Assembly (NCBI RefSeq): GCF_001625195.1
Contig: NC_054389.1
Span: forward strand, 6,506,520 to 6,570,519
Origin: Drechmeria coniospora
Taxonomy: Eukaryota; Ascomycota; Sordariomycetes; Hypocreales; Ophiocordycipitaceae
Reading direction: 5' to 3'
Length of the DNA stretch: 64,000 bases
Position numbers and translations under genes: made by a program. The notes under the pieces were generated by a model. The model was not told the origin of the DNA and did not search any database. It was given only the letters and a program-made list of their open reading frames with translations. This document shows positions 1 to 64,000 of the stretch, piece by piece (within the stretch, counting starts at the first letter, position 1; every line of letters begins with the position of its first letter).

Positions 1-637
1 CGCCACTATGTATTTCAAGTCAGGCGCCGACAAGGTCTCCATCGGCTCCGATGCCGTCATCGCCGCCGAGGAGTACTACTCGCTCGGTCGCAAGCTCTTT
101 GGAAACACGGCCATTGAGCAAATCTCTCGTGCCTACGGCAACCAGGCTGTCGTCGTCAGCCTAGATCCCAAGCGCGTGTACGTGCCCAAGCATGACGCCA
201 CGCGCCACAACGTCATCTCGACGCGCTTTCCCGGTCCCAAGGGTGAGGCCTTCTGCTGGTATGCCTGCACCATCAAGGGCGGCCGGGAAACGCGCGACAT
301 GGACGTCGTCGAGCTTGCGCAGGCCGTCGAGGCCATGGGAGCCGGCGAAGTGCTGCTCAACTGCATCGACAAGGATGGCTCTAACAGTGGCTTCGACCTC
401 GAGCTCATTGCCCAGGTCAAGGCGGCAGTCAAGATCCCTGTCATCGCCTCCAGCGGCGCCGGAAACCCGAGCCACTTCGAAGAGGTTTTCAAGATGACCA
501 CCACGGACGCGGCTCTAGGAGCAGGCATGTTCCATCGTGGCGAGTACACGGTCAAGCAGGTCAAAGACTTCCTGAGCGAAAAGGAGCTGTTGGTGCGAAG
601 ATTCGATGGCGAGCTGGACACAAAAAAAGGGGAATAG
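1..637 (+). CDS. HIS7: Imidazole glycerol phosphate synthase, C-terminal (HisF) part, partial
   Basis: This is the 3' part of the bifunctional histidine-biosynthesis enzyme that joins a glutaminase (HisH) and a cyclase (HisF). It converts PRFAR plus glutamine-derived ammonia to imidazole glycerol phosphate and AICAR in the cytosol. The frame is open from the first bases, so the gene begins outside the window; about 211 codons are present. HisF barrel signatures are visible: [12 protein letters not shown] near the start, VVSLDPKRV (the conserved catalytic Asp strand), [15 protein letters not shown] and [14 protein letters not shown], the last two being phosphate-binding barrel strands. The end, with the [10 protein letters not shown] helix, fits the normal C-terminus of the fungal enzyme. 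No intron is seen in this part. It converges on the antizyme gene to the right. Confidence 0.95.
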
Positions 638-981
638 ATGGACATATATATGAAGTTCCAAATGGCTGGACTGGACAGTCGTCCGAGCCAGTAGTTCAAT
701 TTCTGCCTAGACTAGAGCTGGTGCAAGTTTTAGTCCAAGGGAGCAGACGACAAGAAACCATTCTCGACAATGCCGGAATTGAAACGACGGTTGTACAAAT
801 AAAACGAGCCGTACAAAATGAAAAGCCTGTCAGGGCAAGTATTCGACCGCTAGTGATGATTTTGCACCATGCCATGCAACAAGCAGTGAAAGATTGGCGG
901 CTGTTAATAAATCCCACCCGTCAAAAACAGGGGCAGGGTCGGCCAAGCACAGTTAAAGAACAGGGCAATGCCATTATTCAG
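638..981. other. Intergenic, convergent 3' ends
   Basis: This gap lies between the stop codons of HIS7 and the antizyme gene. It should hold both 3' untranslated regions. I see no gene, repeat array or strong hairpin in it. Confidence 0.6.
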
Positions 982-1962
982 CTACAACTCCATGCCCATG
1001 AATACCCATTTTTTGCTGGTGACATCCAAATCACCAGCCCAGTGGTCGAGTGTGGTCATTTCAAAGCCTACCCACTGTAGACTTTTCGTCAAAGCGAGAG
1101 CTTCGTCGGCGGTCATGCGACGATCGATGCAAGTGACAATGTGGCTGCAGTTCAAGGGGCCATCGGCGAGCTCAATGAGGGCCATGAGCCTGGGGCGGGT
1201 GTTAGGACAAAATTTTGAAACCCATCAGCGTGGGTAGGTTGGCGGGCGACTTACGCTCTCTTGAGATCTCTCCCAACGGATCCTTGAACATCGAAGAAGA
1301 CAAACAAAGATCTCTCATGCCCATTGTGGGCGACAAAGGCGCGGAAGCTGGCGCCGCCAGCATAGTCCCAGACCTCCATCCAGGAATCAATCTCGAAGGC
1401 GCGGGCATGAGGACTTGAGACATCGTGACCGTTAAGCTCCAGAGCGATGTGTTCCTCTGGCGGTGGCGTCTGCAAGTAAGCACCTGACAGGCCGGAGCCA
1501 TTCATCGACTGGTTCCCCTCACCGTGAAACACAGTCTTCATGGACTCGCAAAAGAATCTCTCACATTCTTCCCTGATCATGAGTGCTGCCCCCCCTCGTC
1601 GCTCCGGGTGGCGACCCGGTGTTTCTGTCCTCTTGCCCGAAGTCTTGGGCAGAAGAGCGAGCTCGTTCGACGAGTTCAGCGCGGCGAGGGGGGGACTTGT
1701 TGGTGGGGATGGGAGTCCTGAGGTAGGGACCTCAGGAATACCACTCCGCCCCTGCACAAGGTGGTTAGCATCCATCTCATGCACCACTCCGACGTGCGAG
1801 GGAATGATGGTTACCTGTGAGCCCCGTAGAGCAGTAGTGGATGCCCTTGAGGAAGGCGGCAGAGTCGACGACGTAGCAGGAGGCAAGGACGCTGACGCGG
1901 GGGGCGACGTCCTCGCCGTAGTTACAATTAAGATTTAAACTCTGATTCATCATTGGCGACAT
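982..1962 (-). CDS. Ornithine decarboxylase antizyme, made by programmed +1 frameshift
   Basis: Antizyme binds ornithine decarboxylase and sends it to the proteasome, lowering polyamine synthesis. Exons read 1962-1815, 1751-1255 and 1189-982; the introns have GT...AG ends and GCTAAC or CCTAACA branch sites. The first frame starts at the first ATG (MSPMMNQS...), contains the typical VLASCYVVDSAAFLKG stretch and stops after 55 codons at TCC-TGA. Skipping one base there opens a second frame (EVPTSGLPSPP...) with antizyme core motifs: EIDSWMEVWDYAGGASFR, ALIELADGPLNCSHIVTCIDR and the C-terminal WVFMGMEL. With the +1 shift the three exons give 853 minus 1 bases, exactly 284 codons including stop (283 aa). 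In this family frameshifting rises with polyamine level, so the site is the regulator. The gene name (OAZ-type) is inferred from these motifs; no search was run. Confidence 0.93.
1716..1737 (-). promoter_or_regulatory. Antizyme +1 frameshift site within a perfect stem-loop
   Basis: The slippery site UCC-UGA occupies 1737-1732. It forms the first bases of a perfect 9-bp inverted repeat: arm TCCTGAGGT, loop CCCT, arm ACCTCAGGA. The UCC-UGA core is the classical eukaryotic antizyme shift site. The exon 1/exon 2 junction lies only 14 coding bases upstream of the UCC codon, so the recoding signal forms only in the exon-2 part of the mRNA. The hairpin is read directly from the sequence; its role in recoding is inference. 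Confidence 0.85.
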
Positions 1963-3811
1963 TGTTGCTGATATTTCACGCTGATGTCTTGGAAGCGGGG
2001 GTGTGACTCGTTTGGCGTTGATCGTCAAGCGGATCGTTGTAACTTGGCTGTCGGTCGATTTGACTGCGAATGGGTATCTGGTGGAGAAGACGACTGAGTT
2101 GCGTTTTACGTGGAAGAGAATCGAGCGGTGGCCGATGTTGATTGATGTCGGGATGATTGCGTGATGAGCGGGCGGCGTAGAAGCGTTGGTGAATGGAAAA
2201 TCGGTGAAGAATGTGTTTGCTAACGTTGCATGGTTGGGGAGCCTGGGGTACAAGTATTAGTACTTTGATGAAGCGGGCGGAAGGCGAAAGGCTGAAAGGT
2301 CAGGTGAGCCAAGCGGAGGAGGCGACCTTCCCTCCACTCATTCACCAGCACGCAGTGGCGAGCCACTTATCCGGCTCCGGCTGAGGAGGGGTGGGTCCGC
2401 AGTCCGCCGTTTACGTTATCCCGTGCAATGCGGGTGGGAGTTGGGCCTAACACGGTCGTTCCAGCCACTGAGCAATGACGGGAAACGAAAAATTACAGGC
2501 GATTCGCCGCCCAACGGGTACCCTACCTAGTACCTTAGTGCACTATCAATGTACCTACCCACACACGGCAGCGGTACGGACTAGTGCGGACTGCGTTGTA
2601 ATTGCACTAATTACTTAGGTACTTATAGTACTACTTGCATGTACTTACTTATGGCCAAAGCCCGTGACGATTCGAGTTGAAGCGACGAGGGAGAAAAACA
2701 ATAGGCTCGCTCGGGCATTTGACTTGGCCATCTCGTCTCTGACTACGATGGAAAGGCAAGGGTGGCAGTCGCAATTGGTGCTGCGGCATCGGTGCATGTT
2801 TTCTCTCCTCCCTACATGTCACTTGTCCCGCAGCAATGGAAGCGTGCCGGCTCGGAGTGGGCACCTGCATATGCGCAACTCGTCCTGTCCTGAGACAGGA
2901 CGTACAGTAGGACTCAGCGACAAATCGCACGGTGTATTAAGACGTGCCGACGCCCTATATACCTCGGGTCAGCAACGGATGGTACCCTCTCCCCCACTGC
3001 CACAGCTGCTAGCGAGCTCCTCGATGGAATGGGCTCGCTTACGTGTATAGTATCGACACTGGGCTGGGGTTGCCCCTGCGGCCGAGGTGATGATCCAGAT
3101 CTGTCACCGCTGGCTAGTGCAACGTCGGTTCCCCCCTTCCAGCGCCTTCCAACTTCTTCCCTTCTCCCTCACACACTCCTAACAGCGTCGAGCCTCTGTC
3201 TGTCGTCGATTGCCGCCCCCGCGTCGCCAATCCGTTCGTCCATCCACCGAGCTCATCTCCTCTGTAAGTCATTCCTACATTCTCCTTCCCTGTCTTCCGG
3301 TCGAGGTGAAGCGGCGACCCCACCATCCCTTGTCTTCTCAGAGATCCGCCAGTGCCAAATGTTTGGGATCTGGGTACAGATTACGGAGCGGTCCCCGCAG
3401 GGAAAAATCTCTAGCCCGCCCCGCCTCGATTTCCGTTTGATCCAAAGGACCCCATCGAAAAACGAGGGGTGACTAGTCCTGTCCCGCCGTTTCTGCGGAA
3501 AACTCTTTCCCATTTCCGTCTACCCTCTGTTCTTGTTCCCAGGCCTTCTCTAACTGTTGCATCCATCCACCCACGATTCAAGGCCCGTCCGACTCCCTTC
3601 ACCGTAAGTTGCCCCGACCGTAGTGGACATCACTCACGGGAACGATGCGCCGCAGCTTCATCTGGTCATTCTCCCCCTCCAAGGGCCGATGACAGCTGAG
3701 CATGCATCCTCCGTCGTGCCGCTGATTCGTAGGCGATCTCGTCATGTGAGCTCCGGCTGACACCATGCTCGAACAGCTCGTCCACTTCTCGCCTCAGACA
3801 CCACCAACACA
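1963..3811. other. Divergent promoter region between antizyme and zinc-knuckle genes
   Basis: Open frames here have no family resemblance, and those extending the antizyme frame begin with TTG, not ATG. The stretch 2510-2660 carries short AGTAC/TACTTA-rich sequence of the type seen in the other gaps. From about 3100 on it is pyrimidine-rich (CCTTCC, CTTCCC), as expected of a fungal promoter and 5' UTR. A 5' UTR intron is possible but I cannot prove one. Confidence 0.5.
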
Positions 3812-4766
3812 ATGGAGTATTCTCGCGGAGCGTGCTATTCTTGTAAGTGTCCTCCCCCCTATCGCTGCGGGCGAAACGGCAACTGGCGCGGAGAATTATT
3901 ACCACCACGAGCTTCGTTCCGTGCTCCGTTCCGTCTTACGACCCAACCCGAGCATTTGCTGACGAGGGGCAAACAGGCGGTTCTACCGGCCACCAGGTAC
4001 GCATCTCTTGATGATACAAGCTTGCCTCGTCACCCCCTCACACACGCACAGGCCCGTGACTGCCCTACCAAAGGACCTGCTAAGTGGTATGTGCATCTCG
4101 CCACGTCGTGAGTCGGGAAGCTGACTTGGACGAAGCTACAACTGCGGTGGTAAGTGCCCGCAGCACGTGCGATTCGCGATTTGCCTGCGCTCCCTGACAC
4201 CAAGACGCATAAAGGCGAGGGTCACATGAGCCGAGACTGCTCCGAACCCCTCAAGGAGAACAAGTCCTGCTACAAGTGCGGCCAGCCCGGCCACATCTCC
4301 CGCGACTGCCCTCTCGGCGGCGGCGCCGGCCAGGGTGGCCAGGGCCAGGCTACCGAATGCTACAAGGCAAGTGGAGCGAGCAGAGCTGTCGAGCGACGGC
4401 AGGCTGACGACGAAGCAGTGCGGTGAGGTCGGCCACATTGCTCGCAACTGCAACAAGGCTGGATTCGGCGGCGGCGCTCCCTACGGCGGCGGCGCTGGCG
4501 GTCCCGGCGGTTACGGCGGCGGCGCCGGCAAGACGTGCTACTCTTGCGGCGGCTACGGCCACATGTCTCGTACGTATAACCGTTGTGCCGCGCTGCGGAA
4601 TGGCTCCTAACCCGTGCCAGGCGAGTGCGTCAACGGCATGAAGTGCTACAACTGTGGCGAGTCTGGCCACTACTCGCGCGACTGCCCCAAGGAGTCCGCC
4701 GGAGGCGAGAAGATCTGCTACAAGTGCCAGCAGGGCGGCCACGTCCAGGCGCAGTGCCCCAACTAA
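3812..4766 (+). CDS. Seven-zinc-knuckle (CCHC) nucleic-acid-binding protein, GIS2/byr3/CNBP family
   Basis: This is a small protein built from seven CX2CX4HX4C zinc knuckles, the family that includes yeast Gis2, fission-yeast Byr3 and animal CNBP. These bind single-stranded RNA or DNA and affect translation. Exons are 3812-3842, 3977-3996, 4052-4086, 4136-4149, 4215-4366, 4419-4569 and 4621-4766 (549 bases, 182 aa). The joined knuckles are [84 protein letters not shown] and [15 protein letters not shown] Gly-rich linker ([12 protein letters not shown]) lies between knuckles 4 and 5. Two exons are tiny (20 and 14 bases), and the intron at 4367-4418 has a GC donor (GCAAGT) instead of GT. Only that splice restores knuckle 4, which supports the model. 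Confidence 0.93.
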
Positions 4767-5383
4767 GCGGCGCCTGGTGTGTTCTCTCATGGCCGTGATG
4801 CGGACAGAAGTTGGCGTGGCAGCTCCATGATACCCACGATATTTTCCTAGTTTGTTTTTCGGGCATCTCTCGCGGATCCTGGCAGAAAAGTTTTCATTTA
4901 CGATCGATACGACCATACAGTGGTACTTGCAACACGCGTTGCGCGGAATTGGCGAACAGGACCACCGGTTTCCACCGTGGGGATTGGGAACCCCCGAATT
5001 GGATTCGCCTTCGACGGACGGTTCCTAGCTCGAGAAGAAACGGCGACGGATGCGAGTGGGACGGTGTACTGTGGTTTCGATAGCGTCGCCAGGCTCCCTC
5101 CCACCTCTCGGCCCCCCTCCCCTCCCGAGCGCTGCTGGGTGGCGGAGGAGCCTGAGGAGCACACGGGTCTGCTCAGTCGGTATTCAGGACGAGATGAAAT
5201 GCGTTGACAAAAAAAGGCTGGTGAGCCTGGCCGCATGGCGTGAATGCGTGACACGATTCGACCATGTACGATGGAGACAAGAACGGGACGGACAGGATGG
5301 AGCAAACACCGAGCGGCAACGACGAGCGGGCATGCGTATCGACGACGTTTACGTACATGGCAGGAGGTACATGATCATCTACC
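4767..5383. other. Intergenic, convergent 3' ends
   Basis: This gap lies between the stop codons of the zinc-knuckle gene and the acyl-CoA dehydrogenase gene. It is expected to hold two 3' UTRs. No gene, repeat or RNA is recognised. Confidence 0.5.
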
Positions 5384-7126
5384 CTAGAGCATGGCCTTGG
5401 GAAAATTCCTCATCGCCTGCCGCACACCGAGATCACCCAAGACTTCCTCGGCGCCGCCGAGGATAGCATCAAACTTGTACGTCCTGTTGAACATCTCGAT
5501 GTGCTTTCCCATGCCGGTCTGGGTCAGGCCGCGGCCGCCCCAGATTTGGACAGCCTCGTCGGCAATTTCGTGGGCGGCCCGGGTGCAGCTCATCTTGAGC
5601 AGGCCGATGGGACCGGCGAGGTGCTGCGCTTGTTGCTTGTAGGGCATGTGGCACATCTGGTAGGTGACGGTCTCGAGCCAGGACTGGTTGGCCTCCACGA
5701 GAGAGATCATCTTGGCGAGCCTGCGGTCGTCAGCCTTTTTCGTCCAAGATTGGCGAGGAGCAGCCGTCGGGGACGGGGGATTGTTACTTGAGCCTGATGA
5801 CGGGTTGGTCGATGAGGCGCTTGCCGAAGACGAGGCGCTGGTTTGCCCACTTGAGACATTCCTCGACGATGGTCCTGGAGATGCGGACGCTACCGCCTAG
5901 GATGGGTCAGCGCTGACATGGCACGGATCTGCTTCGGACCGTCCACCTACAGGCCATGGTCCACCGCTCGTGGTTGAAGTTGCTGAGAATGACGTGGATG
6001 CCCTTGTTCTCCTCGCCGAGGAGATTCTCGACCGGCACCTTGACGTTGTCAAAGGTGATGTAGCCGGTGCCTGCGGCGGGAGAGTAGGAGGTCTTGATGG
6101 CCTTTGTCTCGACGCCCTCGCCTCGGGGAATGAGCAGAACGCTGAGGCCCTTGCCGGTGCGGACGCCGGTGACGAAGTAGTCGCACCACGTGGCGTTGGT
6201 GATCCACTTCTTGGTGCCGTTGACGATCTATCGGTCACGGTTAGCCATTGCAAGCGTCATGCCGTGCGAGCGGCCAGGTTGGGTGGTGCGGGCCGACGAC
6301 GTACGTAGTGCTTGCCATCCGCCGTCTTCTCGGCCGTCGTCCGGAGGCCCGCGACGTCGGAGCCGGCAAAGGCCTCGGTGATGGCGAGACACAGCTTCTT
6401 CCTCCCGCTGAACACCTCGTCGGCAATCTTCTTCTTCCAGGACTGGTCCCGGGCGAAGTTGAGGACGGCGGTGAGGCCGATGGTCATGCCGGCCATGTTG
6501 CCGTCCTGGAAGCCCCTCGTCATGGTCCTCGACAGTTCCTGGGAGACGATGAGGTCGTGGAAGTAGTCAAACTCTTGACCGTCGACGGCGCCATCGAGGA
6601 GGTTGACGCCGTGCAGGTGCTTGCCGGGACCGAGCCGCATGTGCAGGATGCCGAGGCGGCTCATGTGGTCAATCATCTCCTGGCTGATGTGGCGGCCCGT
6701 CGACTCGCACTCTTGCGCCTCCGGGGTGAGGTACCTGTCGGTGAAGTGGCGGATGGCTTTCTGCAGACGACGATGGGAGTCCTTGTAGTAGGGCGATTTG
6801 AAGTGCGAGGAGAGCCACAGGGGTTCGGCGTAGGGAACGGGACTGAGGTCGCCGGGCAGCGGGGTGATGACCTGGGCCTGCTCGCCCTGGACGGAACCGA
6901 TGGCGAGGCTGGCGTACTTGGAGAGGACCTCGTGACGATGGAGGTTGTAGAAGGCCGTGGTGGCATCCTGGCCGGCGACCTGGCGGAGGACGGACTCGCC
7001 GCCGGGATGGGCGTCGACGAAGTCGGTGAGGTCGTAGACGGTGCTGTCGATGATGCACCAGAGGGAGTCGTCGGTGGTGTGCTCGCGCACCTCCTCGCGC
7101 GTGAAGGTCTTGGAGGAGGAGGCCAT
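5384..7126 (-). CDS. Cytochrome b5-acyl-CoA dehydrogenase fusion protein
   Basis: Exons 7126-6305, 6227-5951, 5896-5788 and 5720-5384 give 514 aa. Residues about 1-85 are a cytochrome b5 heme domain: HPGG at 40-43 and the second heme histidine in the NLHRHE stretch near 63-65. The rest is an acyl-CoA dehydrogenase: AITEAFAGSDVAGLRT (FAD/substrate loop), KKWITNATWCDYFVTGVRTG, FDNVKVPVENLLGEENKG and the C-terminal QIWGGRGLTQTGMGKHIEMFNRT helix region. Enzymes of this fungal fusion type are predicted to oxidise an acyl-CoA alpha,beta bond, with the b5 domain as a possible electron partner; the substrate is unknown. The start at 7126 has a good context and precedes the b5 domain. An in-frame extension upstream reads through a CAA/CAC hexamer repeat and looks like leader sequence. 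No peroxisomal PTS1 is seen (C-terminus KAML). Confidence 0.9.
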
Positions 7127-7570
7127 TGCGTTGGTGGGCGGTAGTGTGCTGGCACCAACGGGGTGTTGGTGTTGGTGTTGGTGTTGGTATTGGTGTTGCT
7201 TCACCTGTTGGTTGGTTTGTCCAGTGGCCAGTCGGCGGTCAGGCCGTGGGTTGGCTACGTAGGATGTAGTGAGTGGCCGAGTCAGATCGAAGCTAGGGTC
7301 CGGGAGCGCTCGATGGCTGAATAGCAGTAGCTGGATGGGTTCGTCAAGAGGCAATGGGAAAGAAGGTGTCCAGATGGTGTTGCTCCATGATAGGCACCAG
7401 AGCAGGTATGCACTTTGAAGTACGCAACCTGTCGTAGAGCCTCGGTTCGGTCTGGAATGACAACGGTAAGCTCACTTGCCTGCGCCGTGGTTGGTCGGCA
7501 AAAGTGGCGCGCAATTGGAGCATGCAGAACGAGTAATTGAATGTACTCATGTACTCCGTCACGTACTGGA
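7127..7570. other. Promoter and leader of the b5-acyl-CoA dehydrogenase gene
   Basis: This is the upstream region of the leftward dehydrogenase gene. It contains the hexamer microsatellite listed separately and no recognisable coding sequence. Confidence 0.5.
7164..7199. repeat. Hexanucleotide microsatellite (TGTTGG)n
   Basis: Six tandem hexamers are present: four exact TGTTGG, one TATTGG and a final TGTTGC. They lie 38-73 bases upstream of the dehydrogenase start codon and appear as CCAACA repeats on the transcribed strand, so they probably sit in the 5' leader. Confidence 0.85.
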
Positions 7571-8150
7571 TGCTGCCGTACTTTGGTGTATTGGTACCTA
7601 CAACTACTTACTACGCATGCTATTAAACTTGCGTAATGTACAAAATATGAAGTACTCGTGTTCTGCGATCGCTTGTACCCCGGCCATGCCGCTTTGTGGC
7701 ATGTAATTACTGCTACTCTGCAGACACCAGTGTTGGTGTACTTGAGTGCACCTACAGGCAGGCGAACTTACTGGTGATGATTGACTACCTAGTAAGTGCC
7801 TAGTACCTAATAGTCGGCGTATGTACTTGCATGTTCCTGCTCGCAAGTTGCCCTTGCTATATGCCTCTGAGCGGCCAGTGCCATTACGGGCCGCCAGAGC
7901 AGTACAGTAAGTACTTGTACTGTACCTAGTAAGTGCCTAGTAAGTATGCTGTCCATCCCACAATTACCTACTAGGCACGGAGTACGGAGTACCTAAGTAA
8001 GTAGCACTAGTTACCCACTAGGTACGGAGAAGTACTCCGTACTCCGCACTTGTACTTGCGTTTGTGCTTGTGTCTGGCCGTACAGTATTAATACAGAGCA
8101 CTAAGTACTCCGTACTTACTGTGCTTACAACTAAGTACTTGCGGAGTCCT
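7571..8150. repeat. Gap rich in dispersed GTACGGAGTAC-type motif
   Basis: The stretch is dense in GTAC-containing words: GGTACGGAGAAGTACTCCGTACTCC near 8021 (shown here in part), ACCTAGTAAGTGCCTAGTA repeated near 7788 and 7926, and many AAGTACTT words. The same vocabulary fills other gene-free gaps in this window. No gene is seen. Confidence 0.7.
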
Positions 8151-9093
8151 CCGGGCTCGTAGGCACATGGAGCAAGTACTCATCGGTTCGGCAGGCGTGG
8201 ATGGTCTCGCTTTCCGTTTCCATACCCACCCTCCCCGGACGCCAAAGCAACAGCGACAGCCAGGCGCGACGCCATTCACGTGAGCCCATCACCGATCGGG
8301 TGGAAAGAGCTGCCGACTCATTGGGCAGCCGCCTGATGTGCCTGTACCTGCCCTGTCTGTAAAATACGACGGCGGCGCCCCCTCCCAAGTCGTACGACTT
8401 GGCAGGAGCGTTGACAGTCGAGGCCGCCTGCCTCCGTGGCTCTGCTTGCCTGCTCTACCTTGCCCCGTTCCTCGACGAATGTCGGCCGAGATTGAATCAA
8501 AAGCAAAGGCAGAATCCAGTTCCAAACCGAGACCCGTCCCCAGACCCAGTCTATTCCGTACACCACCTCTCCGTACGAGTGACCGTACATGCCCTGTCTG
8601 CGCACGAACGATGCTTGCTCCATCGGCAGCCGAAACGACAGAACAGCGGTCCGCCCCATGCAGATACCGTCCCGGCATATATAACACTCGTCATTCAGCC
8701 TTTCATCCCGCGAAGGAGGATCCCGGTACCTGATTCTCCGACTCGCCCACCAAGGTGCTGTGCCATGTGTCTACTCGACCTGCCCCGGTCCTGGCCAAAC
8801 CATTAGCGAAGCAAGGCAGCAGAGCAGCGAGGCGACGCATCTCAGCTCGCGGGTGGCGGGAGGCCCCCTCGTCAGTTGCAAGGGTGCATTTGCACACGCA
8901 CATCGGCTAGCCGAACTCGATATCTGCCAAAGCTGCAGGTTGGCGAGAACGTCAACGTCAAGTCGACTCCTGCCGCTTGCGCCGTCCTGCGCTCTGAGCT
9001 TCAGCCACCGCTTGGAGTGATCCAGCCGGCCAGGCTCTTTCCCCCCTCTCCCAACATCACATCGCCGCATCGAGCGGATGCAATCCAAGGACC
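8151..9093. other. Upstream region of the LaeA-like methyltransferase gene
   Basis: Frames here have no family resemblance. A TATATAA element at about 8678-8684 lies some 410 bases before the methyltransferase start codon and could be its TATA box. The 100 bases before the start are rich in CCTCTCC-type pyrimidine tracts. Confidence 0.4.
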
Positions 9094-10413
9094 ATGTCGA
9101 CCCCGAGATCATCCAAGAGTCCCAAGAGCGCGCCAAAGTCTTCGCCCCGCGAGCAAGAGGACGGCGCGCAAGCGACAGACCCGACGGCATATCCCACCAA
9201 CACCCAAATACCCTTTGTAAGCATTTCGGTTCGGAGAATGGTCCCACAGCCGTCCTCTGTGAGTCTCTGATCGTTGCTTACAGGACCAGCCCGACGACGA
9301 TGCCGATTCCGCCATTGACGAGGACAGAAGGTAAATACCTCTGCCGCCCCCCCCCCCGCGGGCCCGATCCCACCGTCCGATTGTCTGGGTGTCTGACGTA
9401 CGTACTTACGTAACTGTCTCGCAGCTTCATCTCCTCCACCGCCTCCCTGTCGGAGAGCATCTTTGACTACCGCAGCATCCATGGACGCACCTTTCAAAAT
9501 TCCAAGACGACCGAGTACTGGGGACCCAACGACGAGCGGCAGAACAATGGCCTGGATATAGCCCACCACTTCATGGTCATGCTAAAAAACGACCAGCTGT
9601 TCGAGGCACCCCTGCGCCAGCCGTCCAAAGTCCTCGACGTGGGCACCGGCACCGGCATTTGGGCCATCGATATGGCCGACGCCTACCCCGCCGCCGAGAT
9701 CATCGGCACCGACATCAGCCCCATACAGCCATCCTGGGTGCCCCCAAACTGCGCCTTCCACATCGAGGACGCCCAGCTCGAGTGGACATACCACCCGGAA
9801 ACCTTTGACCTGGTTCACATCCGCGCTCTCTACGGCAGCATCGGCGACTGGGGCGAGCTGTACCGGCAAGCCTACAGGGCCCTCGTACCCGGTGGTTGGC
9901 TGGAGGACATGGAGATCAACATACAGCTGCACAGCGACGTACCCGAGGTGCGAGACGACCCGGATCACATCTTCAAGCGTTGGGCCCGCGTCTTTTGGGA
10001 AGCGACGGATCTCATGGGCAAGACGCTGCGCATCGCGAACGGCTCCAACATGCGTGACCTCGTCACCGACGCCGGTTTCACCAACGTTGCCGAGAAATCA
10101 TATCAGGTACCCGTCGGCGCCTGGAGCAACGACCAGAGGATGAAACGGATCGGCGCGTACAATCTTGCCTTTATGGAGGAGAGCCTCGAGGGGTTCGCCT
10201 TGTTCATGCTGAAGGAAGTCCTGGGCTGGGAGTACACGACGGTGCAGCTTTTCGTTATGGAGATGCGAAGAGCCATTCGGAGTTCGAGAATACGACCCTT
10301 CTACCTGATGTAAGCAAGCATCCGAGGCTGCGAGAAGCCGGAAGCCGGAAGCATCCCCCCTGACAGATGGCAGAACAAACATCGTTGCGCAAAGACCCGA
10401 GATGGAAGCGTAG
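9094..10413 (+). CDS. LaeA-like SAM-dependent methyltransferase
   Basis: Exons 9094-9216, 9284-9330, 9425-10309 and 10374-10413 give 364 aa. A Ser/Pro/Lys-rich then acidic N-terminus (DQPDDDADSAIDEDRS) leads into the class I Rossmann methyltransferase fold: VLDVGTGTGIWAI (SAM motif I, residues about 126-138), the acidic strand IIGTDISPIQPSWVPPN, FHIEDAQLEW and YRALVPGGWLEDMEI. The TEYWGPNDERQN stretch is typical of the fungal LaeA/Methyltransf_23 group. The last exon is only 40 bases. Without it the frame ends at RIRPFYLM; with it the protein ends FYLITNIVAQRPEMEA, which fits the usual family end. Members are putative regulators or tailoring enzymes of secondary metabolism; the substrate here is unknown. 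It converges on the neighbouring P450 gene. Confidence 0.85.
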
Positions 10414-10729
10414 GGGGCCGCGAGATGGAACGAATTCAAACCAACACAGCAGCACATGGCCGGCGGATTCTGCCTCGAGAAGCCGCAGGCGAATGGGATT
10501 ATGGTGCTGGTGGAGCGATGGAACACGAACACGCCTTCACGGACCGCATGCGCTTGAGGGCTATGGCCCAGAACATGACGAGCAAGCTATGTATGGCTCG
10601 GGACGCTCTCGTCCCCGCGCACAGATACGTGTGTATATACAGCATGTACGGTTTGGATACCTGCACAGGATGCAATTATATGTACATGACGCAATCCAAG
10701 AAAGGACTTGCCGCGAGGGGGTATCGAAG
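10414..10729. other. Intergenic, convergent 3' ends
   Basis: The gap lies between the methyltransferase and P450 stop codons and should hold their 3' UTRs. An open frame crosses it in continuation of the methyltransferase, but it runs antisense into the P450 gene and is not supported. Confidence 0.5.
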
Positions 10730-12423
10730 TCATGCCGTCCGGTCCGTAACGTGCACCCACATGTCGGAAATGGTAAACAGGCCGAGAGAATTTCGTGCAT
10801 TCCACGGCTTCGTCGGGTTGATGATGGCCAAATCAAAGTTTCGCATCAGCTGGCATCGGTCAGGTTGGACGGACGTCGTGAGATTAGATGTGATCATCAC
10901 TCACCTCGAATATGGTCTTGCCAATCTCGATCTGGGCCACGGGTTTCCCGAGACATTGGTACTTGCCGTGGCCAAAGATGAGTTCATTGGTGCGTGTCAT
11001 GGCCGCCAGCTTCTCCGGGTTTGAAATCAACCAGCGCTCTGGCCGGAAGGCCTTGGCGTCGCTGCCGTACACCTGCTCGCTGTGGTGGATGCCGTAGGCC
11101 GAGTAGCCGATGCTCACACCGCCTGGGAGGTAGACGCTCTCGCCGTCGACGACAACGGTGTCGCCGCCGGAAGGCACGTCCCGCGAGAAGATGTTGACCG
11201 TCGGAGGCCAGATGCGCAGGGCTTCGCGGATGACGGCCTGCAGGTACGGAAGCTGCTTGACCTGAGCATGCGGGATGATGCCCAGCCCTTCCCCGCCGTC
11301 CTGCGCGGCGCCGTCGACCTCCTTCTGCAGGCTTGTGTAGACGCGGGGGTTGGTCATGATGTGCAGCAGCGCGGCGCGGATGGCGCTCGAGGTGGTATCG
11401 GAGCCGGCAATGACCTGCTCGAGAGCCTCGGACCGCAGGTCATCTCCCGAAAGGCCGTGTCGGATAAAGGAGGCCAGCATGTCGGATCGCTCGCGGGTGG
11501 GGTTTGCGGTGCGGTCGTCGACGTAGCGGAAGCAGGTGGACATCATCTTGCCGAAGCCGTTACGGTCGCGGGCCGAGGGGGCGATGAAGCGGCCGAGAAA
11601 GGGCGTGTGGGCGAGCCAGCTGAAACCCATGGCAAGGGCGGCGTTGGCTATTTGGAGCCCCTGCTCGCTCGAGCGAAGGTAGTCGTCCACGTCGGCATCG
11701 CGGCGCAGCATGCCAAAGGGTTTGCCGAGGCCGACGGTGCTGATGACGTCGAGGGTGAAGAATTGGACCTTTTGGCCGAGATCCATGGGGACGACATGGT
11801 CGGGCGAGAGGTAGGAACGACGAATGAGGGCCAGGAACTCGCCGAGACGGCTGTCGATGGAGGCCTCGAGGTCCAGGTTCTCACGGCCCGAGTACTGCAC
11901 CTCTTAGCAGGCGGACGAGACTAGGGATTCGCTCGGGCGAGGAAAAGTTACCCCCGGGGCCATCTGCTTCCTCCGCTGGTCGTGCTTGGCGACATCAGTC
12001 TGGCTGAAGACGTTGTCGCGGCGGTGCTCGATGCGGCAGGCGTTGTAGTACCAGTCGGAGCGCTTATAGCCGGGCTTCGTGTTGACGTGGATCCATACGT
12101 CAGGGGATGAGGTGACGAGGACAGTAGGGGCCACGCGGGCGATGGGGCCTGGTTTGCCATCAGATGGTCCGCCGGTCGATGGATAAGGGTAGGCATGTAT
12201 GCAGGTGATTCGTACCGTATTTCTGGTTCGCGTCCGCGTACCACTCGTGGCACCTGTTTTGCAGCATGGCCGCACTATGGGGCCAGTCGCTGAAGCCCGT
12301 CCACGGCGGGCCACGAAACTGCCGGAGCGCAAGGTAGAGAGTGATTTGGCGCACGAGGTAGAGGGCGGCGAGGCACAGCAGCATCGGCACCAGCTGACCG
12401 GCGAGGATGGCAGAGAGACCCAT
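10730..12423 (-). CDS. Cytochrome P450 monooxygenase (pisatin-demethylase/benzoate-hydroxylase-like group)
   Basis: Exons 12423-12216, 12148-11952, 11900-10905 and 10849-10730 give 506 aa. An N-terminal membrane anchor (LVPMLLCLAALYLV) is followed by the FRGPPWTGFSDWP entry. Key P450 features are present: I-helix AGSDTTS (residues 300-306), ExxR as EALR (361-364), RPERW and heme loop FGHGKYQCLG with Cys451 as axial ligand. The KPGYKRSDWYYNACRIEHRRDNVFSQTD region resembles the fungal group containing pisatin demethylase and benzoate-4-hydroxylase-like enzymes. That subfamily placement is from memory of motifs. It should act in the ER with NADPH-P450 reductase. Substrate unknown. Its neighbours are a LaeA-like methyltransferase and a Zn2Cys6 regulator. 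Confidence 0.92.
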
Positions 12424-13922
12424 GGCCGCGGTTCCGTCACGGCCAGGGCAACGCGACGTGAGCGACGGCGGATCCGAGCTTTGCGACGATGGACGGCAGG
12501 TCAACGCCAGCCCGTTCGTACGACCGTGAGCACGGAAACCAACGACGGGAAACGACGACGGCGGGGATTGAAGAGGAGCGGAGAAGAGAAAGGGAGAGGG
12601 AGAGGCAGATAGGACCAGTTGAGCGGACACTCTCGCCGGGATATAGACAGCCTCCTTCACTAGCTCGCATCCCGTCTCTGCTGGTTCCCAGTACGTGAAC
12701 GGATGCAGATATTGGTCACTGACTGCCGAGCCCCCCTGCCCAGACAGCACCCCACAGCCGATAGGAACCTGGTCCATCTCCCGGTTCGGGGTCGATCCCA
12801 GCCTCTTTCCCCGCGCGAAACCTGCCCAATCCGGAGGGCAGCAGCTGGCCTCATCCAGGCGGCATTCGCCACGGTTGCGAGATGTGCGGTGAGACAGCTG
12901 AAACAGAAACAAGAGGCGACAATCTTTCCGCACATACGGGGCGTAGGCCAAGAATAGAAGCTTGGGCAAGCCAGGAAACGCGGCGATGGGTCTGGGCTCC
13001 ATCCGGAACTCTGGGAGAAACAACGAAAAGGCAATTAGCAGGCATCGTCTCGGCTCTGTGGCGTCCGGCATTCCAGTGCCGCCGTGAGAACTTGACAAGG
13101 AACCGTGGAATGCTAGGCTGGTCGTAGCTAAATAAAAACCAGCGGCACCGCGGATGATGGTTGGGAATGCGAGATGGCTCACAGAAGCGCGGAACCACGT
13201 GGCATTGTTGTAGCAGCAGTGCTCGCACTCGTCGTCGTCGCCTGCTCATTGTCTGTAGGAGGAGGGACGGGTAGAAGGCTATCTATGAGCCGGCCAGGCA
13301 GAGCTGCAAGCCAAAGCCATAGTGCCGGCAAGTGAGACGCCTTCCAGAGGAAAGGAAGGCCTTTCTGGAGCTGTGGAGTCTTTGCAAGGTTGAGGGTACC
13401 CGGTCCGGCGTTGAGACATGAGGGGAACCTGAGGAGCGAGATGCAGGGTTATACTGTTACTATGCCGCATCGAGCATGAAGCCTGTACATATCCGTGTGG
13501 TTCGAAGCATCTCCGACATGATCCATTCAGATACACTGTTATGTCCATGTCCGTGACCCATGGCGGCATGAGCCTGACGGCAAGGCGAGAGGAATATATG
13601 ATGAAATGCAACAACTTCATGCTTGTTGACCTCGAATGTGTCAGATTGTGGCCTTTGCCTCTGAGACGCGTAGGCAATTTCTATGTTGCGCATACGTCGC
13701 CCAGAATGGTTCGTGGTGCATGGTCCAGGAGCTGCAAGGTATCAGCAGCCTCTGGTCACGACGCTGCGTGATTCGGTTTTTGGCACAACCGGTTCGACCA
13801 TTTCCAAGGTGGTTTTGCAGAAAGCTGCCATCCATGCGTGCGCGTGTGCATTGGCGGGTAAACAGCCGTATCTTCAAGCGCGTCAACCAGTCCCACGGGT
13901 ACTGGCGGATTGTAGTTGTGCT
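12424..13922. other. Intergenic between P450 and Zn2Cys6 regulator genes
   Basis: This is the P450 promoter side and the 3' side of the transcription factor gene. A long leftward open frame extends the P450 first exon upstream, but the membrane anchor starts at the annotated ATG and nothing before it looks like protein. No other gene is recognised. Confidence 0.5.
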
Positions 13923-16444
13923 TCAGCTATAGGGTGAGCCGTACCCCAACCAGTCCGACTCCGGGTCCGGCAGAGCACTGCTGCGAATCGCCTCGCCCCC
14001 GACCCCCTGCTGTTGCTGCTGGTGAAGGCCGCTCGACAAGCTCAGAACGGGCTCGGGGACTTTGGGATAATGAAAGAAGTCGAAGACGTCCAAGTTGTCC
14101 AACTCGCTCAAGGACACCGATCGCGACGCCGACTCCTCGAGCCCGGATCGGCGAGAGGTCGCCGTCAGACAGGCGAGATCGTACGCGCTCCTACGCAGCG
14201 TCAGCATGGAAGAAGGGAGAAGGTAGGGAAAGCAGGGACCCATGGCGCATGGATGGACGGAGCACTCACTTTCGCATGGTTGTAAAGCTCATGTCGCCCT
14301 GCCGGCCCCGGCGCACAACCCTGGCCAAGATGCGGGCATAGTTGTTGGCAACTTCCCAGTACTGGCCGACATGTTCCAGCATGCCGATGAAAAAATCAAT
14401 CTTCGGGTCGACGGGACAGCGAGCGGTCGCCGCGTGGACCAGCAGGAGTCGGCCGGCTACCCAGAGCGAAAAGGCAAAGGGCGGGCCGACGAGGTTCAGG
14501 CCGTTCGCCTCGTAGACGTCCTGGGTGATGTCGCGCAGGCTCTGCACGGCCGACAGGCATCGATGCATGGCGTAGTGCGAGGGCACGAAGATGGGCGAGT
14601 GGGCCGTCGGGTAGGCGGCCGAGGAATGGAGTCGCACGACCGACGTCACGTAGGCGCTGTGCAGCACGAACCAGTTGGCCACCCGGCTCGCCGGGTCCGA
14701 ATGGCAGAGGGCCGAAATCCGGCTGTACTCGCTCGGCAAGCTCTGCAACCAGTTGTCGAGGGCGGCGTCGAGCGAGCGGTAGGTGGTGCGCCAGTCGGCC
14801 AGGTCGGCCGACGAGGCGACGTCGATGGGCGCCTGGAGGAATTCGTGCACGCGGCTGAGTATGCGCAGGATCTCGCAGTGGTACGAGAAGCTCCCGAGGT
14901 GCTCGGACTTGCCGACGGCGTACGAGGTGGCGGCCCTCTGCTGGTCGGGCATGGGCGCCAGGGGCGTCGTGTCGACCGGCACGTTGCGCGAGAACAGGTC
15001 GTACGAGCAGGGCAGGACGCGGCGCATCTTGCGATCGTCGAGCATGAAGTCGAACGTCGTCGCGATGGTCGCGTACCGGTCCAGCAGGTACACCATCCAG
15101 CACAGGCGGCGGCGGCCCTCGTCCTCGATCCAGGAGGCGGGCCGACCGACGGTGACGTTGCGGATCGAGGAAACGCGGGGCGCGTCCTCCCCCACGACGG
15201 AGAGGTGCACGCTGCTCTCGTCGCAGAGCTCCAGCTGGCGCACGTTCTGGGCGAGCAGGGACAGGAGGTTCCAGCCGCGCGGGCCGTTGGAGGTGCCCAG
15301 CTCGTCGAGGGAGAGGATGACGAGGGCCTTAAGGGCGGCGACGCTGACGTTTTCCATGGCGTACATCATGACGGTGTTTCTCGACACCGAGTGATGGTGC
15401 GACTTCATCTCGGCCGGCAGCCGGGGATCCTTGAGGAAGCGCAGCGTCGTGGCGACGATGGCGTGCAGGAGAATGCGGTCGGCCTCGCCCTGCGACGTGG
15501 AGCCGAAGAAGATGCCAAAGGTGGTCTTGCGGTCGAGAATCGGGCACCAGGTATTGCAGTGCTTGAAGTACAGGTCGACGAGGGTGTAGATGATGTCGTG
15601 CGGCGGCAGGTCCGCACCGGCAGCCGACGACGAGGTGCCCGCTTGCCCACGGGGCATGTGGGAAGCGACATAGGATGTTGCATGGACGGAGTCACCGGCG
15701 GCGGCGGCGGCGGCGGCGGGAGGAGGGTCGCTCGTCGGCGGCGGCGGGGGAACGGACGAGGCGGCGGCACCGGCACCGGCACCGGCCTGGCCATCGGCAG
15801 GCTCCGAACCCTGCCAAGGCGGGGTGGGGAAGGAGGCCGACGTCCTTCCCTGGGCCATGGGCGGCGTGCTGGATTGAAGACCGGCCGACCTCGGCGGCGG
15901 GATGCTTTCGGACGGCGCGAGGTAGCCGTCGAGGTGCGAAGGGTTGCGGCCGGCGACGTCGGACGCCAGCGTGCCGGCGGGAGGGGGGGGTTGATGATGA
16001 TCGTAGGCGATGTGGTCCTCGACGCGGCGCCAGAGGGTCTGCAGCAGCGCATCGACCCGGTTCACCTTTGACTCGAGCTCGAGGGCGAAGCCGATGCGGC
16101 TGCCGGGCTTCTGCCTCTCGAGGTAGACGCATGACCGGTTGTGGCGAGCACACCACGAGCACGCGGGCTCGGCTCGATCGCACTTGACCTTGCGGGCCTT
16201 GCACAGCTCGCAGCTGCGGGCCGTCGGTCAGCACTCGGGGCCCTTGACGGCGGGTTGACGGGAAAACCTACGACGTCTTCTGGTACTTGACACGCTTCCG
16301 CTTGTTCCCCGCGGCCGAGGAGGCAGGTCCTCGCGGGGACGAGACGTCGACGTCGTCGCCGCTCGATTCTCCGTCACCACGGCTCGAGACGGACGCTGAC
16401 TCGTCCTCGGCGGCCGGTACCGCGGGTGCGTTTGCCTCTACCAT
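13923..16444 (-). CDS. Zn2Cys6 fungal-specific transcription factor
   Basis: Exons 16444-16272, 16213-14270 and 14190-13923 give 794 aa. After a basic KRKRVKYQK segment, the binuclear zinc cluster appears across the first splice: C59-x2-C62-x6-C69-x6-C76-x2-C79-x6-C86 (CELCKARKVKCD...CSWCARHNRSC). The ELESKVNRVDALLQTLW segment after it looks like the usual dimerisation linker. A Pro/Ala-rich spacer leads to a fungal-specific regulatory domain beginning about DIIYTLVDLYFKHCNTWCPILD, with GRRRLCWMVYLLDR in its core. The C-terminal exon carries a short Gln run and acidic patches that could be an activation region. Its targets are unknown; the adjacent P450 and methyltransferase are candidates only by position. 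Confidence 0.92.
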
Positions 16445-16840
16445 GGCTGTTCCATTGCCGTGGGGTAATGGTAATAATGGAAGCAACCCCGCAACGGTTC
16501 TGATGGTGATGCGAGACGCCGAAGTTTTTTTTTTTCCCTTGGCGTTGCGGACATGGACTGCTAAACGTCTTGCTTGGGCCCGTTTAGGTTAGATTTGTTT
16601 TTTTCGCAGCGATGGTGTGCTAGCAGGTGTCGATGCGGCATGACCGTCGGCATCGGCTGAAGAGGAGACGACGGAGGGGCGACGAGGCAACGCTGGTGGT
16701 AGCGCGTGGCCGATGATGATGATGATGCATATCGGGCGGGCAGTGGAGGTTGTCGTGCAGCGTTTGCTCGGGTTCGCTCGGCCGAGAACGCAGGTGAAGT
16801 TTGGTGCGACGTACCGAGCAGGCGGGGTATCGTCATCACG
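16445..16840. other. Upstream region of the Zn2Cys6 regulator gene
   Basis: Promoter side of the leftward regulator gene. It holds an 11-base T run near 16526 and a short GATGATGAT repeat near 16710. No gene is seen. Confidence 0.5.
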
Positions 16841-17720
16841 TATTGCGGAGTATGGAGTGTTACAGTACAGGTAGGTACTTGCGCGTAGTTGCACTGTGCT
16901 AAATGTCCCCTCTTGATTCGTACGAGGTTTCTTGCGCACTGTACTCCGTACTGTACTGTACGGCATGGTTGTACAGGCAAGAACTTGTTTTCCATGATAT
17001 AAGTAAGTACTTAAGCGAGTACGTTGCACGCACATGAATAAGTACTAGAAAGGACAACCATGCTTGTGTTGAGATTTTGCACTGTACTTGGCGTGTCGAG
17101 CACTCCGTACACGTACTGTACTCTGTACTTGTACTTGTACTAAGTACAGTAAGTACTGTAAGTACGGAGTACTAATAACACTACCCACTTCCACATAGTA
17201 CATGCATGAGCATGCATTATTACTGCACATGAACTACAAGGAGTAACTTGATGGAGGAGACGCGACACGCGCCGACAATCGAACAATTACTGAAGGCGTA
17301 CTTACTTACTCCGTACTGTACTTAAGTACAGTTACTATAATTACAAGATCACGTACAAGTACCCGCTAGGTACTCCGTACTTATTGTAGTATTTTACATC
17401 CTGGACACTTAGTACTGTAGACGTCGCCTTAGTACGGGTTACCTTGCAGTGCTTGTAAATGTACTTAGTACTCGTGCTGTACCCCGTATCAGTACCTCGG
17501 TACTGGCATCGCAACATGATTGAAAGTCCTCCCCTCCCCTTCGGGCTACTTATTTACCACAGTGTGGCCATGTCCAAAGTACGGAGCACATGGACGAATA
17601 TTACCTGCACTGTACAGTACGGGGAAAACATGTTCAAGTACTTTGGTACAGTGCAGTGCAGTGTACGCTCCTATTCATGCTGTCGTACCTTTTGTGCATG
17701 CGTAAGTCACCAAGACGTCT
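16841..17720. repeat. Gap rich in GTACGGAGTAC/GTACTCCGTAC motif
   Basis: The stretch contains many AGTACGGAGTAC, CTCCGTACTGTACT and ACTTGTACTTGTAC words, for example at about 17103-17175 and 17305-17395. Short open frames have no coding character. Confidence 0.75.
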
Positions 17721-19924
17721 TGATCTCTACATGGCGGCCGACTGGAGAACATGAAACGAAACAAAAGTGAAAATGCCTCCCAAGTCGCTGTCCCATGAAG
17801 AAATCCTCACTATGCAACAGCCAGCGATTGTTGGAACGATGCCCTGGTGACGAGGGCTACCAATGGTGGATGGAGATGGACGGAAAGTTCCGCCGATGCC
17901 ATGTGCGGAGCACAACGCCATCATTGATGGGACGGCATCGCACTGTAAACTTGTCAGATACAACTCGTAGCTTATTCTTTACTTGTGACATGGAAGGAGG
18001 TTGCCGTAGGGAAGGGTACTTCAGTTGACACGTGCGTATTGGTTCGGTTCGGTTCACTCGTCGGGCGCCGACTCTGGCAGTGCACTGCCCAGACCAACCG
18101 ACAGTGGCTTCGGCGGCTGACACAGGCCTGCATCGTAGGCCCGGCCATCGGACGCTGGGGGTTCAAACGCCAAGCCAAAGTAAGAACGCCGATGCATCGT
18201 CGTTGGCAGCGGTCGCACGGCGTCATCGTTTCGTTGGCCGTGGGCACCGTGCGTGTCGGTTGTGTCACCGTCGGCCAAGTAACGTTCGGCACTGACACGG
18301 AAACGGAGAGCTGGCGCCGAAAGCTGCGTGCCTGTCAAGTGACCGTACGCGAACCACGTCATCAGCCAGGTTCCTAATCATCCCCAGAAGAGTGTGGCAT
18401 TATGATGCGGAAGGGAGGAAAGATCATGTGGGTGTCGTCCGCGCAAGGAATCGGAGGCAGGTGACGGGGCGAATCCATGTCATCGGATTCCGACAGCCAA
18501 CGCGTAGGTGCTTGGCATCAATCGAATCACCTCCGCGGAACCGTGAACGGAAAGGTCGGGGAAACGTGGAGGATCAGCATCGGCAGCACCGTTCACACCA
18601 AGAGGCTGGCATTCGGCCAGAGCCACCCCTGGTGCTCAGGTGCGGCTGTCGACCATTGTCCGCATATGGCGTCGTGATACTTGCTTGCTAGTCCCGGGTG
18701 AATGCTGGCCATCCTGTGACGGGATAGTCTGGTGATGTTATCAGCTGGCTGTGCCCGTTTGTGACAATGCCACAAGAATCGTCCCGTTGCCTCGATGGAT
18801 CTCGGCAGAACTGGTGAAGAAATGTTGAAAGTATAATCCAGGCACCAGGCCGTGCCTGCTCGTGGAAGACACATGATTGGCTGAAACTGTACGGAGTACA
18901 TGTTCTGTACATTTTGGGAGTAGTGTTGATGCAAAAGTCATTTCAGCGTGAACTGTGGTGTGCAGACCCTCTACAGCAAATGTTGGGGGCGCTGCAGCGG
19001 CTGTCACCCCGCATGACGTAGCGCTAGATGGTGAGGGTTGGTGAGGGTACATTCGTTGCAAGTACAGCACGTAAGTAAGTACATGCACCAAGAGTACCCA
19101 CCCAGCATGTGCATGTACTGCTACCAGCAACGAACAGGGCGACATTGTGCCAGAGGACACTGACGGCACGAGTTGTATTGATAGTAATGAAGGGCGTACA
19201 GGGGGGCAGTCTCTACAGAACAACGGAGAGAACAAGTACAGCACAAAATTCTAGATTGGCAATAGGCAGTAACCCAGGGGGAGGGTTGTAGACGCTCGTC
19301 GTCTGTGGCTGTTTCCTGGGAGGTGTGCCGTACAAGTACTGTAGGTGTGCTGTAAAAGAGGAGCACATGGCAATACTGTACCGTATGGTCGGTACAAGTA
19401 CAAGAATATTCTCAGCGGGTACATACCCAGAGGGTATATTGTACCGATTGGTAGAGAGGTTGAAAGCGGCCTCAAACGTCAAACCCCCTCCTCTCCCCCA
19501 TGACCGGGTAGTAAAGTTTGACGGATCAACGGCAGTGTCACGGACACTGTTGCTACAAGTAGGGACAAGGCCCAACTCTGTCCTGGCCGTTCTCTCCAGC
19601 CCGGTGGCGGCTGTTCTTGGCTTCGAATTCTATTGTGCGGGGCCTCACGGCTTCCCGATTGTCGACCCTCAGCATGGCGGCACGACTTCTGGATCTTGGC
19701 TGACCGCTGTCCAGCTACTCGAACCCTCCCTTGGCGACGGCCTTTCAAGACGAGGTGTCGGCCACATATATACCCTCACATCCTCCCCCTTCACCAGAGG
19801 TGGGGGGGAGAGGATCAAGTCTCATTCACTCGCCACATTCTTGATTCACATTTCTGCTGGCCTACCTACCGTGCACGACGACCTGCCGACCATCTCCTCC
19901 TCGTCCGCACCGCCTCCTCCGACC
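17721..19924. other. Gene-free region left of the unrecognised protein gene
   Basis: Frames up to about 130 codons exist at 17985-18377 but consist of Arg/Val/Thr-rich unstructured sequence with no family resemblance, so they are not called. Scattered copies of the TACGGAGTAC motif occur near 18890 and 19070. A TATATA element near 19765 could serve the gene that follows. Confidence 0.5.
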
Positions 19925-20753
19925 ATGGGCGGCGGCGAGAGCAAATTCCGCAAATACGACCCGCAGCCGAGTCTGCGTGGCGGCCTGGACCTTTCTCCCG
20001 ACGAGAGGATCCTTGCCACCTTTCGCTTCCAGCCGGCCAACTGGGAATCCGTCTTCTACGGTTCGCGCCATCATCCAGTGCCGCTGGGGTCGGTCGACGG
20101 CCTCGGCCACCTGACGAACAAGCGGATTGCCCTGTTCTGGAGCACCAAGGCGGCCTTGAGCGCCAAAACGGTGCACTACGGCGGCGAGGGAGCCGGTACG
20201 TCGTTGGCTGCTTCATCCCCGTCCTTTGAGCGTCGGCGACGGATGCGCACGACGGTGCGGCCGACGCCGACCTGCCCGTGTGGAGCCGGCACAGCGTGAT
20301 TGTGGTTGTGGTTGTGAAGACCGGGTAGCCTGGTTGACGATTCGAACAGCCAAGGTGGCCGAGGCCGTCGACGAGAAAGTTCTTGGCCACTTCCTCGGCG
20401 CCGTGTCCAGCATCGCGTCGCGCACGCGCCACTACATGGAAGCTCGCGCAAAGGAGCACGCCAGCACCCACGGCATCGCGTCGTGGTATTTCAGCGCGCA
20501 CGACGCCAGCTACAGCACCAGCCGCGAGTGGCTCGCCCGCACCTCGGACGGCACCTTTTTCCTCGTTCGCGGCGGAGGTAGGGGGCCAGATCCAGCCATG
20601 ACCTTCCTGCCGGCGTACATGGAGCAGGAATGGAGCGTCGACGACGCGGCCGAGTTTGACAAGCTCCTGACGAGGGTCGGAGTCACTCCGAAGAAGGTGA
20701 AGCAGATCCGCAGGGGTTCCGATGGGCTCGTGGTCGAGTACATTTCCTGGTAG
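19925..20753 (+). CDS. Unrecognised protein with N-myristoylation-like start
   Basis: Two exons (19925-20195, 20329-20753) joined by a 133-bp intron give 231 aa. I do not recognise the family. The protein starts MGGGESKFRKYD, which fits an N-myristoylation signal (Gly2, Ser6, basic residue after), suggesting membrane attachment. The first half (LDLSPDERILATFRFQPANWESVFYG...GHLTNKRIALFWSTK) has a strand pattern reminiscent of a GRAM/PH-like lipid-binding fold, but that is only an impression. The second half (KVAEAVDEKVLGHFLGAVSSIASRTRHYMEARAKEHASTHG) is helical, then HDASYSTSREWLARTSDGTFFLVRGG and a final VKQIRRGSDGLVVEYISW. Both exons show GC-rich codon use like neighbouring genes, and the splice keeps the frame. 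Confidence 0.72.
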
Positions 20754-21469
20754 TGGCGAGGCGGACGGAGAGAGGGAGCTTGACGGACGACGACCGCTGC
20801 GGTTCTTTTCCGCGTTGGGGAGGAGACCTTGCACGAGATGGAGGGTCAACCCACATCATTCGTTTTATCGCGGTATTTAGTATTGTTACACGTTGTTTTC
20901 AATGCCCAAGTTGTCGTACACATTGAAAGTATGTTCCTCCTGCGTGTGCTGTGCTGGAATCGTGTGGTGCTGTCGTCGGCGCCACTTGCCCGCCATCATC
21001 GATTCACAAGGCAGCCCAGATTGTGGCGTATTTTCCCTACAGGCGCTATTTTGGCGGCACAAGACGCAGCGCACCAGCCACAGCCGGTGCCCTGTAGTTG
21101 TAGTTGTACTTGCACTGTATTGCTTGCACGGAGTAATAAATACTACAGTAGATGCACACACACACCACTGGCCATTCTCCTACTTAGGCATCAAGGGTGT
21201 GAAGGCGTGAAGGCTGCGATGCGGCCTACCAAAGTCACGGGATGATATTGACTGTAGAGTGCAACAGCGCACAGTGGTCGACACGCTGGAAGATGCCAAC
21301 GCACACATGAACGCACAAGAGCACAGATAAACACACCACCGGACGAGGTTACAGAAACATCATGACTCATGAGGTCGTAGCTATGACAATGATCCATACA
21401 CAAGCCCTCGGATGCGGATGCAAGACAGGCTGGCCACAAAAGGTAGAGGAGAACGCAAGGCGCCGGAAC
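20754..21469. other. Intergenic, convergent 3' ends
   Basis: The gap lies between the stop codons of the unrecognised gene and the glycerol kinase gene. No gene or RNA is recognised. Part of it (20870-21150) is richer in A/T and GTACTT words. Confidence 0.5.
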
Positions 21470-23288
21470 TTAGCTGGCCCAGCCCTTGCTCATCTGCACC
21501 GCCTTCTCCCAGCGCTCGAAGCGGGAAGAGGCTTCCTGCGAGGTGATGGCCGGCCTGAACACGGTCCGCCCCTCGGTGTTGATGTCCTTGAGCTCGTCAA
21601 ACGACTCCCACACTCCGGCGGCGAAGCCGGCGGCGATGGCGGCGCCGAGCGCCGTCGTCTCGCGCATGCCCGGACGGGTCACGGGGATGCCGATGATGTC
21701 GGCTTGCGTCTGTCATCCAATACTCGTCAGCAAAGTGAAGGAAGGGGGGGGGGGGGCGGAAAGGAAGGAAGGAAAGGAAGGTCGGAAAGCAAGGTCGGAA
21801 AGAAAAGACGAAAGGAGGGACAAAGGGAGGGACAAGGGGAGGGACGAATGCGTCGCAGGGGCGCAGGCGGCACGGGTCGGCGGCTCGAGCTGCGACGTAC
21901 CTGCATGATGAGGTCGGCGTTGCACATGCCGCCGTCGACGGCCAGCTCCGTCAGTGCCTGGCCGCTGTCCTTCTCCATCGACGACAGGATCGCCTTGGTC
22001 TGGAAGCAGGTCGCCTCGAGGGTCGCGCGCGCAATGTGGCCCCGCTGGGTGTAGGCCGTGATGCCAAAGATGGTGCCGCGGGCGTCGTCGATCCAGTAGG
22101 GCGCAAAGAGGCCGCTGAAGGCGGTGACAAAGGTGCAGCCGCCGTTGTCGTCGACCGTCTCGGCCAGGGCGCTGAGCTTCGACGACGAGTCGATGAAGCC
22201 AAAGTTGTCGACGAGGAACTTGACGCTCGAGCCGGCGACGGCGATGCTGCCCTCGAGCGCGTACATGGTCTTGCCCTTGCCAAAGTCGAAGGCGACCGTC
22301 GACAGCAGGCCGTGGCTCGAGATGACCGGCTCGGCGCCGACGTTGTAGAGCAGGAAGCAGCCGGTGCCGTACGTGTTCTTGGCCAGGCCGGGCGTGAAGG
22401 CCTTCTGGCCGACGAGGGCGGCCGACTGGTCGCCGAGGCAGCCCATGATCTTGGTGCCCTTGAGCAGGGTGCCGGCGAGCGAGCCGTAGGCGTCGGCGTC
22501 GGCGGAGCGGACAATCTTGGGCAGCTTGAGCTTGCGGCGGTCGATGCGGAACCAGTCGATGAGCTCCTCGTCGTAGTCGAGGGTGCGGAGGTTCATGAAC
22601 ATGGTGCGCGAGGCGTTGGTCGGGTCCGACACGTGCACGTCGCGGGCGGGCCCGCCGTTGAGCTTGTAGGCGAGCCAGGAGTCGATGGTGCCGAAGGCGA
22701 GGACGCCGGCGTCGTAGGCCGCCTTGACGGCCGGCACCTTTTCGATCATCCAGAGGAGCTTGCTGACGGACGGGTAGGTCGACAGCGGCAGGCCGCAGCG
22801 CTCGGTGAGCTCGCCGGCGCCGATGCGGGCCTTGAGCCGGCGGACGAGCTCCTGGGCACGTGTGTCGGTCCAGACGATGGCGTGGTGCAGCGGCTCGCCC
22901 GTCGTCGAGTCCCAGACGACCGTCGTCTCGCGCTGGTTCGTGATGCCGACCGAGACGATCTGCTTGCGCGAGTGGCCCTGGGCCTCGAACTTTTCAACCG
23001 CGCCGTTGATGCATGTCTCGACCGAGGCGATGATCTCGTCGGGGTCGTGCTCGTGCCAGCTACCTCGGGGGGAGGCCGTCGCCGTCAGCAGCCGTCGTCG
23101 TCGCCCGCGTCAGGGTGCGCATCGGGGCACGGGCGGTGAGGGTGACGGGACGTGACTCACCCCGGCTGCGGGTATATCTGCTTGAACTCGAGCTGGTGGA
23201 GGGCGACGACCTCGCCGGCGCGGTTGAAGATGAGGAAGCGCGTGCTCGTCGTGCCCTGGTCGATGGCACCGACAAAGACGGCCTTCAT
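21470..23288 (-). CDS. GUT1: Glycerol kinase
   Basis: Exons 23288-23161, 23059-21901 and 21709-21470 give 508 aa, the usual length for a FGGY glycerol kinase. The enzyme phosphorylates glycerol with ATP to sn-glycerol 3-phosphate in the cytosol. Diagnostic sequence includes [16 protein letters not shown] (N-terminal ATP-phosphate motif), [91 protein letters not shown] (FGGY signature region) and [14 protein letters not shown]. The second intron is 191 bp, long for this window, and carries a purine-rich tract on the + strand that includes a G run. The start is the ATG just before the conserved [11 protein letters not shown]; an in-frame extension upstream is Pro/Ser-rich and unlikely. Nearest recognisable genes to the right are the aquaglyceroporin and GUT2. 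Confidence 0.96.
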
Positions 23289-26200
23289 GGCTGCGGTTCG
23301 GCGGCCGAGGAGGCGATGGAGCATGCAGAGGAGACGGACGAGGTGTCTGTCAGTCGACGAGTCCGGGGGGAATCCGGGGTATCTGGGGTATCGGGAGGAT
23401 TCTGGAGGCGGACGGGTTGGCGGTTTGGAGGCTGGCACCGCCGAGGAGGGGGGGGTGAGGTGAGAGGGCGGACGGATGACGATACAAATACCGTACGGGC
23501 TATCCGTACCGAGTACCTGCGCGCATGACGGCGACTTTCACATGGGGTCGACGCAGCCGTGCCTCTGGCAGGATGGCGAGCTTCGGCGTTGGCTCCAGGT
23601 CCGAGGCTAGGCAGGGTTCGCCGTCGAGTTGGGTCGTACGGAGTTGCCATGCCCAAATCCTGCGAGACGAGGTACCTGCTTCGTTGCACTGTACGGAGCA
23701 CACGTAAGTACAGTACTTACGGAGTAGGTACGGAGTACTCCGCACTTGTGCTCGGTACCTGCAAAGTACTACATGTATAAATAGGTACTTGCGCAGCGCC
23801 CAAATTCACCAGTGCTTGTTTGTATTGCACAGCCCCGGACTGCACCTGCAAGTACTTATTAATAATAAGTAAGTACAACATCAACAATAAATGGCAGTAA
23901 TACTCTGCACGTGGTTGTACAACTACTAGTATTTACGTTATGCAGGCACACAAAGGAAGGCCTTTATACAGTACAAGTGCATGTACAGCAAGTACTCCGT
24001 ACATTCTTACAAGTACTCAAGTACCTGCCAACGGTCAAGTCCCTGCCAACGGTGCAAGTACGGTGTATTACTACTGTACTGGAGGTGTACGCAGTATTAG
24101 TTGGCCGTGTACGGAGTACACCTAGCAATACTGCACGCATAGGAACGACTACTAGGTATTAGGTGTGTGCTCTCTTGTAGGTACCAGCATCTGCAGTGCC
24201 GTCTGTATACGAAGAGTGCAAGTACGGAGTAAGTACGGAGTATTACATGTAAATTACTACATGTACGACCTTGCTGGTCTCTCGAGGAGATGTACTTAAG
24301 TACATACACATGTACGGAGTAAGTACTCCGTGCTCGCCTCGGACATGTACACCTAATACTTGCACAGCAAGTACTCCGTACACATCCAAGAACGCGTTGT
24401 ACTTGCATGTAAGTACTCGTCGAACAAGTCCTGCAGCTTTGCCCCTCATGAATTTACCCCGCCGACAACCGGCCGCCATTTTAGTACGCCATTGTGTCCC
24501 TCATGTGACTTTTACATTATTACTAAGTGCACAAGGACAAGTAGCTCGAGGAGTGGCTCCATGCCGAGCGAATAATATGCCGACGAGACCACAGCGTGCC
24601 ACACCGTACAGTAGTTGCGTCAACTGGTGCCATTGCTGTGCTGTAAGTAGTCTGATCAGGCACTTGGGCCTACTTGTACTTACGTACATGTCGTACAGTG
24701 CATGCTCATGTGCTTTACAAGTACGGAATACGGAGTATTACCGTTTCTATTATTCTGTCCGTAAGTACTGTAGATTTACACACGTACAGTACAGCAGTAC
24801 GTGCACATGCATATTCATACGAGTGAACCAACCTTGTGTGCACGTGCAGGACAATACTGTACTTACAGTACATGTACTCCGTACTCGTAGGCATATTACG
24901 TACTTCAAGTATTAATAATCCGGGAATCCGGGTTAAGCACGTCCTGATTCGGTTGCACTTCTGTTCGTAGCATTATGCAAGCCTCGCGCGAGGAATAAGC
25001 GTGGTATTACGGAGTACTTGTGTAGGTGTACACGCACAACCATCCAGTCCATGTATGCGGCAACGGCCGAGTCCGAGCCTTGCTCGTGGTAGGTTCGAGC
25101 CGCGCGTGCCACCAACCGTAACGGGACAAAGCTTCGGTCAGAGTCGGCGATTTGCTGGGTGCGTCGCATGCGAATTGTGCGACGGAAGGATGCGACGCTG
25201 CTCGGTGCTCACTGCTGGCCGACGCTGCTGACGGGGGACGGAGAACTCGCGGCTAGACCAGAATCAAGCGAGCAGCCGGCAGCGCCCGGGGCTGGGGCAT
25301 GGGAACGACCGACTTGGCCCCACGTCGGAGCGCGGTATAATCAGGTGTGCTGGTAGCACGTGAGCGCCTTCACCATACAAGACGGAGTATTTGCAGAGCA
25401 CGGAGCATTATCATGAAAGTACTTAAGTACAAGTAAGCACACCTACCTTGTACATTTGTACGCAAGTACATTTGCAACCGTACTTATATGAGCCGTACAG
25501 TACACTGGCAGTGCAAGTAATTACTGTACATGTATGTGCGCAAGTGTGCAGTACAGTAAGTGTACAATTTAGCGCACACGTATTATTTATTGATACTTAC
25601 ACCTACTGGTAGTTGTACATGTATGGTACGCTTGTACAGAGTTCATGATGGAGTATTAATTAATTGAGTGTACTGTACGGAGTATCCGTACTACTGTTAT
25701 GTACGGAGTACTTGTGCAAGCAAGGTATGCGTCGCTATGCAAGCTTCGTGTTGATTAATACACGAGCTCCTCCGTACGGATGAAACTGTATCCGTATTAG
25801 TCTCCCACCAATTGCACTGCTAGCAGCCCAAAGGGTCCCCGCCGTCGTGGCTGACGGGATCAACGAGGGCCTGCGCCGCCGAACAAAGGTGTCTTGCGCA
25901 TGCAAAATACTACTCTACTCTACTAGGTACTTACTTATAGTACAGTACGTGCGCTGTACTGTACTCCACACCACACCTACTTGCTGTACTGTACTGTACT
26001 TACAGCTGGTCTGCGCACTAAGGCACAAGTACAGTACACTTGCTGCAAGTAATAGGTGTATTTCATGCACTGACTGTAGCACGATTCCATGGCGGCAAAC
26101 ATGTCTCAGCCGGACGGGACTTGTGCATGCCGTCTCTACTGCAGGTGTACGGAGCGCATGCACCCCGTATGGAGCACACTGTGCCATCATGCAGCCAATC

Positions 26201-29010
26201 TCGCCCGCCTCAAGTCCGTCCGCATGTACTTACGCGCAGCAAGTGCAGTACTCGAGTGCACTTTGTGTTGCACAGTAGTTGTACTGTACACACTCTCACC
26301 CACCACTGCACCGTAGCCGCCGTCGCATGCTGGTGCGCCTCTCCTTTCTCAGCAAAGACGCGGGAAATCCGTGCCGCATGACTCGTTTCCCGCAATCCCC
26401 GGCGGGCTCGACTGCACATTTCGTCATGATGAACTGTTCCAACGGGAACTCGTACGAGACTGCCTCGGAACATGGTGGGCTTGCGCTCGGCCAAGGCTCA
26501 TCGTCCGTTCAACCGCTCAAGCGAGGAGAGAGCAGGGCAGCAGAGCGACGGCTTCTGATTTTTGGGATTCGCTCCGCCGAGAGGCTGCAGACCGGGACAA
26601 AGGAGGGATGGATGTCGGAGGGACGGAGAGAAGGAGAGACAAAGGGGACCGGGGGACGAGAGTGAAGGCTGGCCACGACGGCTTGGCCACGCGAGCCCGC
26701 CCTGTCGGGCCGACGGGGTCCAGCGGATGGCGCAAGGACGAATTATCGACTAATACGTGCTCGGAGTACTCCGTACATGTACATGAATGGCCGTAAACGT
26801 ACAGTACACGCTTGGGTGCGGTGGTATTATCTGGTGTACCGGTACTTGCCTCGATGCCACTGCGCCGCCAGTGTCCGCTGTTACTCGTTGGGTCGCGCAG
26901 CCAAAGTCGCATCGCCGCTGAGCTTTCGGGCAACCACTTTCGCCTTCCGGCTGCATCCCAGTGGGAAGCCGTGCGGAGTAAGCATCGGCGGCTATAAGTC
27001 CATACATGCTATACAAGTGCTTGCTTACTTACATACGGACATGCGATACATTTAGTTGTACTTATTACTGTTCATCCGTGTACAAGTACGGAGTGCCACC
27101 TGTGGTTCAGCGCGTACCTGGAGGTACCTGCTCGTACGTACTCCGCACTCCGTACCTGGATTAGTACAGGTACGCATCATGAGCACCAGGAAGCGCGTCT
27201 CCATAGCGCGGCATCGTGTGTTTGACCCCACGAAATGGCCACCCCGGAAAGGCGCCACGTCGAACCTGTGCCGTCTCCGTCTCCGCATACGAGCGCACTA
27301 CTGTGCATGTACGTGGTCGTCGTGTACTTACTCTTACCGTATGGTGTGTACTTGATACAAGTGCAAGTACTGGACTGAATGGCACTCATCTACAGTACAG
27401 TACAAGCACACCAACTGTATTGTACGGAGTACATGTCCCCCGTACGTTCTTGTAGGTAGTACGGAGTACAATAAGTACTGGGTATGCCGAAATGCCACTG
27501 CGGACGAGTGCTCCGTACAATAGGCACAGTACGGAGTACTTACGTACGCCGTGGTGCGTTCGAAGCTGGGACGAAACACTAGCAGAGCGGATTTCCGAGG
27601 TCGAAAAGTTGGCAAGTGGGGAACGACCGGCGTCGGATTTTGGACATTGGTAGCGAGAGCAAGGGCATTGATGAGGACTTGCAAGTACTCCGTACAAGTA
27701 GGCGTATTATGGAGTAATTATGGAGTAGTTGTTGGCAGGTTCCCCGGGAGTATTACATGTGCAGAACTTATGGACGTCCCTAAATGTTTGTACCTGCTCG
27801 TTCATGATACGAAAGTGTACGGAATATTATTATTATTCCTCGTACACCTACTCCGTACAAGTAAGTGTAGGTACATACAAGTACTGTAATACATGCATAT
27901 TTCAAGTACATCTGCGTACAAGTACTTGCCTTTACAGGTACTTTCAGTGGGAATACGTAACTACTTGGTACGAGAGTGTGCCAGTACGGAGTACAGTACT
28001 TACACCTGCATGGAAGCAACGAGAACGTGTACAAGTGCACTTGTACAAACAAGTACTTGTAGCCCACATGTATATTGCATGCAAGTTCACGGAGTACGTG
28101 TACACCCAAGTACATTTCAGTACAGTAATACGTGCTAGTACATGCCGAGTACCAGCCTGCACAATCTGCTTGCCATTTTCGGATGTCATCCCGCAATCCT
28201 ATCCTTTGTGCCGGCACCACGTCTCCGCACACCCGCCGAGGCGACGATGGCAAAGGGTCCCCTCTCTGGTACAGTACGGAGTAATACTCGACGGAGAATC
28301 AAAGGGTGCGAGTGCGAGGCGGCCACCGGACGTGATGCGAAACGAAGGCGACGAAAAAGGACAAAAAACACGCAGGCGGTGTGGTCCGGCTCTATGTGGG
28401 AAATGGCGGAAGGCGATACCCGTCGGCTCATGCCTTGACCTTCCAGAATGCAATGTCGGTCTATTTTGCTTGGGAAAAAAACACCACCCGGCCAACGCTG
28501 GCCGTCATCCATCGTCGCCCATCTCACGCACCCTGCCCCTCCTCAGCTCCTCTCGGCCAGTGTCACCCCACCGCTGATCTCGGCACGTCCTTTGTCGACG
28601 GCGGCGACTAGTACGGTCATACCGACGATTACTGCCTCCCGACCAATACATGTACACCCGAGCCCTCTCCGGGTGCGAGTGTACATGGGCGCGGCGGTAC
28701 GAGGAAACGATCCCATGCCGGCCGTCACTAGCCTGCCCCTCCTCACCCAGCCTTTGCTCGACCGGCTTCGAGGCCCCTCGTCCGAGTTTTTGGCGGTAGC
28801 CTGCCTCCTCGCACACTTATAGCCGGCCCGTCCCCGGCGTCGACGGCCTCGAGCGTCGACGTCCCTCCCGAACCCTGCCCGAGGTCTGGCCTTTGCACCG
28901 TCCTCCCTTCCCATCGTCCCCCCCCTCTCGTCCCCGGAATACTTGCTTGCTCGACGGGCATCCACCGAGCGGCCGGAACGGACCTGTCGAATCGTGCTTC
29001 GGCGGTCCCC
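23289..29010. repeat. 5.7-kb gene-free gap dominated by GTACGGAGTAC-type repeats
   Basis: Between glycerol kinase and the aquaglyceroporin I find no convincing gene. From about 23690 to 28160 the sequence is saturated with GTAC-centred words: GTACGGAGTAC, AGTACTCCGTAC, AAGTACTT and TACAGTACTG, for example near 23690-23750, 24220-24375, 26760-26790, 27060-27170 and 27420-27545. The island 25040-25350 is GC-rich and free of the motif. The last 500 bases before 29011 are pyrimidine-rich (CCTCGTCC, CCTCCCTTCC) and look like promoter and 5' UTR of the aquaglyceroporin. Confidence 0.7.
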
Positions 29011-30144
29011 ATGGCTGTCCTTTCGCCTCCCCAGGATTTCACATCCGAATCGTCCGTCGACAAGGCCGTGCCCGTCTACCAGCGCGAGATGGGCGAGTCC
29101 GTGACGCTCAGCGAGCCGGCCAGCGGCAGCCTCGCTCCCGCCGACGAGGCGCGGTGGCCCAAGATTCGCTCCCTCTGGCAGGACGCCTTTTCCGAGTTCC
29201 TCGGCACCATGGTCCTCATCCTCTTCGGCGACGGCGTCGTCGCCCAGGTGGTCCTCAGCAAGGGCACCAAGGGTGACTACCAGAGCATCTCCTGGGGCTG
29301 GGGGTGAGAAGGCTCCCCTCCCTCCCGTCGGCCGGACCGCACCGGACCTCGGTCGCTAACGTCGGCAGCATCGGCGTCATGTTCGGCGTCTACGTCTCGG
29401 GCAAGTCGGGCGGTCACATCAACCCGGCCGTGACGTTGACCAACTGCGTCTTCCGCGGCCATCCCTGGCGCAAGTTCCCCGTCTACATGGCGGCCCAGAT
29501 CCTCGGCGCCATGGCCGGGGCCGCCATCGTCTACGGCAACTACCGGTCGGCCATCGACCAGTTCGAGGGCGGCGCCGGCCTGCGGACCGTCACGGGGCCC
29601 AACGCCACCGCCGGCGTCTTCTGCACCTACCCGGCCGCCTTCATGACGCGCACCGGCATGTTCTTCTCCGAGTTCCTCGCGAGCGCCATCCTCCAGTTCG
29701 TCATCTTCGCCCTCGCCGACTCGGGCAACATCGGCGCCGGGCCCCTCATGCCGCTGTGCCTCATGTTCCTCATCTTCGGCATCGGCGCCTGCTTCGGCTG
29801 GGAGACGGGATACGCCATCAACCTCGCCCGCGACTTTGGCCCTCGTCTGGTGACGTACATGATCGGCTACGGCGGCGAGGTCTGGTCCGCCGGCGGCCAT
29901 TACTTTTGGGTACGTGCGCCGTCGCCTGGTGCGGTGCCCAGCCGGGGAGCTGACGCGTCGCCCGCAGATTCCCATGGTCGTTCCCTTCTTCGGCACCCTC
30001 ACGGGCGCCGCCCTGTACGACCTGCTCGTCTACGACGGGGAGAGCCCCATCAACAAAGCCTACCTCGGCTTCGACCGTTTCTTGAAGCCCAGGCGAAGCG
30101 TGTGGTCGAACACGTACGGCAAGGACGCCGACGCGAGGGTGTAG
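29011..30144 (+). CDS. Aquaglyceroporin (MIP family glycerol channel)
   Basis: Exons 29011-29303, 29369-29909 and 29968-30144 give 336 aa. It is a major-intrinsic-protein channel expected to pass glycerol, and perhaps other small polyols or water, across the plasma membrane. A cytosolic N-terminus of about 55 residues precedes the first membrane helix (AFSEFLGTMVLILFGDGVVAQVV). The first pore motif is GGHINPAVT (NPA at 116-118). The second is GYAINLARDFGPR, so the proline of the second NPA is replaced by leucine (NLA, 249-251). The aspartate and arginine after it (RDFGPR) mark a glycerol-type channel rather than a strict water channel. Further helices are YMAAQILGAMAGAAIVYG, EFLASAILQFVIFALAD and MPLCLMFLIFGIGACFG. 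It is nearer to short fungal glycerol facilitators than to the long-tailed Fps1. Its neighbours encode the next two steps of glycerol use. Confidence 0.95.
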
Positions 30145-33100
30145 CCGAACGCGCACCGAGGAACGCGCGATACGACGGCCGGAGGTGGATGCACCGAGTG
30201 ACGATGTTGGATGCGAGAAACGGAAGGAGGAAGCAGGACGCCGGTCTGCATCTTGGGGCGTTTTGGTCGGATGCACACGGCGTGTACCCTCAGCGAGCGA
30301 TGATTGTGCAATTTGCTGCCCCCCCACCCCCCACGGCGATACGCTATAGAGTCGAATCTAGGCAAGGTCGAGCGAGCCCCTTGGTCGCGTAGTCGGACCC
30401 TATCCACTGCGTCTGTTGGGTGATGGCGCATTCACGTGCTGCGCCGAGGGGAGTCCGTATTGAGGCCATGCTCCTCCTCCCGGCACTTGGCTCGCGAACG
30501 CTTGAGCCTGTTCGGGATGCGGTCAGAGGAGACATCCCAGGGCGTGGAGAGGCGGACCTCGGCTCAGGCTTCGAGCGGACGTGGCCAATGCGACCGGCGC
30601 GCGTTGTCACCGGCGCGACAAAGTTCCAAGGACAGCTCATCGAGGCATTCGGACCCTCGCATCACATGTCACGGCACGAGACGAAAAGCATTGTACGGTA
30701 GGTTGGCTCCTCCATCCGCATCGGTTGAACTGACCGTTGTGGGGGAGAGCGGGGGCGACGGCTCACCTGCGGCCCCTGATCCTTACAGTACATTCGATGT
30801 GCCTGTACGGAGTACATACTGTACAGTATAAGTACATGTAATTAAGTAATTACAGTAAGTGTGTAACATACTTGCGGAGGATAACTCCGTACTTGCAAGT
30901 AAGTTAGTACTTGCCGGGACTTGGCGTGTGCCGAGTACAGCTACACCTACCCTGCAGCATTGTACGCTTACATGTACACTTATTTGTATGCATATTTTGG
31001 TCCTTCAAGGGAGACATTGATGGGTACAAACTGGCCCGGTGTTGCTTCTGCCATCGAGAGCCGCGCGAAACGCAGCGTTGTGATGGCGGTGTGAGAGTGC
31101 TCGAACGGAATGGGAGACGGACGCACGTCGTTGACAAAGGCAACAGCATTGTCCAACATTGACAGTGTCACCGCCGACTCCACCGTAATTTGTTGCCGCA
31201 ACGCAAATCAGCTGGAGCACATTGGCGGCGATGGAGTGAATCGTTTTCCATCACGGATGAAGGCCCGTCGTCTCACCTTTCCCGCCGCACCGGTGCCTGA
31301 ATCCGCCTCGTAGCGCGCGGCGGAAGGCAGCCGACCGGGGCGGCGCCGGTGGCGTGAGCGGCGCATCGCCGGACTCGTAGCGCGCGTCACCTGTACCTGC
31401 GACGGAAAGTTGGCAGTGGAGGCGGGGACATGGCTGTATCAGCTTGTGGTGCCGGTACATGTACACGTAAGTATATCAAGTAGGCGCAAGAGCGGCGGGT
31501 AGGCGTACAAGTACTTACTGTAGGTGTACAGTAATGGAGTACAGCAAATGTTACTTGTAAGTAATATTACTCGGTAAGCCAGTAAGTACTTGTAATACTT
31601 ACATACTTAAGTACTATAGGCTACAGCAAGTGGGAGCAAAGCACTGTACTCCGTACTGGTAAGTACTTACTATTGTACTGTAGTGTACGGATTAGAAGCA
31701 GGTGCACATGTACGGAGTACATGTAAGTACAGTAGTTGCACAGTACAGTAGTTGCACAGTACTTGTAGGTGAACCGTGTACGGAGTACTCTACTCCGCAC
31801 AGCAGGTAATTGTCAGTAGGTAGGTCAGGGCAGGTACACATACAACTATGCTTGTGCGCCGTACACCAAGTAGGTATGCAGCGAGTAATAGATACTGTAA
31901 GCAAGTATTACGGAGTACTGTAGATGGACAGCAAGTAAGAACTCCATCCATGTACTCCGCACAGTAAGCAGGTGTACTTACAGCAAGTACTTGTGTGCTG
32001 TAAGTGCTGTAGGTGTGCGGAGTACAGTACAACAAGCGTGCCTATTATTACTCGTACCTAGCATACTTACACATACTTACAGTACCTAGTACCTACTAGG
32101 TAAGTACTTACAGTCCATCTACTTAAGTACATCTACAGTGTAACTACCTAGGACATGGACACATACTGTACACTGTCTCGGTATCCGTACTCCGTACAGT
32201 GCTTGGTACGGTACAGCCTGCAGGACCGCATATAGTACGTACACGTACTGTCGTGCACTACGGGGGGAGCATGCACGTGGGCGGCAGCGATAGCGCAGCG
32301 TTAGCATGTGCATCCAAACAAACATGTTCGTGCTCGAATCATAAATAGATGGAGGGCGTAAGAGTACAGTTCGCTTGCTAGGCGACCAAGTTCGCAGTGC
32401 CAGCAGCATTCGCTCGGTCCAGCGACCCGAAACCGAGCGAAAGTCGGGGGAAACTGTGCTGTATGAAGTACATAATACCTCATCGCAATGTAAGTAAGCA
32501 CGTACTTGAGTACTTTCTGGTACCTACAGTACAATACATGCACACCTCCGCTCCGCGGTACGATGGCGATTGTGTTGGCTTGGCGTTCGGGGTCGCTCGG
32601 CCGAGGGAGGGTGGCGCACCCCCACCGGCTCGGTGGGCTGACCCCGACGTGCATGGTGCCCCTGCGGTCAGGTACGCGGAGCGCCTCCGGCCTGGCGCCG
32701 AAGCAAACGTCTGCCACGTCGGCTGACAAGGCGACCAACGTCATGTGTTGCGCGCGCAAGCTTTGAAACAAGTCTGTGCGGCGACCTTGAGCAAGAACGA
32801 CCGTCGACGCGGCAGTCATGGCGAAGGGGCGTGTCCATCACGAAGCAGGAGCTCGTACGGTGCCTGCACGCTGCAGCCGACTGAATGCGGACAATGTGCG
32901 CCAAGTTACCTCACGGAAAGTCGAATGGGCGATGAAAAGGCAGGCGCTAGCTGGCCAGACACGTGGGTGACCCGGTGGCGCATTTTTCCAGCGCGGGCAT
33001 TGGGTCGAGCGCGCCTGGTTGCGGCCATTGTCGCGGGTGGTCCCACTGTGGCCGCTCCGATTTCCGAGCACCCCTGCTCCATCGTCGACGACTTCGGCAT

Positions 33101-33446
33101 TGTCCTCGTCGAAGGAAGCAGGTACGGCAAAGGTGACCGACCCCTGCCTGCCCTGTCGGTCTCGGTCCTGCCTTCTCCTAGCCGGCCGATGTCCAAGGTG
33201 CCTTTCTTTTGCTTTATTTTCACTCCCTTTGCTCCTTTTTGCTCCTCTCGCTCCTCTCCTTCCACTCCCACGTCGAGCATCGCCGACCGACCGACCGCAC
33301 GCCGTCGTCGCCGTTCTATTGATCGATCCGTCTCCTTCCTTCCTCCCGACCGCGTACGCCGCATCCGCTTCGCGTCGACGCGCACGACCAAGGCACCTTC
33401 ATCGGCAGGCTCCGCACCCACGCTGCCACCCCCTGCGGTTCACGCC
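30145..33446. repeat. 3.3-kb gene-free gap with GTACGGAGTAC-type repeats, then GUT2 leader
   Basis: No convincing gene. The parts 30780-31000 and 31440-32270 are dense in GTACGGAGTAC, AAGTACTTAC and TACAGTAC words. The last 350 bases are C/T-rich and represent the promoter and 5' UTR of GUT2. The GUT2 frame is open far upstream of the annotated ATG, but translated sequence there (Ser/Phe/Pro-rich, CFIFTPFAPFCSS) does not look like part of the enzyme. Confidence 0.65.
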
Positions 33447-35595
33447 ATGTCGGCGCGCTTCTCCAAGGCCTGGCGTCCCCTCGCCGCGGCGACGGTCGTC
33501 GTCGTCGCCGCCGGAGCCGTCGCCTACGGCCGCACCGGCAAGCGGCACGCCCACGACAGGGCCCTCGTCGACGTCAAGCGTGACGCGAACACGGGCCGCA
33601 TCGTGCCGCCGACGTTTCCCCGCGTCCGGAGCCGTGCCGAGCAGCTGGCGGAGCTGCGACGCCGTCAGGGCCGGGGGAAGGCCGCCGACGAGGAATACGA
33701 CCTGCTCATCATCGGCGGCGGGGCGACGGGCGCCGGCATCGCCCTCGACGCCGTCACCCGCGGCCTCAGCGTCGCCCTCGTCGAGCGGGACGACTTTTCG
33801 GCCGGCACGAGCTCCAAGAGCACCAAGCTCGTCCACGGCGGCGTCCGCTACCTCGAAAAGGCCGTCTGGAACCTCGACTACTCGCAGCTCGAGCTCGTCG
33901 TCGAGGCCCTGCGCGAGCGCCGGGGCTTCCTCGACATCGCCCCCCACCTGTCGAGCTCGCTGCCCATCCTCCTGCCGCTGCAGCGCTGGTGGCAGGCCCC
34001 CTACCTCTGGCTCGGCTGCAAGACGTACGACCTGCTCGCCGGCTCCGAGGGCCTCGAGAGCTCGTACCTCATGAGCCGGGCCAAGGCGCTCGAGTCCTTC
34101 CCGCTGCTGCGGCGCGACAACCTCGTCGGCGCCCTCGTCTACTACGACGGCCAGCACAACGACTCGCGCATGAACGTCTCGCTCGCCCTCACCGCCTCCC
34201 TCTACGGCGCCACGGTGCTGAACCACGTCGAGGTGACGGCTCTCGACAAGGACGACCGAGGCAGGATATGCGGCGCCACGGTGCGTGACCGCATGGCCGA
34301 CGCCGGCTCCGGAGCCGCCGCCTTCTCGGTCCGCGCCAAGGGCGTCATCAATGCCACCGGGCCCTTCACCGACGCCGTCGAGCGCATGGACGACCCGTCG
34401 CGCAAGCCCATCGTCGCCCCGGCCTCGGGCGCCCACGTCATGCTCCCCGGCGCCATCTGCCCCCAGGGCATGGGCATCCTCGACGCCGCCACCTCGGACG
34501 GCCGCGTCTTGTTCCTGCTGCCCTGGCAGGGCATGACGGTGGCCGGCACGACGGACAACGCCTGCGCCGTAGAGGCCGAGCCCGTGGCGCGCGACGACGA
34601 CGTCGACTTCATCCTCAAGGAGGTCAGCAAGCTGCTCGAGCCCAAGATGGTCCTCGGCCGCGACGACGTCTCCGCCACCTGGTCCGGTACGATGCGAGAT
34701 TCTTCGCTCCCCCCGCTTGCCTCGTGACCCGCGCGCGCCCGACTGACTGGCTGGCTGGCTGACGCCCGCCGCAGGAATCCGTCCGCTCGTCCGGGACCCC
34801 AAGGCCGGCAACACCGAGTCCCTCGTCCGCAGCCACCTCGTCACCGTCTCCGCCTCGGGCCTGCTCACCTGCGCCGGCGGCAAGTGGACCACGTACCGCC
34901 AGATGGCCGAGGACGCCGTCGACGAAGCCGTCCGGACCTTTGGCCTCGGACCGGCCGCCGTCCCCATGCCCGACATCAGCGGCGCGGCCCTCGACGGCTT
35001 CACCACGACGGGCGCCTGCCGCACGCGGACGACGCCCGTCGTCGGCTCGCACGGCTACTCGACGAGCCTGCCGTCGCAGCTGATGGAGGTCTACGCCGTC
35101 GACGGCGACGTCGCCCACCACCTGGCCACCAACTACGGCGACCGCGCCTGGGCCGTCCTCGGCAACGCGCCGTCGGCCACGGCGCGCATTGCCCCTTCGT
35201 TCCCCTTCATCGAGGCCGAGATCCGCCACGGCGTCCGCTGCGAGGCAGCCTGCACCGCCGCCGACGTCATCTCGCGCCGCACGCGCCTGGCCTTCCTCGA
35301 CGTCGAGGCCGCCCTCGCCGCCCTCCCGCGCGTCGTCGACATCCTGGCCGAGGAGCTCGGGTGGGGCGACGCGCGCCGGCAGCAGGAGTGGACCAGCACC
35401 GTTCGCTTCCTGCGCAGCATGGGCCTCGAGGAGGAGAGGCTCCCCGTCACGCGCGCCGAGGTCCTGCGCGGCCAAGGCCTTGCCCTGACGAGGAAGAAGC
35501 CGACAAGGCGCGTCCGCGACGCCGCGCCGTTGACGGCGACCGAGGACGGCGTCAAGACCGACGGCCTGACGGGAGCGCTGGCTTCTGGCGCATGA
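33447..35595 (+). CDS. GUT2: FAD-dependent glycerol-3-phosphate dehydrogenase, mitochondrial
   Basis: Exons 33447-34686 and 34775-35595 give 686 aa. The enzyme oxidises sn-glycerol 3-phosphate to dihydroxyacetone phosphate at the outer face of the inner mitochondrial membrane and passes electrons to ubiquinone. A basic start and hydrophobic segment (AWRPLAAATVVVVAAGAVAYG) fit the usual mitochondrial anchor. The FAD site is YDLLIIGGGATGAGIALDAVTRG (GGGATGAG at 90-97). Other family blocks follow: RDDFSAGTSSKSTKLVHGGVRYLEKAVWNLDYSQ, GALVYYDGQHNDSRMNVSLALTASLYGATVLNH, NATGPFTDAVERMDD, LLPWQGMTVAGTTDN and, across the splice, ATWSGIRPLVRDP then SGLLTCAGGKWTTYRQMAEDAVDEA. The C-terminal domain is complete. 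The single intron contains a short CTGG repeat. It completes a glycerol set with the two upstream genes. Confidence 0.97.
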
Positions 35596-36627
35596 CGGGC
35601 GCGAGGCAAAATTTCGTCGTTTGATGGTCATCGACTGGTGTACGGAGTTATGGTTGGTGGCTTCCTGCATAGCCTGCATGCCTTGCCGAGAATGCGAGGG
35701 GTTGTTCTTGCGGATGGTGGCAGAATCACGCACCGAATCCGCACACGAACCTGAATATTAGTTCGTCCTCGTGCGGTCCAAGGGGTTTGGTTGGACGTCC
35801 GACGCGCAGCCGTTTGGGATGCACGATATACCCCTTTTGCTTCCCATCCCCACCAATCCAGCGGGCCGTTGATGACTCCGTCTGGGGCCAGTGAATTAAA
35901 AAAAGAATCTAGCCATGGCGGGATATGGTTGCATAGTTATGAATATAATCATATCCATACCTGCACAGCACACAAGCGCATACATGGTCAAGTAGGTGCA
36001 CGGATCTGCGTAGATGGTCTACTCCAAAGTGTTGGGCGTGAAGTCAAACCTGCGTTGAGAATGCACCGACCGTCGCGTTCTCAACAGGAGAGGTAGCTAC
36101 ATAATTTGTGCTTCATATGGAGTACGGAATACAGGCAGATGGATTAATCCTCACAAAACGCAGGCATAAAAAGAAGTGGTTATTTGTCTTGCTCGGCCGC
36201 AGGTGGAGTTGTGATGTATTGCAGCAGGTGTAAAAAAGTAAGTAACTACTAATAATGTGCCTGCAAGTTGAATTAAGTACAGCAATTAAGCAAGTTAAGT
36301 AAGTACTTACACACGCACAACTGTTCGCTTGCTTCATCGAGCGCAGAATCATGCTACTAATAAATACACACTTCGCTCATCCGCCACCGATGATTAAACC
36401 TGATTCAATAAAAAAAAAGATAGCGATAGACAAGACAGACAGACGACCGATGAAACCACCCCCCAAAAATGCGCACAACAATTGATCGATGTTGGAGGTG
36501 TTAAGTATATGTACAGAGTATGGAGTGAGTATGGACTACTTACTGTACGTCATTGTTCCATGAAGGAAGGGAGGAGGGAGAGAGAGGGTGGTAGGTTAGG
36601 TAGCTAGCTGGACGCGCAAAAAAAGAC
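35596..36627. other. Intergenic between GUT2 and tRNA-Thr, turning A/T-rich
   Basis: Base composition drops clearly from GC-rich to A/T-rich past about 35880, with AATAAAAAAAAAG-type tracts near 36405. A few TACGGAAT and AAGTACTT words occur. No gene is recognised. Confidence 0.5.
36618..36624 (-). terminator. RNA polymerase III T-run terminator of tRNA-Thr
   Basis: Seven consecutive T residues on the tRNA strand begin four bases after the mature 3' end, the normal pol III stop. Confidence 0.8.
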
Positions 36628-36713
36628 TGCCCCCACGCTGGATCGAACAGCGGGCCTCGTCATGCCTCAACTAGTAGTACGAGTGACGCGCTCTACCACT
36701 GAGCTATAAGGGC
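36628..36713 (-). tRNA. tRNA-Thr (anticodon CGU) with 14-nt intron
   Basis: On the minus strand the sequence folds into a full cloverleaf: acceptor GCCCTTA with TGGGGGC, D arm GCTC-AGTGGTA-GAGC, anticodon stem CGTCA/TGACG, variable loop of five, T arm CGCTG-TTCGATC-CAGCG and discriminator A. The anticodon CGT occupies 36681-36679 with T33 before it and A37 after it. An intron of 14 bases (CTACTAGTTGAGGC, 36677-36664) follows position 37, the canonical site. No CCA is encoded, as usual in eukaryotes. It decodes the threonine codon ACG. Confidence 0.95.
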
Positions 36714-38665
36714 ATTTGATGCATGTATCCTCAATTAATACATACTATGAATAACACATTAGGCGCATGCTGATTACTATTCCCCTCCTTCGTTATTCTC
36801 CCACTACAGTCCATCGATGCTGACATCTCCAACCGCAGCATAGTCGTCATTTGCTGATGACAATGTCTCACGCCCTTGACGTCTTGCGACACGATCAATA
36901 ATGACCTGATGTCGTGTCGGATACCGCCGAGGCGCTTGAAAAAGTGTGCGACGCACAGGTGCGACAGTTGTTACCTCTAACCCAGGTCAAACTGACATGT
37001 TTACATTCGGGTTTCAACGCGCCCCAGGAGACGCTGTCGACGAGTCAATTCATTGCTCGCTGTAGCATGTTTCCCGACCAATTTCATTTTTTACTTCGTA
37101 TCGGCCCATCGCCACCGGATCGAACCAGCTCCATGGGAATAGTCATTCGATCAACAGGCTGCTGCCTCGGAGCCATCACTTCCGATGCCAAACGAGAATA
37201 GCGTGGACGGGGGCGTGGCGTCTGACTCTCGGGAGGTGTCATGACTTGTTGCGGGAGGCAGCAAGCAAAGGCCACGAACGAGGGAAACAAGAGTGGCGGA
37301 GTGAATGGCAACACGAACAGTCCACAATACCTTTGACCGGCGCTCCCAATATCACCATACGCGCCGTTTTCTTGGGTGTTGCCCACTGCACCAACGGCAA
37401 AGTTGAGCCCAGGCGGTCTGGCAACGGGCCGGGCAGGGCAATGGAGGGGTTGAGGCATCAACAGACGAATCTCGGTCGATGAGTCAATCGTACCCTATTT
37501 CACGACAGAATCTGCACGATCGTGGGCAACTTGACAAGAGAATCACCTAGTTTGTCTTGCATGCTGTGGGGGTTGCATCACCAGCTGCGGATGGGGCACG
37601 GCGTAGGACTTGGATGCGCAAGGAGTGCTCACTCACACGGACAAAGGTTCCGATGGTAAGTCGCCTTCAGAAACGCTCACGGCTACTCAGTCGAACGACG
37701 ATGCCACGCACTGACTGAGCCGACTCACCACGTCTTCGAATGCGAACTGCCGAAACAATGTTGATACGTGCCTGTGGTCTCCTGTCGACGGTCGACTGGC
37801 CACGACGGCCGCGGTTTGCGATAGAGTAACAATGACTAACCGACTTGGAGAGGGAAAATCTCAAGAGCCTGTCGAGGTTTCAGATAGAGGAGTCTTGGTC
37901 ACACCCAGGTGCGGGAGCAAGCACGAGTCAATAGGCATCGCGAGACAGGGAATCGCAAAGAGGAGGCGGCAGCGGCCGCATCCCAACCTTCACAACCCAG
38001 GAGCGCAACGCGTGCGGAAGTAAAGGGTAGTTAGTGCTCATATTGTCCGACGAGAAAAAAACTTTAATGTCTGTAGATGGCGATGGATCTTGTCCAACCT
38101 TGCTTGGAGATTCTTGCGAGGGAAGAACGCGGGTGCTGCGCCGTGGTTGTGGAATGTGTTGGGAGCGGCAGGTATTCTCAAGGTGAAACGACGTGTATCT
38201 GGAGAGATAGGTATCGGTTGTAGGGAGGGAAAATGCTAGGTGCGCTGGCATCATGCGACAGGCAACCCGTAATAGGTGGTGAGCAGCACCGGCACGACGG
38301 TGGCATGAAACATGTACCTGTGCATCAGCACTTGGCGCGGAGTACCCAGTACATCCGGCTGCAGGCGCCGTCGCCCGCGCCGGTTGTACATCTACATGGA
38401 TGCGCACTCGCACCCGTAGGTCCAGCGCTACATCTCTTCCGCCCCCCCTCCGGCCTCGCCATCCCGGCACTATAATTTAGTGCCTATGCTTCTGCTCCTA
38501 GCAGTGCCAACCGCTGCAATGCGTGCGTGCTGTGGCGATGGGCTCAGTAGAGACTCGGCCAAAGGTGCACAGCGCATGGATCAATATTAAACGGGATGAA
38601 TGCCAGCTGCCCGTCCTCGCCATTTCGAGGAAAAAATCTGCCATCGCCATCACCGCTCCATACAA
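36714..38665. other. Gene-free region between tRNA-Thr and the FAR1-domain gene
   Basis: Short frames such as 36914-37201 (+) and 37928-38470 (-) show no family resemblance and no splice-compatible neighbours, so they are not called. The region has mixed base composition and little of the GTAC motif. Confidence 0.45.
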
Positions 38666-39376
38666 ATGGATCTCAACCTCATCATCAACGTAGCCGACGA
38701 CGAGGCTTCCCGCAACGACACGGTTCATCGCGTCAGCAGCCAGGAGCCTTCCGGCAAGTCCAGCTGCAGCGAGGCCAGCAGCGAGGCCAGCAGCGAGACC
38801 AGCAGCGACGATGCGAACGACACGCCCACGATTCCTACGCCGCCCACGCCTGGCGTTTTCGACAGCTACGAGAAAGTATACGACTTTCTGCAGTCCTTTC
38901 ATCGCAACAACGGGGCCGGAATCATAAAGAGGACGAGCGGCAGGACAAGACACGACTTTGGCCAAGGCGAGCAACCCACTCGCATCGTCTTCATATGCGA
39001 CCGCGGCTTGCGCTACATCTCCAAATCTACCGGCCTCCGGAAGGTGACTTCCCAACGGACCGGCTGCCCGTATTCGATCACGGCGTTTGCCACCCAGAAA
39101 ATGGAATGGAAGTGGTCGTATCGGGTGACCAACGGTTCCCACAACCATGGTCCGTCCCGCGATCCGTCCGCTCACAACATCCATCGGCGACGTACAAAGG
39201 AGCAGAAGGAGATTCAGCAAATCATTTCCAAGAGCATAGGCACCGCGGCCCGCGACATGGACTCCATCATTCGCGAGCAATCAGAACAAGTATATACGTA
39301 TTTTCGCATTCGGGACATATACAACGACCGCCAACGGATCAAAAAAGACCTACGCAGGGACAGGAGCACGTCCTAG
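38666..39376 (+). pseudogene. FAR1/WRKY-GCM1-type zinc-binding N-terminus of a Mutator-like transposase, truncated
   Basis: The reading frame encodes 236 aa: an acidic Ser-rich leader with a short repeat (SEASSEASSETSSDD), then a FAR1-type DNA-binding domain with ligands in the order Cys (FICDRG), Cys (TGCPYS) and His-x-His (GSHNHGPS). The tail IISKSIGTAARDMDSIIREQ...RDIYNDRQRIKKDLRRDRSTS resembles the segment that joins this domain to the transposase core in fungal Mutator-like elements. The frame stops there at TAG, yet the same frame continues with ALARLLSEHDMNDDGH, the type of sequence expected next. No transposase catalytic domain follows. It is therefore probably a broken element, though a domesticated stand-alone FAR1 protein is possible. 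Start chosen at the ATG of MDLNLIINVADD; an in-frame ATG-less extension exists upstream. Confidence 0.65.
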
Positions 39377-41188
39377 GCCCTGGCGCGCTTACTTTCCGAG
39401 CACGACATGAACGATGATGGCCATGTTTCTGCTCAGCGCCGGATAAGTACGTGGAGGGTGACGTTGTGGTAATGGGATGTGTGAAAGACTCGTTTCAAGT
39501 TCCAGCCTTGTTTGTTGACCATCTTGAATTGATTACCGGGACTAGCGAGGCGCAGCCGATGTTGTATCGAGTAGCCCTTTAATCAAGCTGCGTAGATTGC
39601 GGGCCATGAATACGCACTACATTTGGCCTGGTGCCTAGGAGCCGAGAGAAAAAGGTTGTCCAGAAACTTGCCCACTACCAGCAGAGACCTGTGATGGAGC
39701 ACGTTTGTTAGTGCTCGCCAGTACGATGCTAGGAGCCTCAGCACATTCGAGAGGCCGGGGAGATTGCAGCTCCGGGCCCCCTAGCTCGAGAGGTGCTACT
39801 GCCATCACCAATGTCGAATTTGAGGCGTGCCGTTTGCACATGCATAATCTCCGTCGGAACGGAGTACTCTTACGCTGAGTACAAGTACAAAGCGCCGGCC
39901 AAGTTCCGGTCCCGGCGGAGGATTCGGCGGAGATGCGGGGGCCGTTTAAGTGGAGACTTCGGATGGAAGCCGGAGCCGGGAGTGGATCAACGGAACCCAT
40001 TATGGACCGCGAGTTTTTGTCAAGGGACGAAATGTCACGTCTCGACACATCATCAGCCATCTTTACTGACGAGTTGGTGAACGATGCTGGTTCTGGAGAG
40101 TAAACCCGTGAATGTAAGCGAGCATCAGTTGATACAGTACGCGTCCTCGTTCAAGTTCCCGACGTCCTCCTCCTTGGTCCCGAAGCAGCAACAGTTCCCC
40201 TTTTGCTTGTTCGCCTCGTTGACCTCCAGGAATCTTGTGCGGCCTCTTCAGCTCTCACACACGGTAACGCGCGTGGAATATTTGTAAAAAAATCCATAGG
40301 CCCTTTTTGGACATGAACAAGCTTGGTTTGATTTGGTAACCGATTGGATCCATTGTACCAGGTAGCTATTGATCCTACGAACCCCCCCCCCCGGAGGTTC
40401 GGTGATCAAGGTAGGATACAGTGATTATGAGATGATGGACCTCGTTGGTGTAGAGAGACATCTGTACCATGTCACTGGCTGAAATCGTACCGCCCAGTCG
40501 AGACCATCGGCTTCTTTCCGAGTGTGACACAGATCGCCGTTTCCGCACATTTGTTGTCCCATCCGAGACTGCTCATGCACACCCGGCAAATTCGATCAAC
40601 CAGACTTGATACCCCTGCATAGATGTATAGATCACTAAAAGGTAGAGCAGGCAGAAAGTGGCCGTTGCCGGCTCCCACGCGACCTTTGCCCTGTCAACAT
40701 GTTGCCTTGCCGATATGTGTTCAGCTGATTGTGCCCGAGTAGAAAAAAAGTTCCAGCAGATGCTCTCAAAACCGCCATGAGGTGGGACGGTGTCTGATTC
40801 TGGCAAATATTGGTTTTCGTACAAGTGCCATGTAGATTCAGCCGCTGGCACAAGGCTCCTTGGCAGCGCCAGGATTGAGTCGTAGCGAGACTGGGCCACC
40901 GCCAGGATTCTCGCAGCAGCGGCAACAGTTGTCTTGGTTGAGCCAAAGCAGTGTCATGAGGAGGCCAGACAGTGTGAAATGAATCGATTGATGCGATGGA
41001 AGCACTCCTCAATTTTGATGCATAAGCTCGGCAGTAAAAGTGGCGCGGAACGCGTGTATGTAAAGGCCAATGTGATCGAGGATGCCGTCATAAGGATGCC
41101 TCCCCTTCCATACACTACTGCGCTACTGTAATTGTTACCTCTCTGGTATCTGGCCCCTGAGTCGTCGGCAGAGCCAACTTGCGGCATC
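39377..41188. other. Gene-free region between the FAR1 fragment and the FAD oxidoreductase
   Basis: The first part may be decayed transposase sequence. The rest holds only short frames without recognisable character. A run of 12 C residues lies near 40384. Confidence 0.45.
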
Positions 41189-42900
41189 ATGCATCTCCAT
41201 TTCACCACCATCATCTGGACCGTCGCCTTCGCAGCCAAGGTGAACGCGGCCCTGGCCGCTGATGTGAAAGCCGTTTGCTCGACCTTGTATTCGAGGTATC
41301 CGACGCTGCTCGTTTGGGATCCTCTCGGCCCCGAAGCCATCTCGTCCATTTTGCGCGCCGAAAACTACTACAGCGCCCATTTCGATTACTGGAACGCCGC
41401 GAGCTCCCGTAACCGCCCGTCCTGTGCCTTTTTTCCGTCAAACGCAGAACAGGTCTCTTTCGCCGTCCAGACTCTCAACGCGCATCCTGCTGTCAGGTTT
41501 GCGCTCAAGTCAGGGGGTCACAACCCCAATCTGGGCTTCTCCAACGTCGACAAGGGTGTGTTGATCGCCTTTCGGCCAAACTCGCAGTTCGCCTATCCTT
41601 CTCCCGACGGCCAGAGTGTCGTGGTGGGAGCCGGATGCAAGTGGGAGGACGTTTACGCCGTGCTGGAGCCCCTGGGGAAGACTGCCGTCGGCGGTCGGCT
41701 CGGCGATGTCGGCGTCACAGGCTTCGTTCTCGGCGGTGGGCTGTCGTATCTGTCGGCCCAGTACGTAGGTCAGCTTCATCTAGCTTGCCGGCATAATATC
41801 TGACGGCATCCAGGGATTGGCGTGCGATAATGTGGTGAGTTTCGAATGCGTCTTGGCAAACGGTACCGTTGTCACGGCCAGCTCGTCGTCTCATCCGGAG
41901 CTATTCTTTGCGCTGCGCGGCGGCGGTAACCAGTACGCCATAGTGACGAGGATGACGCTCAAGACGTATGACATCGGCGAGCATGCAACGATCTGGGGCG
42001 GTGTTCGAACGTATGCTGCCGGCAGTCAGTCGGAGATCCTGTCAGCTGTCACCAACTTCACGGCCGGAAACAGGGACCCAAAGGCTGCTATCATTCCGAC
42101 GTTCAACTACGCAGCCATACTGGGAATCAGCATCCCCGTTGCTCTTGTCTTCTTCTTTTATGACGGGCTGATGCCTCCTGTCGGCGTCTTCGACAACTTT
42201 GACTCAATTATGCCCCTGACAGACAACACGAGGAGAAGAAGCTACGGGAGTCTCACAAATATGGTGCTTGGCGGCAACCTGAAAGGGCTGCGGTTTCAGA
42301 TCCGCGAGAACACTTTCCCGAATATGCCGGCAGAGGCCATGCATGCGTTCCTCAGCGACCACTCGATGCTCATGGACAAAAAGTCTGCCAAGGGTGCCAT
42401 CCTGGACCTCATAGATGTCAGGCTAATGTCGTTTGCCGTCCAACCAATGCCACGAGGAATTGCACAGGCTTCCAGAGCCCACGGTGGTGGGGGAAATGCA
42501 CTGGGCTTAAAGCCAGAACACGGAGACCGCGTCTGGGTGGAATACGACATCGCTTGGGCGAGTCCTCTGTGCGACGAGCAGTGCCCGGCGTACTTTGTCA
42601 AGGCCGTAGAGTCGATGCACGAGCTGCATACTAAAAAGTATGCTGGGATTGCGCCGACACATTACGAGCAAGGCGACTTGACTTTTGTTAGGTATGTGCC
42701 CCAAGTTGGGGAGGGCAGCAATATTCATGCACTAACAACGACCCAGCTATAATCCAATTTTTATGAACGACGCCATGTACGACCAAGACGTCCTGAGGAG
42801 CTATGGATCGGAGAACTACGCGAGACTACGATCGACCCACGAAGTCTATGATCAGCAAGGCTTCTTCTCGAAAAGACAGGGAGGATTCAAGTTTGGGTGA
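41189..42900 (+). CDS. Secreted FAD-linked oxidoreductase (berberine-bridge-enzyme-like)
   Basis: Exons 41189-41764, 41814-42691 and 42747-42900 give 535 aa. A signal peptide (MHLHFTTIIWTVAFAAKVNA) precedes a PP-loop FAD-binding domain: CAFFPSNAEQVSFAVQTL, KSGGHNPNLGFSN with His111 as the likely covalent FAD ligand, VVVGAGCKWEDVY and GRLGDVGVTGFVLGGGLSYLSAQYG. The substrate domain follows, and the C-terminal exon gives the BBE-type end (VSYNPIFMNDAMYDQDVLRSYG...LRSTHEVYDQQGFF). Such enzymes oxidise sugars, alcohols or natural-product intermediates; the substrate cannot be told. A second cysteine in the usual CxxV position for a bicovalent flavin is not evident. It sits alone in an A/T-richer stretch. 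Confidence 0.9.
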
Positions 42901-45056
42901 TCTGGAAAAGTAATATGAACATCCGACGGCCAGAATGAAGTCAAGGCATGGTTCCCCGTCAGTCCTTGTATGTTACGAGGTGGCGATCGTATGCGAAGCT
43001 GTGCTTAAGTTCGTACATCATGCTGGCCAGTGGAAGGGCCAAGGCGGCAGTGGCACCCGCGATGCCGTCTCAGTCAAGCAGCACAAGACACTGGGTAAGA
43101 GTGCAATTATTACATTAGTGCTGCGACGCTGCGTTGCCATATATAGCGATCCTATCGGCCAGGCAATGCCCCTGTACAGTAGCAGCATATAGGCCCAAGT
43201 CGTGGAGTGTATCGACCATAGTCCCTCTTAAATGGCTCGTGCAATTGGAGGGCCAAAACGCCGGTAATGGCCTAGAATTGCGTCCCAGGTGGTCTGCTGG
43301 GGTACTTGCACGGAGAGAAATGCGGTCATCTACGGAGTATACGAATGCACATATACGGTAAGTACGGGAATCTAGAACGCCCATCGATCGATTTCTTGAT
43401 GCTACGCAATCATGCAATCCTCGTAAAAGCACCGTTCCATCTTCGTCAGCCGAGGCAATGCACGACTGCACTCGGTTGGGGAAGCTCTGGCCGACCCCGC
43501 GAAAAGCTCATCCGTATATACTGGACAGTGTCGTTGCATCTGCTTTAAAAAGCCGAGTAATGGTCACAGAATAGTGCAAAGCCTTGTATCGGGAGTAAGA
43601 AGCATCTTGTATGCAGCCTTCTGCAACGCTACTTGCATAGAAGCTGACACTGAACGGCATCCATTCCGATGAAATTGTACTTTTCATCAACCATTTGATA
43701 ATTCACCCCATAACGCAGCCAAGACTGCAAATAGCTACCGTATTGGTACCACTTTACGTTGATATCATTTTGGATGCAAATAAAAATTTGCTAAGCATAT
43801 TTATTTTGCACTCATTCTCATACGACACGCGGCAACACCTCCGGTGAAAACAAAAGCTTCAGGGACGATGTAGAACTCATGATGGAAGGAAGGGTTAGGC
43901 TACAATTCAGCTTGCAGTAAACATATTTTCGTCTTTATAATCTCCTTGCGTGAATAAAGGCTTGCCTGAGAAAATCCATCATCAAAACTGTGGAAGAGTA
44001 TTCGTCAATCCAACGATTTCGATCAAGTATAAATCAGTCTCAGATGGATGGATGATCCGGGATGCATTGAAGGAGATACCTTCTTTTTGTACATTGCCAA
44101 TGCGCCGTCAAAGCCTTCTAGACCATAGAAATGATTGCAGTGTTACGAGTAACATCGACAAAACGTTGCTGTCAAGCTTGCGGGGAAGGAGGGGGGTTCC
44201 CATATTGATGACAGCAACGAGTGCTTTAGCATTTGGGGAGGGGGTTCTTGGGTCTATCGTTTGGCTACGATTTGCATGCTGAGGGTTTAAGATTGTTTTG
44301 AGCATCACGCGTACTCACGACGCGACGACTTTAAATAACAGGAGGCGTATGAAAACGTGCGTACTTTGTCCCTCCGCTGTAGCTGCCTGCAGCACCGTCT
44401 CTTAATTGGACCATGACTGCACCAAGGAGGCTTGGAATCATGTTCCCGTAGCGGCAAGACAGGTGATTAGAGACGCATAATTACACAAGTCTTGCATATA
44501 TGTAAGTGCAGCCATGCAATTACGTCAAAGACTCCTCTCCCTTGCAGCCTCAAACATAGCGTCGTACTTGCTCGTGTTCATCTTCGTGTTCCCTGCATCC
44601 GTTGCTTCATCATGCATGACACTGATGCTGTCAACCGATGGGCAGATGCAGGAGAGAGACGAAGGGGAACTCCTCATCAGATATTTGTAATACATGCGCA
44701 GAAAGGTCACGGGTAACGTCTCGTACTTATCAGTGTGTGGCTGGTAAAAATTCCGAGCTTGCAGCGCATGGCAGCAGCTCGCCTTGAGTAAGATAAATTG
44801 ACATTTCGCTCTACGGTGCAACAAATGCAACTTGATGTACTCGTAGCAGTGCCATCGGCATAAAGAAATGAAGGCGCTTGGTCTCGCCGACGCAGCCGCT
44901 CCTTGACGACTATAAAGGACACTTTGCCCACCCTTCTCCTGCCTGCCTTTCTAGAAAGTACATCATTCTATCCAATCATTTCTGATTCATCCCAGAAACA
45001 GAATCGATCCTGGGCTACTGTAATTAGCCACGAATGCTACTTCGCCGTTGGACAAG
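42901..45056. other. A/T-rich gene-free region
   Basis: The part 43700-44500 is clearly A/T-rich. Frames such as 43950-44282 (+) have no family resemblance. I see no transposon, RNA or repeat array. The last 150 bases are the promoter of the secreted protein gene that follows. Confidence 0.45.
44911..44917 (+). promoter_or_regulatory. TATA box of the secreted protein gene
   Basis: TATAAAG lies about 146 bases before the start codon of the small secreted protein gene, a plausible distance for a fungal TATA promoter. Confidence 0.5.
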
Positions 45057-45715
45057 ATGAAGTTCATGCATATTATGGCTCCTCTGCTGTTCGCCGGTGT
45101 CGCCACCGCCGAGCAGATTCAGTCCAAACCTTTTCATCTGCTGGTTCGCTCCAAGCACAGGTCCCTTCACAACCAGAAGCTCGCCGCCTGCCACAGCGGT
45201 GCCGCCACCCAGTCGCTTTGTCTCACGGGCGACACCGGCTCCATGTTCTACCTCAACAGGACCGAGGGATCTCAGTCACCCGTCAAAAATTTGCAGCCTG
45301 CCGGCAAGCTCATCTGGAACCTCCCCATACAAAATGGTATGACCTGACCTTCATCTAATTTATATACACATGCAGATGCTTGCGTCTCACACATTCCATA
45401 GGGCCCGTGTCCCTGTCCATGAGCTTTCACGTCGAACCGTCCAGCAACGTTGCGCTGCCGCTGTTCGAGCCCAGCGACATATCACAGCTCGTGGCCTTTG
45501 ACAAGAAAGACCGACTTGCCATCCTCAGCTACCTTGATGACACGCAAAAGCCTCCCAAAAGCGAGGCCCTTGTACTCAAGAACTGGTATGCATGCATGAC
45601 TTACTACTCCGGCTATCGGTACCAAACCTTAAGCTGGGCCCTGGGGTCCAAAAAGATCAAACCGGAGAACCCCAGCTGCAAAAAGGTGAAGGTTGAGCGC
45701 AGGTTTCTTCTGTAA
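45057..45715 (+). CDS. Secreted protein of unknown function (DUF7907-like)
   Basis: Two exons (45057-45336, 45402-45715) give 197 aa. The signal peptide MKFMHIMAPLLFAGVATA is followed by EQIQSKPFHLLVRSKHRSLHNQKLAACHSGAATQSLCL. That block (KPF-L-V-S, then A-C-H-GAA...LCL) is familiar from a large group of fungal secreted proteins with one conserved domain of unknown function, about 200 aa. I associate it with DUF7907 from memory, not from a search. The second exon carries VAFDKKDRLAILSYLDD and NWYACMTYYSGYRYQTLSWALG. Cysteine pairs suggest one or two disulfides. No catalytic motif is visible. It may act outside the cell or in host contact. Confidence 0.8.
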
Positions 45716-46422
45716 GCCATCAAAGCATTTCATCCGTGAGCCGGGTTGCGGAGGCCATCGGCGGGCTGTCGCGCCCCCGCCGCGCTGTTAGTAAGGACGC
45801 AGGCATGCATGGATTGCAATTACAACCGGAAATGTCATTCTAGGCGGAAGCTGGATGCGACTTTTGGTTCCCGTCCTTTATATCCTGCGAGCGTCGAAGG
45901 GGGAATATGATCGTGGACAACGGTCATTGAAAGGGGAAGGTTGTTGGCGAAAATGAGGGGGGTGCGTTCAAGTTACTGTCATGATCATCACGAGATCCAG
46001 CAGGAGGCCGTGAGAAGTCACTGCTAAATATTGTCATCTCTTGCTTCTAGTTCGACGCTGCGCTGGGGAATTCTAGCATCATGCGAGTCTGGGACTATGT
46101 AGAGTCATGTTGTACCGCCGCATTTCCAAAACGAGCAAACCTTCCCAAACGCCGGGCGCCAGATATCAAAACGATCTGAAGTCCTCATGGTGGTGGGCGC
46201 GAACTGGTGCAGCTGTAAGCATAAATCCCCACGAGCCAAAGACAGGGCAAAACAAAAAGTCGAGACCGTCCATGGGCGGCAAGGGGCAAACCGTCTGCAA
46301 TGGACGCCTGTGATAAACGGCGGAGTCCCGACCATGACGGCGGATGTTGTCGAAGCCTCGTACAAACATCGCCTAGTCAGCAGGCATCCATTAACTCGAA
46401 CGGCAAAATAGGTGATGGCCGC
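45716..46422. other. Intergenic, convergent 3' ends
   Basis: The gap lies between the secreted protein gene and the amine oxidase gene. No gene or RNA is recognised. Confidence 0.5.
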
Positions 46423-48159
46423 TCATATCTTTTGCGTTTCTCGGCCGTACGCCTTCGCTATGCTGCGACCGATGGACTCGCCGCTCCAATATGCGCCAGT
46501 GGCCGTGCCGAGCGCCACGAATGGAGCCGTGTGCTCTCCTGCCAGCCAAAAACCTTGATCGGGGATACCCTCACGCATGACTTTGATATCCTCGTCGCCT
46601 TCTAATAGACCGGCTTGAAAGTTGCTGTAGGACCCGTAGCCGGCCAGTTCGTCGTGGAGCCAGTCGGTGGTGGTGCAGCCGTTGGGGCGACAGTCAGCAG
46701 AAGTCTCCGAATAGTGTGGAAGTCGGGAGTAGTAGGGCTTAAAGAAATCAAGGAGAAACCGTTCCCTCTTGACGGGGTCTTGCATCTCGCGCGCCTTGGA
46801 GGTCAGGTGCTTTGACTGTTCGCCAAAGAGGTAGAAGAGGATGGTCGGATGCGAGGTTTTAGCATCGAGGCTGGCCATTTCGACGGCCTCCAGACTCCAT
46901 CTGTCAGGGTTCGAGTCCGAGGCGTAGTTGGGAGACAGCCACTGGGCAAACCCCTGGACCTTGCGGTCGTCGGCTCCGGCTCCGTCACCCGACAGCCAAA
47001 ATGGTTTGAGAAAGCTGATGTAGACCTGCAGTAGTCAGCGAGGTGCGACTTTGATGGCGCCCGCAGGCCGTACCTTTTCAAGGCAGCCGTAGCCGATGGC
47101 GTCGATGGCTTTGGCGAGACGTGCCGGCAGAGGGGGTTGAAAGGCGGAGAGGTTTCGCTTCAACCAGCCTAGCGGACAGGTCACGACGATCTCATCAAAC
47201 GACAATACCTGACCGCTCTCGAGTGCAACACCGACTTTGCGCTTGCCCTCCTGTCCGTATTGTATCCTTTTCGCCTTGGAATTGTACCTGATTTCCGCCT
47301 TGGAAAGCGCTGGCCTGGCGACAGCATCGAGTATACTCTTGTAGGTTCCCGGGCAGAAGAGATTCTCTGCTGACTGTCAGTCCCGAGCGATAGCCGGCTT
47401 CGGGACTCAGGTACCTCCTTCGATGCATTCTTCCAGCCAAAAGTACTTGAGGCTCTGCCGCGACACCGGGCTCCCAACAAAAGCACCCCACAGCTCCGAC
47501 ATCTGGAGAATAATCTTCCGCCTCCGGAGAAAGTCGGGCTCTGTGTCGGGGATGACGTCGACCACTCGCTTCTGGAAAAAGTCCGACAGCGTCTCGTCGG
47601 GGCGAATATCGGCGCTGAGTGTGTTGGAGTGCTTGAATGCGTCCAGGATAATTCCCCACATGACACCGGCGAGCTTCTCTCCCTCGTCGGGCTGGAAGAG
47701 GTTGCCAGACTCGTCGAAGATGCATGCCCTCGCATCCCAGCTTCCCACGGGCGTATTTGTTTCCCTGGCGAGGTCAAGGATCGGATTGTCCGTGGTCCCA
47801 TGGATCCAGTTTGGCCCACCGTCTACCAGATGGCCGTTCTTCAGCCTCTGCTGGCACACACGGCCGCCGATGCGATCTCGGCCTTCGATAATGGTGACGA
47901 TGAAGCCGTGCTCGAGGAGAATGTCGGCGCAGCGTAGTCCTGCGAAGCCGGCGCCGATGATGCCTACGTGCGGTGTCGAGGTAGAGTCGCGGTTCCTGCG
48001 CTACAAGAACACTCTGTGAGCGGAGCCTGAACTTTGCCATGACGATATTACCGACGCAACGGATCCGATGGCTGCCTTTGACGTACAGAGGATGATGACA
48101 TGATTGGGCGCCGGCGACAAGGGGGACTGTACCTGATCAAGGGCGTCCGCGTTGGCCAT
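46423..48159 (-). CDS. Flavin-containing amine oxidase (polyamine-oxidase-like)
   Basis: Exons 48159-48133, 48000-47415, 47369-47074 and 47025-46423 give 503 aa. The FAD-binding motif HVGIIGAGFAGLRCADILLEHGFIVTIIEGRDRIGGRV begins at about residue 20 and is followed by LVDGGPNWIHGTTDNPI, the flavin/substrate entry block of polyamine and related monoamine oxidases. The C-terminal flavin block is FWLAGEHTAPFVALGTATGAYWSGESIG. YGCLEKVYISFLKPFW is restored by splicing. The first exon is only 27 bases (MANADALDQ) and is the least certain part of the model. Relatives oxidise spermine or other amines to aldehyde and peroxide, but substrate cannot be told here. No peroxisomal PTS1 is seen (C-terminus TQKI). 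Confidence 0.88.
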
Positions 48160-50279
48160 GTCGTGCGACGGATGGCTGCAGGTAGGGGCAGGGCAAGCGA
48201 GGAGGTGAGCGGAAATCAAGTCCTGATAGATCTTGGACGAGCTGCGATGGGAAGGGCTGGTGAAGCACATGGGGAAGGCATCCATGGCCTTGAACTGGCC
48301 TGGAGTCGGAGTGGAGATTCCTGTGGAATGCCATGGTGACTATTAGCTAGTGCTCTACGGAGCACAGTACTCGGTAGGATACTCCTCGGTAGGCACGAGG
48401 TATTCAGTAGGTACTAGCCACTGCGAGCCGGTACCGGCGTCGGTACCGAGACTCCAGGCCGCACATACCTAATGGCCTTTCCGTGAGGACAGGCAGCAGC
48501 AATGAAAGGTCCGATATGCTTCTGAAGCAGCAGGCTGATCATTACTTGGCAATAAAGTCGGTAGGTGGGTAGTAGCTACTCGTACCCACGCATGTGAGGA
48601 GTATGTACGGAGTAAGTAGCAAGAGGTTGGACATGATTGTGAGGGATAGATGCTAAATAAACAAGGAGATGGCACAGTCACGAGACTGCCTCATCGACGC
48701 CAGTAGGAACGCAGGCCAGGGCCGTAGCTCATTAGCGCTTTCGGTTCAGGTGACAGGATCGAGCGCATGTACAGCCGCCCAAAAATACTCCATTGTCACG
48801 CACCGGAGAAGTCGAGAGGAATTGAAGAGGCGGGAACGTACAGTTGACGGTTATTATTGCGAACAAATCTGACGTAGCACTACTAGCTACCGATGGAGTA
48901 ATAGGTACTAGGTACTATGTAATAGTAGTTGTACAAGAGCCAACGGGACCTACATGGTGACGTGCCTGCAGTGCGATGGACCAAGGGATATTGGCACTGA
49001 ACATGCTCTATTCTGGAACATCGTGGTACCGTTCATGTACTTGTGTTATGTACACCAAGTCCTCTACAGCAACTATTACTGCACCATCAACGACGGCACC
49101 CTGGTGCTACATGTTAGGGGTGGTACTTGGGTACTAACATTGGTACCTAGTGGTCACAAGAAGTACAGTACTGCACATAAAATTCCTACTGGTACCTTCA
49201 GTACCTACCTAGGTACCTACAGTACATTAGTACTCTACTACTTTGGTGCTTAGGCACCTGGCACTACAGTACAGTGAGTGGTTCGTGTCAACACAAAGGT
49301 ATTGTCTGCAATCCCCAGTCGCGATGCACACACATACAAGACGTGCGAGTTCGGTCAGCCCAACCGCGTGGCAATTGTGGAATGAAATGCAAACAAACAT
49401 CGAATCCCTGTCGAAAGCCAATCTTTTCCGCCTTTGCACTTGTACTCACAGCCGACACATGATTGCTCCTGGACATCGCCATGATGGAATACTTTGCGCA
49501 CAATCTGCGGAGATCATGTGTTCCAGTGGCTGTTTGGGAGCGACTCCAATCGAACAGTAGTACTAGGTTAGTACTAGGTACTAAGGTATCTTCAGCCTCT
49601 ACGCAGTGAGTACAAGTACATTCGCGTGCATGTATAGCGCCGTAGCGAAGCGTAGTACGCAGTACTCCGTATTGCGATTGTAAATTTGCCTGGTGTGTTG
49701 CAGCTTACGTAGGTGCCATATACTCACTACTAAGGTACTGTAAGTGTACTGCATTAGTAGGCCGTGTCGCAGTACAGTCAGTGTGCTTGTACTTGCACAC
49801 GGCAAGTAATTATTAGGCGGCTGCTGGAAACGAGTGGGTCAGGGGCCATCAGGCTCGTGATGCCCTGGTGCCTGTGCCCCACGTAGGTGTTCTTCCTGAC
49901 GGGACCCCTGCTTGCCGCTGTGACGTGGATCCGTCACCAGCTCGGTGCCCGTCCCAACTCATCCGTCACACCCTCAACCTTCCACCGCATCCCGCCAGCG
50001 GCGACCGATCACGCCCATCATCCCCCCAACTACGCGCCGCCTCCCCAATCTCACCATCCTTCTCCTCTCGCTCCTTCGCCGCGAGCGGCTCATCGTCGTC
50101 CCCTCTCGGTTCCGCCCCTCAACCCTCGCGCCATGTCCTGACGAGTTTCTTGCCCCATCATGATCTTCGTCCCCGCATCTGGCCGAGGGTCTGTTGATAT
50201 CTTGTTGGCAGTGCGTTCCCGCCACTTGTGAGGTCGGCCATCACAAACTCCCTCTCGGTCCAAGCGGCCAGCCGCCACC
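48160..50279. other. Gene-free region between amine oxidase and ATG2
   Basis: No gene is recognised. The parts 48340-48620, 48880-49270 and 49560-49810 carry GGTACCTAC, AGTACTAGGTAC and GTACTCCGTA words. The last 350 bases are rich in C/T (CCATCCTTCTCCTCTCG) and fit the ATG2 promoter and leader. Confidence 0.5.
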
Positions 50280-53200
50280 ATGGCTGCCTTCTTCCAGTCC
50301 TTCCGAACCTCGAGCATGCCCAAGAGGCTGCTTCGCTATGCCCTCTCGCGCCTCGAGATCCTCGACGCCGAGGCCCTCGATGTGGAGAATCTCGACTTTG
50401 CCCTCGGCAGGAACACCGTCTTCGAGTTCAAGGATGTCGCCATAAAACTCAAGGTATACCGATGCCCCGGCACGCCCTTGCCTCGGCAAGCTCCTGCTGA
50501 CCACCCGCAGCGGCTTGAGAAGCTTCTCAAGCTTCCCGCCACCTTCAAACTGCAAAGAGCCAAAGTCCTGCTGCTTCGAGTCACCATCCCCATGGATTTC
50601 TACACGAGCCCCATCATCATCGAGATCGACGGTGTTGATGTGAGGCTCGCCATCGTCGGATCCGACGCTCAACCCCCGACGGCGCCCGCTCCCCAAGACG
50701 ACGCCGACGCCGTGCCCAATACCGTCGACCTTGCCCAGTCGTTCCTGCAGACGCAGCCCTCCTCGGAGAGGAAACAGCTGGAAGAGGCTCTGGTGGCGGA
50801 GACGCATGATCTTGCCGCCTCCGTCTCCGTCAGCGATGACGGCAGCGAAGACGAACCGGCCTATGGCACCGGCCAGGCCCTGTCGTTGCCCGACTTTCTC
50901 GCCGGCTTTTTGCAAGGCATAATTGACAGGATGCAGATCAGCATCAAGGGCGTCAGCTTCCAGCTCGACATGGAGGTACCATCCGACGTTAGCGTCACCT
51001 CCATCGACCCAGTGTCAGTCCAGCTTGCTCTCGAGACCATCCAGGTTGAGGGGGTCACCACGACAATCCGAACCGACGGAGAGGAGCATCGGCCAGTTTC
51101 CATCCCGAAAGAGGGCAAACGTCTGGTCTCCCTGGCGAACATTCGTGCGTATCTGATATTGGAAGCCAATGTATTCTCCGTCTTCAGCAGGTGTCCCTCG
51201 ATCGCTTCACCCTCGGTCACATCCTCTCCGATTATGACGCGAAATCCGCCATCGAGACAATGCAGCTCATTATCGCAGGGAAGCTTTCGCGAGCAGCCTA
51301 TGGTCTCTCTTCAGCAGAGTTTCCGAGAGCATCTCTCCGACGAGGGGGAATCGTTCGATACCAAACACCGGCTTGCCGACAGCGAGGATGCGCTTGGCAT
51401 CCCGTACGACTTTTACGAGAGCAGAGAGGCCGACGATGATAGCCCGCCCACCCCGCGGCTTTCTGCTCTCCACGATTCAGTGTTGCCGGACGATTCCCTA
51501 TTTCACTCCACTTTTAATGCCGCTCCTCAATCTTCATCCTCCGGAACCTTTCGTGAGGAGCAGATGCAGGATGCTCTAATTCCGGAGACTTTGAGGTTAA
51601 GCCTCGGTCAGGATCCCCCCCCGAGACGTATGTATGCCGAACCAGCGGAAAGTAGCCATGGTCAGCCACAGTCTCCCACAGCAGAGAACACGTCCAAAAC
51701 AAGCTCATCCTCCGAAGCAAGCCCCACGGCCGATCTCGCAGAGTCCCGTCTATACACTCACGAGGAAGCGGAGAGCATGTATATGAGCGCCTTCTCCAGT
51801 GCAGAGAATCTCCCGTCAATGGCGTCGCGCCTTGTGTCGAATGCCGGAGAATTGGGAGACGTGACGCCGACGTCGCCAGCTATGCCTGGAGCTTGGGGTG
51901 ACGAGCCGGAAGGACACATGCCGAAAAGGCGCGTGCCACCGCCGATGCTCGAGTCGGAGACTCCTCTCCCAGGTGCGCGACAGGTTGTCGCAAGCGGCCC
52001 GGAAAGTGCAGGTTCCTCGCCTGCATTTAGCAAGGCTTCTATTGCGCGAGCACCCGCCCCCGAACCTGTGCCGTCTGCATATGAAGGGCCTCATGACGAT
52101 TTTGCAACACCAAAAGGGCCAACCCGTGTCGCCAAGGAAATACTGTCTCTCAAAAGCGCATCCATCTACATACCTTCGCATCATCAATCTGTTCCAGTTC
52201 AGACGACATCGGAATCGATTGCCCATCTGTCACAGACTCTGGGAACGTCAATTTTCCCCCAGGCTCCAGGCGCCTTCTCCGTCCATCGCCCTGCACCCTC
52301 TGTCGACGAATTGACGGCGGCACAGCCCACTTCGGAAGCAGTCCATGACGGGACCTTGGAGGTGCTGCTCTCCCCTCTCGCCGTCAGCTTTGATGCCTCA
52401 GTGGGTTTCCTGCTCGCCATGGTCTTTGACAGACTCCTCAAGGCCGCCAAGGATGGATTTCCGGCGTCGGATAACTCTCTCCATGACCCGCAAAAGAACC
52501 CCCCCCGAGCAGCTCCGGAAATAAAGGTCCAAGTCGAGGAGATCTCACTCAACTTCCTGAATCGCCTCGGCGGTGTTGCCGACACATCGGAGCGCTACCT
52601 AGACCCCTCCGCTTTCATATTCGACCAGGACGTTCTGCTGAACGCCACGATGCGGAATCTTGATGTATCTATCGCTCCAGTAGCCCTGACTTCAACTGCC
52701 ACAGGCTGCAAAGCACCAGACCGAGAGGCTGTCGTGACCAAGGTGGGCGTGGAAAAGTTTCGTTTCGGCTACGCCAGCGGTGATCTGGTATCTTTTGATA
52801 GCGAGAGACCCATGAGCACCTCAGTGAGGGACACGTTTCTTTCCACCGGACACGACATTGGCATCAAAATGGTGCAGACGGCCACGTCGACCTCCATTGA
52901 CGTTGAGACGCTACCACTCGTCGTTCAGATCGACCTGCAACGTCTGGATGAGACCTTTGGCTGGTTTGGTGGACTGAGCAGCTTTCTTAATATGAACGTA
53001 TCGAAGACTTACCCCTCACCGACCACAAAATCTGTCGCAACACCGGCGCAGAGGAGAGGTGTTCACTTCGAGACACCCATCGACCCCGAGGACAAGTCCG
53101 CAACGGCTCAAAACAAGGTCAACGTCCGCATCGGAGGTGCCCTCGTTGAGCTTGTGGGTAGAGATTGTAGCGTGGCGGCCGAGACGAACGCCATCAAACT

Positions 53201-56200
53201 CGTCAGCCGCGACGAAGGCATCGGCGTTGCCTGCAGTCATATCCGTGTCTCCGGACCGTACCTGAAGAATTCTCTCGCCGAGCCGGCTATCGCAACAGAG
53301 GTCGGTGGTGTGCGGTTGGAGTTTCTTGTGCCTCCCAAAGACAGGGATCTGGAGAAGCTGCTGGAGCTCATTATTCCTTCAAAGGTCAAATTCGACGTGG
53401 GGAGCGACGAGATTATGGTCGACACACTGCTCCGGCAGCGACGAAAGGGATCTGTCCTCCGAGTCACACTCGAAACGGTCAACGTCAAGGTGAGGCATCT
53501 GGGCCTGCTCTCGCCGGCACTCCCGAACCTGGCAGAGGAAATTGCCAAGCTGTCAGCCGTGGCAAAGTATCTACCTGAAGACGACCGTCCCGGCCTCCTC
53601 ACACTGAGCACGCTTCAAAAGGTGGTCGTTGGCGTCGATGTCGGAGGCAGAGTTGGCCACGTTGGTGCCGAGCTCCGAGACTTTGAGATCGCGCACATTT
53701 CGGTGCCGTCGCTTGTTGCTGTCGCCGTCGGCGCCGTGTCCGTTCGGCGGAACAAAACAGAGGAGCTCATCAGTTCGCCATCGTTCGATAGTCCGACGGA
53801 GTCACATGACAAGGCACCCATCCTTATGGCCCGGATGATCGGGGACGAAATGGAACCTACCGTCAAGCTGAAACTGTACGAAGTACGGATCGAGTATCGA
53901 GTGCCTACTGTCATGGACGTGCTTGGCCTCGCCGAAGATGCTACCCCACAGGACTTTGAGGCGGGACTGGCTGCCTCTGTAGCTAGCCTTGGTGATCGGG
54001 CGCAAAGCTTCATCCGGCGGCCTCATTCGCCGACCATTGGAGATGTCAAACCGAGCAAACCGATGACGCTCGACGTTGGCTTGCGCGACTGCCTCATTGG
54101 CCTGAACCCGCTGGATTTGACGTCGAAGATGGTGGTGGCCCTGACGGAAGCGCACCTGCAGACGACGTTGCCCAAGGACGGCAAAACGACCGTGACAATG
54201 GATATCAACAAGGCATCGATACTCCTGACGGACGACGTGTCTCAGATTGGATCTGGCGCCGCATCTCCGGAAGCGAGACGTCTGTCGCTGTCCGCCGTCT
54301 CCGCTCAGGTTGCCGACATGTGCGCCAAGGGATTCGTAAACATTTGCTACATCTCATCCGCAAGCGTTGCCGCAAGGGTGAAGCCTGCAACTGACGGCAG
54401 CGACGGTAAACAAGTCGAAGTGGATCTGCGAGATGACTTGCTCGTGCTCGAGACTTGCGCCGACTCGACCCAGACCCTCATCACTCTCGCAAACGCGTTG
54501 AAGCCGCCCACGCCCCCGATAAAGGGAAACAAATATCGGACCAAGGTGGTCCCTATGCAGGATCTCTTGGCATCCATATCCGCCGAGGCATTTGGGAAGC
54601 CGGAAGGCGAGTACGACTTTGACCAAGATTTTGCCGGAGCGCAAGAAATGGCAGGCAGTGACTCGGACCTCGGTTATGGAAACGACTCGTTGCATGTCGA
54701 ATCGCAATACTACGGTGAGGGATCCGTCGCCGAAGAGCTTTTTGACGCAACGAGCGACTCTGGCATGCAGGATACGGCAGAAGGGGTGTTGCTCACTGGC
54801 TTTGATCGCTCTCACAGCACATCGTCCGAGCAAGACAGCGACGGCCTGGTAATCCATGAGGACTTTTACGGACATGACGAAAGCGGCTCGTCCCACCCTC
54901 CCAAGCTATGGAACTCGAACATGAACACATACGATGAAGCGCCGGAGAGTCTCGTCGTCGCGAGCCCCCTCAAAGTCTCCGTTCGGGACGTCCATGTCAT
55001 CTGGAACCTCTTCGACGGCTACGACTGGGCTCATACGCGTGATGTCATATCCAAGGCAGTTGAGGATGTCGAGTTCCAGGCTACCGAGCGGCAATCGCGT
55101 GGCGGTCTGCAGGCCTACGAGGAAGAGAACGAAGATGAGGAGACGATTGGCGACTTTTTGTTCAACTCCATTTACATTGGCATACCCGCGAACCGTGATC
55201 CTCGCGAGCTCACCCGCGCAATCAACGAGGGACTCAACGACAACACTACAGATACCGAGTCGGTTGCGACGACGGCCTTTACCGCCGTCACAAACAAGTC
55301 CGCCCGACGGCAACCGAGGGCGAGGCGCCTGAGGCTCAACCGCAGCAAGCATCACAAGATCACGTTTGAGCTGCAGGGGTTAAGCGTCGACATGGTCACT
55401 TTCCCGTCGGAATCGGAGTCCGAGACGCTAAGCAGCATCGATGTTCGGATCCAAGCTCTTGATATATTTGACCACGTGCCGACGTCAACATGGAAAAAGT
55501 TTGCCACGTACGATCAGGATCAGGGCGAGCGGGAGTTGGGCAGTAGCATGGTGCACCTCGAGATACTGAATGTGCGGCCCCTTCCGGAGCTGGTGGCGGC
55601 GGAAATCATCCTGCGCGCGACTTTACTGCCGTTGCGGCTGCACGTGGACCAAGACGCCCTCGACTTCATCACCCGCTTCTTCGAGTTCAAGGACGACAAG
55701 ATGCCGGTCCATGCGTCTCCGAGTGACATTCCGTTCGTTCAGCGAGCAGAGATCAACGATGTGCCCGTAAAGCTGGACTTCAAGCCAAAGCGAGTCGACT
55801 ATGCCGGATTGCGGTCGGGTCACACCACGGAATTTATGAACTTTGTCGTGCTCGAAGAGTCGCGCATGGTGCTACGGCACGTCATCATCTATGGAGTCTC
55901 GGGCTTCGACCGCCTGGGCAAGACGCTCAACGACATATGGATGCCCGACGTCAGAAACAATCAGTTACCGGGTGTCGTGGCCGGCCTCGCGCCCGTCCGC
56001 TCCCTGGTCAACATTGGGAGCGGTTTCCGAGACCTGGTCGAGATTCCTCTGCGGGAGTACCAAAAAGATGGCCGTGTGATCCGCAGCATTTCAAAGGGAG
56101 CGGCGGCCTTTGCGCGAACGACGGGCACGGAGCTCGTCAAGCTGGGGGCGAAGCTTGCCGTCGGCACACAGTACGCGCTCCAGGGCGCTGAGGAGATGCT

Positions 56201-56616
56201 TATGGACAAGCGGCAGGACGTGCAAGGCAGTTGGGAGGATGGCGACCTCGACGCCGAGGACCGGAAGCAGATATCGCTCTACGCAGACCAACCGACGGGC
56301 GTGTTGCAGGGCCTTCGTGGTGGCTTCCGGTCACTCACGCGCGACGTGAACTTGGCACGCGATGCCATAATTGCCGTACCCGGCGAGGTCATGGAGAGCC
56401 AATCGGCGACGGGACTCGCGAAGGCCGTGTGGAAGAGGGCGCCAACCATCATCTTCCGGCCCGCCGTCGGCGTGACCAAGGTTTTTGGGCAGACGCTGAT
56501 GGGAGCGACCAACTCGATCGACCCACACAACAGAAGACGGATCGGCGAGGTAAGCTTACACTGCAGGGAGCGCCTCTTCATTTGTTGCTAACCAGGATCA
56601 GAAATACAAGCATTGA
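50280..56616 (+). CDS. ATG2: Autophagy-related protein 2, lipid-transfer protein
   Basis: Exons 50280-50453, 50511-56549 and 56596-56616 give 2077 aa, a normal length. Atg2 is a rod-shaped lipid-transfer protein that, with Atg9 and Atg18, moves phospholipid from ER to the growing autophagosome. The N-terminus (FRTSSMPKRLLRYALSRLEILDAEALDVENLDFALGRNTVFEFKDVAIKLK) is the chorein domain shared with Vps13, and splicing restores [44 protein letters not shown]. A long Ser-rich, probably disordered region (about residues 280-650) follows. The C-terminus has the ATG2_C segment: LKLDFKPKRVDYAGLRSGHTTEFMNFVVLEESRMVLRHVIIYGVSGFDRLGKTLNDIWMPD, LVNIGSGFRDLVEIPLREY. The first intron (57 bp) has no stop and keeps frame, so it is easily missed. 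The last exon is seven codons (DQKYKH and stop). Confidence 0.96.
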
Positions 56617-56873
56617 CAACGGTTATCGTGAGGCTGACGGAGCGTCCCGCGTCGAGTGCAGGTTGAACGGGCAGGGTACGTACGGGCGCGAACGTTTGTG
56701 GTTTCATATTCCTCGATGACCATTGCACGGAGTTGGGCGATGCGCATGTTGATTTCGTGCAAGCTGATCAAGTGACATCAACAACCGAAACAGGGCTACT
56801 GTCGGTTGGCGTGTGCATGTACCTTGCCATGATATGGTTGGAATTATTATTACGATTTGCATGTCGACGGATA

Positions 56874-57908
56874 TTAGAACCCGTCATCGGAAATGTTCCT
56901 TTTACTCTCATCCGCCTTTCGACTGCTGTTCAGGTCCACCCACCACTTGTGCGTCTCCTCGGTACCCGTCCACTCCCCATTGTCGTCGATCTCGTTCCAC
57001 GGCTTGGGGCTCAGGATGAAGTGCAGGTTTTTCACTTGATCATCGCGCCAGATGGCATCATGCACACCCGGCCAGCGCAGTGTTTTGAGGGCATTGTATA
57101 TGTACGGTAGGGCGACCCAGCGACCCCGATATAGGTCCGAGAGCAGCGACTGGTCGGCAAAGTCCATGTTGATGGCGTCGGCTTCCATGTGATCAAGTAT
57201 TTGCTTGTACAGCACAGCCGACGGGTTCACCACTTGCAGGCCGCCGTTCATGAAGCCCAGCGGGCCGGCATCAGGGTCGGCACCGACGGTCTGAGCGGCG
57301 TCGGGGTCGGCGTGCTGCGAGGTGAAAGCGCAGTTTTGGGGGACCCAGTTGCTTGGGTAGTGCTTCTTACGGAGGGGGTTGCAGACGCAGGCATGGCCGG
57401 CGGCAAAGACGCGGGTGCTCGTCGTCATGTCGCCAGTCTCGCTCAGATGCGGGTCGTCGAGCTCAAGGTCCATGAGCTCATCCATGTTGCGCAGGACAAG
57501 CATGTCGGAGTCGAGCTGGACGACACGACGATATTCCGTCAGCGAGAATGGCGTGAGCTTGGTCCAGCAGTCGTAGAATCGAGGGTCATTGGAGTAGTCC
57601 TTGCCTGCGGCGGGCAGGAGGTAGGGGACATGCTGTGCGGGGATGCCACGGGCGGCGAGGGCGGCAAGGCCTGCGGCAGGGAAGGAGTCTGTGTATAGGG
57701 CGACGAGGGGAAATGCAGATTGCACGCGCCGGAGAGAGTATTCGAGAGTGAGAAGACCGGGAAGATAGTCGAGGTTGGTGATGAGTGTGGTCCAGACTAA
57801 TGTCTCGTCAGCAGCGGGCATCAGTCACGCAACTTTCCACCTCAATCTCCGTCCGGATTTGGCGGTACCTTTGTCCGAATCGACGACGCGGATACGACGC
57901 TCCGCCAT
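56874..57908 (-). CDS. Glycosyltransferase family 8 protein (glycogenin/galactinol-synthase-like)
   Basis: Exons 57908-57869 and 57796-56874 give 320 aa. The GT8 fold is clear: KVWTTLITNLDYLPGLLTLEYSLRRV at the start, LVALYTDSFP, DCWTKLTPFSLTEYRRVVQLDSDMLVLRNMDELMDL with the metal-binding DSD (109-111), FMNGGLQVVNPS and ADQSLLSDLYRGRWVALPYIYNALKTLRW, then HFILSPKPWNE. Members transfer sugar from a UDP or similar donor with retention; this short type lacks the long tail of true glycogenin, and the acceptor is unknown. With the 40-base first exon the protein starts MAERRIRVVDSDKVWTT. A simpler model would start at an ATG at 57821 (MPAADETLVWTT); I prefer the spliced one because it gives the usual KVWTTLITN start with clean splice signals. 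No signal peptide. Confidence 0.87.
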
Positions 57909-59379
57909 GTCAGGAAGATGCTTCTCGGCGTGCTGCGCTGCTCTATGGTCACTTGCACAAGAGTAGGCCTCGTGAGAATGGCGCAGAAAGTTGGAAAGTG
58001 ACGTCGATTTTGGGTGGTGGGGCGAGGTCCGGGCCGATGTGGACGCGGGGAAGCCAGCAATCGGTCAGCCAACCTATCAGGGCGCTGCCTACCCTACACC
58101 CCGACCACCTCTGGTTGCTTTCGACCGAACGGCCTGTCGCTTGATTCTACTTTCGTTGGCCAGCGACTTCCGACTCCCAGACTTCAGGGCCATCATTGTC
58201 CCATGCTTTTCGTATTCGACATGGATGATGAGGCGGGGAAGTGAGAGGCTCTAGTCGGCACTCCTCGTGTAAGCCGCCATCCCTCCCCCTCTCCTCCCAT
58301 CCCTTGGATAACTGGGTGATAATGAATGGCGAGAAGAACGCTTCCCCTCCCAAGCTTACTGGGGCCAAAATTCAAGGGCTCCAAGGGCTTTCTATTGAAT
58401 TCGCCACCGTCAGACCGATGATTATGTTCACGCATGTGGTGGTGTCATGTCCAATTCCTATGACCTGCAACTGCCCAGAAGCAGCGCCTGCGGCGCTGTG
58501 CCTGTCGGTTGACAAGCATTGGTCTAGAAGTTGTGGCTGCCGTTAGGACACAAGGCGTTGCAGCTGGTTCATACAACAGGAAAGGATCAGCTTCGTCTTG
58601 ACTGGGGCGAGAATAAGCGTTTGCCTACATATCCATGGCAGGGTACGCCGTTTGGACGATCCGCGAAAGAGTTGAGAACATGTATGAATTCACTTATTTC
58701 TTTTGGGGACACTGCCATAAGGACATTAAAGAACCCAAACAGTTATCGTGACAGCAAGTAGTTGTCGATTGGCTTTGCTACAGCGTCATGGCGAGTTCTA
58801 CACCGGCGTTGCAGAAAACTCGTTGGATCTTTTACGATGTATTCTTGCATGCATTATTGGTGGCGTCTGCGGTGCAACCTCATGCCATGGGAACGTCGCG
58901 GCACATCACCTGCCACGATATTTTAGTTCATGGCCGTGTCCGCCGCCGACGAGCCGTTTCATGTGAAGTTAGGGGCGGATTATGGCATACGAGAAGTCAT
59001 GGATTACAGCATCTAGACATACAGAAAGTACTGGAGTGAGACAGTTGTAGGGCTGTCATGACATTCTCATGCATCGCAGGCTCAGCCGCACCGTCAGCAT
59101 GGACAGTCTGACAGCAAGTCGCGTCTCGGAACGCTCGCAGCGAATAATTAGAAGAAAACGAAGAGGCAGACCCAAGAGAGAGGTATGCTTTGCTACATGC
59201 AAACCAAGTATGCAGTGGGCTGAATATAAAATTCGCTGATGCCCTGCTCAAACTAATATTTGCTCACTAACCAACAGATTCGAACAAGCCATCGTATCAA
59301 CCAGTTTTCAGTGACTACTAGTTACAATCCATATAGCGTCCGGTTTTCTACACAACCATTACTAGCCGCAATAGAAGCC
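57909..59379. other. Gene-free region, divergent promoters
   Basis: No supported gene. It contains upstream sequence of the GT8 gene on the left and of the cysteine-rich secreted protein on the right. Confidence 0.5.
59225..59230 (+). promoter_or_regulatory. TATA box of the cysteine-rich secreted protein gene
   Basis: TATAAA lies 155 bases before the start codon, close to the spacing seen for the other small secreted protein gene at 45 kb. Confidence 0.45.
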
Positions 59380-59637
59380 ATGAAGTTCGGATTCAGCCTT
59401 CTGCTCCTCGCCTCTGCTTCTGGAGGCGTCTTGGCTGAGAGCCTGCCCGAACTGGTCAGCGCCGATGAACACGGTCCCGCTTCCGCCAAGGGCGGGCTCA
59501 GCGTCCAGGCATGCCCGCCGAGATTTCCGCGGAGATGCCCTATCAACAACCTTTGCTGCCGCACTTCCAAGTGCTGCCCGCTGTCTTGCTGCAAGGAGAC
59601 GGCGCGGTACTGCCTCCATGGCCACTGCTACCGCTAA
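59380..59637 (+). CDS. Small cysteine-rich secreted protein
   Basis: A single exon encodes 85 aa. The signal peptide is MKFGFSLLLLASASGGVLA. A short linker (ESLPELVSADEHGPASAKGG) follows, possibly a propeptide, and then a compact domain with ten cysteines: C-x7-C-x5-CC-x4-CC-x3-CC-x6-C-x4-C. The spacing would allow five disulfides, a knottin-like small fold. I do not recognise a named family. Proteins of this build in fungi are often effectors, antimicrobial peptides or surface proteins; none of these is shown here. An in-frame extension upstream to 59260 exists, but the chosen ATG directly precedes the signal peptide and has a good context. It lies between the GT8 gene and the prenyltransferase gene. 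Confidence 0.8.
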   Translation: MKFGFSLLLLASASGGVLAESLPELVSADEHGPASAKGGLSVQACPPRFPRRCPINNLCCRTSKCCPLSCCKETARYCLHGHCYR

Positions 59638-60172
59638 CTTCGTCGTTGATATTCAAACGGACACATGAATGACTGGTGCGTCGTGCCTGTTGCACCAGCG
59701 AAACACTCAATTTTCTAACAATGGCGAAGGTTTTGGAACAAAAAAAAAAGAAAAAAAGAACTTCAAATTCAATGTCTGTGGTAAAGAAAGGCTTTCAATG
59801 TGACTATGAAGGGGTTGTAACATTGTCACATTACATAATTCAGAAAATAAAGTCCAGGACTGCCTTGATCATCCTGGCGTCCACTCTTTGCAAAGTTTGA
59901 CTCCGATGCCTTGAGAAAGCACCCTCGTGCTTTTGCGGTATACTCTTGAACCGTTAGCGGCACTCACAGCTGCAATAATAGCTATACGAATCGTTCTGCT
60001 GATTTCTCGGTACGATTGCTATAGTACTCGCAGTAATGGAACACATCTAAGGCTGTATGCATTCAAGTTATGCATAAGTCAATGCCATCGTGCTGCTGTA
60101 CGTTGCCATCAAGCTGGTCTTGGCATGTTTTTTCTACGCATACTGTACAGTATCTGCGTCTGCCATGCTAAA
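59638..60172. other. Intergenic, convergent 3' ends
   Basis: A/T-rich gap between the secreted protein gene and the prenyltransferase gene, with an A-rich run (AAAAAAAAAAG) near 59741. No gene is recognised. Confidence 0.5.
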
Positions 60173-61603
60173 TCACCACACTTCCGAGCCGGCCTCCTCG
60201 GCGAGCGGCGTGCTAAAGTATACTGTCTGATAAATACCATTCTTCTCGGAGAAGAGGAACGATGCATCGCAATGTACTGGCACCGCTCGTTCTTGGTTCA
60301 CCGGCCCACTGTACCCAGTCAGCGATGATGCATCTGGCAACTTGTAGCGGTATTCCAAAGGCTCACAAGGCATCTTCGAACACGGCCTTGTATTTTCCCT
60401 CTTGGCCCCATTCGTAGCCGCACTTTCGAAATACAGCCGAATAATTCTGAACCGTCTCCTCGTCGCTTCGCACGTAGTTCCACGTCGGCAGGTACGTCTT
60501 GACCTCGGGATGCTCGCAGCCCGGTCGCAGCTCGAAGCTAAAGTACAGCTTCTGGAAAAACATGGATGCATCTTTCAGAGGCTTGTCAAAGTCGTCGTCC
60601 GGCAGGCCCTCGGGCTCTTGGAGAAGAAGAGGCCAGATTTCGTGCAGGACTTCGAGACTTTTGCGAGTTGCCTCGTCCTTCAAGCGTCCCCCGATCGTGA
60701 CGTATTCCCGTACAGTATTGAATGAATTGCTCTTGCTGTGCACGTAGAGCTTGACGCGTGCGTTGGCAAGCCCGGCTTCGTCGACACAGTCCACTCCCAC
60801 AAGCTCAATGCCCGATGGAACGGGACGAGTGGAGAGAAATCTATGACAGAGTAAGCCGGCATCTTCAGTGCGTGTTTACTATTGCATCTATAGTTTGAAA
60901 CGCACTCTTGGACAAGGTCAATAGCCTCGGGGTGGAGGGCGGGCTTTAGATCGCGAAGAACAGCCCAAGTCAGTTCATTTACCGATGCACCCGTGACGAT
61001 CTCCTTAACCTTGGGGTTGAAGTAGGTCTTTGAAGAAACTTGGTCGCCTTTCAAGTCAAAGGCAGCAAACGCAAGAGGAAGACTCTTTGGCGGCTTCACT
61101 GGCGCATCAGCCGGAATACATTTTGCCATCCATCTCTCCATCGCCAGGAGCCCTCCTGCTTGCTCCTCAGGTGTCAACGCAAAGGACTTCATCAACACAT
61201 CGCTCCATTGCGTACTGAAGCCGAGTGTGTCAGCAAAGTGTGAGATGATATTCTTGGCAGCCTCAATGGCAAAAGGGTCGCTCTCGCTACCGCCCTGCGG
61301 CCCCAGAATCTCCCAGCAGTAGCGCACCAGCGGCTTTCGAGCGCTGAGGTTGACGCTGAGCTGAATAGGACTACCACTCTTTGTGAGGAATGACTTGGTG
61401 TAAGCAACGGACGGCCGTGGACCAAGATTTGGCAGAACGTGCTTGGTCAGGAACTGAACTTGTGCATCTTGTTCCTCAGACGAATAAGATCCAGTAGATC
61501 TGAGGAGGGAGCGAAGAACTGGAACAGCATGGGCAGTCCAATATTCCAAATCCGCTGCACTGGAGTGCCCTTTCATTTCGGTGATTGCTGGCTGACCGGT
61601 CAT
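60173..61603 (-). CDS. Aromatic prenyltransferase, DMATS type (indole prenyltransferase)
   Basis: Exons 61603-60906, 60840-60367 and 60308-60173 give 435 aa, normal for the dimethylallyltryptophan-synthase superfamily. These soluble ABBA-fold enzymes transfer a prenyl group from DMAPP (or longer donor) to an indole or other aromatic ring without a DDxxD motif. Family features are SFLTKSGSPIQLSVNLSARKPLVRYCWEILGP, AFAAFDLKGDQVSSKTYFNPK, GIELVGVDCVDEAGLANARVKLYVHSKSNSFNTVREYVTIGGRL, FFQKLYFSFELRPG and KTYLPTWNYVRSDEETVQNY. The last splice restores the typical end (CDASFLFSEKNGIYQTVYFSTPL). Introns are 65 and 58 bp. Another in-frame ATG at 61672 would add 23 residues. It is transcribed in the same direction as the P450 to its right, which suggests a shared pathway. 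Substrate unknown. Confidence 0.92.
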
Positions 61604-62526
61604 GGCTGCTTCTGCTCGGCGGGTATGCGATGTGATTTGATAGCAGCGTCGAAGTGAATGTAGATGTACCATATGAGAATGGTAAAGCGAAGAGAGGCCT
61701 ACCTTTATTAAGATATATTTCCTTATCGAAAAATAGACGACGCAAAGTGATGAGAAAAAAATGTGCCGTGTCGGACGGAGCTGCAACGCCGGGGAAGGTT
61801 TATAGGCAGCCGCAAAAGGATCGCTGAAACAGCGGCTGACGCCCGAGAAGCATCCGTCGGTGTACAGTAAAAAAACCAAGAAACCAGAGGAATAGTATGC
61901 GTCAGCCGGCCTACCAACAAGTCATGCAGTCATCATGGTAGATTGACGGTGGGGTATGCCAATCTTGGAACGTTTATGACGTGTGAAGGCTGGGGCTAAA
62001 ACAACGGTATCATTGCAGGATGCACGACTGCAGTTGATATGCCGCATGCCATTTCGCAATGTTATCTCCCTGACGTGACATGCGAGTCAAAGTGCGGATA
62101 CATGAACACAGCCGTCCCTCCGAGTCGATGGTTTTCGATCCATCTTCTCATGCATGCGTGCGCAATCCTCTGGTTCCCCGACGTTTCGATCCTTGACGGG
62201 CTCAGTCGTCCCACCTAGGTGCTGTGTTTGGTCGTCGTGCCAAGCCAAAAGGAGGCATGCCGTATGAGGCCATTGTAAGCTGTCGAGATGACAAGACATC
62301 AAATGAAAGGATTGCCAGCGAGCTGTACAGTCGCAATAGAGGGCTTTCGTGCGCTCATGTCACAAATGGTACATTGTACACACGAAATGCATTGCATCAA
62401 TGAGGTCGAAATTCATGCGCAAGGGCAACGGGATAAACGAACATGTCGTCAGTACGGCATACGATGACCATCCTCCCAGAAAATACCATACTCGGTTCCC
62501 TTCTGGATAGTGCTTCTGATCGGGGA
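61604..62526. other. Intergenic between prenyltransferase and P450 genes
   Basis: This region must contain the prenyltransferase promoter and the P450 3' UTR. A TATA-like ATATAT element lies near 61715 on the minus strand. No gene is recognised. Confidence 0.5.
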
Positions 62527-64000
62527 CTAAGTGCCACGGCGACGAAGTAGGACGACAGACTCTCGGTTTGGGAGAATCTTGTCACCCTGGATGGAATTTA
62601 CCGGACGGCGAGTCATATCATTTCCTTCCAATTTCAAGTCATATTCCAGAAGAATTCGACTCATAATCGATTTGATCATGTACTGGGGATTCTAGTTATC
62701 AGCCAGCGTGGTAAAGTAGGGTATGATATCATCCTACCGAAGCGAAGAAGCGTCCTGGACAAGCATATCGACCAAGGCCAAAGTGCAGGTTTGCCGAACT
62801 GCTGTGTGAGAAAAGGGCGGATGCCTGCTTCTGGTGTGACCAGCGGAATGGGGAGAATGAGTCGGCGTTTTCGTCGCCAATCATTCCATCTTCCATGCCG
62901 AATTGTCTGGCCAGCAATCCAATCTGCTGTCCTGGTTTCAATTTATAGCCGTCAGAGAGTGTGATAGGCTTCCTGACAACACGTCGGAAGGTGACTGCGG
63001 CAAAGTTCATGATTCGTCAGAGAAACATCCCGGTGTGGTGTTGGGGGAAACCACGATGTAGGCTTACATTCGCCCACCGGATTGAAACGCTGCGACTCTC
63101 TCATCAAACTATCGAGTAGCCTCATTTCTAGCATTGCCTTCTGGCTTATTTCCTGCCAACCATTAGGCAAGATGGCCTCTTGCTCCTTTTTCAGTGCGTC
63201 TCTCAGGTCAGGGTTGGCCATGATGTCAAACAGCATGTGAGTAGTCGCCATGGCCGTCGTATGGACGACCGCCATACTTAGGATCCCAAGTGTACGATGG
63301 GCCAAGGCCTCTGGTTTTGCTTCTTCCTCAGTGCGGGCAAGGTCGATGCACCACTGCAAGAAATCGTCGTGCTTCTCGTCGGGGGATGCCCGTCGCCGCT
63401 CCACTTCGGAGCCGAGGAGTTGCTGGACGTACCTCAGTTGCTCACGGGCATTGCTGACGCTCGAGGTGGGAGAAAAGAATTCGAGGAGAGCGCCTACGCC
63501 CTTGCCGAGGTTTCGAAACGTGGCGATTGTGTCAAAGGTATTTCGGCTGTAGGACGCAGAGGTGTCGAGGAACCTTTCGTCGCGGCAGATGGGCTCACCG
63601 ACGAATACCCTGGCCGAGGCTCGAGTCGACAGGTTAAGGATGAGGTCGTATGGAATCACGGGAGCCCATTTACCTAATGTGATCAAGCAAGTCAGTTGGT
63701 GGAATAGGAACAGACTAGCCGACCACTGTTGATGATGCCACAGACCGACACATTCGGGCAAGACTTTGCCGAAAGTACATTTGAGCTCATCGAGAACGAC
63801 GGGAATGATTCGCGCTACAAATGACATTAGATTTATTATAACGGTATTGATATTCAACTCGCAATTCCAGCTCTGCTTACGAAGTCCTGGTGTCAAGCGC
63901 CGGTGGATGGCGTCTGAGTGCAACTCGCTGCCGAGCAGGATACCAGTGAGGCTGCCGGCGTTATCATCAAAGCTTGCCGTCAGGGGGTCCAGCTTGTCGC
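62527..64000 (-). CDS. Cytochrome P450 (ent-kaurene-oxidase/paxilline-P450-like group), 5' partial
   Basis: Exons are 64000-63881 (continuing outside the window), 63814-63752, 63673-63068, 62994-62738 and 62691-62527. The visible part has LTGILLGSELHSDAIHRRLTPGL, the I-helix stretch GILSMAVVHTTAMATTHMLFDI, the ExxR motif (RESQRFNPVGEF), TFRRVVRKPITLSDGYKLKPGQQ and the heme loop FGLGRYACPGRFFASN with the axial cysteine. Several of these resemble fungal P450s of terpenoid and indole-diterpene pathways (ent-kaurene oxidase, PaxP/PaxQ types); that placement is from memory of motifs. The I-helix lacks the usual AGxDT and reads VVHTTA, as in that group. The intron at 63674-63751 is 78 bp without a stop, so it can be mistaken for coding sequence. 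The next gene is a DMATS prenyltransferase. Confidence 0.9.

Follow-up and report, generated by a model that had tools for sequence, protein, structure and literature searches.

The UCC-UGA frameshift site of the Drechmeria coniospora antizyme gene lies in a short predicted hairpin whose effect is probably modest at most

The analysed stretch of Drechmeria coniospora DNA (64,000 nucleotides, hereafter the window; the fungus belongs by taxonomy to Hypocreales, Ophiocordycipitaceae) carries on its minus strand an ornithine decarboxylase antizyme gene, and the shift site of this gene opens a perfect nine-pair inverted repeat. We estimate at roughly 0.6 the probability that this is an ordinary frameshift site, on which the hairpin has no more than a modest effect, limited to certain clades, during the approach of the ribosome. 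The stem exceeds what is expected from codon choice (0.3–0.7% of draws), and folding predictions indicate that the 9-bp hairpin is a real, somewhat unusual fold open to the free mRNA. Among polyamine sensors antizyme frameshifting is the textbook case, met here in an ordinary polyamine-control gene of a nematode-infecting fungus. Antizyme stimulators of filamentous ascomycetes seem to have been little tested; a 2012 review, in the part available, describes the Pneumocystis, Botryotinia and Emericella antizymes as lacking experimental studies (PMC3432380). The present case offers a concrete element, and with clades possibly keeping the stem and one clade without it, a clean reporter comparison becomes possible.

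The gene resembles a canonical +1 antizyme cassette and is an ordinary fungal antizyme gene (Table 1). Its product matches ODC_AZ in Pfam (PF02100, E 4.7e-47, residues 115–228 of 228), and the closest of the listed protein matches is the D. coniospora antizyme, with 100% identity over the entire query. ORF1 comprises 55 codons and ends in ..GAEWYS-UGA (TGG-TAT-TCC-TGA); ORF2, in the +1 frame relative to it, is open from the GAG at 1733, and the two frames overlap in the manner of an ODC antizyme gene. The coding sequence as modelled measures 853 nt, and a HYCTTG-type exon 1 sequence is common to many relatives. The domain match and the +1 overlap bear out the antizyme identity proposed in the initial annotation, as the gene model does its placing of the exon junction, 14 coding bases (1751–1738) upstream of TCC; its reference to Hypocreales agrees with the taxonomy of the species. 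We infer that frameshifting takes place here: ribosomes would translate ORF1 to ..W-Y-S-UGA, some of them would slip +1 at UCC-UGA and continue into ORF2, and polyamines would promote this slip, as the rest of the antizyme family leads one to expect.

Table 1. Features of the antizyme locus, in window positions
Feature	Position	Strand	Basis or detail
Antizyme exon 1 (ORF1 codons 1-49 + one base)	1815..1962	-	ATG 1962, donor GTAACC at 1814
Intron 1, 63 nt, branch-like GCTAAC, acceptor GTGCAG	1752..1814	-	ORF1 resumes in exon 2 as AEWYS-UGA
Exon 2 (ORF1 end, shift site, first part of ORF2)	1255..1751	-	gene model
TGG-TAT, the two ORF1 codons preceding the shift codon (module A by position only)	1738..1743	-	module A from PMC4505036 (part available)
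UCC-UGA +1 shift site (UGA is the ORF1 stop)	1732..1737	-	gene model
ORF2, antizyme, 228 aa post-shift, split by intron 2	982..1733	-	gene model, ODC_AZ
Intron 2, 65 nt	1190..1254	-	gene model
Exon 3 (ORF2 end, stop TAG ending at 982)	982..1189	-	gene model
Hairpin 5' arm UCCUGAGGU	1729..1737	-	pattern match, fold
Hairpin loop CCCU	1725..1728	-	pattern match, fold
Hairpin 3' arm ACCUCAGGA (ACC TCA GGA, Thr-Ser-Gly)	1716..1724	-	pattern match, fold
Cryptic 3' splice site AG within the 3' arm	1718..1719	-	4th of five AGs examined, only in-frame ORF1-ORF2 fusion

Public fungal antizyme models need care: many bypass the shift site through an intron, and the D. coniospora entry (P0001), without ORF1 and without a frameshift, begins within intron 1 with M-D-A-N-H-L-V-Q, the reading of its last 24 bases (1752–1775, minus strand). 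Intron 2 lies about 480 nt 3' of the ORF1 stop, so that nonsense-mediated decay could act on unshifted mRNAs, and this could be a second polyamine route onto antizyme mRNA. Two short upstream ORFs, of 3 and 13 codons, are present at 2231 and 2341 (minus strand) in the 538 bases searched 5' of the antizyme ATG. The neighbouring genes are the end of a histidine biosynthesis gene (2–634, plus strand; PF00977) and zinc-knuckle (CCHC) reading frames (4154–4607, plus strand), which are probably exons of one gene, presumably CNBP-like.

The inverted repeat at 1716–1737 was found exactly as initially described, with nine pairs, a CCCT loop and UCC-UGA in the 5' arm: read 5' to 3', the minus strand from 1737 to 1716 is TCCTGAGGT-CCCT-ACCTCAGGA, which as RNA gives UCCUGAGGU-CCCU-ACCUCAGGA, so that the 5' arm consists of the codons of the P and A sites and the three bases that follow them. 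This pattern has one match in the window and none in 100 shuffles. The 22-nt hairpin has a predicted energy of -13.8 kcal/mol, and dinucleotide shuffles of equal stability numbered 0/200 for 22 nt, 1/200 for 73 nt and 4/200 for 125 nt. Predicted pair probabilities are 0.81–1.0 in all four contexts, the largest being the whole coding sequence; in each context eight of the nine pairs reach at least 0.85, and the loop-closing pair stands at 0.81. A longer stem reaching into module A (GUGG with CCAU), which appeared in the 73-nt fold, was set aside as no better than synonymous permutation over 50 nt. An Rfam scan of positions 960–2760 with E up to 10 returned 3 matches, none of them to an antizyme family and none at the shift site; an antizyme frameshift element presumably exists in that database. 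In the window, four perfect inverted repeats reach 9 bp or more with a loop of 3–8; another 9-bp one with a 4-nt loop lies upstream of the antizyme start (2881–2902), and one of 10 bp with a 7-nt loop is at 25939–25965 (AGTACAGTAC...GTACTGTACT).

How much of the stem follows from the protein can be counted. With the protein and the shift site fixed, four of the nine pairs are set in any case, and a UCN codon for Ser adds two; the remaining three hang on the third bases of Gly, of Ser, and of Glu with Thr. TCA makes up 8.8% of Ser codons and GGA 12.8% of Gly codons in the 14 long ORFs of the window, from which the codon usage table was built. When codons for E-V-P-T-S-G were drawn by this local usage (n=400,000 in each case), nine Watson-Crick pairs arose in 0.31% of draws, and nine pairs with G-U allowed in 3.4%; when ORF2's own synonymous codons were permuted, the 22-nt fold was equally or more stable in 37/5000 cases (0.74%), all these values being post hoc, as the site was chosen for looking odd. 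Over wider spans synonymous permutation found nothing unusual, folds as stable being reached in 834/5000 cases for 50 nt and 310/1500 for 120 nt.

The position of the stem relative to the ribosome restricts what it could do. When UCC occupies the P site and UGA the A site, stem bases 1–6 are paired with tRNA or read by the release factor. Given the size of the ribosome footprint, bases 7 to about 16 are then in the entry channel. The stem must therefore be melted before UCC and UGA reach these sites and cannot act as a classical 3' stimulator; by the sequence and general ribosome geometry, it is not a structure that could remain at the entry of a ribosome whose P and A sites contain the shift site. 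It would act only before the shift, while codons about -5 to -2 (A-E-W-Y) are being decoded, or afterwards, either by slowing the ribosome on A-E-W-Y or by keeping this stretch out of other pairings in the intervals between ribosomes. The animal-type pseudoknot is likewise encountered with codons -2 to -4 in the P site (PMC5009743, part available), so that an effect on the approach is conceivable. Toe-printing on a basidiomycete antizyme cassette gave no stall according to the accessible part of PMC4505036, a result which, as we read it, does not favour a pause model.

Three protein searches supplied the relatives (the best 120 of 297 matches, the best 120 of 296, and 94 of 94), which combined give 223 proteins, one decoy peptide from a viral contig being excluded. 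The third search was aimed at other classes; the named proteins among its 94 matches are Sordariomycetes by recognised genera, and it brought no new shift region. As an anchor just past the site we used xxG-[LIMVFA]-P-[ST]-P-P, present in 128 of the 223 listed; the site is not visible in the remaining 95, which are left out of the counts. Among the 128, 85 read GIPEVP in the ORF2 frame, 39 skip it by an intron and 4 have other joins ending in V-P, and an altered version of the shift region occurs in none of them. S precedes GIP in 76 of the 85, and because the S-G-I-P reading in the ORF2 frame is absent from the real frameshift product, its constancy argues for a conserved nucleotide cassette. 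Two of the listed proteins, P0221 and P0223, begin M-G-L-P-S-P-P. V-P after the site is constant in all 89 listed proteins that show it, and is followed by ISG (37), STG (24), SSG (17), TSG (8), NSG (1), TTG (1) or FSG (1).

It is the 3' arm that divides these relatives. The Ser opposite UGA is kept in 64 of the 65 listed non-STG proteins showing the site, and in 62 of the 64 an Ile, Ser or Thr codon precedes it, each with a second base, C or U if Ser is UCN, that can pair with G. In all 24 listed Sordariales/Coniochaetales proteins that show the site (the order of most being our assumption) Ser is replaced by Thr, giving Ser-Thr-Gly, which puts A opposite the A of UGA and breaks the pair; GIPEVP is unchanged in 21, that is, in all those of the 24 that show it. 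Ophiocordyceps camponoti-leonardi (P0025, VPTTG) also has Thr with the same shift region. The best synonymous codings reach -15.3 kcal/mol for Thr-Ser-Gly, -13.4 for Ser-Ser-Gly, -12.7 for Ile-Ser-Gly and -8.0 for Ser-Thr-Gly, for which no coding attains -10 kcal/mol. Sordariales and relatives thus appear to lack the full stem, and since GIPEVP is kept in these stem-breaking proteins, the cassette persists without it. Thozetella, of the same subclass as Coniochaeta, has SSG, by which the Thr may be a derived state.

A covariation test would be nearly empty, because six of the nine bases of the 5' arm are UCC-UGA and cannot vary. Viral and genome contigs were scanned for DNA of relatives, and the antizyme was not found in them: two viral-contig loci encoded one identical, unrelated peptide, and a single bacterial locus, with an in-frame E-V-P-P-P-E-C-L-P-S.. 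followed by a stop, was unrelated too. One match, P0015, is filed under the powdery mildew Golovinomyces magnicellulatus (a 1.9-kb contig) and is 71% identical to the D. coniospora antizyme; it reads as Hypocrealean and possibly comes from a hyperparasite or contaminant.

Codon-level evidence on the 3' arm comes from the 39 relatives, among the matches listed, whose public gene models jump from ORF1 directly to G-[LIM]-P-S-P-P. Assuming that they use the normal donor of intron 1, the intron interrupts the codon before the join after one base; this phase is also found in the D. coniospora gene, and the intron-reading models P0034 and P0074 (..G-K-..) fit GGT-AAG. Since the joined Gly needs an intron-end AG, whose A is the last base of the Ser codon and whose G opens the Gly codon, the former codon ends in A and is TCA if it encodes Ser. 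By this inference from gene models, in which only species with the A can show it, the 39 span 21 named genera (Tolypocladium, Metarhizium, Hirsutella, Claviceps, Trichoderma, Fusarium, Clonostachys, Geosmithia, Niveomyces, Hypoxylon, Jackrogersella, Parahypoxylon, Annulohypoxylon, Biscogniauxia, Nemania, Xylaria, Diatrype, Eutypa, Colletotrichum, Cytospora and Pyricularia). TCA would accordingly be present in at least 39 of the 104 non-STG clusters (65 + 39) versus 8.8% in the ORFs of the window, a comparison that assumes similar usage and ignores shared ancestry; in the stem, the U of UGA would be the partner of the A of TCA. The excess suggests more than a mere by-product would leave and points to a constraint at the RNA level, which a stem, a linear element or a cryptic splice acceptor might impose alike. 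A GAG in the 5' arm, implied by P0046, P0140, P0142 and P0149, was discarded as evidence because it is the common Glu codon (0.70) and three of the four models come from the stem-less clade.

The splice acceptor among these candidates is easily located. Five AGs after the branch-like GCTAAC were examined, of which the first (ending 1752) gives ORF1 and the fourth (ending 1718) alone fuses ORF1 to ORF2 in frame, exactly at the join used by the 39 models. The 3' arm could thus be a conserved alternative 3' splice site (CCUCAG/GA) that yields antizyme without a frameshift and is hidden by the hairpin. We regard this as highly improbable: the site is 48 nt from the branch A, versus 14 nt for the normal acceptor, its use would abolish polyamine control, none of the listed Sordariales models uses it, and gene finders would invent just such a join to avoid a stop codon, so that the 39 models are probably artefacts of this kind. 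A decidedly unlikely alternative, though one less easily dismissed, is a linear 3' element, UGAGGUNCC..UCAGG, lying in or at the mRNA entrance channel in contact with rRNA or protein, the pairing being incidental. Counted against the usual ribosome footprint, the Ser codon (bases 17–19 from the U of UCC) falls at its edge, and the constant V-P would suit such an element. In the available part of PMC5009743, 3' stimulators that involve no pairing within the mRNA are reported for Ty3 and suggested for Semliki Forest virus. V-P is, however, possibly constrained as protein, and the Sordariales change from Ser to Thr alters this stretch too.

A functional role for the stem itself is possible, although the odds are well against it. 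Its fullest form, a hairpin kept in most non-Sordariales Sordariomycetes that enhances frameshifting or its polyamine response, either by slowing translation of the module A codons or by folding again between ribosomes, seems to us rather unlikely. The stability above synonymous recoding, the Ser of the 3' arm with its pairing-competent neighbour and the TCA implied in the 39 further gene models all speak for it; yet the stem does not coexist with a ribosome positioned on the shift site, the surrounding 50–120 nt are ordinary against synonymous permutation, the Ile and Ser variants fold less stably than the Thr form even at their best, and Thr breaks the stem in the Sordariales/Coniochaetales and in P0025 with the shift region the same. 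More doubtful still is a combined statement for Hypocreales, Xylariales, Glomerellales, Diaporthales and Magnaporthales, by which the shift site lies in a conserved short hairpin, a rare Ser codon pairs with all three bases of UGA, and an in-frame cryptic acceptor lies in the 3' arm as well, so that the stem tunes the approach of the ribosome or keeps a splice bypass shut, Sordariales having lost it. We therefore return to the ordinary frameshift site as the preferred reading: the 5' arm is dictated by UCC-UGA and by the first codons of ORF2, which hardly vary, the 3' arm would be under some RNA-level constraint outside Sordariales, and the effect of the stem would be modest and clade-limited, or possibly nil.

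Measured against this, the initial annotation fares unevenly. Its picture of a site sequestered until the ribosome opens the stem, in a layout unlike the pseudoknot, is right in that the stem is real and contains the site; the stem as a new kind of frameshift control is unsupported, given that the stem must melt before the shift and that Ser-to-Thr breaks the pairing in a whole group with the 5' arm residues the same. The Ser needed for the pairing is, at the protein level, kept in nearly all listed relatives outside that group and replaced by Thr in those within it. Literature titles on fungal antizyme frameshift signals included none on this stem, with Ivanov and Atkins 2007 and Ivanov et al. 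2000 outside the scope covered, and a sequence-string search of papers gave no fungal-antizyme title among the matches listed; we do not claim the hairpin as unpublished.

Among known systems, the closest is the UCC-UGA antizyme class with +1 frameshifting, with which the D. coniospora gene shares two overlapping ORFs at +1 offset, UCC-UGA itself and ODC_AZ in ORF2; it differs in that its local stem contains the shift site, and no downstream pseudoknot is known in it. In phage T4 gene 60 the stop codon is reportedly located within the stem of the take-off stem-loop. There the recoding codon and its flanks likewise lie in a stem-loop, with a stop codon directly after; the difference is that the system performs 50-nt bypassing in a bacterial phage, and its functionally important stem forms after the codon leaves tRNA pairing (PMC5009743, as far as available). 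The Agaricomycete cassette is also a fungal antizyme signal and combines a conserved module A on the 5' side with a structure on the 3' side, but its site is UUU-UGA rather than UCC-UGA, and its 3' structure, two adjacent stem-loops, begins 19 nt past the site and lies just beyond the mRNA tunnel, in contrast to the stem described here (PMC4505036, available part). The animal antizyme pseudoknot stimulates the same kind of +1 shift, but begins 3 nt 3' of the site (PMC5009743, same part), while the D. coniospora stem contains it. Reading the hairpin as a new mechanism is weakened by these precedents, since stimulators other than the animal pseudoknot are already known from basidiomycete antizymes and a recoding codon within a stem-loop from phage T4 (PMC4505036 and PMC5009743, in the parts available).
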